Assembly (NCBI RefSeq): GCF_032854445.1
Contig: NC_088306.1
Span: 12,395,386 to 12,459,385 of the forward strand
Length of the DNA stretch: 64,000 nucleotides
Direction: 5' to 3'
From: Liolophura sinensis
Lineage: Eukaryota; Mollusca; Polyplacophora; Chitonida; Chitonidae
The notes under the pieces: model-generated
What the model saw: only the letters and a program-made list of their open reading frames with translations
Databases searched by the model: none
Told to the model about the DNA's origin: nothing
Shown: positions 1 to 64,000 of the stretch, piece after piece
How the letters are laid out: each line of letters opens with the position of its first letter
How positions within the stretch are numbered: the first letter of the stretch is position 1
Made by a program: the position numbers and the translations under genes

Positions 1-524
1 TGTTACAAGATCCTCCAACACAAGCTTGTGTTACATTTTATGGAGACATTAAGGTGAAACATGCTGCCGCATCGGGGATTAATCTACGTAAAATTCTCTG
101 TTGACATGTTTGTAGATAAAAAATTCAGCATTTATGTACTATTTTTTCACGCAAAAAAACGAGATATTCATTCACAAAATAGAGTGCCGTACTTAGTTTA
201 AGACCAAACTTGTTGTGGACATGCGCATTTTTATCTGTGCAACTACTGTTATCTCCCATTACAATATTTTCTTCTATTTTCACTCTACCTGTCAAGGTGA
301 AAACATCTAATATCAGTTCACGACGTAAAATGACCCGTGCTTGTGTTTGAACGCCACGAAATGCCGCTATTCATTTTCCATTAGCTTTTGTTGCTTTTTT
401 AAGCAAGGTGTCCTATTCAAAGTTATTATGTATATTTGTATGCACGCAGACTGTGGAGGAAAGAAATACGCCAAAACAACAGATCATGTATAATCCTAGA
501 GTAACAAAAACGGCAGATGGTCCT
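1..524. other. AT-rich unique sequence before the satellite
   Basis: No exon, tRNA or repeat unit that I can support is visible here. The stretch runs directly into the satellite array that starts near 525. Confidence 0.5.
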
Positions 525-1849
525 GACTGTTCACACCTTAAAGATGACAAGACCATGGATAGCCCACACGGTGCGTTTGTGGATCTACAGGCAGTTTACA
601 TCTTCGAAATGACAAGATCATGGATAGCCCAAACGGTGCGTTTGTGGATCTACAGGCAGTTTACACCTTCCGGATGACAAGATCATGGATAGTCCACACG
701 GTGCGTTTGTGGATCTGCAGACAGTTTACACCTTCGAGATGACAAGATCACGGGTAGCCCACACGGTGCGTTTGTGGATCTACAGGCAGTTTACACCTTT
801 GAGATGACAACATCATGGATAGCCCACACGGTGCGTTTCTGTATCTACAGACAGTTTACAACTTTGAAATGAGAAGATCATGGATAGCCCACACGGTGCG
901 TTTCTGTATCTACAGACAGTTTACACCTTCGAAATGACAAGATCATGGATAGTCAATACGGTGCGTTTGTGGATCTACAGGCAGTTTATACCTTCCGGAT
1001 GACAAGATCATGGATAGCCTACACGGTGTGTTTCTGGACCTACAGGCAGTTTACACCTTCGAGATGATAAGATCATGGATAGCCCAAACGGTGCGTTTGT
1101 GGATCTACAGACAGTTTACACCTTCGAGATGACAAGATCATGGAAAGCCCACACCGTGCGTTTGTGGATCTACATACAGTTTACACCTTCCGGATGACAA
1201 GATCATGGATAACCCACACCGTGTGTTTGTGGATCTACAGGCAGTTTACATCTTCGAAATGACAAGATCATGGATAGCCCAAACGGTGCGTTTGTGGATC
1301 TACAGACAGTTTACACCTTTGAGATGACAAGATCATGGCTAGCCCACACGGTGCGTTTGTGGATCTACAGACAGTTTACACCTTTGAGATGACAAGATCA
1401 TGGATAGTCCGCACGGTGCGTTTGTGGATCTACAGACAGTTTACACCTTCGAGATGACAAGATCATGGATAACCCACACGGTGTGTTTGTGGATCTACAG
1501 ACAGTTTACACCTTCGAGATGACAAGATCATGGATAGGCCAAACGGTGCGTTTGTGGATCTACAGACAGTTTACACCTTCGAGATGACTAGATCATGGAT
1601 AGGCCAAACGGTGCGTTTGTGGATCTACAGACAGTTTACACCTTCCGGATGACAAGATCATGGATAACCCACACGGTGTGTTTGTGGATCTACAGACAGT
1701 TTACACCTTCGAGATGACAAGATCATGGATAGGCCAAACGGTGCGTTTGTGGATCTACAGACAGTTTACACCTTTGAGATGACTAGATCATGGATAGCCC
1801 ACACGGTGCGTTTCTGGATCTACAGACAGTTTACACCTACAAGACAACA
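525..1849. repeat. 65-bp satellite array (about 20 monomers)
   Basis: A tandem array with a repeat period of 65 bp, measured from successive ATGACA starts at 609, 674 and 739. Each monomer contains GATCATGGATAGCCCACACG, then GGATCTACAG(A/G)CAGTTTACACCTTC. Copies differ by point changes (CGAG/CGGA/GAAA after CCTT, AAACGG/ACACGG). Because 65 is not a multiple of 3, the short ORFs crossing it are incidental. Confidence 0.93.
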
Positions 1850-3045
1850 GATACCCCAGATGATAATCTCCTGGATCTGTAGACAGTTTACACCTTCAAG
1901 TTGACAAGACAACAGATAGTCCAGATTGCCGCTAACGGATCTGCAGACAGTTTACATCTAAAAGCTGAGAAGACAACAGATAGCCCAGATGACACACTCC
2001 TGGATCTGTAGACAGTTTACACCTTCAAGTTGACAAGACAACAGATAGTCCAGATTGTCGCTAACGGATCTGCAGACAGTTTACACCTAGAAGCTGAGAA
2101 GACAACATATAGCCCAGATGATATGCTCCTGGATCTATAGACAGTCTACACCTTTAAAGTTGACAACACAACAGATAGTCCAGATTGCCGCTAACGGATC
2201 TGCAGACAGTTTACACCTAGAAGCTGAGAAGACAACATATAGCCCAGATGATATGCTCCTGGATCTATAGACAGTCTACACCTTTAAAGTTGACAACACA
2301 ACAGATAGTCCAGATTGCCGCTAACGGATCTGCAGACAGTTTACACCTAGAAGCTGAGAAGACAACATATAGCCCAGATGATATGCTCCTGGATCTATAG
2401 ACAGTCTACACCTTTAAAGTTGACAACACAACAGATAGTCCAGGTTGCCGCTAACGGATCTGCAGACAGTTTACATCTAAAAGCTGAGAAGACAACATAT
2501 AGCCCAGATGACACACTCCTGGATCTGTAGACAGTTTACACCTTCAAGTTGACAAGACAACAGATAGTCCAGATTGTCGCTAACGGATCTGCAGACAGTT
2601 TACACCTAGAAGCTGAGAAGACAACATATAGCCCAGATGATATGCTCCTGGATCTATAGACAGTCTACACCTTTAAAGTTGACAACACAACAGATAGTCC
2701 AGATTGCCGCTAACGGATCTGCAGACAGTTTACACCTAGAAGCTGAGAAGACAACATATAGCCCAGATGATATGCTCCTGGATCTATAGACAGTCTACAC
2801 CTTTAAAGTTGACAACACAACAGATAGTCCAGATTGTCGCTAACGGATCTGCAGGCAGTTTACACCTACAAGCGGAGAGGACAACATATAGCCCAGATGA
2901 TATGCTCCTGGATCTATAGACAGTCTATACCTTTAAAGTTGACAACACAACAGATAGTCCAGATTGCCGCTAACGGATCTGCAGACAGTTTACACCTACA
3001 AACGGAGAAGACAACATATAGACCAGATGATTGGATCTATAGACA
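1850..3045. repeat. 130-bp dimeric satellite, continuation of the 65-bp array
   Basis: Here the array changes to a repeat period of 130 bp, shown by CAGATTG(C/T)CGCTAACGG recurring at about 2051, 2181, 2311, 2441, 2571 and 2701. Both half-units keep the GGATCTryAGACAGT(T/C)TACACCT core of the upstream monomer, but one half has TCGCTAACGG and the other ATGATATGCTCCT. It therefore looks like a higher-order (dimer) repeat derived from the 65-bp monomer. Confidence 0.9.
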
Positions 3046-6000
3046 GCTTTCATATTTTATTTTCACTCTGGCGAAAATAACAACATAAATTGTGCTTGAA
3101 TGGTCATCAATGTTCCAGCAAATTATGTCATATTTAGCGAGTACATATAGCACCTAGATGCTTTTCATGAATCCTGTGAATGTTAGGATGACTTTACGTC
3201 AGAGTTTTCCCGAATTCAGAAACTAACACTGACAATACGTGGCTCTCGTACGTTGTCTTTTGTGTTGAAACTTTGTGTTAATTTTTAGGGGACATGGTTT
3301 TGGGCAATTTTCTTCTCGGGTTGTCTTCTTAGTGACTGGAGAGATTATCAGAGGTCACGGACATATTCCAGAAAAGGAAAGCAGATTTATGTGCAAAATA
3401 TAATGCAAAAACGGATAGCAAACCCAGTTACTTTCCAAGGTGTGCAAGAAATATTGAGTGAAAATGAAGTTAGCCTCTATATCTGAGGCAAGAATTGTCA
3501 CATTTTACGCTAATTGCATTATTCAAGCCTTCCGAAAGAGACCTAATGAATAGCACGATTGTGAGATATAGATTTAGTTCGGTCACACAGAGCGGCTGAT
3601 ATATAGCCACTTGACATCTTCACCGCAGTCAGCATGTTTTAGATTTATACCACTTAGGCGCCATAGTGCAGCACGGTAATGCCTGCAAGATTTATTGACT
3701 TGTTCTCGTCATGGATCGAGTGCCGGTAAATTGCACAACGACGGCCCAAAGCTTGGTGTGAAAAGGTTCACCTTTATCTGGACGTGCTTTGTGTTGGTGG
3801 ATCGACCGTGTGGGAAAACGAGAAAACCAAGAAGGCAATTGTACCCCGTCCCTCAACGGAATGCCTACAGAAATGATCGACACATCGATGTCTATATTCT
3901 CGCCAAAGCTCAAAGTGTCACTTAACGGTTTCATAACAACAGACATCTTAAGGCCCACGAAAACATCAAAGTTGTGATGTGAATGTGCGGAAGGTGTTTT
4001 TCTCATGTGAAAGACCCGGGATTTCTGAATGGAAGAGCCCTTTACATTTTGGTAATGTAATCGTTGGCTTAACCCTTGAAACGTTTGTGGTAACACGGAA
4101 CTGCATGAACGAACACAACTAAAAAATCGTTCTTTAAATTTGTTCTTGAAAAATTGCTTGCAAAAGTCCATGTTTTCAGACACGAGGTGTGCGTGCTTTC
4201 TTCTACTCCCAAACCCTCACCGGCTATGAGCGTTAGGCCAGGAGGTTTTCATGTACCCAGCGAGGTGTGACACCGTCACACTCTCCCACACTGCCCCCTC
4301 CCCTCCCCGCCCGCCCATGCTGTAGGCTGATACATTGTATTCTTGCAAAAACCAGCTACTGATGAACAACGCATCCCCGAGGTGTGGTCATTTTGCCTTG
4401 TTTCGATGTAATTGAACATCACTGCGTTTGTTTTTACCTTAGGTTGCTGAAACCTTTGTACCAAGGAGCATATAAGTTTGCATGAAACACTTGCATGAAT
4501 GACCTCAAAACCTGAGGTATGTTGTTCAAGGCCGAATGACACCGGCTTTGTGTGGCCACGTGTTATGATCTATTTCACAGTCGCCGCTATTCTGGTTTTG
4601 TTCTCCTAGCCAGAATCCTGTATATCGCACTCTGCTCTGTCAGTCTCTTCTATCTATGCTCTTACTCTGAAACCTCTCTGAGTGCAGCTTTACCTCATGA
4701 GGAATGTCTCGTACCTGGTGAGGTGAGGTAGATTCGATCCGGTATTGCTACACGCATAAACAAGTCTCCAGTCGTCCCCTTGATAGTGGGGTAAAACACC
4801 AATCATATCATTCAATGAATACAAAGGTAAAGAAGAAGGTTATAACAAATTTCAGTGTTGAAAAAATGAAATACCGCTGTTCTGTACACCATCCAGAACC
4901 CATGACATTCTGTGCAACATTACTTGTCTAAAGATTTCAGTGTCCTTATTGGCTACACGATATTCCATATACCCAGAAGTAAATGAATACTAAAGACTTA
5001 TTAGCACAATTTAAGTTATATCAAGTGCTTTATCAACTCCTTTGGAGAGCATCCAACGTGCTGTTTTTAAGCAAAATAATAGTTGGGACTCGGGAACCCC
5101 GTCAACGTCAAGTTTTTTATTTTATCTACCTGACCATGCTGCGCCGACACTGACGCCTAAGTCCCCTATCTTTTGTCTTTAACAACAGAGACACGACGGC
5201 GGCATACCAATGGCTGTCTTATGGTTCTCAAAGGCAGCCGAAGTCCAGGTGATCTCACTGTCTCCGCCCGATAACGGACGGAGACGCCGCCTGGGAATAT
5301 TCAAAGTCAGTGAGACATGGTAATTCGTTTAGAGAGGTTGAGACAACTGGTGTCAGCCATTTTATTCTCCTTGTACAAATCAAATAAAGCGACCGGGGAC
5401 CTTTACAAGCCAATACATTATTGAAGGAAATACCAACCACTTGCTGAACAGAAGAACATGCCAACATTTCAATATCGCCAGACGAAATTATCGGGAAAAT
5501 ATCGGTGGACTTCGGTTATGTGCAGGTCTGGTAGGTTTCCGGGCAATCCGTCCAGCTAGTCAGCGTGAAATACCATCCATGTGATAATGTCAAGATTACG
5601 AACATATCTGCCGGATTTCTTTGGACGATTTGTCAGCGGGCTAGTAACTTATAATGTGTGGTGGGAAAAATTGATGGGGAAAAAAACCATTGGCTTTATG
5701 TGAAATGCAAGCATCCTCTTTCATGTTATAATTTCTGCGTTCACGCCTGTTGGTTGAGGCATTTTCTACAATACTGTCATATAATCAAGTTCTTATCCAT
5801 TTCCATTAAAACTACGTAGTTCTGAACAATGCAGTTGTCCTTTGAAAACAACTTTGAAACAGGAAAAGAGAAACTCGGATATGTTCCGATTGTTGTTAAA
5901 GTACAAAGGTGACTGGTGTCAGGATGCTCTGGTGACACATGTATACCGGACAAAGTAAAGCCCCTCACATCAAATGGTCACTAAATATCTTCAGACCTGC

Positions 6001-6089
6001 ATTTGTTTGCAAAACAGTTTTAACAGAATACAGCTTAATGTAAACCACATGCAATGGAGCCATAACCACCCCGTTCTACACAGAAAATG
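3046..6089. other. Intergenic stretch, no supported gene
   Basis: The longest open frame is a 163-codon minus-strand frame at 3692-4183. It has no recognisable domain and no convincing splice or signal-peptide context. I see no RNA gene or mobile element with clear borders. Confidence 0.5.
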
Positions 6090-6097
6090 GCTGCCCT

Positions 6098-6157
6098 GTA
6101 CGCTGGCATGGACGCTGGCATGGACGCTGGCATGGAGGCTGGCATGGACGTTGGATA
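6098..6157. repeat. 12-bp minisatellite (GCTGGCATGGAC)n
   Basis: About five copies of a 12-bp unit, GCTGGCATGGAC, are present. They give a short in-frame WTLA repeat in one reading frame, which is not evidence for a protein. Confidence 0.85.
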
Positions 6158-6183
6158 AGGCATGGTAAGGCAGCAAACTATCG

Positions 6184-6375
6184 ACTAGATAAAAGTGTGC
6201 ACGCAATCATAACACAGATAAACAAAAAGTGTGACGTAGAATACTAAAGAAAAGTGTGTACGCAATCATAACAGAGATAAACAAAAAGAGTGACGTAGAA
6301 TGCACGACTAAAGAAAAGCGTGTACGCAATCATAACAGATAAACAAAAAGTGTGACGCAGTCTACAGATAAACGA
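6184..6375. repeat. About 60-bp tandem repeat, three copies
   Basis: Three imperfect copies of a unit starting GTGT(G/A)CACGCAATCATAACA and continuing with GATAAACAAAAAGTGTGACG. They lie directly before the 67-bp array and share the AAAGAAAAG/AACAAAAAG character with it. Confidence 0.85.
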
Positions 6376-7085
6376 CAAAAAGTGATCATGGGGTCACAAT
6401 AATGCTAAGGAAAAAATGTGGCATATTGCACAGAAGAACAAGGCAAAAAGTGATCATGAGATCACAATATTTATTTATTTATTTGATTGGTGTTTTACGC
6501 CGTACTCAAGAATATTTCACTTATACGACGGCGGCCAGCATTATGGTGGGTGGAAACCGGGCAGAGCCCGGGGGAAACCCACGACCATCCGCAGGTTACT
6601 GGAAGACCTTCCCACTTACGGTCAGAGAGGAAGCCAGCATGAGCTCACAGCGATCGCATTGGCGAGAGGCTCCTGGGTCATTACGCTGCGCTAGTACGGT
6701 AACCGACTGAGCCACGGAGGCCCCTAGGGATCACAATAGGGCTAAGGAACAAATGTGGCATATTACACGGAAGAACAAGACAAAAGTGATCATGGGATCA
6801 CAATAGGGCTAAGGAAAAAATGTGGTATATTGTACAGAAGAACAAGGCAAAAGTGATCATGGGATCACAATAGGGCTAAGGAAAAAATGTGGTATATTGT
6901 ACAGAAGAACAAGGCAAAAGTGATCATGGGATCACAATAGGGCTAAGGAAAAAATGTGGTATATTGTACAGAAGAACAAGGCAAAAGTGATCATGGGATC
7001 ACAATAGGGCTAAGGAAAAAATGTGGTATATTGTACAGAAGAACAAGGCAAAAGTGATCATGGGATCACAATAGGGCTAAGGTGT
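6376..7085. repeat. 67-bp tandem array, interrupted by a SINE
   Basis: Units contain GTGATCATGGGATCACAATA, GGGCTAAGG and GTGGTATATTGTACAGAAG. Successive TGATCATGGG starts at 6787, 6854, 6921, 6988 and 7055 give a period of 67 bp, and the last units are nearly identical. One or two older, more divergent units lie left of the inserted SINE at 6470-6728. Degenerate relatives continue to about 7490. Confidence 0.92.
6470..6728 (-). mobile_element. tRNA-derived SINE (family 1), full length, with TSD
   Basis: Read on the minus strand it begins GGGGCCTCCGTGGCTCAGTCGG (A-box-like head, split here only for description), has a B-box-like GAGCTCATGCTGG region after the tRNA part, a conserved body (CCGCCGTCGTATAAGTGAAA) and the tail GTAAAACACCAATCAAATAAA. 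It is flanked by the direct repeat GATCACAATA at 6460-6469 and 6729-6738, which is the target-site duplication. It is inserted inside a unit of the 67-bp minisatellite. Confidence 0.9.
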
Positions 7086-7589
7086 ATTACACGGAAGAAC
7101 AGGATAAAAGTGCACGTCTAATCCTGATAGAGCTAACCAGAAATTGTGACATTTTATACAGCAGGAGACAAAATTGTGCCTGTAATGAACATAGTTTATC
7201 TAAACATAGAGATTGGCTCCAAAATGATGGGACAGAACAAGATAAAAATATGCATCTAATCGAATTTATAGAAGATATCAGAATGTGTGTCACATTACAG
7301 AGAAGAACAAAAACTGAGCATCTAATCATCATGGGTTAAGGAAAAAGCTATTAAAAGGCCTGACATAAAAAGTCTATATTTAATCGCCTTAGAACAAAAC
7401 AGAAAGTGTGACATATTACACAGCAGGGCAAGGAAAAGTGTGTCCCTAATCGCCACAGAGCTTAACAGAAAGACAAAGAGGTTGTACGTTTCTGCTGTAG
7501 GCACTCTGAATCAGTATCACCTGTTTTACCACATCAGGACAGAAACACTACCACAATAATGAATAATACCCTTCCCACCTTTAGATTCC

Positions 7590-7870
7590 TGGGTCGAGTG
7601 ACACGTAAGACCTTAAAAGAGGAAGTTGTAACTCTCTCACTTGGTGTTCAATGTGAAGGGGATAATGCAACGACTGTTTGACCTGTATCAGTATAATGCC
7701 TCGGGCGGGACGGGTTACTTGCCTTCGGTAAGGCGTCTCAGTGAAGCAGCACTAGATAAAAGAGCAGTAAAAGAGGCACATTACTTGTACTCTAAGGATT
7801 TCTTTGTCATATGACTGAAAAATTGTTAAGTTCGACGTTAAATCCAAGCACTCACTCACTCACTCACTCC
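7590..7870 (+). mobile_element. SINE family 2, 5'-truncated copy
   Basis: The sequence from GACCTTAAAAGAGGAAGTTG through GCCTCGGGCGGGACGGGTTACTTGCC-like sequence to the tail GACGTTAAATCCAAGCACTCACT matches the other family-2 copies at 37.6-37.9 kb and 40.65-41.0 kb, which are in reverse orientation. The tRNA-like head is mostly missing. Confidence 0.8.
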
Positions 7871-8584
7871 CACCTTTAGACGTGACATGTTTACTTCGCG
7901 GGTAACAACAATCAAATGATAAAATTTGTCAGTCTGAAAGACTACCACCTGATTTATCGGATCGAACGTCCAATCTTTTACATCCTAAATACTTCCACGG
8001 AATATATTAACAAAATGTCATCATCTCCCCCGAGGAGTTACTGCTCATATGTATTCCGAGATCCATGCAGTGTTCAAACGTCTGCTGACTTCACCGCTCT
8101 ATTTGTTGTCTTGTTAGTTGATTAGACTCACGAAAGTAAGATATACTTACTATATTAGCCCCCAAATCTTCACATGGAAATATGTATTTTTAGATGCAGA
8201 TATGATTCACAGAATACTACTTTTGGAGCTAAAGCTTATATTTCCGTGTAGTATATCATCCTACCTTCCGAACGACCCAAAAACGTCTTTCAAAGATGAA
8301 AAGAACTTTCAAAATCAGAAACTGGTAACTTATGACTAAAGTTTGTTTAACAATTTGAGCACAACGTGAACGTAATTTCTTTCGCATCGATAAAATCAAA
8401 ACTGCTTCTGTCTCCGTAAATGACTGCCGATGTCAAAGCTGTAGACTTGTTGAACCCACTGACAATGTGAAACAGATTGTACTGAAGTTAGCACCCTTAT
8501 ATTTTTGTCTATCTGTAACATCGTGTCATGTTACGACGGGAAACCAATCTACAAAAAAATATAGACAGTAAACAGGGAAGATCG

Positions 8585-8685
8585 ATTAATTTATTTCATT
8601 GCTGTTTTACGCCGTATTCAAAAAGATTTCTCTGTTACGACGGCAGCTAGTATTGTAGTGGGAGAAAACCGGGCAGAGCGACATC
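8585..8685 (-). mobile_element. SINE family 1 fragment (3' part)
   Basis: TTTATTTCATTGCTGTTTTACGCCG followed by a diverged CTGTTACGACGGCAGCTAG and GGAGAAAACCGGGCAGAGC matches the tail and body of the family-1 SINE. It stops abruptly where the 49-bp array begins. Confidence 0.75.
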
Positions 8686-8699
8686 ACTGATATAGCTAG

Positions 8700-9470
8700 T
8701 GTTTGGTCATACGTAACCCGTCAAAAAGTCAGTCAGACATAACACGTGAGGTAAAGCCACGTGTCTCAGTGTCATAGTCGCTGAGACATAACCCGTGAAG
8801 TAAGGCTACACGTTTCAGTGTCCTTCGCGGGTTATGTCTGACCTCAGTGTGATAGTTGTTCAGACAAGACCCGTGAAGTAAGGCCACGTGTTTCAGCGCC
8901 ATAGTTGTTCAGACATAACCCGTGAAGTAAGGCCACGTGTTTCAGTGTCATAGTTGATCAGACATAACCCGTGGAGTAAGGCCACGTGTCTCAGTGTCAT
9001 AGTTGGTCAGACAAAACCCGTGAAATACGGCCACGTGTCTCAGTGTCACAGTTGTTCAGACATAACCCGTGAAGTAAGGCCACGTGCCTCAGTGTGATAG
9101 TTGGTCAGATATAGCCCGTGGAGTAAGGCCACTTGTTTCAGTGTCATAGTTGATCAGACATAACCCGTGGAGTAAGGCAACGTTTCTCATTGTCATAGTT
9201 GGTCAGACATAACCCGTGAAGTAATGCTACATGTTTCAGTGTCCTTCACGGGTTATGTCTGACCTCAATGTGATAGTTGTTCAGACAAGACCCGTGAAGT
9301 AAGGCCACGTGTTTCAGCGCCATAGTTGTTCAGACAAAACCCGTGAAGTAAGGCCATACTTGTTCAGACATAACCCGTGAAGTAAGGCCACGTGTCTCAA
9401 TGCCAAAGATGTTCAGACAAGACCCGTGAAGTAAGGCCACGCGTTTCAGTGCCATAGTTGTTCAGACCTC
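8700..9470. repeat. 49-bp minisatellite with internal inverted units
   Basis: About 15 units of GACATAACCCGTGAAGTAAG plus GCCACGTGTTTCAGTGTCATAGTTGTTCA-type sequence, with period 49 bp (ACCCGTG starts at 8918, 8967, 9016, 9065). Two places (about 8820 and 9240) carry the reverse complement, CTTC(G/A)CGGGTTATGTCTGA. There the single strand could form a hairpin with the neighbouring direct unit. Confidence 0.9.
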
Positions 9471-9479
9471 AAAATTGAT

Positions 9480-11455
9480 ATTAAAATGGTGAACTGTTTT
9501 TGTGTAGCAAATTTGTGTTCGCGGGTGTTGGACTATTGTCGAATTGATACCCAGATGCCCTGTTTTCACAGCGTTAGGTCCGTCCAGGACACATGTAAGA
9601 ACCTTAATTAGCTAATGTGTTGTGGAAACAACCATCGACGGCTCCCCAAAATTTATAGGACATCTCTCTAGAGACACTAATAGTTCTATTTCCATTAAGG
9701 CAAGCAGCTGATACTGTGCCTCACTGTGGTGAACATATCACCCTTACTTACTAAACTGGATATCTGAACCATGCGTAAGGTCGCCGTCTACGTTACCGTC
9801 TACGTTATGCATTAGTATCTACTTATGCCTGCTTCCAGTGTGCACGATGATATTAGAGCGTCAACAAGGCATCTTGGAACCGATGAAACGAGTGATATCC
9901 CTAATGGATTCACAGCCTATAAGACGAAATAACTCATTTGCTTAAGGTTTTAAGATCTGCATCATTTATGTGCTATACACTTTCACTGAAATACTGTATC
10001 TCGGCATGTGAGTATCTATAGAACCAGTGACAGAAATAACTTTCTGCACAGCCAAACTTTTACCATTTGAATCTGTGAGGTGTCGTAAGCGGTTTACAAT
10101 AAACCCTTACGCTCATAACATTCCCCAAAGTTTTTTTTGTGGCGTGAGGGATGCTTTAGTTGATTTCTCTGACAGTCTCATATATGTAGTATATGTTATA
10201 CCACGATTGTATATCTTTTAATTCATATATAGAATATTACCTGTCGTGTCGATGACATCAACATCATATAACAAACCGGGAGTCGAGTGGTTAAGTATGT
10301 ATGTGTGTATGCTTGGGGCTTAACGTCGTACTTAACAATGTTTTCAATTATATGACGATGAAGAACCTTGCTCTAACCTCTCAGTGCTGAGCACCAAGCG
10401 AGGCAGAAACAACTACCATTTTTAGTCTCGTGAAGTAAGGCTTCATCCCGGGTCTCCCAACTTCGGCCGAGTGGTTAAGATGCTTGTCGTTAGGTCACAC
10501 GTGGTTTAGGTTTAATCCCCGTCTTGGGCCGGTGGTCATTTTTCTTCCCCTTCAAAATGGTGTACCTGTACTTCACTTGTTGGAAATTTCGTCAGTCATT
10601 TGCCTTGGGCACTGCGGTTTCCTCCACCCATAAATCTGACCGCCAACATATAATTCACCCATTCACCCATTCGTTTGTTTCGGTCTACGTACTCTCTAGA
10701 TGTATTGCAAGCGCTAATCTTCGGAATGATCCACACATCAAGCACAAACGTTTTGTAATAGGTAGCGTGGATCCCCGGGGATGGTATAAGGGTATGTACA
10801 TGTGGTCAGCTTTACTCACTTTTCAGCCTGCTTCGATTAACCAAAAAAAACCGTAATCAAAGGGCTCATTCACCCTCTGCCTGCCATTTATTGTCTGTTA
10901 TTGAATTTGCCCTTGGGTGCCGCGAAATGACGTTCATCAGCGGGACCAGGAGAATCCGCAAGCGTGTAAAAACGATCAAATATTGACGGGATATAGCTGA
11001 GGTGGGTTTGCCCGCTAGGCTTACACTACACCGCTTTGTTTCGCTCGACGATCTGGAATCAGTCATTTCTTTGGCGTTATTACATATTAAAGCCTTGTAC
11101 ATGGAAGCCTTTTCAATCGCTCATCTCTTATTTATGACGTTCGCATTTTTCTGTGTCGAGATTTGTAAAAGACATTGCTAATCTTCTCAAGCCTGGAGGA
11201 CTTGCGAATGATTTTAACGAGTTTTACAATAGAAGAGAAAAGAATGGAACTTTTAGTCGGACCGGATGACACTTCCTTCCACCCACGATCCCCTAGCCAC
11301 AGGAACAACTTATTCACAATCCGCCTTATGAATGTATGACATATGAATGTATTTTCAACACAACACCTAATTAGACAATAGAACTGTCGATCATACTGTG
11401 ATTCAATGGCACTATCAGTGTTGTTGTCAATCAATCATAATTTTGTATATTTCAG
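9480..11455. other. Upstream flank of EF-hand gene; SINE remnants
   Basis: I looked here for the missing first exon of the EF-hand gene at 11456 and could not identify one. A minus-oriented SINE relative (GCTTAACGTCGTACTTAACAAT, then CACCAAGCGAGGCAGAAAC) lies at about 10310-10520, with tRNA-like GGCCGAGTGGTTAAGATG sequence beside it. These are mobile-element remnants and not tRNA genes. Confidence 0.5.
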
Positions 11456-14003
11456 CGCTGAAGAAAAGGTTCCAGATGTTCCTCGATCCCAATGATGACT
11501 GCAAAGCAACATTCGATGAAGCCAAGTCGTTTTTACAGAAGTACAGTCCCGACGTCAGCGAAGCCAAAATCAGAAAGTTTATGGAGAGAAGAGACACAAA
11601 CGGTAACAACTTACTAATTGTCTGGTCCCTAACAGTAAGCCCTACTGTGATGCGAAGCATTCTTGTCCCTAACCATACCGTGATGAATTAGACTGGTATC
11701 ATGAGTTTTCTATTTCTGAAGTATTCTGTACTGGCCTAAGCCTTCAGTATTACTACTGACAGCCACCGCAGACAAAATTCAAACTTCAAACAACGGAAAA
11801 TTCCACATATCCTGCATTTCACAATGCTTGGATATCTTGAAAGTCCCTGTCACCGAAGTTTTAGGAGATGGAGATGACACTTTCAGAATATTTTAATTGG
11901 CTTCTGAACATTTTTCTCGTTAAATATATATTTTTCGGTTACTTTTAGTCAATTTTTTTCCTCGATAAAAAGGACACATATATAGCAAACAGTTGTCACC
12001 AATAAGACACATGACATCAACGTTACTCTTTTCTTGCTGTCAAGGTGACGGCGTACTGGAGTTCGTCCCCGAATACATCGTCCACATGTCCCTGCCAGAT
12101 TACACGATAGAGGGCGCCACCGAGTGGTTCGACCTGGAAGACTCTAACCACGACGGAGTTGTCTCCCGTGCTGAACTCTTAAGGATTGCGCAGAACGTGG
12201 GTCTGGGCGAAGAAGAAGCGGCGCAGACTGTGGATGGGTACTACATGGACGCTGACATGAATGGAGATAATGTCCTTGATTGGGAGGGTGAGATATATGA
12301 TCGAGTGTTTGTAAAGAAAAGAAAACTGTCGAACCTGGCTTTTTTAAGGTTCTGTTGATGTTATCCTATCTATATATTAGAATTTTTTTGTAAGCGAGTA
12401 AATTTTGAATCAACACAGTAAATACAAATACACTGACACCGCCACGTTCAAAGGAACAGTCATGGCATGTGGTTGGACCCATAGATGCCACGTCAGATTC
12501 CAACAGAGGGCGCTGCGTGTGTAACCGTTATTGCACTTGTGATGTCTTGTAACCTAAGTGTTAATGATGTGAAGACGTATTATAAGAAACTGTAACAACA
12601 AGCATCACTTCTGCAGCTACTGCTAGTAATTTACAGGATTTTTCTCACGGGAAAATCTTTAACGGCTATAGTATTTTTCTATGAAATTTTCTTACGATTT
12701 CAAACTGTGTTCAGCAATTAAAAATATTGTAAAATCTTGTAAAAGTCACGAACAATGGTGGCTCCAAGACCAGTGAATTCTTGTTACCTGTGTGCACACA
12801 AGGACGTCGTACAGTAGTAAAGGAAAGAATTGTCAGTAGGATACAAAAGGCGACAGTATGGAGAGCAAAACTAGAGTAGTAACGACAGTGTGATAAAGGC
12901 AAATGGTTACATGCAGTCTGTTGTCAAATTACCTCATTAAAGATATCATTCTAAAAGTCCATGTAAATGTAAAAAAAAAAAAAACAACCCCCACCCGGCC
13001 CAAATTAGGTAAAAATAAATAAATGCAGTGTTGTTAAATACAATTTAGTAGACGTCACTGGTCTGGAATCATTCAAAACGCTGTCAGTGTTGCCATCACA
13101 TATACGCCACCCGAATCACTTTGGGCAGAAGACGTCCCACATTGATTTGTAGCAATCTCAAAAGAAACTCTTTTTTTAATCATAACTGAAAAGTAATCTT
13201 TTAAATCCATTATCTTGTAAGAGGACATACCTAGCCTTAACACAGGGCTGTTATTTGATTTTCAGTACACGGAGTAAATCAAAGAAGAAAAAAAAAGTCG
13301 AAATGAACGGCAGAAAACGTTCTATTGGTTCTGTCTGGTGCGAATAGTCAAAAAGCTAACAACTGGTCAAAATGTCTTATATTTACCGTTCAAACCAGAC
13401 CACCGTACAAACTGACCTATAGTTCCAGGCAATCGTTAATAGATAAATATGCTCGTCGATGCGGGGTTGTCTCACAGCTTAAGGGTAGGAAGAGAGATAG
13501 ACAAGGACAGGGGTAGTGGGAGGTGGATTGGTTCCACCGTCTAATTAGGGACCTGCTCTAGCGGCTACTACTCTTCCAACCTCCAAATTGAAACCCTTTT
13601 CCATAACGATAATGCCTAATTCCCCAATCACTTCTCGCTCCATTGCGCTCAAAACCAAGGCTTTCCCTATCTCTAACTTATTTTAACATCTGGTTAACAT
13701 TTATATCTTTGGGTGACATGTGTTATAAGCATATATATGTGTACCACACTTGTATAGCTGGAGTTTCAATATCGTTCTGAATTTAAGGGCTAAGTCTTGA
13801 ATTTCTTAACAACAAAAGAAACTGCGACTGGACATTATGTCGCGTTAATTGCTGTCGCTTCCGAGTTCTGCTTCTAGTTTCCTTCATTCCATAACTTGGT
13901 CAACTTTGAAAACGAAGTGATATAATTAAGGTATTGTTGAGAAAATATTAGGCTAACGAAAACCATTTCTGTTTCAGAGTATAAGAAGCTGTACAACCTG
14001 TAA
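11456..14003 (+). CDS. EF-hand calcium-binding protein (5' incomplete)
   Basis: Three exons join in phase: 11456-11602 (after TTTCAG), 12045-12287 (after GTCAAG) and 13978-14003 (after TTTCAG), ending in TAA. Splice donors are GTAACA and GTGAGA. The product contains four EF-hand loops: DPNDDCKATFDE; DTNGDGVLEFVP, split by the first intron and lacking the acidic residue at position 12; DSNHDGVVSRAE, canonical; and DMNGDNVLDWEE, with N for G at position 6. It ends EEYKKLYNL. It is expected to bind calcium, and by analogy with the EF-hand gene at 51-54 kb it may be secreted, but the first exon with start codon was not found. An AATAAA at 14363 could end the transcript. Not shown: partners or tissue. 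Confidence 0.85.
12855..12910. repeat. Dispersed repeat terminus (AGAGCAAAACTAGAG family)
   Basis: GGAGAGCAAAACTAGAGTAG then ACGACAGTGTGATAAAGGCAAATG matches segments at 15.63, 30.47, 42.24 (inverted) and 56.25 kb. It is one arm of a short foldback repeat family. It sits in the second intron of the EF-hand gene. Confidence 0.7.
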
Positions 14004-15190
14004 TAGGCTGAGGGTTTTGAATGGATTCAATCCTGAAGAGCCCGGGAATGGCCCCAAATAGATTCAACACATCAACTTTATACTTTCCGAAATAATCTGA
14101 TTATGTGGCGTTGTTTGTCAGTCTGGTACCATTGTGTATTTGTCTACCATCAGTCGACGTCCGCGTGACTGTCACGTTATTTATATATAGGTTCACGTTT
14201 AGTTCACTTTTTCTTACAAGAAAACAAAATCAGAGTTTCCGATGTTCATTCATGTTTTTACATTGTCATTGATTATACTTTATATCGTTACTTATATATA
14301 AATATATACATAATAATCCTCTCATCGGGTTGTGTTGATGTATAGACATTGTCAGTGAAGGAAATAAAGCTACCAGCGTGATCGCCATGCAACCAGTGCA
14401 CCTGGCTGACATCTCACGTCTTCTGCTTTTTTACAAATTGAATGTCCTGTCGCCATGCCATCTTGCCCCTCAGTGGGCGAATGGCCTATGTTAAACGACA
14501 ACATGTCAATAATTGGATCCGCCAACGAACCGACAGCCGACCGGCCGACCAATCGACAGACTTAATAATCGCGATTATACAGAGCTGATAAAACTGAGAA
14601 CCGGCGTGCACACGGAGTGACATTTACACCAAAATATGGTAATCTTTTTTTTAACATCATTTCCCTTTTATCTTATGTATACAATATGTGAAAAGAAAAA
14701 TTAGGACAAAATGAAGAAAACTGTTTGAAAATGAACTCTGCAGAATTTTACCTTGTCTTTCTTTCTTCAGGTAATGTAATTATTTCACCTTAGTTTTCCT
14801 TCTTCCCTTTGGAATTAACCTTTTTAGCTCAGACAATAAAGCTGCTGTATTGAGTGGGTAGTTCTGTATGTCAATTTGTCGATCGGTCAAATGTTGGACA
14901 TCCTATCTTAACGACGGATCTGTGTGTAACACCACATAAATTCCCATACGGGCAATGGCGCCGCTGTTCTGAATTTGTGCTCGTTAAATAACATGTATCT
15001 GTAACAAGAATTCAGTTAAGTGTGTGCCTCAAGCGTATCCACCAGCTCGATCCCAATAAAACAACAGTGAAGACACCTCCGAAAAAAAACAGGAAAGCCG
15101 CAGTTGGTCAAGCCCCAATATGTTCTCGTGACGGCATGACCGTATTACTGCCCATGTAGCTTTTACACCGCAAACATTTATTTATTCATT
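14004..15190. other. 3' flank of EF-hand gene, no other gene seen
   Basis: Contains the likely poly(A) signal AATAAA at 14363-14368. The rest is AT-rich without recognisable exons. Confidence 0.5.
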
Positions 15191-15197
15191 TATCAAT

Positions 15198-15392
15198 CCT
15201 TTGGTGTCACAGGTCTCCGTAGTTAGTCTGACTGCCAAGCGCTCCGCAGAATCTCAGAAAGCCTTTGGTGTCGCCAGTCTCCGGAATAAGCCTGATTGCC
15301 ATACGCTCCGCAGAATCTCAGAAAGCCTTTGGTGTCGCCAGTCTCCGGAATAAGTCTGATTGCCATACGCTCCGCAGAATCTCAGAAAGCCT
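15198..15392. repeat. 64-bp tandem repeat, three copies
   Basis: CCTTTGGTGTCGCCAGTCTC units start at 15198, 15262 and 15326 (period 64 bp). The second and third copies are almost identical, so the expansion is recent. Confidence 0.9.
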
Positions 15393-15624
15393 TAATTTAC
15401 ACTAGCACCTTCAACAGGTGTCCACCTGATCCTTAACCTCAAAGGTTATATGGAACTACAATTTAGTCCGTAAAAGTACTCGACTGATAGAGATTCCGAT
15501 GTAATGTCTAAAGAGTTTGACAGGCAAGCTCATTAGCAACCAAAGAGATCATGATGTTCATTCAAATCCAGATTTTGTGGTATTATAACATGGAAGTACT
15601 CAAGATAATTAAAGACTTACAGCA

Positions 15625-15700
15625 TAGGGAGTAAGACCAGAGCAGCGACGACAGTGTGACAACTGGTAAATGACAATAGACATCTATTTTTCCTTCGGAA
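15625..15700. repeat. Dispersed repeat terminus (AGAGCAGCGACGACAGTG family)
   Basis: AGGGAGTAAGACCAGAGCAGCG followed by ACGACAGTGTGACAACTGG and CATCTATTTTTCCTT matches the foldback repeat arm seen at 12.86, 30.47, 42.24 and 56.25 kb. Confidence 0.7.
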
Positions 15701-15754
15701 CAACAGTTTCGCCATGAATAATCTTGATTATGGAAAACAACATAATAAATTAGG

Positions 15755-16465
15755 CGCCTTCAGAAGGCGAGGCAGACGGTACTTAAATGATCTTCGAATG
15801 ATCAAATACCACATTCAGAAGGCGAGGTAGACGGTACTTGAATGATCTTCGAATGATCAGATACCACATTCAGAAGGTGAGGTAGACGGTACTTGAATGA
15901 TCTTCGAATGATCAGATACCACATTCAGAAGGTGAGGTAGACGGTACTTGAATGATCTGCGAATGATCAGATCCCACATTCAGAAGGTGAGGTAGACGGT
16001 ACTTGAATGATCTTCGAATGATCAGATACCACATTCAGAAGGTGAGGTAGACGGTACTTGAATGATCTGCAAATGATCAGATATCACGTTCAGAAGGCGA
16101 GGTAGACGGTATTTGAATGATCTTCGAATGATCAGATACCACATTCAGAAGGCGAGGTAGACGGTACTTGAATGATCTTCGAATGATCAGATACCACATT
16201 CAGAAGGCGAGGTAGATGGTACTTGAATGATCTGCAAATGATCAGATACCACATTCAGAAGGCGAGGGTAGACGGTACTTGAATGATCTGCAAATGATCA
16301 GATAACACATTCAGAGGGAGAGGTACACGGTACTTGAATGATCTGCGATTGATCAGATCCCACGTTCAGAGGGCGAGGCAGACGGTACTTGAATGATCTG
16401 CGAATGATCAGATCCCACGTTCAGAAGGCGAGATAGACGGTACTTGAATGATCTGTGAATGATCA
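15755..16465. repeat. 55-bp minisatellite containing a palindrome
   Basis: About 13 units of period 55 bp (CAGAAGG starts at 15816, 15871 and so on). Each unit has CAGAAGGCGAGGTAGACGG, then TACTTGAATGATCTTCGAAT and GATCAGATACCACATT. The TGATCTTCGAATGATCA core is almost perfectly self-complementary. Some units carry CTGC(A/G)AA instead of CTTCGAA, which weakens the palindrome. Confidence 0.93.
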
Positions 16466-16991
16466 GTGGAAAAAACTATACAAGATGACAAATACATGTA
16501 CGACAGGATTCACCGACCTCGACCGTTGTTTTTCTCTCCACAGACAAAGCCTTCATTCCTTTACCTAGTCAATACACGTTGATCGTTTTCTACGCAATGA
16601 AGTACAAGCGATATACTTCCTTTGTTAAAACAATTGTTTATTTCAAAAATCACTTGAAATCAAGCATGATTCTGGTAAAGATGTTACCATCGTTTATAAG
16701 GAACCATACAAAAATATTTTTGGAATTTTAGGAATGGTAAAAGCCGATGTAGTATCAAAATATTCGCATTGTACAAATTACCTCTCAAGAAAACATATAT
16801 TCATCTAAAAACCCATATGATGAACGGTGATGAATTCATCTCCCAAAATATACTTTTTTATGTGAGGTAATTTTGTCACTTGTAATTCTCAATTTCAGGT
16901 TAGAGGTTTCAGAATTTGACTTTAAATTCATTCGTTGTTTTCTTTCTTCATTTGGTTATATAAATTAACCAACTTAGAGGTAATCATATGG

Positions 16992-19900
16992 TCACTGCCA
17001 GTTACATACTCCAATCCGACCCTCTAGATACAAGCGGTGATCTGTAAATACCTCATCAACTAAAGTAAATATCTCTTCGTCCTTGTCTTTCAAATTCTGC
17101 CTGCTTGACCACTCGTCTGTACAAAGGCCACGTCCGCAAATGTTCATACCACCTACAGGAACAAAAATAATGTTATCAGTTTGGTAGGTGTCATCTATAA
17201 AATGGAATTTTAAGCACCTGAATTATCGTTATTAGAGACTGTATGCAACACAGATTTTAGTGCTGAAAATTAGCTGAGACCACTGCGGGTTTCGAACCAT
17301 CGATCACATAATCAGGGAACAAATCTCCTGCAATACATATATACTGGACGTCGTGACCAAGAGCCCTCCCATCAAAATAAGATGTAGGCATAGACCGTAC
17401 ATGCAAATACACACGTGATGAGCAGGAATGTGTGAGGCCTGTTGGTTGTGAGGATCTCAAATAACAATAGTTGTGCTTAAATAAATATCATTTCATACTC
17501 CGTAGATTATATTAAATTAGTCATATTCGCCGTCGTCTTGCTAGTAGATGCATGAATGAGATTTCTGGGACTTAAAAAAAGGCTAAAATATAACTCCATG
17601 AGTCATTCATACCCCACAGATTATACTGAATGTGTTATATTCACCGTTTTCACCTTGTTATTAGATTCACGGCTGATATTTCTGTGAAGTTTACATGAAA
17701 ATTCAACTCAAGTACGCTTAAGTTATCCTTTAATTTATTTATTTATTTTTTTGATTGGTGTTTTACACCGTACTCAAGAATATTTCACTTATACGACGGC
17801 GGCCAGCATCATGGTGGGAGGAAACCAAGCTGAGCCCGGAAGAAACCCACGACCATCCGCACATTGTTGACAGACCTTCCCACTAACGGCCGGAGAGGAA
17901 GCCAGCATGAGTTCTTGTCCTTTAAGAGGAACTGTATCGCTGCTGATTGTTTGGCTGTAGTGGCAAAGCTGCCAGAGTTAAAGCTTCCGTCGCTCTTGAA
18001 TACATTCATAATTCATGTCCATTGTCAGAGGTTGACCCATTACTATCCATTTTGGTTCTCTTTAAATGGGAAATGCCAGTACACCGAAAGAGCCTCGTAA
18101 ACTTTTCCCCAAATAAGAAGTTATAAAGGATACGTATGTATGCATGTGGTTTGTGAGTACCAATGGGCCTGTGGGTACGTCGTTTTAGAAACAGATGCTT
18201 GCACTTGTATATACATCGTAAGGATGGAAAACTATAGGACAAGAGCAAACAGCGACGGTAACTGGCACAATGTGGTAACAGACATACTGAAAAGTTATCC
18301 TGCTGATTTCTTTCTGGTGGAAATTCCTTATCACTAATAGCATCAACATTGGTCTCATTTGGTAGAAACCAAAATGAGATATCATTGACGGAAACCCTCA
18401 TTAAAAATCAACACAATCTAAAGCCTAATTGTGGCAATTTTTATCCTTTTGAAAACATTTAAGTTAAAGAAAAATAGTCTACTACTATTTTAGCAATATC
18501 ATGACAAAAAATAAACTTTTTTAGTCAACTACAAGAAAAAATGATCAGGTTATTTGAGGCGGCAGCCATGATGGGAGGAAAAGCCGACAGAGCCAGGAGG
18601 AATCCCACGTCCACTGCCAAAAACAGGGCGAAAGTTTAATGACTGTCTTGTGCAAATGTCTTGAAATCGCGTGTAGGAAAGGTAAAATATACAGGCGGGT
18701 ATGCTATGCTGTGCAATTCCAAAATTTTACGATTTGTCTGTTTACTTTATCAAACCTCCAAACCTTAAACATTGACCGTCTTTGACTGACACCGTGTCTT
18801 GAACTAGAGTATTGCGGCTTCATATTTCAACACTAAAACTCATGTGATGTGGTGGTCAAGTCTGACTTCTGATATTAACCTGTGGATATATGCATGACTA
18901 AAAATGCAGACAAATCATGTAAGCACTACTGGCTGTTTTTGACATGGAAGTATTATACCGCCATTATTGATAGGTCCAATCGGATCCAATCAGAGTCTAA
19001 CTATACTATATTTAGCAACTGTCTTTCAAAATGGCATGGATGTAAATTTGCCATAAAGTGGACAGTAATTCCAGCGTGCAGTGGTAGCTTTTCCGGTCCA
19101 GCCTTGCTTTCCCTGGGGCTCTCTACCAAATAGCTATGCACCGGACGCACTCACCGGAAGTACTTTCAGAGGTCAAAGACGTCAAGAAATAGGAAGTCAC
19201 TGCCTCGGCAAAATACTCTCGTCGGTTGCTGGTAGCGTAAGTCCCCGACTTCCATTTATCAGCAACGGTACTGAAAGAGTTTTTGATCTGAAAATATTTT
19301 TAAAAAATAGCACGTGTAGCCTACGAGTGTGTATGACCTGCAATACTGATGTCGACTCGACTGCGTTTTACTTAAAAGCAAAATATGATTTCAAAGGAAG
19401 TTATTGATGAAGTTCATAACATGAAGGACCAATACCTGTGAAGGAAACCTATACATTACATATTAACCAAACAACATTCACTAAAAGGAAAGGAAAAATG
19501 TTAGGCCAGGTAAAGCAGACCAAATGGCCGGCAAAAATTAGGAGAATATTAACGAAATATACAGCGAAAATTAGCAGAGTTTAGCAAATGGATAGCAAAA
19601 AAAAAAATAGGACAGCTTATCCAAATTGACAGCGAAAATTAGGAAAGATTAACCAAACTGACAGCGAAAATTAGGAGAGGTTAACCAAATATACAGAGAA
19701 AGTTAGGAGAGTTTAACCAAATGAAGAGCAAAACTAAAGAGGGGTCAACCAAATGGACAGCAAACATCAGGAGAGGTTAACCGAAAGAACGGCGAAAGTA
19801 AGCATCTCCACGCGCACAACCCATGCAATAGCGTCACTGGACATTTTTTGCTCCCGAAAACTTCTATTCCAACCTTTCATGATAAAACTGAGGACGTAGC

Positions 19901-22900
19901 AGAGCAGGGTTCGAACGGAATTAAGGAAAGAAATACTGAGAAAAATGCTTAAGCGAAACTTCAAGCACGATAAGCAACGCGTATTTTACTCTAATCAGCT
20001 TTAAATGCCATTTTAATAATATCCAGATTCAATCACGTCGCTAGTAACATTTTCTTTACATCAAGTGGCATTTCCTTGAAGCAGAACACATTCAATGCGC
20101 TAAGAGTTAAATTAACGCCTGGATTAAACTTCACGTCAAAAACACCCGTAGAAATTATTTTTGAAATAATGCCAAATTTAAAGAAAAACTGGTCAGTTTT
20201 GAAGTAAGTTCCACTTTCGAAAGTTTAAAAAAAAGTGCATTTTTTCAGTAATTTTTTCCCTTTATTTCTTTTATTTCAAGAATAGTCAATACTTACTTCA
20301 AAACTGGTCATCATTTATTTCAAAAGTGGTTCACAAAACACTCGACATAGCGCTCCATTCAATCAAGGAATGCTGGCACCGACATGACAGCATAGAGCAC
20401 CATAAGAAGATGAGACAACTATCACGCTTGCCGTCTTAAGTATGACCCGGTTTGGGAATAAACAAGTTGTTTCTAACAGACAACAAATAAAAGATAGGTT
20501 CAAAATGAAAAATAACTTAACTTAGAACCCCCCGTTGGTCTGTGAAAATAACAGGTTGGAAATAAAATAGGAGAACAAATAAGACAAAACAAACTAAGAG
20601 CAATGAAAAGAGAAGTGTGTTATTTACATGCGACACCAGAGGGACGTCCCTCTGTGGTGTGACATGGTAGAAGGGGTCGAACTGAGGCACAGGTAGCGCA
20701 GTCCGTAAAGTTTAACATAAGCTATTTGCTTCTCATCTGCGTACTAATGAAACGTATTCATTATTGAAATACTGACAAAATCCTTAAGTATTCATTCGTT
20801 CCACGAAATCCGCATCTTCCGGAACAGCTTGTCACGTGGTCTATGACGTCATGCAGGACACGTGACAACACAGCCACAATGACTTGAGAAAACATCACCA
20901 TTTAAGTAACCCGTTACTGACAGGCATACGAGTCCAGCTAAATCTGATTTCACATCTTAAAAGCTGTACTACATGCTAAATAATGTTGCGATCAGCGCTC
21001 TGGCTTGCAGTTGTGGTTGACAGGTAGAAATTGACCATAGACGTAACGTCACCAATCTCGATGTTGTAAATCCTGACATACATTAACTCACCACGGTGTT
21101 ATGCGTATTATTCAGGGCCCTGAAGTTAATGGTGTGACCAAACTCGTGACAGAGAACGTTGAGGGTTCCCCGGTAAGGGTCGGAATCCTGACACAGTAGG
21201 TTGTCCTCCCTGATCACGGCGCGAGACCCACCGTACCCAACCAGATCGTCTATCTTACGACCATCTGCGGTGCACGTGTACCGACAGCTTCCAGAACAAC
21301 TGGCTGGCAAAAGGAAACGAAAGTAAGTCATGTGAAATCGATGCTGACTGAGTAATTGTTTTGTTAATTGACCGATATTTTTTTCCCTGTGTGTTTAACG
21401 CGATACTCTAGTATCGTTTCTCTTCGCCAGGTAGCCTATTAAGCCCCCCTGAATTAAAACTGGCGTAAAACAAACACCTAGCTGCATTCCCAGTGTGTTT
21501 TGTCGTTTGTATTCTTGGAATGCGATTAGTCTAAACGAAAACTTATGTACACGATTTGTACCTTCTGTGACAATCGCACCTTTACCATAAAATGAATGAC
21601 ATAACATTTCCTCTGATAACAATGATGGTGTTTACAGTGCAATGAACAAGTGAAGGCGGGAAGTGTCAAACTTGGCAAATCGGACAAAACAATCAGAGAG
21701 AATACCATTAAACATGAGCTTACATGAGTTGAGGGGCAAAGGCATCAAGTACTCACGATTAATCACTAGGCACTGTTCGATATCACAATGAAACAGTTTT
21801 TCTGATAAGAGATGTTGATGGGTTAAAAAGCTTCATTGTGCAAGAAGAGTGTGTTGGTGCATACCAAGAGATACAACAAAAGCAGTTAAAATAACTATTC
21901 ATACAGCGATGTAAAAACACTATATCCAATTATTCCCTAAATCTGAGCTAGAGGAGATATGTTAAAGACTATACAAAGAGAAACAGTTACAATTAGATCC
22001 GGATTTGTAGGACAAAAACTCAAACCTTCAGACCTTTTTTCGTACGTTCATTTCATTTAAGCATGGCGACTATATAACGCAACAATGCTCTCGCTTTATA
22101 TACCGGTACGCACTATAAGTACTGAGTAGAGTGACTTCTGTGCAGTAATGCGTAACGTTTCCTCCATAGAACGCCACCAGGACAACCCACATCAGGTCAA
22201 GGTCAGTTCCGTATAATAGAGATAGAGAGTGACTAGTGTTTGACCGTTGTACTTATGTCCTTATATAAACAAGCAAGCAAGATTGTTAGGTTTAAAAGCT
22301 AGGGACAGATCCGACAAGTGGCTAAACACAGGCCTAAATGACCTTGACAAATAGGCCAAGGTCAATGACTCTTTTGTTGTGAAAAGCGAGAAATTAGGGG
22401 TTTGTACATTCAGGATTTACTCACATCCACAAATTTCGGTATTTTTGGTACTCTGGAACTCGGGAAAATCTCCGATAACCTCAGAATTGGAGAACACCCC
22501 GACACTTCCACCTTTTGCTAACGGTTCGAACATGCGCAAAGGCATGAAGCGAGTCATCCGGTAAATAAGCTTAGCCGCCTGCAATTAAAGAAAAATAGGT
22601 AACAACACAAGTGAAACATTGTTTCCAAACTAAAAATGAGGAGAAAGATATTTCTAAATAAGAAATTGACACTAACTATAAAATATATATGTGAAAACTT
22701 CTTAAATACGGCATTAAACACAAATTAAAAACACACTAGTGTATAAATTCAGGCTTTGCTGACAACAAAAACGTACAACATGTCATGCAGATACGAAGTG
22801 TAAAGGGAGACAACTTCTCTCACGCTTGAAAATAAAAAAAAAGAAAAGTCATGTTTTGAACAGATTTTGTCAAAAATGTATCGGCAAAAAGGATAACTTT

Positions 22901-23380
22901 TTAATACAAATATTTATTAATTATATAATAACACTAATGATTACTCTCAGCAGACTGTCTCAAGGCCTGAAAACTGTTTAAACCTTAACTTTTGTTAACA
23001 AAGATCTGGTCGTAAATATCCTCTGATTCGGACGTGGACGGTGGTATTTACTCAAGCTGATATGTTTGTACTACAAGAAATACAAGGTTTCAATTAAAAG
23101 TATGATTTCAAGTTTTACATTAGAGAATGGCAGTGAACGAGTACCGTTTGATGCGCCTCATCACTGGCCTGAAGTGTTGCAGCCACCTCAATCGCAGGCA
23201 GATCTGCCGGCTTGTCCACGCCATAGCCGCACTGAGACACCCATATATACTTGTACTTCGTCGTGTCGATCGCCGCTCTCCTAGCGCGTGTGTGGTGCGC
23301 CTCCTCCAGAGCCTCATTTGTGACATCAACGGTCCATCTGCTGACGTCAAGATTGGGCGGCGGAGGAACAGCGTATACTC
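16992..23380 (-). CDS. Secreted-type zinc metallopeptidase (HEFGHTI), incomplete model
   Basis: Exons on the minus strand: 23380-23145, 22578-22425, 21303-21092 and a terminal exon 17152-16992 (stop TGA 16992-16994). The first three join in phase and encode about 200 residues. Features seen: KYKYIWVSQCGYG, then AAKLIYRM...MFEPLAKGGSVGVFS, GDFPEFQ, a Cys-rich CSGSCRYTC, GGSRAVIREDNLLC, DPYRG and HEFGHTI, an HExxH zinc-binding and catalytic motif. From memory, the order 'GG/ATRAR..EENLLC..DPYRG...HEFAHTI' marks a secreted metallopeptidase family known from bacteria, fungi and molluscs. The terminal exon encodes GGMNICGRGLC and DEEIFTLVDEVF, matching the family C-terminus as I recall it. Phases show that at least one exon between 17152 and 21092 is missing from my model, so the remaining metal ligands were not seen. 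AATAAA at 16637-16642 could end the mRNA. Confidence 0.7.
17734..17917 (-). mobile_element. SINE family 1, 5'-truncated, with TSD
   Basis: Minus-oriented family-1 SINE body and A/T-rich tail, lacking the tRNA-like head. Flanked by TCCTTTAA at 17726-17733 and 17918-17925. It lies inside the likely intron that precedes the last metallopeptidase exon. Confidence 0.82.
18555..18612 (-). mobile_element. SINE family 1 fragment
   Basis: GAGGCGGCAGCCATGATGGG then AGCCGACAGAGCCAGGAGG and AATCCCACG is a diverged piece of the family-1 body. No borders or target duplication can be given. Confidence 0.6.
18620..21091. other. Intronic sequence, exon of the metallopeptidase not located
   Basis: This should contain the exon that follows the HEFGHTI exon (phase 0 in, phase 1 out). 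I searched the minus strand for the expected YWAE-like segment and did not find it. A degenerate repeat of about 35 bp, GCGAAAATTAGGAGAGGTTA with ACCAAATGGACA, spans about 19520-19790. Confidence 0.5.
19520..19790. repeat. Degenerate short tandem repeat (AGCGAAAATTAGGAGAGGTTA)
   Basis: Six to seven imperfect units of roughly 33-38 bp containing ACAGCGAAAATTAGGAGAGG and TTAACCAAATG. The divergence suggests it is old. Confidence 0.75.
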
Positions 23381-23565
23381 CTGTACGTAAGCGTAATAAA
23401 GAGAGTTCTCTAAAGATTGGGTTTTAGATCTTCAAATTTGAAAACTTGGGAAAGTTCTTTTTATACGTTAATTCGGATATACTAACGATCATACTTTGTG
23501 TATGTATTTGTTTTTTTACGTTTGCTTTCTTGTAGTTTAACGGCATTATACTGTGTGACGTCACT

Positions 23566-24720
23566 AAAACCGCATGCTGCAGACAGAAGACCAGAGACAT
23601 CTAGCCACCTACCGCGAATTAATGGTACGTTCGCGCCGGTGGAACGAGGACGATACCATTCATGTGCGATTTGTTCCGTTCTCGTGCCGCGGATCGCGAG
23701 CGGCGGGGCGAGATGTCCTCATCGGTACCGTTCTCGAGACGCGGCCCACGACCACGTGATGTAGGTATACCTGCTGTACATCAATAGTAGTAATCTGGAG
23801 GGCAAACCGCTGACAGAAACTGACGTGTTTGTTGGGGGTCATTCTTAAACCTTGCTCTAGACTAAACTTGTAGACGCTAAAAATAAAAATTATACATGTA
23901 CAGAGTTCTTAAATATCGTCTAAACAGAAAATGTTTAGAAACTATGAATAAATGTTTTATAACACCAATGGAATATGCAGATATATCTTAAGACAATATC
24001 ACTGAAGGTCAGATAAATACCATAGAGAATATCCAAAAGGACGCTCTGCGTGTTATCACTGACTTGACGAAAAGCGTTGTTTCTAACCTACTGTATGGAT
24101 AATCAGGTGTCATATAAATGCATAAACGACACTACATACATCGACGGCTATTCGTTCAAAATCATATCAATGATACATTAAGCAATGCACCAACATATCA
24201 GCGTTGTTCGCACCATATCAGAAGAACAAACAACCAGCTTTATCCCACCATAATGCCGACCACCGTTGTATAAGTGAAATATTCTTGAGTACGGTGTAAA
24301 ACAATAATCAAATAAATAAATAAATAATAAATCGATGACACAACCCAACACACCGGGGCGGTCACTGAGCTGCAGTTATGATACATCTCTAAGTATGTAC
24401 TTGCGTGCATTGTTCACATGACGTTCGTGCATATTCCATTGGTGATGTTATAAAACATTTCTACATAGTTTCTAAGCATTTTCATAAGTCTAGACCAATG
24501 TTTAAGAATGACCCCCAACAAACACATGTCAGCTTCTGTCAGCGGTTTACCCTCCAGATTACAACTATTGATCTATAGCAGGTATACCTACATCACGTGG
24601 TCGTGGGCCCAGGCTCGAGAAGTATATCGATGAGGACGTCTCGTCCCGCGATTTGCTCCGTCCTCGTGCCGCGATCCGCGTACCGCGGAACGTGGGGACG
24701 AGAGGGTCCCTTTGTGTCGT
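23566..24720. mobile_element. Large foldback (inverted-repeat) element with internal SINE fragment
   Basis: Left arm about 23566-23980 and right arm about 24425-24720 are reverse complements. Matching landmarks are GACCACGTGATGTAGGTATA / TATACCTACATCACGTGGTC, TTGTTGGGGGTCATTCTTAA / TTAAGAATGACCCCCAACAA, and TGTTTTATAACACCAATGG / CCATTGGTGATGTTATAAAACA. The outer ends are CpG-rich with repeated CGTTCTCGTGCCGCG. The loop contains a partial family-1 SINE at about 24240-24330. It lies just upstream of the metallopeptidase exon at 23380. No transposase frame is visible, so it would be non-autonomous. Confidence 0.85.
24240..24332 (+). mobile_element. SINE family 1 fragment (3' part) within foldback loop
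   Basis: CCCACCATAATGCCGACCAC through CGTTGTATAAGTGAAATATTC to an AATAAATAAATAAATAATAA tail. This is the 3' half of a plus-oriented family-1 SINE. Confidence 0.8.
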
Positions 24721-25592
24721 GCTTCCATAATAACCAGCACCGCCCCAAGACTTGAGATCGGCACCGCGTCTTCCAGTCTTATCGTAGGCGCTCTAGACTA
24801 TCAGAGTATGACCTTATTTCACGAAGTCTTTAGTCTTTTCCCTTTTTATTTCACAGTAGCCCTATCAAAAATTAGCAGTAGGCCTATCAAAAACTAACCA
24901 AGAATGTTTTATAAAAAGATTTTCTCAAAATCCCTATTCAAAGGGCAAAATTATAAAATTAATATAATTCGTATTAATGTTAAATTTATAACCCAGCGCT
25001 CAACACGGGTTTGAATAACGTTCGATGTAAAAGATATCACATACGTGTAATGATAATTTCAATGCAAATTGTGATCCATAAAATGTTACCCGTTAGCTTT
25101 GATTTCGTGGTTGGATTGTTGTTTTCACTTTTTCACTTACACCACGCAGGTCACGTTTATTTCTGTAAGAAATTCGAGTGCCTGAAATTAATAAAGCACT
25201 CTGTGCACTTCACTAGGAGAAAGTATTATTCATATATGTGTAAATGGTAACACAGTTCAGAGTGAGAGCCTTTAGAACTTGTTCATCTGGCTGTGAAGTT
25301 TTTAAGGCCATCGGTATTTTTGAGTAAAGAAACCTTTAACGACCACTACCCTCAAAAAAATTTATATTTCTGGCTTATGCCTTGAATAGTGTTTACACCA
25401 CATTGACACATTATCAGCTCTGTTAAATAAGCCACCCAGGGCATGTAAACATTTGCACAGAAGCGACAACAGCTAATTTCATTGCAAAGAAATAACAGTG
25501 CGGCATCGAATATTGTTTATGACTGCATTACTTTATGACTTCAACAGCATTTCAGTTTGACCTAATACATTCAAGGCAGCATACCACACGTG

Positions 25593-25738
25593 ATGATAGC
25601 GGTTGTTAGGAGCAACCGATGAAGATGGCCGCTGGAATGCAATGACGTCATTGTTGAACCACGTGACCCGGCCAACCTCAGGGGCGCGGATGATCTCAAG
25701 CACCAAGCGACCGAAATGTAAATCGGGACAGGTCACAT
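25593..25738 (-). CDS. Possible upstream exon of the metallopeptidase gene
   Basis: After the acceptor TTTACAG the minus strand encodes VTCPDLHFGRLVLEIIRAP, then EVGRVTWFNNDVIAFQR and SSSVAPNNRYHHVW, before a good donor GTATGC at about 25592. The composition is protein-like and it lies on the same strand 2.2 kb upstream of the exon at 23380. The phase does not join cleanly to that exon with this donor, so either another donor is used, an exon is missing, or it belongs to another gene. I do not recognise the domain. Confidence 0.4.
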
Positions 25739-26149
25739 CTGTAAATAGAAAGAGGAATAGTAATTGCATGTGTATGTCATACAGAAACTACTGAAAAATA
25801 TTCAAACTCCTAAGAAAATATCCATTTATTGATTAGTGTATTAACTTGTATTCTTGCAAGGTATCTGTCATTGATGACGGAATAAATTTGACCGATGAAA
25901 ACTTCTGCAACTCAAGAGGTCTATATCAAAGCTGTAAAAGCCGTAACCGAATCAATGCCCATGAACAGTATACCCGTCGAGTAACTATGTCCATTCAACT
26001 CAGTTTTTAGAGCTTCGTAAGCTAAAGCAAAGGGTGAACTGTACCCAAATGTATCTCCAATTCAAGCGAACGGCCCTATGAACTTCCTCACGGAGAGAAA
26101 AAAGCCCTCGCAAATCAGAACTGTTCATTCATTATTATGTAACCCTCAA

Positions 26150-26438
26150 CAGGTAGCATTAGCCTTCCGCACTTCCGGTGCCCGGGTATTTAATTTGATT
26201 TGTGAGGTTAGCTCGTGGCGGGCGCCGCTTGCAGGAAGCCTGAGATCCTCCACAGTGACAAGAGAGATAACATACGCTTCCGTCTTCAAAGTTATCGCGA
26301 AGTGATAACGGAAGCAGCAAGAGCCTAGGTTAGATGTGAGGAGAGAGTGCCTTAAAGAATTTGTCAGCAGGTGGACGGTGTCAGATGAGGATTCCAGTTC
26401 AACAGGTTGTGGTTCATTGGGAACTACCGTCGATGTAA
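26150..26438 (-). other. Exon-like open stretch, unrecognised
   Basis: Behind an acceptor-like ATATGCAG the minus strand is open for about 96 codons (TSTVVPNEPQPVELESSSD, later LTSNLGSCCFRYHFAITL). No good donor in the required phase is evident. It could be an exon of the neighbouring minus-strand gene or a chance frame. Confidence 0.25.
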
Positions 26439-26639
26439 CTGCATATGTGCAAAAAAATAACTTCTTGTAGTAATATGCCCCAAAAGTATTTGCGACAGAA
26501 TAGATTAATATGAATCTAAAGTTATTTAGACCCGACATAACATTCAACTGATTGATTAACTGATCAACTGATTGACTGATTGACTGACTGACCATTAAAG
26601 AGTGCTTCATATCGAGAGTACGGAACATGATTTACTAAC

Positions 26640-28440
26640 GAGAACATGAATAACAAATAATAGTATAGAGGGAATGGGACAATCAGTAATGCAGATGATT
26701 GATTAATTGATTGACAGGTACATTAGCTGATTGACTGACTATGCGATTGCCTGACTGTCGGACTGACTAACAGTTGGAATCAGTGGTACATTTAATGAAT
26801 GTTTTAATAAGAAGTTATGAAATACGTGCAGAAGTTTCCTATTTCATACTGGCACGCGTATAGCACATGTAAAATTCCCATTTACATGAAATTGTGGAGT
26901 ATTCGGACATAAGAATTTGTTGGAATTGCTCTGGAGGAAGTTATCATGTATTGGGTATCTACAATAACGGAGTCCGATATGAAAATCAGGAGATGACGTT
27001 CGTCACACCATGCCTAAACCGGCAGCTCGACAGCCCACTAAATTAGCATGCGCGTAATGCTTTCGTTTGTTTGCACAGCTGGTTACCATGACAACTGATT
27101 ACAACGTTGTGCGGCGGTCTCAGACGAGTAGAAGCCTACAGTTGATGTTACACAGGTTACGAGAATTTCATGATTACAAACCTTTGGACTGCAGAGGGGA
27201 TAATATATGTACCGCAATTAAGCTGTGTTTGTAAAATTGGTCGGTTATTGTTCTGGGTGATTTACAGTATTGTGTTCTACTGGAGGAGACTGGTTCGATG
27301 ACAGATGTATTGGGTTTGTTTCCTGCTGTGTCTAAGTTTGGAGTGAGTACAGGACAAAGCAGCTGCATGTATTCTTAGCATAAAGGTATACTCTCAAACG
27401 TAAAAGATTTTATTAAAAACTGTAACTTTCTCTCAAAGTACATGTCGTATTCGAACTTTTGTAATCATGTATACCTGTATACGATAAAGGTACAAGTTGC
27501 AAGGAGTCTCTAACAGCGTATACAAGGTATAACTTTGTAGAAAATTGGTATTTTAGGTAGACAACCGTATCTTTCATTATACTGCTGTCATTTATATTGC
27601 TAAATTTTAAACTTAATCAAGTTTTCTAGAATCGGTCTCTCTATAGGTATTGTCCCAAATGCGTACAATGTTTTATGAATATACCAATTGTTCTATATTA
27701 AGATATTAATTCTGACTAAATTATCCCCTAGTCCTATGGGTGGCAAACATAACAAATTAAGTAAGAAAGGGTGTATATAAAGCTGAAAGTTGTTGAAATA
27801 GCCCAAAATTAAACTTAGCATTAGTGATGTTGATTCCTTCCTACTTATGTTTTATGTATTGTGCCGAATTTTACCATCTATATGTTGAAACAATCCTGAA
27901 TTATCCATTTCGCAAATTTGTGACAGTGCTTACACCCGGCCGTACTATCATAATGACGTGTAGTTAATTAAGTCAGGTCTGTATACAGGTCTATATGGTG
28001 AGCAACCGTCAGGGTTTGTGTAACATTTTAGCTCATCGAGGGTATGCTTGAGCTGTCTTGTGCCTTTGGAATGTACACTTTCACAAAATATAATATATGT
28101 GAATTTACCCAAGTTGAGTCCTTTTTGTTTAGGCGGACAGTCAATCGCGTAGTTAGCCCACTCACCTCCAATTTGTAATCAGTCCGGTCGGTCCGAGCCG
28201 TGGCCGTTGTCTGACTGAGAACACAGCTTATATCAGGGCGAGTAGAACCGCTGACTTACAACTTCGGCTCTGAAAAGACGAACAGCCGCTTGAGTAAAGG
28301 TTGCTGGAGTATACTTCAAGGCAAGTTCGGTAACTCTCTACCACCTAACAGCTGACGGACGTTGCTGTTTTAGGCGGAGTAATACCTATACATACGGAGA
28401 AAAGTTTGCCAGTTCAGGTTAGTCAGTACATGCAGCAACG
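26640..28440. other. Intergenic stretch, nothing supported
   Basis: AT-rich sequence without exons that I can support. A GC-richer patch at 28130-28530 could be a promoter region, but no TATA or clear first exon was recognised. Confidence 0.45.
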
Positions 28441-29066
28441 ACCGACAGCTGTCAGAATGGAGGTTTAGACTACCCCAACAGGGCGGGGCACGCTTAGCTT
28501 CGGTGTCTGACCGGCCGGTGTGTATACAAATAGTCTATATACAGTGTATTGCTCACGGGGAATCCAATATATGTCCCGCGCGTCCGCCAGCCCTGTCGAA
28601 GAATGCACAGAATACAGAGTCCTACAGAGACGAAGAAATCGGTGGTGACTCAAAGGGAGGTGAATCAAAGCATAAAATGTCATCAATGAATGATATTATA
28701 ATTTCGACGCCCTGGCTATTGAAATGCATTGACGCCTGCATGGATTTTTCCGCCGGCCATTGTAAAAAAGTGTCAAATTGTGAACCGCGTGTTAGAATAT
28801 CGGCTATGTGTGCGTTTGTGTTAATTTCGTCGGCCGGTTAACATGGGATAAGACAGCTTATAGTGTGTTAAGGTACGCCAGCGGAACATGCATAGGCATT
28901 CAGAAAACTAAAAGTCAGCGCATGAGTAACGGTGCGATCAATGATTGTGACCTCACCATCATCAACCATTCATTCACTAGTCACTTATTCTGACTGGATG
29001 AATGACCAAGTGACAGTCCTAGTACTCGTCTCGCTACAATTAACCGCCATTGGTCTGCTGGCTATC

Positions 29067-29460
29067 TCTTTGACTGACTGACTGACTGACTGACTGACTG
29101 ACTGACCGGCTAACCTACTGACTGACTGACTGACTGATGAAGTCACAATAATGACATAATGATTAGCCAGTCGTGCAAGTGATTAACTTATGACCTCAAC
29201 CCCCATACTGACTGACTGACTGACTGACTGACTGACTGACTGACCGGCTAACCTACTGACTGACTGACTGACTGACTGATGAAGTCACAATAATGACATA
29301 ATGATTAGCCAGTCGTGCAAGTGATTAACTTATGACCTCAACCCCCATACTGACTGACTGACTGACTGACTGGCTGACCGACCGACTCACCGACCGTCCC
29401 ACCGACCGACCGACCCATCCATGGACCCACCGACCCAACGAAAGACCGACCCACGTTACT
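29067..29460. repeat. (CTGA)n tetranucleotide blocks inside a duplicated unit
   Basis: Blocks of CTGACTGACTGA alternate with an identical segment, GATGAAGTCACAATAATGAC ... CTCAACCCCCATA, present at about 29137-29208 and 29278-29349. The larger unit of about 141 bp is therefore itself duplicated. It ends in a degenerate CCGACCGACC/CCCACCGACC stretch to about 29450. Confidence 0.92.
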
Positions 29461-29594
29461 GGTCTATAGGATTGCTCAAAATACTGACTTGTCGTCACAT
29501 ATAACATACAATAACACTAAAACAATACAAAGAGAGCAGGCCCCGGGATACTTTATCCACCAGTAGAATCCCGGTTAACGCAGGAATACAACAT

Positions 29595-29720
29595 AGGTAA
29601 AGGATTAGTGTCCAGATTTATTAATTATTCATAATTAGTTACCTCTTTTTATAATGTTAAACTGAGCGTAAAAACATTAGAAACGGGCCCATCTTCGCCA
29701 AATTACCTCAGTTATGGTTT
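29595..29720. repeat. Dispersed repeat copy A (GGATTAGTGTCCAGA)
   Basis: GGATTAGTGTCCAGATTTAT ... ATTATTCATAATTAGTTACC ... AATGTTAAACTGAGCGTAAAA resembles 42488-42600 (GGGTTAGTGTCCAGAATAGT, TTATTCATAATTAGCTCCCC, GTGTTAAAATGAGTGTGAGAA). Confidence 0.65.
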
Positions 29721-30079
29721 ATTCCAATTGTTTATGTAAATGCTAAATCGGTATGAAATTACACGCCCCTTAGCACCATGGCTTAAGCAGACACTTACAG
29801 TACAGTTATACAGTACATGTATGGTTTATACAGAATTTATTAGGCTAATCATCCCCATTATGCAAATGAAGACAGAAAATATTACATAATAAGCGGTAGG
29901 CTATTTTGAAACAAAACAAAAACCGATTCCATCCCCCGAAAGATTACGTAAATTTTCTAGACATTATGCCATAATGTTGACTTTATGCCAACTTTCATTC
30001 AGAGGCTTACAAATTTAAACATGTGATTTGCGATATTAAGGACAGGCTTGGCAATGCGGAACTGAAAACTGGACTGAGG

Positions 30080-30345
30080 ACACCCCCCCCCCCCCCACCC
30101 AATCGTTCGTAACAGGTCTGGAGAAGAGAGCAGAGTATACAAAAACTGTCAACATATTCATATTTAAGGCTATCGTCACATTAAATTGTGTGGTGGCGGA
30201 GACGCGCATTGAGGGGTGAAACACCCGACAGGAGCCTAAATGGCAAAACGTCAGCATGTCTGAAAGTTGAAAAGAAAACTCATTATCAAAAAAAAACCCC
30301 AAACCTCCACCCACCCACCCCTCCCACCCCCCCCCCCCCAAAAAA
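30080..30345. repeat. Two poly-C tracts (G-rich on the minus strand)
   Basis: Runs of 11 or more C at about 30086-30097 and 30328-30340, with CCCACCC repeats between 30309 and 30340. The minus strand is a G-quadruplex-capable sequence. The 111-codon glycine/tryptophan-rich minus-strand frame across it reflects composition. Confidence 0.8.
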
Positions 30346-30464
30346 AATACAGTAGAACCGTGCATTTGCAAAACAATTTGCCAAAATTCTATAAAACGTG
30401 GCTTAAATGAAATGGTGAACGAACGTTAAGTGTAAGCTTTTTGGACCACATAATCAACATACTC

Positions 30465-30668
30465 ATAGAGGGTAAAACTAGAGCAGCGACAGCATTTGAT
30501 TAATTTGTAGACCATTGACGTCTATTTATATCACCTAATGGCTGCTATTTAAGCACTTACAAGAACAGTTAAAATAAACCCCTATTTGAGATAAATAGAC
30601 CATTTGCCAACAATAACACTGTTGACGCAGTTCTGGTTTTACTCGCTGGACTGTAATTTGTTATGTTA
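30465..30668. mobile_element. Foldback repeat, both arms present
   Basis: Left arm GAGGGTAAAACTAGAGCAGC ... GTAGACCATTGACGTCTATTTAT, right arm ATAGACCATTTGCCAACAAT ... CACTGTTGACGCAGTTCTGG-TTTTACTC. The arms are imperfect reverse complements around a loop of about 70 bp. Single arms of the same family occur at 12.86, 15.63, 42.24 and 56.25 kb. It resembles a miniature inverted-repeat element. No coding capacity. Confidence 0.7.
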
Positions 30669-30814
30669 CACCATCTGACGACGTATTCTCCTTGTAAAAA
30701 GAGAACTCCTATGTTGCAATACGACATGTTTTTACTTTCTGTCGATGCTAAGTTGTTTTTAACGTTGTCTTTTCCTTTAACGGCATACTTAATAATGCCC
30801 AACATAAGGTACTG

Positions 30815-31010
30815 GAGATTGCTCGTTAGCCTAACGGTTAGAGCGCCGCCTCAAAGCCGGGAGATCTGAGATGAAGCCCGAGTCAGGTCACATCAAAGAC
30901 TTTAAACTTTTACTTTTCCTTGCCTCGGTTGGCTCTCGTCACTGAGGAGTTAAAGCAAGGAAACATGACCGGTTGGCCCTGTGTCAGTTTAAAAGAAAAG
31001 ACAACTCTAC
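30815..31010 (+). mobile_element. tRNA-derived SINE (variant family), head to body
   Basis: TTGCTCGTTAGCCTAACGGTTAGAGCG resembles a tRNA A box and AGATGAAGCCCGAGTCAGG a weak B box. The body CCTTGCCTCGGTTGGCTCTC and GACCGGTTGGCCCTGTGTCAG corresponds to the reverse copy at 45.24-45.47 kb. Not a functional tRNA gene, because no cloverleaf can be closed. Confidence 0.72.
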
Positions 31011-31029
31011 ATCAAATGTATACATGAAT

Positions 31030-33160
31030 TGATAAAGAGTCACATGTAAAGTTGAAAAAACGCCACATTTAAAGTCAACAAAATGTCACTTTTTATTTTT
31101 GTGATGTAGGATAACCACGATGAGTAGCTCAAAGTAAGCAAAGTCGCCCACGCAGGGAATATCGAACGGGCTCTTAGTATTAAACAATCAAGGTACAGAT
31201 ATTTCTACCACCCAAGATGGCATCTGTTCCGCTGTGACGTCACCCGTAACTAGTTCACCATTTTCACATACAGAAGTAGTTTTAAATCAGGTGTTTTCCT
31301 TCTGATGTGTTTTAAAGCCATTTTCAACGAGAAAGTTGAAGTGGAATGCGTCTGGTGTTATTTCTCAAGGTCTCAAGCAGGAGGCCACTTTGCGTGGCCC
31401 TCGGTTGTAATAATAAGGGGGACCATACTTCGCACGATAAAGGGGTGTCTCGCCTCTAGTACTGACAGCGTAGGGTACAGATGACGCGACATCGTGTTTC
31501 CGGTTTCTCTAAAATCTAACACAAAAAATGCCCATGTCCGTTTAGGTCTGTATGGGCAACTCTTCTGAAATAACTTTGGTTACGGTATATTTTTTGTTGT
31601 TTTTTCTTTTAATGATACTGGGTGGGGTGTCATGTCTGGTGTCTTCGGCATGACACTTCATTGGCGGCAGCACTTTGGCAGCATGGACTCGCCATGCCAT
31701 AAGAATGTGTGAAAGTAAACATAATAACGCCTCGTCATATGACTAAAAATTGTTAAACAGAACGTAAAAATCCAAGCATATGATGGCGGCGAGTGTCCGG
31801 AGAAAGCAATCCATTTCATTTTACTGACAAATTACCTGCAGAGTTCTCCAAGCATTACATACCTTATCATCTTGGCGGGCAAGCGGTCTCCGGGTAATTC
31901 AGTGTAAAAACCACACAGACGGTCGAACGCGTCCACCGTCTCTTGCCACAAAGGCACTGAGAACAATGGAAGGAGGAGAATCGGTGAAATTACACGTCCG
32001 AAACTGGGATCGAAACCAAGTACGTCTCGTGTCACACAGCGACTGAATGGTAAACAACGGCCCCGACCTGTTCCCTATTAAAACCTGTTAACTTCTGTTA
32101 CTATAACTAAAATTGTGTACTTTTAAAATTCAAGTTTAAAACTTTAATTGTAGTCTGTGTTAATGTCGGTCACTTGCACTCAAATCGGTCATACCATATG
32201 GCGTTATGAAACGAGCATTGACAGTGCTTAATCACTAGAATGTTAGGCCTACTTATTACGGAAATATTTTGAACATGGAGTTAATTCATTATCCTTCCAC
32301 AAAAACTTGTTTCCAGTCTTCAAATCAAGGGAAGTAAGAGTGTAAACAGTAAATCGTGCGATTCCACTGAATTACCTCCCTTACTTATTAAATCGAAGTG
32401 GACCTTTGAATTCATGGATAGGCCCACCTAAAACTGGATTGATTGCATAATTCTGTTCAACGTTTGCACGATGCTGATTTGATTCATTACATTATGAACC
32501 ATTATGGCAAAATAAAATAAGCTGTAACAAAAGTTATCAATGGAAATCACAGAATGGACAAAAATATTTCCAAACTATGAATTATTTTGCACATTTTAAT
32601 GTGTATTGGAAACAGAAATGTCATATAACTTTGCATGCTACATCTGGACTTGTAATCTCCTTGTAGCAACACTCTCCCAGGTCAATGCAGTAGAGACACC
32701 AAGTGCTTTCTGACCATCGGGCAAAACAGCAGCAAGAGTTGTTTTGAACGGGGTTTGAAATTTGAGTAAACCTGAATAAATAGGCAATGACTGAGAGATT
32801 TGACTGGTTAGGCATAGGACTATACTGCATAAGCGTTATATAAGCCTACATCAAACACCAATTCAACCAAATGTTCATCAATACCTCAATAATAAAGATT
32901 CTATAACCTTGGGCCGTTTTGTCATACATAATAAGAAGGCGACCAAAGACTATAAATCTCCTGTTAGACATCCATTTGCAGGTGCAAATAATATTTAAGT
33001 CTTAAATATAATTCCATCACGGAAAGAAAGTAAAAGACAAACTTCCATTAACACACTGAACGCATTGTATTCATAACGAAATAATATAACTATTCAGTAA
33101 AGAACACATTTACAAGACAGATCAAGACAAGCGCACATACAAGTACATACCCGTAGTTAC
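31030..33160. other. Intergenic stretch with SINE tail remnant
   Basis: At about 31612-31780 there is a family-2-like tail (GTCATGTCTGGTGTCTTCGG, TCGTCATATGACTAAAAATTG, AACGTAAAAATCCAAGCA). Otherwise no exon or RNA gene is supported. A Cys-rich minus-strand frame at 32633-32770 has no splice support and is not called. Confidence 0.5.
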
Positions 33161-33164
33161 GTAA

Positions 33165-33241
33165 TTTATTATAGCTAATGAACTTCACATCAGTTATTTC
33201 ATTCATCAGTTTAAATTGACTTGCGTTGCTCAAGATTTATT
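33165..33241 (-). terminator. Candidate poly(A) signals of the selenoprotein gene
   Basis: AATAAA on the minus strand at 33236-33241 and again at 33165-33170, about 190-260 nt past the SECIS-like hairpin. Either could define the end of the mRNA. Confidence 0.5.
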
Positions 33242-33428
33242 AACTATCTTTGCTAACACTCATGTAACATTTTTGTAACTTACAGACATTTACTAAATCA
33301 CAGAAAGAGTTACAAAACTTGATATGAAAACAATATCACGCATGAATTGAAACACGAATTGTGTCAATATTCCTATCCATATTAACATCACATGGACAGA
33401 TTTAAAGACATCATGATCCCTTATTCTT

Positions 33429-33503
33429 AGAAAGCATCATTTCTCAGTCTGTACCAGTCACCTTGGAGAGGCAATTTAAAGGCAAGACGTCATTGAGCTT
33501 TCT
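33429..33503 (-). promoter_or_regulatory. Putative type II SECIS element
   Basis: Read on the minus strand. Helix I is AGAAAGC (33503-33497) with GCUUUCU (33435-33429), 7 perfect pairs. After a small internal loop come AUGAC (33493-33489) and, opposite, UGAG (33446-33443), giving the non-Watson-Crick quartet UGAC/UGAG with tandem G.A pairs. Helix II is GUCUUGCC (33488-33481) with GGUA-C-AGAC (33455-33447), 8 pairs and one bulged C. The apical part has UUUAAA with the unpaired AAA 11 nt after the quartet, then helix III UUGCC/GGUGA closing loop UCUCCAA. This is the architecture known for type II SECIS elements. It lies about 560 nt after the stop codon of the gene whose CxxC Cys is TGA, on the same strand. 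The folding was done by hand. Confidence 0.78.
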
Positions 33504-34066
33504 GTGAAAAAGGTTTCATAAGAACAACAACATATGTTACATATGTTCTGCAAATTATTTGGCTTCTTTCGAAGATTTTACACATTCACAACATTGTTGA
33601 AATAGCTACATGCAGTCGATCATCTCGTTTGTGCTGCAAGTTTCATACTTTTTACAGCATGTGCCGCTCTCAACGCTCGCTTTACATCACTGCCACCGCT
33701 AGACAAGCTTGAGATGAGGACCCTGTGTGTAGCTTAGCGTTACCACTGATGAGCAGCCATCCATAAAATTGTTTCCGGTTCCCATTATAATCATGCTGTG
33801 TACACTTTATACAAGAGAATACATGCGTATCGAGTACTGGTAGAAGAAAAAAAGGTTAAAGTAGAATTTTTGTATTTTTTGACATCGCTTCCTGTCTCAT
33901 CACGTCAGTGACCTTGTCAAGATTTCTGTACAAAATACATATATATGTAGGTTATAATTGTGACAGGGATGTGACAACGTACAGAGCGGCTCACCTGCTG
34001 CAGGGAGTATGTCTAATCTTATTTCCCAACGCTTGCAAGTTGGAAAAAAGTCATCTTCTCAAAATT

Positions 34067-37000
34067 TTACAAAGACGCTGAACTCTGTAGCGGGAATTTC
34101 TCCGCCACTTTCTCGATGACCTTGATGAATGTATCCACGTCCTGAGCCCCCGAAAACACCCTTTGTCCGTTCATGTAGATACACGGCACACCTGGAGAAG
34201 AGAAACAGGTGAAATGTCGTGATAAATGCTCTTTGTGTTCTCACCCCCTGTCAGAATAGGCCCAGCTTCTACATGTACATGCATTGGTTGTCAGTTTCAA
34301 GGACCAAAGGGGACAGTAGACCTGTGTCAGTATACTGGTGTAATTCAGTAGGGTGCTCCAGTGACGCAGTACTACAGTCGGCATTAGGACGAGCGCTCTT
34401 CAAGGAAGTTCTAGTTGTTGACAAATAATGATGAAGCTACATTGAGGCTCGGACAAATCAACAGATAAAGCAATGTCATGTAAATTATATTTACTTCACC
34501 GTCAAAGCTTTACACAAAACCTAAAGCAGAATGATGAAAAATGGACTGATCGATGAAATTTGTGTGGAGAAAGCACAAATTGTTCATATTTATTTTCCAA
34601 AACCATTCGTCCTCGCTTCCATTCATTGCTTACCGGAGACTCCTTGTCTGGACCAGTCCTTTGCCCTCTCGTGTGTGTCCTCAATAGCGTTCTTGTCGCT
34701 CAGAAGAGCTTTCACTTCCGCTTTGTTCAATCCTGTGCGCCCAGCTATACCCACCAGAGCTCCGGTGTCCAAGAATATTCCGTCTGTAAAATAAGCCTAT
34801 GCAAAAAAGGAGAAAAAAATATGAAACAGATTTATATCTTACATATTATTTGCAAGAAAATGCTAGTTTACTTAGCATTGGTAGTAAAGCTACCAAAGAG
34901 CTCGCAGGTATGAGACACATGAATGCAAAACTTCATATAAAAAGCTCAATGCATAAAGAACTGAAATCGTGAATTTGGTTATTTACGGTATTTAACATGC
35001 TCACATAGCATCAGCGATGGAACATCCCCCTTGTGCAAATTTGTGCTCTATATACATGTAAAACTTCAGATAAATACATACAATAATATACAAGATACCA
35101 ACCTGACAATCTGTTTGACAGAGATTCTAATACATAATAAACTAAGTCAAGAATTCAGTAATTTGAGAGACTTAATATGTACCTGATCAACTATTGAATA
35201 TATCCCTCTCGTGCTATTGTGCTCTACATGTGTGCAAATCCTAAGCTCAACACATGCAGCACTTTTTGAGAAACCACCCCTTACACTTTGTTTAACGTTG
35301 ATTCTTGTACACAATACACTAAGTCAGGAATTCAGTAATTGACGGTACTTAATATGTACACACCAAATCAACGATGGAATATCCCCCTCCTGCTATTGTG
35401 CTCTACATGTGTGCAAACCCTGAGCCCATTATCTGCAGTACTTTTTAAGGTACCACCCCTAGCATTTTGTTTTCTCTCTTATTGGACGCCGACGTTCATG
35501 GTACGACATATGCTACGCCTGTACTTTATACAGGCGAGCAAAAAATGCATGAACTATTTAATTAATTTAATCTTCAGAAATTCAATCGGACATAATTTTT
35601 AATTTTCATTACATTGCGGAAGATACCTTAACCCATCCAGTCTAAATATCCAGTTGCACTGTCTTCTGTTTAAATAGTACTCGAATGAATAAGTTTACAC
35701 ATATTCCTAACATCAATATTTATACTCTGTGCTCTAAGTATCCATATCATCACTTTTTCAAATATTTTTATTACATCAACAAACACGGGGAACATGATGC
35801 TATTTTGTTTAAATAGCTCATTCTTTTACTTCCGGTTTCTCTTCCTTAAACCCCCGAGTTTCCGCTTACCTTATAGATTTCCTCCGCCACCCTGTTCTGG
35901 TACTTCCCTCCTTCCAGTTCCTTGGCGTATCGTAACAAGGTGTGGCCTTTCAAGGTGTTAGGTATCTTTGACGGCCTCTTTCTGAACTCTATCCCAACAC
36001 TGTGCCCAGCATCCTTTAACATCTTCACCCTGCAGATATCAAGGTGACCACTGTATGACCAGATCGTAACCCAAAATCACCCAATGATTTATCCTCACCC
36101 AATGATTTATCCTCACCCAATGATTTATCCTCACCCAATGATTTATCCAGCGATTTATCCTCCCCAGGGATTTATCCAATGATTTATCCTCACCCAATGA
36201 TTTATCCTCACCCAATGATTTATCCTCACCCAATGATTTATCCAATGATTTATCCAGTGATTTATCCTCACCCAATGATTTATTTCATTCATTCCAGTTT
36301 CCTGACCACCGCCATATATATCAGTGAAAATTTGTGAGAACAGCGTTACATGAAAAAAGCAGGCATGACTAAATAGGCCACTTAAAACTATACATAAATT
36401 TACTTTCATGTATTTTTTTTTACATTTTTGTGAAAAGAGTTAAAGGCGCTCAAACATTTGAATTCTAAGGAGGGCTTTATGGACCATACTATCAGATGTT
36501 AGCAACTCTGACGTCACAGGAAGTTTATCCAACTCTGATCACGATTCCGAAAGTTGGAATCACTCTTTTTACCGATGAGTAAAGGGTTACTGAAATAATG
36601 TTCCCAAAAATTTCTTTCCTTCGGTTGAACATCAGGGAAAAAAAAGGTGATTTCAAGTCAGAGTTCCTAGATACCGTTAGTATGGCTCATAAAGCCCACC
36701 ATACTATTCAAATATTTCAATGCCTTTCAACACTCTTTAAAAAAAAATTTGAAGAAATAAATGAAAGTATTTTTGCTCATAGTTTTCAGTTGTCTATGAT
36801 GAACCTTACTTCATATTTTAGCGTTCTTTTAATTTAAATAAAAATGAACTAAATTACTATAATATTTACTTTTTCATTGGAGTTCTCATCGATACGCTTG
36901 TCGTCCTGCTTATAAATGGAGGATACGTGATACATCCCAGATGAAGCCAACTCGACTCACTGAGTACATGACGTAATCTCATCAGTCAAAGCAGGCTAGT

Positions 37001-39199
37001 GGTCTGAACTTAAGCAATCTAAACGGTATGTCCCGATTAATGTATGAAATGATATGTTCATAGTTAAGACTAAATGATGAACTTACAGTGTGATGACGAA
37101 GGCTCTGTTTAACACGAACCTCTAAAAATATCTAAGCAATAGTTTGCTCTAAAAGCAATAGACCGTTTTTCCCCGGGCTCAATCCGGTTTACTCCTACCA
37201 TGATGCTGGCCTCCGTCGTATAAGTGAAATATTCTTGAGTATGATATAAAAAAACACCAGTCAAATAAATAATCAAAAGACGGTTTAATTGATGAATTAT
37301 GTGGCTACAGAAAGTTACAGAAATGCTGGACTCCAAAACAACCTATAACTATTTGGTGCAATTATGGAAACAATCCTTTACATGATGGTTTACTCCATCT
37401 TTTTGATGTCAGTGTCCAGTATGTGTGGATTTTTTCCCAGCGGGATTTCAGACTGGTGATCGTGAAGTCACAGCATTTTTTCCTGATCCTGAGCTAGGTA
37501 ACAGTTTAATCTTGATTAGGCATTATCCTCTATAAATATAGCACACATTCTAGAGATGAGTGAGTGAGTTCTTGGGGTTTAACATCGTACTCAACAATTT
37601 TTCGGTCATATGACGACGAAGGAATCCTTAGGGTGCATGTACGTGTAATGTGCCTCCTTGTTGCATTTCCACCGCTCTTTCATCTAGTGCTTCTTCACTG
37701 AGACGACTTACCGAAGGCAAGTAAGTCGCCCCGCCCGAGCCATTATACTGATACGGGCCAACCAGTCGTTGTACTATCCCCTTCATGCTGAACGCCAAGC
37801 GAGGAAGTTACAACTTCCTCTTTTAAAGTCTTAGGTGTGATTCGATCAAGGATTGATCCTTGATCTACTGGTCCCGATGCGAACGCTCTACCAACTGTGC
37901 TATCCAGGCCGGTTTTTCTAGAGATGAAAACTCACTGAAACTACCCCGGGTATCGAAGCAGCGACCTCAAAATCAGCATCAAATCGCCACCACTACATGT
38001 CAATAGTCACGGAGAATATGCATTACCACTGTTATCAGCAGAAATGATACAGCTCCCTAGCTGAATATATCAGATCCGTATTAATATCATTTAGAAAGTA
38101 GATATTTGACAATACACTCTCTAGAAATAGCGCGAAGCTATATATATAGAGAGTGTAAGCTCTAGTATATAAAACTGACATTTACCAATATGGTCATGAT
38201 AGAGATTCGCAGAAGTCGCCACGGGCCGATGGCACAATACGATTCTTGACAAAATTCGTAACTTCAGCGTGGTTTAGCGTCACCGATGTGCAAAATTGAT
38301 ATGTCTTTAACACAAACGACGTTCAGTTGCTTTTAGTTTGTGGGACATAACATTAAAATCAAGTTTCAAACATGCCAAAGTCAAAAGTGCATTCCTGGAA
38401 CCTGACACAGTCGTTTAATCTTGAAAGCTAACCCTGAGGCATCGGCATTTACAGAAATAAATCCGGGCGGATTAATTTCATATATACAAGTAAGAAAGAG
38501 TTTAGGCTTGTAGCATTATTCCGTGGACAACGATACAAATAGCAAATATTAGAGCAAAATAGATTAAAATCTATATGGGAAGGTCAAAAGATCAAAATGT
38601 CAGTACAGGGTTTAATACAAATAACAATGTATAAGAAGTGAGCTTTCCTTGGATTGTAGCATGCGGTTTTCACCCTCAAGATCCCCACGACTAGCCTAGA
38701 TTTTGCGCAGCACGGCCATGTAACTCAATGTACAGACGTAAACAAGGTACATTACTGCACCAACAATAGTCAGCTTTGGTAGACTAGGCCCTACCCACAC
38801 ACGCATGATTTGGACCTATATAGGCCCCGCCTGTGGATCTGAGCCACACGGACGGACAGATTACTTGTTGCACACAACAGAATTATGCTGGCATCATCAT
38901 TACAGCAAATGTAACTTTTTTGCCACCACCTATATGAATGATGTTATTTTATTTCCTGTAAAAAATGTTCTTTGTGTCTCGGCTTACCTGGGACTGTCAT
39001 CCGGGTACTTAGGGCTGGGTGTGCCCTCTGACGGGGTACTGGGTCGCAGAAGAAAGGGCTCCCATTGGACGCGAAACTCAAATTTGTCTTTGAGTTGCTC
39101 CACGGCTTGCTCCAGTCTCTTCTTAGCGACCCACCCCCATGGTCATATAATATCGCTGATAACGGTGACGTGGAACTCCGGCTTACCCCCTGACGACAT
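34067..39199 (-). CDS. DSBA/FrnE-like thioredoxin-fold selenoprotein
   Basis: Four exons join in phase: 39199-38988, 36029-35870, 34796-34634 and 34191-34067 (stop TAA 34067-34069), giving 219 residues. Donors are GTAAGC, GTAAGC and GTAAGC; acceptors end CTGCAG, GCATAG and CTCCAG. Start is ATGTCGTCAGGG at 39199. Residues 10-28 read HVTVISDII-[TGA]-PWGWVAKKR: TGA at 39143-39145 is codon 19, where DSBA-family proteins have the first Cys of CPWC, and the second Cys is Gly (U-P-W-G). Later family marks are KIPNTLKGHTLLRYAKE, KAYFTDGIF, AGRTGLNKAEV, GVPC with the cis-Pro at 181, and MNGQRVFSGAQ near the C-terminus. No signal peptide is seen, so it is probably cytosolic. Length is normal for the family. 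With Sec it should act as a thiol/selenol redox enzyme; substrate unknown. Alternative: a pseudogene with one nonsense change, made unlikely by intact splice sites, no other lesion and the SECIS-like hairpin downstream. Confidence 0.85.
35000..35545. repeat. About 179-bp tandem repeat, three copies, in intron 2 of the selenoprotein gene
   Basis: TGCTATTGTGCTCTACATGT recurs at 35212 and 35391, with an older copy at about 35033 (GTGCTCTATATACATGTAAA). Neighbouring AACACTAAGTCAGGAATTCAG-type and GGAATATCCCCCTC-type segments recur at the same spacing. Confidence 0.8.
36065..36292. repeat. 18-bp minisatellite (ATTTATCCTCACCCAATG)n at an intron end
   Basis: About 12 units, some shortened to ATTTATCCAATG. 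It sits in intron 1 of the selenoprotein gene and begins only about 35 nt upstream of the splice acceptor at 36030, where a branch point would normally lie. The two repetitive minus-strand frames (DKSLGE and NHWVRI repeats) are products of the 18-bp period. Confidence 0.92.
37165..37278 (+). mobile_element. SINE family 1, 5'-truncated
   Basis: CCCCGGGCTCAATCCGGTTT to CGTCGTATAAGTGAAATATTC and the tail CACCAGTCAAATAAATAATC, in plus orientation within intron 1 of the selenoprotein gene. Confidence 0.82.
37560..37917 (-). mobile_element. SINE family 2, full length with tRNA-like head
   Basis: Minus strand begins GGCCTGGATAGCACAGTTGG-TAGAGCG (A-box-like) and has GATCGAATCACACC (B-box-like). The body contains CCTCGCTTGGCGTTCAGCAT and the tail GTTAAACCCCAAGAACTCACTCACTCA. 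It lies in intron 1 of the selenoprotein gene. Confidence 0.85.
39143..39145 (-). other. In-frame TGA, predicted selenocysteine codon (Sec19)
   Basis: The triplet sits between ATTATA and CCATGGGGGTGG in the first exon of the DSBA-like gene, at the catalytic position of the CxxC motif. Reading through it restores 200 further residues over three more exons. Confidence 0.8.
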
Positions 39200-39924
39200 G
39201 TTGACACCTTCGAGATTCGAACTGCTGGCTATAGCCAACGCCTATAGGTACCGCTCCGAGATGAACAAGTCTTTCCCGATTTTCGCAGCTATGTTGTTGA
39301 TGTCGGAGGAAAAAGATGCTATGTCACGGTGATCGATAAGAGAGGCTCTGGATGATAGAAATCGATTACCGAGGTACGTGGTACGCTAAAATAACGCTAC
39401 AACATCAATAACTAAATGATGCTGCTTACAGTCTCCGCGAAGTGCTGATTTTTGAAGCTATGTATAGGCCAACGTTACACTGGCGCCTTTTGTCTCAAAC
39501 TTTGTTTCTTCAACTCATAAACCAACTCAACCATATCATCAGAGCAAGGTTGATGGTTTAAGCCATGGATTAATGGCCTGGATTAATGGCGAATGGCACC
39601 GTTCTCGTCCTCTCGTACCATTCGCGCCCGAACAGTGACCGCTCTCGTCCCCTCATCCTGCGACACCGTGGGTTGAGGCCCGCGGCGCGAGGACGTAGCA
39701 AATCGTGCGCGAATGATACGGATCGGGGACGAGGACGCGATCTGCGTCGTCCTCGTGCCGCGACCACATGATGTAGGCCTAAGCGCATTAGATTAATAGA
39801 ATAATCTCGAGCGCAGCCCGCTGAAATAATTGACATGTGTTTGTTTGGGACATTCTTAGACCTTGGACTACGCCACGAAATGGACAGACCTCTCCTGTTT
39901 TATACACACGGGGGCAGATATGAC

Positions 39925-40039
39925 AGCAGCCTGCGGATGTTAGTGGATTTCTCCCGGGCTCTGCCCGGTTTTCTCCCACTATAATGATGGCCACCGTCGT
40001 ATAAGTGAAATATTCTTGAGCACGGCGTCAAACACAGTA

Positions 40040-40068
<29 letters not shown>
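39925..40068 (+). mobile_element. SINE family 1, 5'-truncated
   Basis: GCCTGCGGATGTTAGTGGAT through CCCACTATAATGATGGCCAC to the (AAAT)n tail AAATAAATAAATAAATAAAT. Plus orientation, within the second foldback element. Confidence 0.82.
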
Positions 40069-40070
<2 letters not shown>

Positions 40071-40661
40071 CGACGGGACAACATAGGATGGCCCCTGAGC
40101 TACAGCTATGATATAGCTGTGTGTGTACATGCGTGCATTGTTCGCTTGAGGTTTGTGGTCAATATTTTCATCTGACTACAGCAGCACGCCAGTTCCGAAG
40201 TAAACATATTGATCACACGATGTTTCTCGTCTTCCGCCGTTCATTCAGTTTCACTGACGAGGAACACTAGTACAGAATTTACTGAATTGCATGTACTCTG
40301 ATCCCATGAACGTCCCCTCTCAGCACTGATTGCCACTCATGATGCAGTCTTTTTCCTGCACCTTTCTTTATCCTCCCATATCTATGTAATATATATCCAT
40401 TCATGTCTATGTGTCTGTATGATATTTTCCGACTGCACCTACGATGTATGTTAATAAAATGAGACAAGCCCAGAATCATAATGTTTACAAACAAACGGTA
40501 ACGATTTTTTCTCTCGCTATTTTTTAACATGGAATGAAATATGATCACTTTATTGGGTTCATTGCATTGTCCTAGGGATGTAGATTGCATATCACAGGCC
40601 CACTTCCGAGCTCTAAGCGAAATGAACGTGTCATCGTGTGTAACTTATATCTAACGTGATG

Positions 40662-40995
40662 GAGAGTGAATGAGTGAGTGCTTGGGGTTTAACGTCGCAC
40701 TTAATAATTTTTCAGTCATATGACGACGAAGGAATCCTTAGGGTACATGTAGTATGCCTCCTTGTTGCAGGACGGATTTCAATCGCTCTTTTATGTAGTG
40801 CTGCTCCACTGAGACGTCTTACCAAAGGCAAGCAAGTCACCTCACCCGAGCCATTATACTGATACGGGTCAACCAGTCGTTGCACCATCCCCTTCATGCT
40901 GAACGCCAAGCGAGGAAGTTACAACTTCCTCTTTCAAGGTCTTAGGTGTGACTCGACCCAGGATTGACCCTGGATCTACCGCCTCCCGGTAGACG
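40662..40995 (-). mobile_element. SINE family 2 copy
   Basis: Starts (right to left) near the GGTAGATCCAGGGTCAATCC-TGGGTCGAGTCACACC B-box-like segment and ends in the tail GACGTTAAACCCCAAGCACTCACTCATTCA. Nearly parallel to the copy at 37.56-37.92 kb. Confidence 0.83.
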
Positions 40996-41794
40996 TAAAC
41001 GTAATGGAGACACAGGAAACTCCTGGCTACATGAGGTGGTTGGAAGTCTGGCTTCTAACTAGTGAATCACTATGGGATTAGAAAATAAAAGTTCAAGGTT
41101 TAAGAATGACCCCGACAAACACATCTCAATTTTTGTCAGCGGGCTGCGCTCCAGATAACTACTATGGATCTATAGCACATAGCCCTTCATCACGTGGTCG
41201 CGTCGCGCGGCACGAGGACGAAGTAATCGCGCGCGAACGGTATCGTCCTCGCCCACTCGTATCGCGCCCCACGGGCCGCACAAGCGGCATGAGAACGGTA
41301 CTATTCGTACGCAATTTGCCCCGTCCTCGTGCCGCCGGCCTTGGAGAGAGACATTTTCATCCGGCATAGCTGATTAGCTGATATATTTACTACTTAGAAA
41401 ACTGGCTTGTCTCAAGCTTTTAATATCATTAAAAAATACTTATTAAATTACGATAAAAAATTGTTAATGTAAAATTTGGCATTCGTGTCGGGAAGACTGT
41501 GCCTCCTCATTTTCGTTATTTGGTTGTACAGATAATATACATCTACACTGGCTGAACTGCATGTCAAAGACGCCGAGGGTAGATGAGGAGGGAAAGGGTA
41601 GACATCTTAGCCAAGAGGCTGGCTCATCCAACCTCTTCACAGTCTCCCAGACGAACAATCCCATTTCCGCAAGCTTACCATTTGAGACGAGATCAGGCAA
41701 AGATTTACCCGGTTCAACTCATAAGTGCATATATCTGCTATACACCGTGTTCCGTTCTGATATACTTGAACATTCACGAAGAACAATGAATTGA

Positions 41795-42060
41795 GGTCTG
41801 CGTGGCCGAGAGAATTAGCACGCAAGCACGGCGCGATGACAAAGGAGACTCCCACCAATGTGGTCGCTGTGAGTTCAATTCCAGTTCATGCTGGCTTCCT
41901 CTCCGGCCGTACGTGAGAAGGTCCGTCAGCAACCTGCGGATGGTCGTGGGTTTTCCCAGGGCACTGCCCAGTTTCGTCCCACCATACTGCTGGCCGCCGT
42001 CGTATAAGTGAAATATTCTTCAGTATGGCATAAAACACTCTATCAAATAAATAAAATTAA
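41795..42060 (+). mobile_element. SINE family 1, near full length
   Basis: Begins GTCTGCGTGGCCGAGAGAAT (A-box region) and contains TCGCTGTGAGTTCAATTCC (B-box-like). It continues through GGATGGTCGTGGGTTTTCCC and CGTCGTATAAGTGAAATATTC to AAATAAATAAAATTAATAAA. Plus orientation. Confidence 0.85.
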
Positions 42061-42224
42061 TAAAGCAATAGAAGGTCGGACCCAGTGCCAACGTATTTAC
42101 AGTGCCCGAAAATGAATACAGAAGGATTACCGAGTTATGGTGCACTCTTTATTTGTTCATGGCTTATGTCTTACAAAAGCATTCAGAATAAAACGCTGAC
42201 TGAGAAAAATTCACATGAATCCGT

Positions 42225-42312
42225 TTTTCACTGGTTACGTGTGACCATTTGTCAATTATTACACTGTCGTTGCTGCTCTGGGTTTACTCTCCGTGCTGTA
42301 ATTGTTCTATTA
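42225..42312. repeat. Dispersed foldback-repeat arm (inverted)
   Basis: GTGACCATTTGTCAATTATT, ACACTGTCGTTGCTGCTCTG and GGTTTACTCTCCGTGCTGTAA are the reverse complement of the arm seen at 12.86, 15.63 and 56.25 kb. Confidence 0.68.
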
Positions 42313-42487
42313 CACTTATTTATTACGTGTATGGGTAAAGTTAATAGATGAGGAAAACCTGGCCGATGAACTGCTGTACCTGGCAAATATTTAGTCATAA
42401 AGTAGCGGGTGCTTAATTTGAACACAATCTCATATTAGCGAAAATTTCCATTTTGTTTGGTGAACGTATTAAAGGACCTGGTGTGGT

Positions 42488-42600
42488 CTTAAAGGGTTAG
42501 TGTCCAGAATAGTTGTTTATTCATAATTAGCTCCCCCTGTATACAGTGTTAAAATGAGTGTGAGAATATATTAGAAAAAGTACAGTAATTTGAGTAATAT
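42488..42600. repeat. Dispersed repeat copy B (GGGTTAGTGTCCAGA)
   Basis: Resembles the segment at 29595-29720 in the same orientation (TTATTCATAATTAG, GTGTTAAAATGAG). The function or element type is unknown. Confidence 0.6.
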
Positions 42601-43533
42601 GGCATTAAAATCACTAGATGATGGGGCTGGGTTTATGAATTTTCCCCGCCAACACTCGGTAATCTCCGCCGAATGACGTCACACAAGTCCAACCTGTTCG
42701 TGAGTCCAAAAGTTATGAATTGTCAGAGCTTCGCCATTTAGTTCAGTACTTCTCCACGAAATGGTTTGCTGTTCTGCATAAGTTTGTGAAAATAGGTCAT
42801 CGAAGAACCCTAGAGTTTTTTTACGTTTCTAGACGATTTGGCCCTCGGGAAAACGAGAATTCACGACACAAGACAAAAGGGTTTTTACCCACCAAACACA
42901 GCTAAATCTTTGTCGGGTTGGTAGGAGATGAGATAAACAATTCTGGGGGCAGCTAAATTTTAACAGCAGGGAAGAAAAAGTAGGCTTGAAATATATGCAT
43001 GTAGACTCTGGCGATAAGGATTGGTGGGTGTAAAACAAAATGAATGTCCATTCGTCGTTAGTTTGATCAATCTTCGGGATGCCGGTAAAATGAGAGAAGT
43101 AGACACAACCGCATTATGGCTTCCAATGACTGTCACTTTGATACACACTATCCCGTTGGTTGGCCATCTATAACGTCATCCGCTGAGTTTTAAAAGGGCG
43201 GCTGGCTAGAGGTCGCCTAGGGGAGTAAATCTATTGTTTTTGGTTGATTGAAAGTCATGAACTCAGAGGCCCTCCTGTTAAACAGGTTGTAATCTTTATA
43301 CTTTAGGCAAGTAGCTAATACAAGGATACAAATCCTTTAAGGCCACTTCTTTCTTCAGTTATGTTTTGTTTATTTATATATGAAATAATAAATGTTCTGG
43401 ACAAAAATCGAAAAACGGTATCAGACCCCAGTCACTCTGAAACACCATCTTTGCATTAGACACTGTAGAGAGGGGAATATCACTGCACCACAAATGTAAC
43501 TTTCTGAAAAATCCTTTAGCTATGCACCTATCA

Positions 43534-43647
<114 letters not shown>

Positions 43648-43981
43648 GCAGAGCGGAAGTGAAAGGCTGAAAGTGACATTTTCTTCTCCTTTAAGCGAGC
43701 CTTAAGTCACGAATACACCTTATTACGCGATCGTTGCATTGATTTCAACAGGCTTTGTACTGGGATATTTCTAGGGTGTTTGTCGGGTATGTTTTTCCCT
43801 TGTCCATAAGTCAGTTACTGAATCCGTAAGCCCTCTAATGTAGAAGAAGTGACCTAAAGTGTAAGCCTCTTATCTGAACGGCCATCGCCGGGGTTAAGGG
43901 TCAGACTCCATTATACAAGACTGTAGTCTGTGCATGTCAGCATGCTCTTAACAAAATGAATCGTATAAAGCCAACGTTTAG

Positions 43982-44419
43982 TTCGTGGACACTGAGATCT
44001 GGTTAGACAACTTCATTGACATGCTCCATGGTTCTCAACGACATGTTTTCCATCAGTTATTTAACCAACACAACCTGGATGGAACTGTCCAAGCGTATCG
44101 TGATTGTATCTGGGTATATTTCAGTGTGTGATTCTTAGATACGCTTTAGTGATGCGTACAAATCCATGACCTCCCAGACAAGTTAGGTTCTCACCTTGAA
44201 AACACATCACACGGGTTTGTTAATAAATATAAAAAAAGGCTGAAAGAAAAACTCACCAACCTTGACCATTTAACCTGGAAAGACACAAGTACTTTCGTCA
44301 GAGTGGAACGACCGGTACGTATTTATTTGACTTGCTATGTGCTGTTCATACAAGAGGCCATCATATATCAAGGTCCAGCCTATACTCTGAAAAAGACTCG
44401 TGAAAACACTAAATACTAA
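43982..44419 (+). pseudogene. Unrecognised coding-like segment with a frame break
   Basis: Frame at 43982-44113 encodes 44 residues (FVDTEIWLDNFIDML, then HQLFNQHNLDGTVQAYRDC), preceded by a possible acceptor TTTAG and followed by a possible donor GTATAT. A second open frame, 44153-44419, encodes about 88 residues (DLPDKLGSHLENTSHGF, YKKRLKEKLTNLDHLTWKD, FIQEAIIYQGPAYTLKK) to TAA 44417. The two do not join in phase with the splice sites I can see, and neither starts with Met. A third short frame near 44725-44842 (RVTDSVLHHKTVDFQKS) may belong. Codon content looks protein-like, but I recognise no family. It could be a decayed gene or a set of exons whose junctions I missed. Confidence 0.35.
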
Positions 44420-44820
44420 TAACATGGTTTGGAAAAGAATGCCCAAAATATGTCAAAGGACGTAGGGAAATGACCAGCAGAGAAAGCTGGGAATGACCTG
44501 CTGTGAATAGCGATTACCAAGTGACAAAATAATTGTCAAACACAGCCTAGCAAAGTGGGTTTTACCCTATATTTATTAATCACTTATGTGTCTAATCGAT
44601 ACACTGAACAGCTTAGCGTAATAAATAAACAAAGTTACCCCAAAGAAATTCATTTTGACGATTTCTCAAAATTTATAATACATTTGCTTATTTTTTTATG
44701 CTAAGTGGATCAGTGGATCAACTAGATTCTGGTCGACGCTCCGAGTCACCGACTCCGTTCTTCATCACAAGACAGTGGACTTCCAGAAAAGTTACAAACA
44801 ACTAACCAAGCCTGAGATCA

Positions 44821-45192
44821 TCAAAATGAATTACTTTGCTTATTAATCATTTTGTTTATTAGTAGGTGATTCGTTCTATTCAACGTCACACGACTCACAC
44901 AGCGTTCTATATACGGGAAAATATAATTCCAATGGACCTGGATGGTGCTCGGGCCAGGGTGGGATGCGGCTAGTTGTTTAGCTCTAGATATGTCAACACA
45001 CAACATATATATTCCAAAGCGAATATGGTCTGCAAGATTTCGTAAGAGTTCGTAAGAGTTCGCAAAGGTAACCAGATTTGAAACTGTCTCGGATGATAAG
45101 GACTCATTTCTTGAAAATATATCTGAGAAAAACACATTTCTCCACAACGAAAGGTGACCTGATGACTTTCTGTGAAGTGTCTTGTTAAACAA
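44821..45192 (-). other. 123-codon open frame, unrecognised
   Basis: The frame encodes MFNKTLHRKSSGHLSLWR and later SYELLRNLADHIRFGIYML. It overlaps the end of the plus-strand coding-like segment and has no domain or splice context that I recognise. It may be a chance frame. Confidence 0.15.
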
Positions 45193-45239
45193 GTCAGATT
45201 AATAAATCATTTAGTTTGGTCCAAGTTTGACTCATGAGT

Positions 45240-45472
45240 CATTGAAGTGTCATGCCGAAGACACCAGACATGACACTCGACCCAGTCACATTATACTGAC
45301 ACCGGACCAATCAGTCCTGTTTCCTTGCTCTAACTTCTCAGTACGGAGCGCCAAGCGAGGCTGCAAAAATACCATTTATTAAAGTCTTTGGTATGACCCG
45401 AACCAGGTTTGATCGGGGTTTCCCAACTTCGACGGGGACGCTCTGACCATTAGGCCACCGACGCGGTCAGAT
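45240..45472 (-). mobile_element. tRNA-derived SINE (variant family)
   Basis: Minus strand begins GACCGCGTCGGTGGCCTAATGG-TCAGAGCG (A-box-like), has GGTTCGGGTCATACC (B-box-like), and a body with CCTCGCTTGGCGCTCCGTAC. It pairs with the plus-oriented copy at 30.8-31.0 kb. Confidence 0.78.
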
Positions 45473-45482
45473 CGATATGATT

Positions 45483-45715
45483 TATTTGATTTATTTATTT
45501 ATGCGAATGATGTTTTACAACGTACTCAAGAATATTTCACTTATACGACGACAGCCAGCATTATGGTGGGAGGAAATCGTACAGAGCCGGAGGGAAACCC
45601 ACGGCCATCTGTAGGTTGTTTGCAGACCTTCCCACGGACGACCAGAGAGGAAGACGCAGCGACCGCATTGGTGAGAGGCTCCTGGGTCAATGCGCCTCGC
45701 TGGCGAGGCCTATAT
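45483..45715 (-). mobile_element. SINE family 1, near full length
   Basis: Left tail TTTATTTGATTTATTTATTTA, body CTTATACGACGACAGCCAGC, GGAAACCCACGGCCATCTG, then GAGAGGCTCCTGGGTCAATG near the head. It abuts the neighbouring SINE at 45.24-45.47 kb. Confidence 0.82.
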
Positions 45716-45829
45716 GAGAACAAACATTTAATAACATAATACTGCAAATATATAATACAAGTACTGTGTACATGTATACGCATAGTTAACAGTTTAAAAA
45801 AAGAATACATCTACCCAGCAAACAGGTAA

Positions 45830-47090
45830 TTCTACGTGCCGTTCTTTTAAAGTATATATGCGCGGGTGCTAGTTCCAGTGTTAATTTTCAACAGCTAATA
45901 TGACTCTATTATCCACGGAATCCGTATATCTTTAGTCGTTGTAAAATTGTGCAAAACGTCGACGTCAACTTCATTGTAGTTCCCCCTGACAAGAGTTGTG
46001 TCCATTTTAAAGGAAATCATGACAGAGAGTTTGCTACACAGAGCTACTGAATTCATTTGAATAAAGCAATCATCTAAGAAAGGTGTTTACGAAATCCTTT
46101 CCAGGACAAATACCTCGAGCCGGTATGACAAGTGACAGTTAGTTACTTGTTAGTCATTCCTGTATACCTTAAATACCTGCATAATAGGATACGGAATGAC
46201 TGCATATTTATGAAATTTCGACCACTACAGAGGGCTTCGATCACAATTGTTATCAGTGTAGTGGTCAGCACATTTAAGGAGCTTTTCATTAAATTCTGTT
46301 CATGCCCAGGTCAACAAGTTTGTCCAATTCACCATAAATTTATCTAATTCAACAGCGTTTATTTATTTAGTTCATTGTTTTGCGCCATACTCACTTATAT
46401 TCGATGAAGTTCAGATTTGTGGCTGGAATTACCGGAGTGCCCGGCGTAAACCACGGACCTTCGGTAAATTTCAGACGAACTTTCCGACATGTGACATATA
46501 GATTTGCATCCCATAAATGGCCTTCACCGAACGTTAGACTGCACAAGCGGCCACACGAGCGTCATCAACCACTTATCGTCACCATGCACCCCATAAGCTG
46601 TGACAGGTGGGGAATTTACAAATTCCCTGTCCAAGTCAGGTTTTGAATCCGCATCTCGTGTTTTCGGCGGTTGATTCGACGTCATTGGCTACATTACAAG
46701 AGTCTGGGCATATATGTACATCTGAATAAGCACTGTAGTCTGTGGTGTTGGAGCTGAATTTGGACTTTCAACCTTATTCGTCAATAAGTAATTTTTTTCG
46801 CAAAAAAAGATCCAATAAACCAGGCGGTCAGCGAAGGGCTATAAACATATTTTTAATTGTTTACCATGAATGTCGAAATCTGCTCTCAGGATACAATGAA
46901 TTTAATATGACATTTTTATTATAAAATTTTACTTGTGAATCAGGAATGTAACCGTGGACTGGTGTTTAGACGGCTTTTAACCTTTGTAAATCCTGATTTC
47001 AATCTGAGCTAATATAACAGTCTTTACTGGTATCATCTCATCATCTAAACAGCACAAGACGTTGTAAAGGTTAGACTTTTGTGTGCCTAA
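45830..47090. other. Intergenic stretch with diverged SINE remnant
   Basis: At about 46355-46660 there is a weak, strongly diverged SINE-like stretch (TTTATTTAGTTCATTGTTTTGCGCCATACTC). The 88-codon frame over it is not supported as a gene. Confidence 0.45.
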
Positions 47091-47212
47091 GGGAGTGGTT
47101 TCAAAAGGCCTCGAACAAATTATTTATCTTACCTGAAGTCTGAGTAACCAACATGATAGCGAGCTCAAGGTCTTAAGGTTGTCATATGTTTTTGACTGCT
47201 TGTTTCATTGCT
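47090..47212. repeat. Direct duplicate, copy 1 of a 120-130 bp segment
   Basis: GCCTAAGGGAGTGGTTTCAA to GTCATATGTTTTTGACTGC is repeated at 48330-48460 with few differences. The core ACCAACATGATAGCGAGCTC plus AAGGTCTTAAGGTTGTCATATG is identical. Confidence 0.85.
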
Positions 47213-47739
47213 TAAGGCTTTAACGTCGCCACCGTCATTACTTCATTCTTTGAGTCTTCTTGAAGCCGACTGGTTCCAATGGGGTCATAAGCGGGACTAA
47301 GCTTGCACTGACCATTGCTCTCTTACAACGTATGAGTACAACGTCACCATTCGGCCCCTAAAACGTCTTCGCAGAAGCATGACAACAACTGTAAATCTTA
47401 AGCTCGATTCACCTGGGCCAGGAAACGTTTGCTGTCATAAGACTTCAACACTATGACCTCAGGCCTACCCTTTGATGTCTGACTTGTACTGATTCATCTT
47501 CGATAATCAGGGTTTTTGAATTATTCATCATCATAAGTAAACATGTAATTTTATAGCCGCCTCACTTAGTGCATATGTATGTACACAAAAGCGAGGCCAA
47601 AATTTCCATTCTATTGCCTTACTTCAAATATTAGCTTAACTACTGTATAAGCAGACTTATCACACAGATTCCATACCCGATGAGCCAATAACCAAAAACC
47701 AGCTATGCTGAATTTTTAGCACGCGGTTTGTTACACACC

Positions 47740-47878
47740 TCTTGAAGGTCAGTGGTTTTCTCCGGGCACACCGGTTTGTTACGCACTTCTTGAAGGCCAG
47801 TGGTTTTCTCCGGGCACACCGGTTTCCTCCCTCCATAATCCTGCCGGCCGTTGTATAGGTGAAAGATGAAGTCCTTAA
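47740..47878 (+). mobile_element. Diverged SINE fragment with internal 60-bp duplication
   Basis: GCGGTTTGTTACACACCTCT-TGAAGG ... CTCCGGGCACACC occurs twice in tandem (about 47720 and 47780), followed by CCTGCCGGCCGTTGTATAGG-TGAAAGATG, a diverged SINE 3' part. Confidence 0.6.
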
Positions 47879-48329
47879 TAACCAACATCATGACGACCGG
47901 AAAATTTCATTATATTTAATTCTTGAATTTAATTTTGGGGTCGAGGTACCGAGGTAGACGGAGTTCCCGGGGTAAACCAACGACCTCCGCCAGGCACCTG
48001 GCAAACGCCCTTAAAGCCGCGGAGAAACAGCACGAGTTGGATTCGAACATGCGACTTCACTGGGCATGAGCTTACAGCGAGCCAGAGCTTTACAATCAAG
48101 AATCTGAGGAAGCAAAATATAAATTTGTTTATATCATTGTTGATTTACGTCTTGCTCAAGAATTTTTCACTTACACGATGGCAGCCATTGCTATGAGTGG
48201 ACAAAACCGTTGGACACTGGTAAGTTACTGACGAACTTTCTCACGTATTGCGTACAGATATGTACACTGTATTTGTGGAACACACGTGGTCTTCCACGAA
48301 CGTTAGACCGCCCAAAGCGTCGTTAATCA

Positions 48330-48460
48330 CGTGCCTAAGGGAGTGCTTTCAGAAGGCCTCGAACAAATTGCTTATCACACATCTACCTGAAGTCTGCGTA
48401 ACCAACATGATAGCGAGCTCAAGGTCTTAAGGTTGTCATATGTTTTTGACTGCTTGTTTG
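48330..48460. repeat. Direct duplicate, copy 2
   Basis: Same segment as 47090-47212, 1.24 kb further right in the same orientation. Confidence 0.85.
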
Positions 48461-48469
48461 ATTGTTTGA

Positions 48470-49821
48470 GGCAAGACACCACGGATGTTGAGAGCTCGGG
48501 AATGTACAGATTCCCCAAGGCCGTGCTTGATCCGCATCTATAAAGAGTCCTAGCGATTGACTCCAGCAAAATATCATAAAAACTACTGTATAGCTTATGG
48601 GCAAAAAAGCTGTCGTCAGATGTCATATTCAGGAAAATAAGTTTAACCGGCGTAAAGAACCAAGTTAATGGATGAATAAACAAAACGTGGCTAGTATGTC
48701 GACGAAATCCACCAGATCACTTCACAAATAATAATCCATATTTTACGCCTTTCCTTGGAATGATCTGAAATTCTACAACTTAATTTGGTTATCGGGCATT
48801 CACACACCAATTTTGAAAAGAGCAACAACCCTGCGTATAGCATCCTATAGTAGATTCTTGTTCTAACAGAAGTTTGCTTATCCCATACATGGTCGTTCTG
48901 CTGGCGCAGGTAGTAAAATCAAAGGAGGCTTATTTGAAAAGGTTGCATTGAATGAAACAAGCTGAACAAACGTAGATTATATGGAAGCTGGCAAAGGGGC
49001 CACACGACGTCGTCACATCAAGCCTGAAATTTTGACAACCTACACGGAGACATACATTTCAAACTGATGGCCACAGTTGGTACTACAATTTGAAGCTGAA
49101 GGAAACCACGTTGTATTCTCACAGAAACATAACTCGGATCAGTTTTATTAAACTGCTTGCCTCATAAGAAGATGTTAAATGAATAAAACATGGTCGTCTG
49201 GAAAATTTGAGACAATAAGAAACTTTCCGACCTGCAATAATGTAAAGTACGGTAATATATTACCCATGTGCTGACGACCTATACAGTCGTCATTGAACGG
49301 GGGAAAATGTTACGCCATTTGTTTGCAGAAAAGCCCTATTCAGTATTGTCAATAATGTTTACCCTGTAAGAAAATATACGACCCAGACAGGCACCCAACT
49401 AGATATACAAATGTTTCTAAACGGTGTTACTGGTACAAATATAAACGAAGACCATACATTTGAGGCATAATTTACCCGCAGGGTATTGTTTGCATGATTT
49501 TTGACTTTCAGTCTGTATCACCGATTAAAATGTTTAATTGAAATTCAAATCAAACACCACGACAGGTCTTTCGTTGGGACTGTTTATTGTTAGCAGAATG
49601 TATTACAAGACGATCTCCCCCAAAACAAGAGTTCGAATGCTATAACTAAATGAGCTGTCATGAACTGAAAGCCTTTACTCTTAGCCAATGTTGACGTAAA
49701 CCTGAAATAAGAACATCTTTAAACAGTGCTAGAGTTCAATATATGACATCAGTAAGTAAGATATACGGGTAAAATGTATACAGGGTTACTTTACAGTGTG
49801 TGATGAAAATTTAATTACCGG

Positions 49822-49825
<4 letters not shown>
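48470..49825. other. Intergenic stretch, nothing supported
   Basis: No exon, RNA gene or bordered repeat recognised between the duplicated segment and the TA microsatellite. Confidence 0.45.

Positions 49826-49826
<1 letters not shown>

Positions 49827-49911
<85 letters not shown>
49827..49911. repeat. (TA)n microsatellite, about 42 copies
   Basis: Uninterrupted TA run after GTATGTG, ended by TTTTGG. Confidence 0.97.
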
Positions 49912-49914
<3 letters not shown>

Positions 49915-51111
49915 GATTAATTATCATACAGGTTCCTCAGTAAGGCCAGCTTTATGAACGGAAGAAACCGGAGTAAGATATCGGTCTTGGCCGGATTTCT
50001 CACAAATTTCTTGACTTAAAGCAGAAAGAGTTCGATTCAAACATACGAACTCGCCGAAAGGTCTGATAGTCGTAGCGAACAGGTATTTTCACCATGTGAG
50101 TGTACATCTCCGCCTCAGCTAAAAGCCTTATGCATTATGCAAGTCTTCCACTGCAGGCAAAGAGACAATATTCTGTATTTGTGTTGTATTGCGTGAAGAA
50201 TCGTATCAAAAATTCCAGAATCCGGCTTCAGTATTTTTGGTACTTGTGCGAAGGCCGCACCTTTTCATCAAAATCTTGCCAGATTAGGTTAAAAATAATT
50301 CCTGGGCCGAGATTCAGTTAGAGTTCACAACTAGAGGTACTAGATTGGTACTTGTCCCAAAGCCAAGTTGTTCACAAACTTTCATCAAAATCCCTGTGTG
50401 ACAATGGTGAAGATTCACTTAAAAATCCGTGGACGCGAATCCATATCATAACCAAACGGTAATGGATTTGTGTTTGGTAAAGCTGTGCACAAAATGTCAC
50501 CCAAATCGACCAAAGGCTTTTTCCATGGATTTTCCCGCAAACAGACTGGCAGAAGCATACTCAAGACAATGCACTATATTCCCTCACTTTTCTAGCCCTA
50601 TTTCCACATAATATACCCAACCGCCTTCACCCAGCACATTTTATGGCACATGAAGCTGACAAAATAAGCATTTTTGTGACTTTGCAATGATTCCATATAA
50701 TTGGTTATCTGTATAGTAAGACGAATGCATATCTGCAAAAGTTTGAGCTGAAAAGATGGAAATGCTGACTAGCAAACACTGAAAAACTGGATTCGAACTC
50801 AAGTTGTACAACAATTATACACACCTTCTTCATGACGACCTCAAACTCGACAAAGGTTACCAGCTTGTCCCCTAAAACCAGATGTGTATTTGTAGAAACA
50901 GGAACAATGGCAGCAATTAAAATCTAAATGAAGATCTATGCTTGACAAGACAGGTTGTGACAATATAGAAAACACGATCAAACAAAACGAAAAACCTCTA
51001 GAAAATAACAATTATTGTTCATTTTTAGGTTGACATACACAAAAATACGTGTGAGCAGCATATGTATTACAGCAAAACAGAAAACAAGTCTACACAATTT
51101 GGGACAGCGCG

Positions 51112-51240
51112 TTATTTATTTATCTATTTGTTTATTTGACTGGTGTTTTACGTCGTACTCTAATACGACGGGGGCCAGCGTCATGGTGAGGGGAAACCAA
51201 ACAGAGCGTGGGGGAAACCCACGACCATCCAAGGGCGCGT
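51112..51240 (-). mobile_element. SINE family 1, 5'-truncated
   Basis: Tail TTATTTATTTATCTATTTG, body ACGTCGTACTCTAATACGACGG (with a small deletion of the AAGAATATTTCACTT part), then AACCCACGACCATCC. It lies about 150 bp past the stop codon of the EF-hand gene on the same strand. Its AAATAAA tail could serve as that gene's poly(A) signal. Confidence 0.78.
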
Positions 51241-51386
51241 AGACGTATCTGGCAAGCATTCCCACGTACAAAAATTGCAAACTGCATGGATGAGATCCTT
51301 ACTGATACGGAAGCACCATAAAAACACAGTCCCCATATTCCGATGATTAACGTACATAGAGTATAATAAGAGATTATCGGAGTAAT

Positions 51387-54192
51387 CTATTGACTCTTGA
51401 CTATGTGGAACTCACGCTTTGAAGCATCGCCGTTGCCGTCAAACTTATTAAACAGCTCGACATAGTCGTCCACGGAGAGCATACCATTCCCACTTGTATC
51501 GAAGAAGTTGAAAATAACATTGGCCTGTACCCCTGTGTCACCGTACTTCTGCATCCAGCTTTTCATAAACTCCTCCTTCTCTATATCACTGTGGGGATCT
51601 GAATGTAGACAAATAAACACAAGTATCATACTTGTCTAATTTCCTATCCAGTTATTCACAAACTCTATTTTCCGTTTAGGGCCTGGATACATATTAAAAA
51701 CACAAATATCCGTTTGGACTGAAATCCACATCCAGTTATTCACAAACTCTATTTTCCGTTTAGGATCTGAATACATATTTTAAAAAAAACCCCACAAATA
51801 TCTATGGCATGTATGGTTCTGAACTTCACATCCATTTCTTCACAAACCCTCCCTTCTTCAGATCACCGCGGGGATCTGAATACAGACACGTAACCTTTGT
51901 TCTGAACTCCCCATGTAATTATTCACAATCCCTCCTTTTCCATGTCACGCATTATTTAAATCTGAATACAGGTTGATCAACACAAATGTCACCTTGGTCT
52001 GAAATCTCCATTCAGCTATTCATCAACTCTTTCTTTTCCATACTGCAATAACAATCCGATATTTCTCTAGTACGCATGGGGTTTAAAGAAAAATCAAACG
52101 AAATGACAATCCGATGTTTCTTGAGTACGGCGTTAAGCAACAATTAAATAAAATGACAACACAATAACAAAATGACAACACAATGACAAAATAACAACAC
52201 AATGACAAAATGGCAACACAATGACAAACACAAAATGGCAACACAATGACAAAATGACAACTCAGTGACAAACACAAAATGACAACACAATAACAAGTAG
52301 AAAACAGGTATTATCGCATGTTTACCCTTGATTTTTGCATATGTAGTATGTTGGATGTCTACAAAGCAGAATTTATTTATTTTTTTATTTCATTGGTGTT
52401 TTACGCCGTACTCAAGAATATTTCGCTTATACGACCGTGGCTCATGTTGGAAAATATGTTTAGTGACATATATCTCATGTAGAGACCTACTTCATTATGA
52501 TATACTAGTTGGCTTCTCCATGTTTTCTTAGTGAAGGCGAGTCTTTGGCGTGTCGTTAAAAACATATGGTAAAAATAGTTAAAATGTTGACATTTTTCTA
52601 TCAAACCGCAAATCGGCCCTCGGCCGAGTTTTGTATTTATCTGACCATGAATGTCAATGTCCGGTGAATATATAACGTCAAAAAAGTTTTATTTGTTGTC
52701 CCAGGAATAGAATTGCACGCATGAGAGCTTTGTCTGCGAGCTGATTTTGATGCTAAAAATGTTAGTGAAATGACGCCTATCACTGAGTATGCATGGAAAT
52801 GTACGTGTCACACGCTCCGCGAAGCATAACACATATTTCCGCAGTGTGGTTTGTTTGAAACGACATCTACATGTGAAATAAGTTTGATAGTTTGGTAATG
52901 CGTGTAATCCTATGAAGACAGGCCCAATAATGCTGGAATAAGATTAATGACTGTGATAATGGCATTGAAATAGCGGAATAATAACGATTATAAAATAGGG
53001 CCAATGTAACGATATTGTAATATGCCCAACACCAATGTCGCTGTCTACATCTAGAGTTAAACTCAAAAGATGCGATTCGGACTGATTCCGGTGTTGTAAT
53101 AACGTCATCTGTTTCATGCGCATCATATAGCGCAGTAAGAAAACTCAACTTCTGGAGATATCTTAGATATTACTCAGAGTTTTAGGAAATTGTCTGAAAT
53201 ACTTTAAAGCGGTCAGGTGTGAATATTTACAAGAAAGTTTAGGAATTAAAAAAAAAGTACTTATGCAGTTTTGTAACAGTGAAGCCTGGTCGAAAGGACA
53301 CGTTAGCGACAAATACTGAGAAGAAAACCGTAGATAATGTACGTATAGGACCTACAATACTTCGATACAATTGTCATTATTTTACTCAACACCTTAATTC
53401 ATCCAACAATCTAATCAGACATATTTGTAAGTGATTTACCGTGTCCAAGGTGCTGTAAGAAGGCGCCGATATCGTGAAGAGTAAGGAGTCCATTATGGTT
53501 AATGTCCATATCATGGAACATGGCCACCAGCTTGGCGTGCTCACTGGTGAAGCTGGAAAGACAAAAACCAGACAAGAATTTAGACACTCATATCTGCTTT
53601 TGAGTGAATGGCTTATTTGTTTGTTGTTTTGCATCATATCATCATTGTATTTCAACAGACACCGACCGCAACTTATAAAGTAGGGGTCAGTTTTATGGGT
53701 AGAGGAAACCACGCAGAGGCCGACAGACTCCCTCAGCCACAGGTGCATGACAAATCTCCTGGATTCGAACACCCTACTTCATCGGGCAGTTAAGGCAGAT
53801 GAATGTTTTACAAAATCTTCCCCCTCCAGGACACATTGTGCTTTCACGCTAAATGTGTTTAATAAGAAGCGAATAAAATCTTTCTTTTTTTCATTTTCAA
53901 AACAGAAGAATATACCTATCATACAGTTTAGGTTTAATTCAAATACCGGTGTGTGGGAAGGCCTGCAAGCAACCTGAGGATGCTTGTGGGTTTCCCCCAG
54001 GCTCTGCCCACTTTTCTCCCAGCATAATGCTGACGTAGTATAAGTGAACTATTCTTGAGTACGGCGTAAAACACCAATCAAATAAATAAATAATTCAAAT
54101 ACACATGGTATCAATAATTTATATAATAATAATGTCGAGATTTACCTGAAACAGCCAGCGACTAACACACACAACACAGCGACAGACAACAT
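51387..54192 (-). CDS. Small secreted EF-hand protein
   Basis: Three exons join in phase: 54192-54146, 53552-53440 and 51598-51387, giving 123 residues. Donors are GTAAAT and GTAAAT; acceptors are TTTCCAG and ACATTCAG. Residues 1-16, MLSVAVLCVLVAGCFS, form a signal peptide, so the protein is exported. EF-hand 1 loop is D32-D43 (DINHNGLLTLHD) and EF-hand 2 loop is D87-D98 (DTSGNGMLSVDD), both with the required residues at 1, 3, 5, 6, 9 and 12. A third DGNGDASKREF near the C-terminus looks like a broken loop. It should bind calcium outside the cell; in shell-forming animals such proteins are often matrix or extrapallial proteins, but that is inference. Intron 1 carries a SINE, and intron 2 carries decayed copies of the start of exon 3. 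Confidence 0.88.
51640..52062 (-). repeat. Five decayed copies of the exon-3 start in intron 2 of the EF-hand gene
   Basis: The real exon 3 start (acceptor plus DPHSDIEKEEFMKSWM, 51552-51600) is echoed at about 51646, 51729, 51829, 51910 and 52008, spacing 80-100 bp. On the minus strand the copies read, for example, DPKRKIEFVNNWM and DPRGDLKKGGFVKKWM, each preceded by a TATTCAG/CATATTC-like acceptor remnant. They are tandem duplications of an intron-exon boundary. None continues into the EF-hand 2 coding part. Confidence 0.75.
52135..52300. repeat. Short tandem repeat (AAAATGACAACACAATGAC)n
   Basis: About nine imperfect units of 17-21 bp following a SINE-like CTTGAGTACGGCGTTAAGCAAC stretch. 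The repeat may have grown from the A-rich SINE tail. Confidence 0.88.
52372..52448 (-). mobile_element. SINE family 1 fragment (3' part)
   Basis: TTTATTTTTTTATTTCATTGG to TTTCGCTTATACGACCG, strongly 5'-truncated. In intron 2 of the EF-hand gene. Confidence 0.78.
53948..54092 (+). mobile_element. SINE family 1, 5'-truncated, with TSD
   Basis: Plus-oriented copy from CGGTGTGTGGGAAGGCC to the AATAAATAAATA tail, flanked by ATTCAAATAC at 53938-53947 and 54093-54102. It is inserted in intron 1 of the EF-hand gene, about 50 bp from the splice donor of exon 1. Confidence 0.87.
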
Positions 54193-54379
54193 GATCCGTT
54201 CTGGAAAAATCAACATCAAGCCAACGATCAGCGTATAAAAATCAAAGCGTATAAGAGTCAAAAAGTGGGAAAAGGAGGTAAAGCTCCGATCGTATGGAAT
54301 CGTTTTGGGCGCTGCCAGCAGTGACACAGTTTCATGACATGAGTCAAAACTGTATGACATCGGGAGGTTTAGATTTCCT

Positions 54380-54500
54380 GTAACAAAGTCACTACAAGTA
54401 ACAAAGTCACTACGAGTAACAAAGTCACTACAAGTAACAAAGTCACTACAAGTAACAAAGTCACTACAAGTAACAAAGTCACTACAAGTAACAAAGGTGG
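54380..54500. repeat. 18-bp tandem repeat (AAGTCACTACAAGTAACA)n
   Basis: Six to seven near-identical units lying about 190-300 bp upstream of the start codon of the EF-hand gene, thus in its likely promoter region. The LLLVVTLLLVVT minus-strand frame is a product of the 18-bp period. Confidence 0.92.
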
Positions 54501-54504
54501 ATGT

Positions 54505-55640
54505 ATTGAGATCGTTTGACCCTCGCTGTTTGTTGTCATTGTATTTTTAACCATTTAGCTACCCTAAGAGGAATTCACGTTGAAAGTGTAGGATGGTATT
54601 TCCTTTATGGCTATAATGATTGAATTCTACTGAGGTGAAATTGTGCAAGTCTGCACCAGTCCTAACCTTACCAAAAACTGAACAGGGCTGCACAAAAGAA
54701 TGTACGTTCAGGATTAACGGTTAAATGGATTAATATATCAGCTACCTGTGTAAGTTCATATGAGTTTTTTTCTCTGTACGCAAATGAATAAATGGTTAGT
54801 GGAGATATCTGGGCGTCTATCCGCAACAACAACCACTTAAAAAAGTGTGAACAAAGTTGCAGTAAAATAGCGCCATGCTTTAACGGAGAAGAAAACATAA
54901 AAATGAACCCAAAATCAGATTAAAGAGCCTCAAAACTTATTTGCAAATATGGTCTCTAATAATAATTTTCGATTTTTCTTTCAGGAGAAACGGGTACTTG
55001 AAAATATCTTTGTATATTCGGGCCACCTTTTGGTATTTATCGTCCTTGCAAAATAATGTCCCAAATAAGGATGTGATGCAAACACATGGATTTAATCCGA
55101 ATTATGATAATATTTATGGATTTATTAAAAATATAAATATGATCAAAATCCAGGTTAAACAAAATTGTTAGTTGCAAAGATAAAATTCTAGTACTAATAT
55201 ATTTAATAAACATATATTACATCTTCATTTATAACATTATTGGGCAAAAGTTATATATATATCAAAGGGTGGTCCAAATACCCACAATACAATTTTTTTC
55301 AAGTGTCCATTTCTAAAGAAAAATCGATAAAAATATTGAAGATCACATTTACCCTCTACCTTCTCCCAATCTCTCATCTGAACTTTTTGTATATCTTACG
55401 TTTTTCCCGCCTTTAAACCAAGTCTAGCATCAAAAGTCAGTGACATTTTATGTATGCCAATATGCTGGAGCGAAATAGTTCTCAGTCGGTTTCGTCCACC
55501 GATAAAACTAATTACTATCGTAGAAGAAAAACATTCGTGAATAAGGCGTTAAACAACTATCAGTCCGTCATTTAAACCTCTAACCTTGCTGGAAAACAGA
55601 CTGACAAAATTGCGAGATAATGCAACTGGATATTTTTCCT
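54505..55640. other. Intergenic stretch, nothing supported
   Basis: AT-rich sequence upstream of the EF-hand gene without supported exons. A short SINE-tail-like AATAAGGCGTTAAACAACTA at about 55540 is noted. Confidence 0.45.
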
Positions 55641-55643
55641 TAC

Positions 55644-55762
55644 CTTCCAAGTTATTAATGATTACTGGCACAGAATGTACACCGTCCTTGACGACACTTT
55701 TGTTGCTACAGGTCCAGCTGTTGTTTTCGAAGGTCAAAAGTTTGGTCGAAAGTTGTCGTGAT
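55644..55762 (-). CDS. Possible internal exon of an unknown minus-strand gene
   Basis: Between acceptor CTTGACACAG and donor GTAAGG the minus strand is open for 39 codons: SRQLSTKLLTFENNSW, TCSNKSVVKDGVHSVPVII, NNLE, entering in phase 2 and leaving in phase 1. Splice sites are good and the content is protein-like. No family recognised and no partner exons found, so it could also be a chance frame. Confidence 0.35.
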
Positions 55763-56244
55763 CTGTGTCAAGATAAGGACAGCAATCTCTGTGAGCTACG
55801 ATTGGACAAATGGGGCGATGCGCTCCCCAGATTAAACCGGTCCAAGCTTAGTTATTCACGTTAACGTCATATGTCAAACCCTTGGGTTAGTTTACAAGTC
55901 GGGTTAAGTGTTCCATTCCTTGCTCATTGCGGTGTTGAAACCAGAGATAAGCACTCTATACACAGCAATACCTTCTGAGTAAATCAAAACTGTACATTAT
56001 AGGTAAATGTCCATGGGAGATATTCTTCTGGGTGCGGTTTCACAAAACTTGCTAAGTTAGATATTGTTTCACCTGAGTGCAACAAGTCAAACTCTTCATT
56101 AATATTGTATTATTTTGTTCAACCAAAACAGTTTGGTTTAAACGAAAAAAAAACTTGGAAACAAAAGAAGCTGCGTGAAACCGGGTCCTGAACACATGGA
56201 GTTTATTTTTGGAAATTTCTTGTTCACCTATACCGAATATAAAA

Positions 56245-56370
56245 ATTACAGCATGGAGAGTAAAACTAGAGCAGAGACGATAGTGTGATAGACGTACGGC
56301 ACAGAGTAAAACCAGAGCAGAAACGATAATGTGATACATAGTTGGTAAATGCTCACACAAGACATTTTTG
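56245..56370. repeat. Dispersed foldback-repeat arms, tandem pair
   Basis: GCATGGAGAGTAAAACTAGA-GCAG and a second partial copy, CAGAGTAAAACCAGAGCAGA, then CGATAATGTGATACATAGTTGG. Same family as at 12.86, 15.63, 30.47 and 42.24 kb. Confidence 0.7.
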
Positions 56371-56424
56371 TCGGAATAACCTAAATAATTGAATGAATAA
56401 GGAATGAGGCTTAAGGTCACAAGC

Positions 56425-57365
56425 AGCTAGCAATGAAGGGTAAAGTCTTTAGGATAGCAACGTGTACGTGATTATAGGAGCAGCTAGCAATGAAGGGTAA
56501 AGTCTTTAGGATAGCAACGTGCACATGATTATAGGAGCAGCTAGCAATGAAGGGTAAAGTCTTTAGAATAGTAACGTGTACTTGTTTATAGGAGCAGCTA
56601 GCAATGAAGGGTAAAGTCTTTAGGATAGTAACGTGTACGTGATTATAGGAGCAGCTAGCAATGAAGGGTAACGTCTTTAGGATAGCAACGTGCACATGAT
56701 TATGGGAGCAGCTAGCAATGAAGGGTAAAGTATTTAGGATAGTCACGTGTACGTGATTATAGGAGCAGCTAGCAATGAAGGGTAACGTCTTTAGGATAGC
56801 AACGTGTACGTGATTATGGGAGCAGCTAGTAATGAAGGGTAAAGTCTTTAAGATAGCAACGTGTACGTGATTATAGGAGCAGCTAGCAATGAAAGGTAAA
56901 GTCTTTAGGATAGCCACGTGTACGTGATTATCGGAGCAGCTAGCAATGAAGGGTAACGTCTTTAGGTTAGCAACGTGTACGTGATTATAGGAGCAGCTAG
57001 CAATGAAGGGTAACGTCTTTAGGACAGCAACGTGTACGTGATGATAGGAGCAGCTAGCAATGAAAGGTAAAGTCTTTAGGATAGCAAGGGTGCGTGATTA
57101 TAAGAGCAGCTAGCAATAAAGGGTAACGTCTTTAGCATAGTAACGATTATAGGAGCAGCTAGCAATGAAAGGTAAAGTCTTTAGGATAGTCACGTGTACG
57201 TGATTATAGGAGCAGCTAGCAATGAAGGTTAACGTCTTTAGGACAGCAACGTGTACGTGATTATGGGAGCAGCTAGCAATGAAGGGTAAAGTCTTTAGGA
57301 TAGCAAGGGTACGTGATTATAGGAGCAGCTAGTAATGAAGGGGTAACGTCTTTGCATAGCTACAT
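56425..57365. repeat. 57-bp minisatellite, about 16-17 units
   Basis: Unit contains GGAGCAGCTAGCAATGAAGG, GTAAAGTCTTTAGGATAGCA and ACGTGTACGTGATTATA. Period 57 bp. Because 57 = 19 codons, the minus strand stays open for 166 codons (57 bp = one AILKTLPFIASCSYNHVHV unit). Units after about 57080 carry indels that break this frame, so it is not read as a gene. Confidence 0.93.
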
Positions 57366-57399
57366 GTATGTAACTACCGAAGCAAGCCGTACTGAAGTG

Positions 57400-59600
57400 A
57401 TAACGTTTTTGGAATAGTAAGTTGTACAAAAGTTTATCAGCACTGAAGGGATAACGTCCCTGAGATGGTAATTTGTGCCTATTTTGCTTGAATTAAATAT
57501 TCAAATTTCTGGATTGTAAGATAGGCATTATAAGCCATATTTGATAATATACGTCTTCCATAACCTCAATAGGCCAATATTTTTTCCTTTACCACTTGCT
57601 TATCTTATGAATTGCGTGTAAATAGCTGATGACGCCTCTCATTTAAAATGGCGGATTTCCCCAATTCCACCAGAAATGGATTAAATTTTTGTAGTGTATA
57701 ATTCGGTGATTGTGTCTGCTTTCATATTGTAGCTGACCGACTTACGTGTCGCTCATATAAACCTATGCTATCACAATACTCATGTCTTCACAATGAACAA
57801 ATGCGTCTGCTATAGTTGCAATGCTTTGTGTCTCTTGGCACAACATATACGTCTGATAAATAGGGTGAGTTTGTCATTGATGTATGTAGGACACATGGGC
57901 GATACTAAATGTTGAACGAGCAGTTTTTTTTAATGATGTATAAAGGGAAAGTATGGACATTCAGTTTATGTTTCAATCGGATGATTCAAATGAATTATCG
58001 AATAATAAATAGTTTATGTCATGGAAAAAACTTGGTAGTATTCCAAACCCCGGTGCTATTTTGTATTTTTTTAAACCTCAGGCATTTTCTATATATACAC
58101 ATAAAAGCTTTTTTATTGTAAGCTTCTACTCACGTAAATTGCATACACAATGTCTCCATTTTTCCCATCTGTAATACCATGGGCATTGCACGCACCTGCC
58201 AACAGAATAATGGAAATGTAAGAAACCGTTACATTAGAAATGGGTCACCATTATAAGCTGCAGGCAAACTTGTACCGTACAACATAAAAACTTAAAGGAT
58301 ACAAGACACCTTTGCTTTATATTTCTTAACACGGTGTATAGTGTGTGGTTTAACATATAAAATTACCAAAAAGCATCTCGTCTTTCTTCTTGGGGTGTAA
58401 AAATTATGGAAGCCAAATGCGACCATGCTTTCATCTATACATTTTCCCTCTAACTGGAAAGGCGATTTAAACGACAGTTTTAGTCGAGATTCATTCCAGA
58501 TTAATTCGAAAAAGCGACACTCTGACGAGATTTTAACGAGACACCGTCGAGATTCAGTCTTGAATCTCTTGTAAATCTCTTTGGCTTTGGCGACTAAAAC
58601 TCGCGCCTCTGCTCTAGTTCGCCTGTTCGTTCACTTCTCGACCAGATCTCTTCTGAATAAGTTGATCTCGCGTTCGCAGTATGTTCATCGATGTCATTTC
58701 CAAATATTTCGACTCTTGACTCGAAATAAAACTAAGGGGTTATTAAGAATAAAGATATGGTTCAAAAAATGAAAAAAAGAAAGTTTTGTTCTAAATTTTT
58801 TTTGTCATACCTTTCTTCATTTGTATTAAAACCATATTCTTCCTTTATATTGCCTTTACATGTATCCTTTTACTTTATTTATGCTTTCTACCTTATGTTG
58901 TATGGAAGAGATACATGTAAACAAAACTTTGTTTCTGCTTCTTTTTATGCAGAGCGTCTTATTTGTATCGCCCTCTGTGAGTAGCTTTGTATGGAGAGAG
59001 ATACGCATGCATAGCGCTTTATTTCTATCGCCCTCTGTGAGTTGCGTTGCAAGGAGTTTTGTGGGGAGCTTTATTTCTGTCAACTTCTGTGTATAATGCA
59101 TACAGAGATAGACAGAACTCGATCCACTTAATATATCGTATGTTTCATCTGAACTAGACTGCTGTGTAAACTAGGCGATAGGCTTAACACTTGGGAGATT
59201 GCGGATATGTCGATGACTGCCGATGTAGCTGACGAATCGTCTACTGAGTGTTCCTGCTCACTTGAGCAGTGCTCACAGGGACGCTCAGTCGTTCAGAGTA
59301 GGACGGCTTGACAGGACCGGATACCCTGAGTCTTGTTCAGTCGCGGCTTGGGTATAAACTGATCAGTTGTCTGATGCACTCGACGAACTTTTCATTCATC
59401 GACTTTATACCGGTTGAAGACGTCAAGCCCGACTTTTCAATGAACACATATCTACACACTTTAACAAAAAGAATCACCTAGCGTTGATAACGTTTGGATT
59501 GCTTTCTCTGGAGATTTTGTTACAATCACCGGTGACTTCGACATCTAGCGCGGTGCCTATGTGACAACACCACCCCTGTGTTTTTCACACAAGCCTGTTT
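57400..59600. other. Intergenic stretch upstream of the 59.6 kb exon
   Basis: No supported gene. A tandem pair of about 63 bp, containing TATCGCCCTCTGTGAGT, occurs at about 58960-59045. The last 400 bp are GC-richer and form the likely promoter and 5' UTR of the exon at 59622. Confidence 0.45.
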
Positions 59601-59621
59601 CATTATCTGCTGTATTATGAG

Positions 59622-59709
59622 ATGGATATGTATAGCGGATTAATCCTATGCTTTCTGCTCGGAGCTGGCAACGTTTACGGTGTGAGCGAGTCAAGACTAC
59701 ATCTAGATG
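59622..59709 (+). CDS. First exon of a secreted or membrane protein gene (continues right)
   Basis: ATG at 59622 opens 29 codons plus one base before a strong donor GTAAGT. MDMYSGLILCFLLGAG followed by NVYG is a typical signal peptide (short polar start, hydrophobic core, small residue before the predicted cut after VYG), then VSESRLHLD. The following exon was not identified within the window with confidence. A short open stretch behind GCTCTTTGCCAG at 62299 could be in phase but soon meets a stop without a good donor. Function unknown. Confidence 0.6.
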
Positions 59710-59932
59710 GTAAGTATCCGGTTCTGTTGACTTACTGTATAATTACTTTCACAATTCCGAATTTTTAGTTGGAGTTATTAAAACGTTTGTGTAGTATCCC
59801 GACAACAATGAAAATAGTCCCGTATATAGTTCCGATGTCTGCGCATCGTTAAAGGCGCTCCCATTTAGGAATATTCGCAAAGCACTCTTCAGGTCTAGCC
59901 CTTGCTCGCACTTGAAAACCCGGAAGTTTGAT

Positions 59933-60188
59933 TATTTATTTATTTATTTATTTATTTGATTGGTGTTTTACGCCGTACTCAAGAATATTACACTTATACG
60001 ACGGCGGCCAGCATTATAGTGAGGGGAAACCCACGACCATCCGCGGGTTGCTGTCAGACCTTCCCACGTACGACCGGAGAGGAAGCCAGCATGAGCTGGA
60101 CTTGAACTTACAGCGACCGCATTGGTGAGAGACTCCTGGTTCATTACGCTGCGCTAGCGCGGTAGCCAAATGAACCACGGAGGCCCCA
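59933..60188 (-). mobile_element. SINE family 1, full length, with 13-bp TSD
   Basis: Flanked by CCGGAAGTTTGAT at 59920-59932 and 60189-60201. On the minus strand: GGGGCCTCCGTGGTTCATTT head (A-box-like), GTAAGTTCAAGTCCAGCTC (B-box-like), body, and a (AAAT)n tail. It sits in the first intron of the gene starting at 59622. The cleanest copy in the window. Confidence 0.93.
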
Positions 60189-60201
60189 CCGGAAGTTTGA
60201 T

Positions 60202-63200
60202 AGTTTCTTATTTACATCGGAGTTGCGATGGCAATGGCATACATTTTTCATATCTCTATGATATTTTGAATTAAGTGAACCATTCACAAATCGCATACAT
60301 TAGTCAAAATAAAATAAGATCCTACCTGAAGAGTTCGCTTCGACAGCCTGACAATCTGGTTCATTCCGTTGTTACTTTATAGAATGCAAAACAGATTTGT
60401 TTGTTTGTAGCATGACATTGCTTTACACATTGTTCCATCATATCATACACGGCAGTGGCCACTTCTAATTGTACCGTCCGAAAGCTTACGTATTTACAAC
60501 ACTAGAGCACCATAAATAAGACACCAGATTTTTTGTGCTAACCCTCTGGAGCACGATAAATAAGATACCAGGATTGTCTCTGTAAGCAGCTGTCTAGAAA
60601 AGATAATCAACATAAATATAACAAATTTGGACATGCACGTCAGTATGTACATTCCATTCTTCATCTTTATGTGCAGGTGTACTCTTTAAATGTGTACCAA
60701 ATTGTGTGTATATGGTGTATAATTTTCTTACATGGCGAGCAACACAAAAACATGCAAAAAAAAACTGGTACATCTTTGCTTTTGGGAAGTATTCTACATT
60801 GGAGAAAAGCAGGTGAAAAATAATACATCAAACAAGAAATATCCATTAGACTATTCGGTTTGTACATGATGCGCCGACACGAGCAAAGGGAACTTTTTGG
60901 AAACCTAGGACAGCTTATAACGGTTTCGGAACGAGGGCTGGCAGGAATATGTTCAGGGCTTATAATCCGAGGTCCATTGATATCACAGAATGGGTTATGA
61001 TGACTATGGATAGAGAGAAAACAAAAGAAAACACAAACCGAACATATTCAACACTCTCTATACTTTACCCGTAATGATTTCCATGCTTTTGTATTTCGAA
61101 TAGCATATTATGTAGTCTTTGTTACTAAAAAATATGTATATGTCTACCGTGTGAATCCTTCGAAATAGAAAATAAATAAATAAATAAGTTAAATTAATAA
61201 ATAATGGTAGTAATTTCATCAACTTTCACTTGGATTTATCCTCAACTGGCTCAGTGAAACAGCTAACGCGGTAATGCATTGTATGGGAGTAATCTTGAAA
61301 CCGCATAATTGTGGAGGGAGGATGGTGGTGGTGGTGGTGGTGGGGGGGGGGGGGATCACTGTGATCTTTCGTGTACCCCTAACAAAGGGGGGTTTTTGTG
61401 ATGACCTCGAGCTACATGCTACCGCATTAATAAGTAACTGTATCTGTGTTTGTTGGCCATTGTTTGTCTTCTGTACAGCTGGGTCGGGTATCCGTTATAC
61501 CCTCAATTAATGTACACCCTTTCGTTTATTTATCCCCGAAGGTAGAGAACAATGTGGGTATGGAAACTCGGACCTGTTGACCTTTGCTATGATCTAGCTA
61601 TTAAAAGATAACCAGATGAGTTTTAGACACAAGTGTTCTTAAGGTCGATGAGTATTTCCTTCGGGAAACTGGGTCTTTGGGTAAATTACTTCAGACGAAA
61701 ATAAATCGTGTGTCATTTTAGCTTAATGAGGACACGTATCTGCTACAGAAGCAGGATAAACACACACAAATATTCGTAGACTTATGCAGAACATATTGCA
61801 TATTGTAACTGATTCGGTGTTTGTTTTCTAAATTTTTACACACGCACTTTTCTCCAATACTCATCGGTTACACGTGGAGCTGTCTGCTATTACCTAACGT
61901 GGGAAGTTACGATGCTGTTTCCACGGTACAATTACTAGTTACTAAATGACTTGCAACAATATTATCATGTTTTACGCGTATGCAGTTTTGCAGTGATCTC
62001 ATAGCTGCTCTAAGTCAATCATCATTACACTCTTTGGTAACGTGACTAGAGTGCTGGAGGTGAAAACAAAGCGAAATAAACCCAGATGAGATTGGCACTT
62101 TAATAACAGATTTTCGCATAAAAGATGAAAAATATAGCTTTTAGGTTTCAGATTCTTTGTGGAAAGTAACCAGAATGTATCTAGCTATCAGATGTCATGG
62201 TGTCAATGACCTGTAGTTCTTTAAACTTTAGCAATGGGCAAATATCGGCATTTCGCCCTTTTAGCTCTGTGTTATTTATCACCTGTTGCTCTTTGCCAGG
62301 AACCCAGGAGCTCGAAACTAAGAATTGTAGTCATCGATGTAATACCGCATAGAAAACGGAAAGTTGTATTTATCTTGACCACTATTAAAATTGATTACAA
62401 AGTTTTTGGTTACTACTGGTTAATGCGTAGTAGCATCTTCGTGACAACTGCCTCCACCCACGTCAACTTCCCATACCCATGACAACTTCCTTACATTACC
62501 CAAGGCGACTGCTGACACCCACGGTAACTTCCTACACCCATGGTAAATGTCTACATCCATGGTAAATGTCTACATCCATGGCAATTACATGGCAATATCA
62601 CACAACCACTGATCTTCCCACATTCATGGCAACGTTACACTGCAACTACAACTATACCCACGGATGTCAACGAAATTCCAAACATACAGGACAATTCAGC
62701 TATTTGTTACATTGAGATGTGGTATGATTTTTCCTCCACGTGGCGTGTATCAGTATATTATGATTAAACAAATACATAAAAGCTACCTGAAATGGAATTA
62801 TGCATAATACATAACACTGGCAATTGGTGTTGAACATACATGTATAAACACCCGGAGGGAAATGTGCAAAACAAAGCTGTCCTTTTACAGAAGACAATCG
62901 CTAACCTTCATCAGGTTATGATGCTATCAAAGTGACAAACAGTAGCTGCAATACGTTGTGTTTGTGCGAGGTCTTAATGGACTGTGATATCTCTGAGCGA
63001 CCTCAACATTGCTTTGAAGTAGTCTCAATATTTAATTAGGGTATTTGCTTAATATAATTGCATATTGATTATGTATGAACATCAACCATTCATCATTATT
63101 CTTATAAAATACGTACTTGGAGAATGAAGTCATATCAATTGCTATTTTTTCATTATATTGTACCGAGAGTATGTGTACATTTCTAGCTTATCTGTGAGAA

Positions 63201-63495
63201 CGACAGAAAGTTTTAGAGCCCCGAGGAAGTACAAAATAATCATACCGCTGGGAGGCTCGTAAAAATTCTGTACTGACCCAATACAAAGGCCTTATCTCAC
63301 TCTAATGGATAAAATAAATATAAAATCACTAAAACCGTTTTTATCAGTCCACCGTTTATTGTCACATTCTGCTGCCATTCTGTCTTGTACTGCAGCAAAG
63401 CGAAGTACTGATTTTGATTGGCTAAAATTATTTCACAGTTACTATCATGTTGTATCACACACTCTTAGAAGTGGCTATCATAGTCCTTGGACTAC
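60202..63495. other. Probable intronic/intergenic stretch, little visible
   Basis: A G-rich run (GGTGGTGGTGGTGGTGG followed by 14 G) is at about 61322-61353. Short repeats of ACATCCATGGTAAATGTCT are at about 62530-62582, and a GAGCAC(C/G)ATAAATAAGA pair at 60510 and 60550. No further exon is supported. Confidence 0.45.
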
Positions 63496-63506
63496 GTGAT
63501 TGAATC

Positions 63507-63714
63507 TATTTGATTTATTTATCTTATTAGTGTTTTCACGCCGAACTCAAGAATATTTCACTTATACGACGGCGGCCAACATTATGGTGGGTGGAAACCG
63601 GGCAGAACCTGAGGGAAACCCACGACCATCCGCAGGTTGCTGGTGACCTTCCCACTTACGGCCGGAGAGGAAACCAGCATGAGCTGGACTTGAACTCACA
63701 GCGACCGCATTGGT
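63507..63714 (-). mobile_element. SINE family 1, 5'-truncated, with 11-bp TSD
   Basis: Flanked by GTGATTGAATC at 63496-63506 and 63715-63725. The copy keeps the B-box region (CTGTGAGTTCAAGTCCAG on the minus strand) but lacks the A-box head, so it is a truncated insertion. Confidence 0.9.
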
Positions 63715-64000
63715 GTGATTGAATCCAATCAGTGGTATTACAGAATGCATATGGAAGGTGTCCAAAAAGACATATGACCACAAAGTGATCATTTATAACA
63801 GTTGTTATAAATATATAACATATAACAGGAGTTTCATATCCTTCCGTCTTGGTGTATGTAGACAATTGTTTACCGAGATCATCGCATAGTGGTGCATGGT
63901 TAAACATCACCATTTAGCCATCTTATAGCATTGAACTGTCTACATCTATATGTGCTTCTGTACCGATCGCGTTATAAATATGTTGAGTTGTAGCTATTTT

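What the first reader, a model, noticed from the sequence alone, without database searches (positions are those of the whole stretch)
34067..39199. Animal DSBA/FrnE-like protein with an in-frame TGA at the catalytic CxxC: a probable new-type selenoprotein
Seen: four exons join in phase into 219 codons with a single internal stop, TGA 39143-39145, flanked by SDII and PWGW. Family knowledge: DSBA/FrnE-like thioredoxin-fold proteins have CPWC here and Sec almost always replaces a redox Cys. The second Cys is Gly, giving U-P-W-G, so Sec would act alone. Inference: Sec is inserted at residue 19. Sec-containing DsbA/FrnE-like proteins are, as far as I know, described from bacteria and algae. I do not recall one in the usual animal selenoproteome lists.
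Basis: partly seen in the sequence, partly recalled or inferred. Interest (0 to 1): 0.95.

Follow-up and report, generated by a model that had tools for sequence, protein, structure and literature searches.

The report
Animal selenoprotein of the DsbA/FrnE family
The gene is real and its internal stop codon very probably encodes selenocysteine, because a matching selenocysteine-insertion RNA element lies in the gene's tail, but this kind of animal selenoprotein has been described since 2010, so it is a new member of a known family.

Summary
Four minus-strand exons (39199-34067) join in frame across three GT-AG introns into 219 codons with one internal stop, TGA 39145-39143, at the catalytic Cys of a DSBA-fold protein (Pfam E 2.3e-30). 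A protein search of the 609 Mb genome found no other copy. A form II SECIS lies at 33503-33429, about 564 nt after the TAA and before an AATAAA. It shares the register A-UGA-N12-AAA with seven reference elements from the same genome and is the only strict hit on either strand of the window, against 9 in 7.68 Mb of shuffles. The genome has two tRNA-Sec(TCA) genes and GPx exons with in-frame TGA.

The claim of a new animal selenoprotein type is not supported. Sec-DsbA was reported in Ciona and Branchiostoma (2010) and in Nematostella, Lottia, Capitella and Branchiostoma (2012); SelenoDB 2.0 lists it as FrnE. What is left is a detail: the resolving Cys is Gly (U-P-W-G), while 80 of 80 and 7 of 7 bacterial relatives aligned have Cys. 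A UxxV DsbA is already listed from marine microbes. No expression or peptide data were available.

The parts
38988..39199 (-). Exon 1, ATG to the AG/GTAAGC donor; holds the Sec codon
   Evidence: Translation and splice coordinates
39143..39145 (-). In-frame TGA, codon 19, at the first position of the CxxC-like motif (U-P-W-G)
   Evidence: Sequence; column is Cys in 80 of 80 and 7 of 7 homologues aligned
35870..36029 (-). Exon 2
   Evidence: GT-AG junctions, frame kept
34634..34796 (-). Exon 3
   Evidence: GT-AG junctions, frame kept
34067..34191 (-). Exon 4 with cis-Pro loop GVPC (Cys182, the only ordinary Cys in the protein) and TAA 34069-34067
33429..33503 (-). Form II SECIS: helix I AGAAAGC/GCTTTCT, quartet ATGAC (TGA 33492-33490) with TGAG (33446-33443), helix II GTCTTGCC/GGTACAGAC, AAA 33477-33475, six-pair mini-helix
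   Evidence: Found; coordinates; unconstrained MFE has this shape; only strict hit in the window
33236..33241 (-). AATAAA, first candidate poly(A) signal after the SECIS
   Evidence: Pattern search

Best explanation
This is the Sec-DsbA (FrnE) selenoprotein gene, with no second copy found, of an unnamed animal genome (taken to be an invertebrate; not tested). The 3' tail carries a form II SECIS. By established eukaryotic mechanism this would recruit SBP2 and eEFSec/tRNA-Sec, so that UGA at codon 19 is read as selenocysteine (inferred). The product, 219 residues with no obvious signal peptide by eye, is a DSBA-fold thiol/selenol oxidoreductase whose attacking residue is Sec19. Because position 22 is Gly, there is no classical CxxC partner. 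The intermediate is most likely resolved by glutathione or a substrate thiol, or possibly by Cys182 next to the cis-proline (inferred). Shown: gene structure, SECIS-shaped element, tRNA-Sec and other TGA-bearing genes, family. Inferred: Sec insertion in vivo and the chemistry.
For: Intact four-exon CDS with one TGA at the catalytic Cys. No other copy found: the protein search gave four stretches, all exons of this gene. SECIS about 564 nt past the stop; unconstrained MFE -19.5 kcal/mol in the SECIS shape. In one search, 4 of 1000 shuffled 864-nt tails gave a hit at e<=-8/h1<=-5 and 0 of 1000 at the candidate's level. The strict descriptor gave 1 hit on both strands of the window and 9 in 7.68 Mb of shuffles, 1 of them with helix II <= -10 and none that also had helix I <= -8. 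Seven reference elements from the same genome show the same A-TGA-N12-AAA register. tRNA-Sec(TCA): two genes called by ARAGORN (L037, L038). 7 of 15 GPx stretches contain one TGA. Sec-DsbA is known in animals.
Against: No RNA or peptide evidence. Rfam SECIS_1 does not hit the element; genome-wide it gave two hits at E<=10 with 150 of 13032 candidates scored. The fold is only moderately stable against shuffles (z -1.83; 8 of 200 fold at least as well). The scanner at loose limits is not specific: 19 hits in eight fetched stretches, 4 of them antisense and one inside a GPx exon, and one weak hit at 4026 on the window's plus strand. The strict form and its limits were set after seeing the reference elements, which my own scanner had found. 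Strict hits were recovered downstream of 4 of the 7 TGA-bearing GPx exons, at about 0.7 to 4.4 kb, and downstream of the three Rdx exons at 0.6 to 6.4 kb, so those gene assignments rest on position alone. No orthologue from a related animal could be aligned.
Confidence: 0.93

Rival explanations
1. Nonsense allele or young pseudogene: TGA arose from TGC/TGT and truncates the protein after 18 residues.
For: A single substitution from a Cys codon would give this TGA; no transcript data were available.
Against: SECIS downstream; no other stop in 219 codons and six intact splice sites; no second copy found; the family is already reported with Sec at this site in animals.
Confidence: 0.04
2. Sequencing or assembly error at 39145-39143; the true codon is Cys.
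For: Only one assembly is held.
Against: An error would not create a SECIS about 564 nt past the stop; in four GPx exons whose frame I read the assembly has TGA where GPx carries Sec (the GPx site is recalled).
Confidence: 0.02
3. Translation starts downstream of the TGA, giving a protein that lacks the active site; the SECIS-like hairpin is chance.
For: In Ciona and Branchiostoma the databases first annotated the gene this way (PMC2874816, passages).
Against: Such a protein would lose the catalytic residue; the shuffle rate (9 strict hits per 7.68 Mb) gives about 0.001 expected strict hits in an 864-nt tail.
Confidence: 0.02

Closest known systems
Animal Sec-DsbA (FrnE) of Ciona, Branchiostoma, Nematostella, Lottia and Capitella (PMC2874816, PMC3473315; SelenoDB 2.0 FrnE, PMC3965025; passages read)
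   Same: DsbA family; Sec replaces the upstream active-site Cys and a SECIS lies downstream (stated for Ciona and Branchiostoma); invertebrate; the two Ciona elements are form II like this one
   Different: Here position 4 of the motif is Gly. A published figure legend speaks of U(or C)XXC; I could not see the alignments themselves
Bacterial FrnE / DsbA family oxidoreductases (PDB 5cnw, 5cp1, 3gl5)
   Same: Matched by sequence at 5.5e-16 and 6e-13; seven bacterial homologues are 29-36% identical; Val-Pro cis-Pro loop, N-terminal active site
   Different: Cys at both motif positions in all 80 loci kept and in the seven; Sec plus Gly here; introns and a eukaryotic SECIS
Marine microbial 'DsbA 3' selenoprotein (GOS survey, PMC2398784, passages)
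   Same: PF01323 with Sec and no second Cys (UxxV)
   Different: From marine microbial metagenomes; Val, not Gly; sequences not compared here

Membership tests
Eukaryotic selenoprotein | In-frame TGA at a redox Cys position with homology on both sides | tested here: met
Eukaryotic selenoprotein | SECIS in the 3'UTR with quartet, AA/CC motif, helices I and II | tested here: met
   not recognised by Rfam SECIS_1; that the stretch is transcribed was not tested
Eukaryotic selenoprotein | Host decodes Sec (tRNA-Sec, other selenoproteins) | tested here: met
   SBP2 and eEFSec not searched
Eukaryotic selenoprotein | Sec present in the protein | not testable with these tools
   Needs proteomics or 75Se labelling
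DsbA/FrnE (PF01323) | DSBA domain above the curated cut-off | tested here: met
   106.2 bits against 25.6, with Cys written at codon 19
DsbA/FrnE (PF01323) | Attacking residue at motif position 1 | tested here: met
   The column of the invariant Cys holds the TGA; U-P-W-G
DsbA/FrnE (PF01323) | Resolving Cys at motif position 4 (usual, not universal: UxxV is listed) | tested here: not met
   Gly22 here; Cys in 80 of 80 loci and 7 of 7
Animal Sec-DsbA clade | Groups with Lottia/Capitella/Branchiostoma Sec-DsbA in a tree | not tested
   I had no animal sequences of the family to align

The most novel reading that the evidence does not exclude
An animal Sec-DsbA lineage has dropped the resolving cysteine (U-P-W-G) and works as a one-selenol enzyme, resolved by glutathione or by Cys182 beside the cis-proline, and so has moved away from dithiol disulfide exchange.
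Probability: 0.45. Interest if true: 0.4.

Novelty: new member of a known kind. Interest (0 to 1): 0.25.

Why it matters
It adds an example, with SECIS, of a selenoprotein family that passages of PMC3473315 call widespread in marine invertebrates and lost in vertebrates. The same paper notes that regular gene annotation programs fail on such genes because of the TGA. The missing resolving Cys makes it a simple case for asking whether Sec alone suffices in a DsbA fold.

Tried and rejected
The first SECIS scanner found nothing; it required too many pairs. Relaxing it on an Rfam-supported element (L005, whose gene I did not identify) gave the hit. Rfam on the 3' region gave no SECIS.

The idea that Cys182 replaces the lost resolving Cys is not supported by co-variation: 20 of 80 bacterial loci also have Cys there while keeping CPWC. 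One of the two patterns that gathered those loci demanded CPW[CG], so the tally at residue 19 is biased; it allowed Gly at residue 22 and none of the 80 has it.

A covariance model was not built because MAFFT did not line up the 3' arms of the reference elements. PF01323 against the own genome missed this gene, so it says nothing about other DSBA genes.

Literature: eight searches. No title or abstract start in the listings that I saw names a UxxG animal DsbA, but none of the eight used that term; one search matched 1,105 papers, of which 20 were listed. Most subscription journals and all supplementary files are outside them.

Full report
OBSERVATION. The window lies in an unnamed 609 Mb genome (G000:C12:12395386-12459385). 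On its minus strand four exons, 39199-38988, 36029-35870, 34796-34634 and 34191-34067, join into 660 nt: 219 codons plus TAA, with a single internal stop at codon 19, TGA 39145-39143. All three introns are GT-AG. An in-frame stop lies upstream of the ATG.

FAMILY. With Cys written at codon 19 the protein scores 106.2 bits against Pfam DSBA (E 2.3e-30). By sequence it matches the solved FrnE chains 5cp1/5cnw at 5.5e-16 and a putative DsbA oxidoreductase, 3gl5, at 6e-13. A plasmid search matched 765 records; I fetched seven. They are 29-36% identical, with Cys at the column of codon 19 in 7 of 7 and at the column of codon 22 in 7 of 7. Their motif is CPWC in 80 of 80. One of the two search patterns required CPW, so this tally is biased for residue 19, though it allowed Gly at 22. 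The gene here has Gly22. The protein has one ordinary Cys, Cys182, next to the cis-proline (GVPC); 20 of the 80 bacterial loci also have Cys there, so it is not a special replacement for the lost Cys. In its own genome a protein search found four stretches, all exons of this gene. A search with PF01323 missed the gene itself, so that search is not evidence of absence.

SECIS. A scanner for the eukaryotic element, relaxed after calibration on a locus that Rfam SECIS_1 scores at 34.9 bits (L005; its gene was not identified), found one candidate on the sense strand between 34400 and 29000: helix I AGAAAGC/GCTTTCT, quartet ATGAC with TGAG, helix II GTCTTGCC/GGTACAGAC with one bulge, AAA in the apical part and a six-pair mini-helix. 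It lies at 33503-33429, about 564 nt after the TAA and before AATAAA at 33241-33236. The unconstrained minimum-energy fold of 84 nt has this shape at -19.5 kcal/mol; against dinucleotide shuffles the stability is moderate (z -1.83, 8 of 200 at least as stable). Over both strands of the window at looser limits the scanner gave this hit and one weaker one, at 4026 on the plus strand. In 1000 shuffles of the 864-nt tail, 4 gave a hit at e<=-8/h1<=-5 and none reached the candidate.

REFERENCE ELEMENTS. I fetched stretches downstream of GPx and Rdx-family (SelW-like) exons of the same genome. At loose limits the scanner is not specific: 19 hits in the eight stretches, four of them antisense and one inside a GPx exon. 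Seven elements that I took as references (L005, L022, L023, L027, L125, L126, L127) all have A-TGA-N12-AAA, and so does the candidate. With that strict form and energy limits set afterwards, the window has one hit on its two strands, the candidate. Sixty shuffled windows (7.68 Mb counting both strands) gave 9 hits, one with helix II at or below -10 and none that also had helix I at or below -8. In 205,622 strand-bases of fetched stretches there were 10 strict hits: six of the references in their own stretches, L028 (which is L005), a duplicate of L023 through overlap (L024), one more in sense downstream of a GPx gene (L025), and one antisense and unexplained (L029). Limits: the references are my scanner's own finds, so their recovery is no independent test. 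Strict hits lie downstream of 4 of the 7 TGA-bearing GPx exons, at about 0.7 to 4.4 kb, and downstream of the three Rdx exons at about 0.6, 3.5 and 6.4 kb, assigned by position only. I did not confirm a Sec codon in the Rdx genes. Rfam SECIS_1 does not hit the candidate.

MACHINERY. RF01852 gives 32 matches, five over its cut-off; the best two score 80.4 and 79.1 bits, and ARAGORN calls both tRNA-SeC with anticodon TCA (L037, L038). A third match, 59.3 bits, lies about 1 kb from the first; ARAGORN does not call it (in L039 it reports the L037 gene again), and the fourth, L040, is a tRNA-Ser. In the GPx search 7 of 15 stretches hold one TGA; in four of these I read the frame and saw the stop just before GLT, where GPx carries its Sec (L008, L009, L011, L015; the GPx site is recalled). 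The organism therefore very probably decodes Sec. SBP2 and eEFSec were not searched.

HOW IT MOST LIKELY WORKS. UGA at codon 19 is read as Sec under control of the SECIS (mechanism from general knowledge of eukaryotic Sec insertion). The Sec selenolate at the start of the active-site helix would attack disulfides, glutathionylated thiols or peroxides. A CxxC enzyme resolves the intermediate with its second Cys, which is absent here, so glutathione, a substrate thiol or Cys182 must do it. That the upstream Cys alone can work in E. coli DsbA is stated in a passage of PMC2874816.

WHAT IS KNOWN. From passages read: PMC2874816 reports Sec-DsbA with SECIS in Ciona intestinalis, C. savignyi and Branchiostoma floridae. 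PMC3473315 Table 1 lists Sec-DsbA in Nematostella (2), Lottia (1), Capitella (1) and Branchiostoma (1), with Cys forms in Amphimedon and Trichoplax, and calls it widespread in marine invertebrates. PMC3965025 adds FrnE (DsbA) to SelenoDB 2.0. PMC7539508 counts DsbA among selenoprotein families shared by algae and animals. PMC2398784 lists three DsbA selenoprotein groups in ocean metagenomes, two UxxC and one UxxV; PMC13188914 lists prokaryotic DsbA-like forms with UxxC and DxxUP. So the family is not new in animals, and Sec without a second Cys is not new in the fold. Whether other animal Sec-DsbA proteins have Gly at this place I could not see: the alignments are in figures and supplements not held.

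VERDICT. A sound gene, very probably a working selenoprotein, and a new member of a known animal selenoprotein family. The U-P-W-G motif is a modest point worth an alignment.

Noticed in passing
36077-36283: Minisatellite of an 18-bp unit (TCACCCAATGATTTATCC, about 12 copies) inside intron 1.
   Followed up: no
35123-35472: Two tandem copies of a 179-bp unit, 80% matches, inside intron 2.
   Followed up: no
about 37560-37920: Looks like a dispersed repeat by eye; a stretch near 37790-37850 recurs nearly unchanged in L043 on contig C1.
   Followed up: partly
56417-56917: Minus-strand ORF made of about nine 19-residue repeats (AILKTLPFIASCSYNHVHV-like), probably a minisatellite rather than a gene.
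   Followed up: no
L022-L024 (G000:C1:34.845-34.872 Mb): Tandem cluster of glutathione peroxidase exons, four of them with an in-frame TGA before GLT, and two strict SECIS hits in sense between or after them.
   Followed up: partly
L037, L038, L039: Two tRNA-Sec(TCA) genes, and beside the one on C6, about 1 kb away, a weaker tRNA-Sec-like match (59.3 bits) that ARAGORN does not call.
   Followed up: partly
38805-39332 (+): A 175-codon plus-strand ORF runs antisense to exon 1; probably chance.
   Followed up: no
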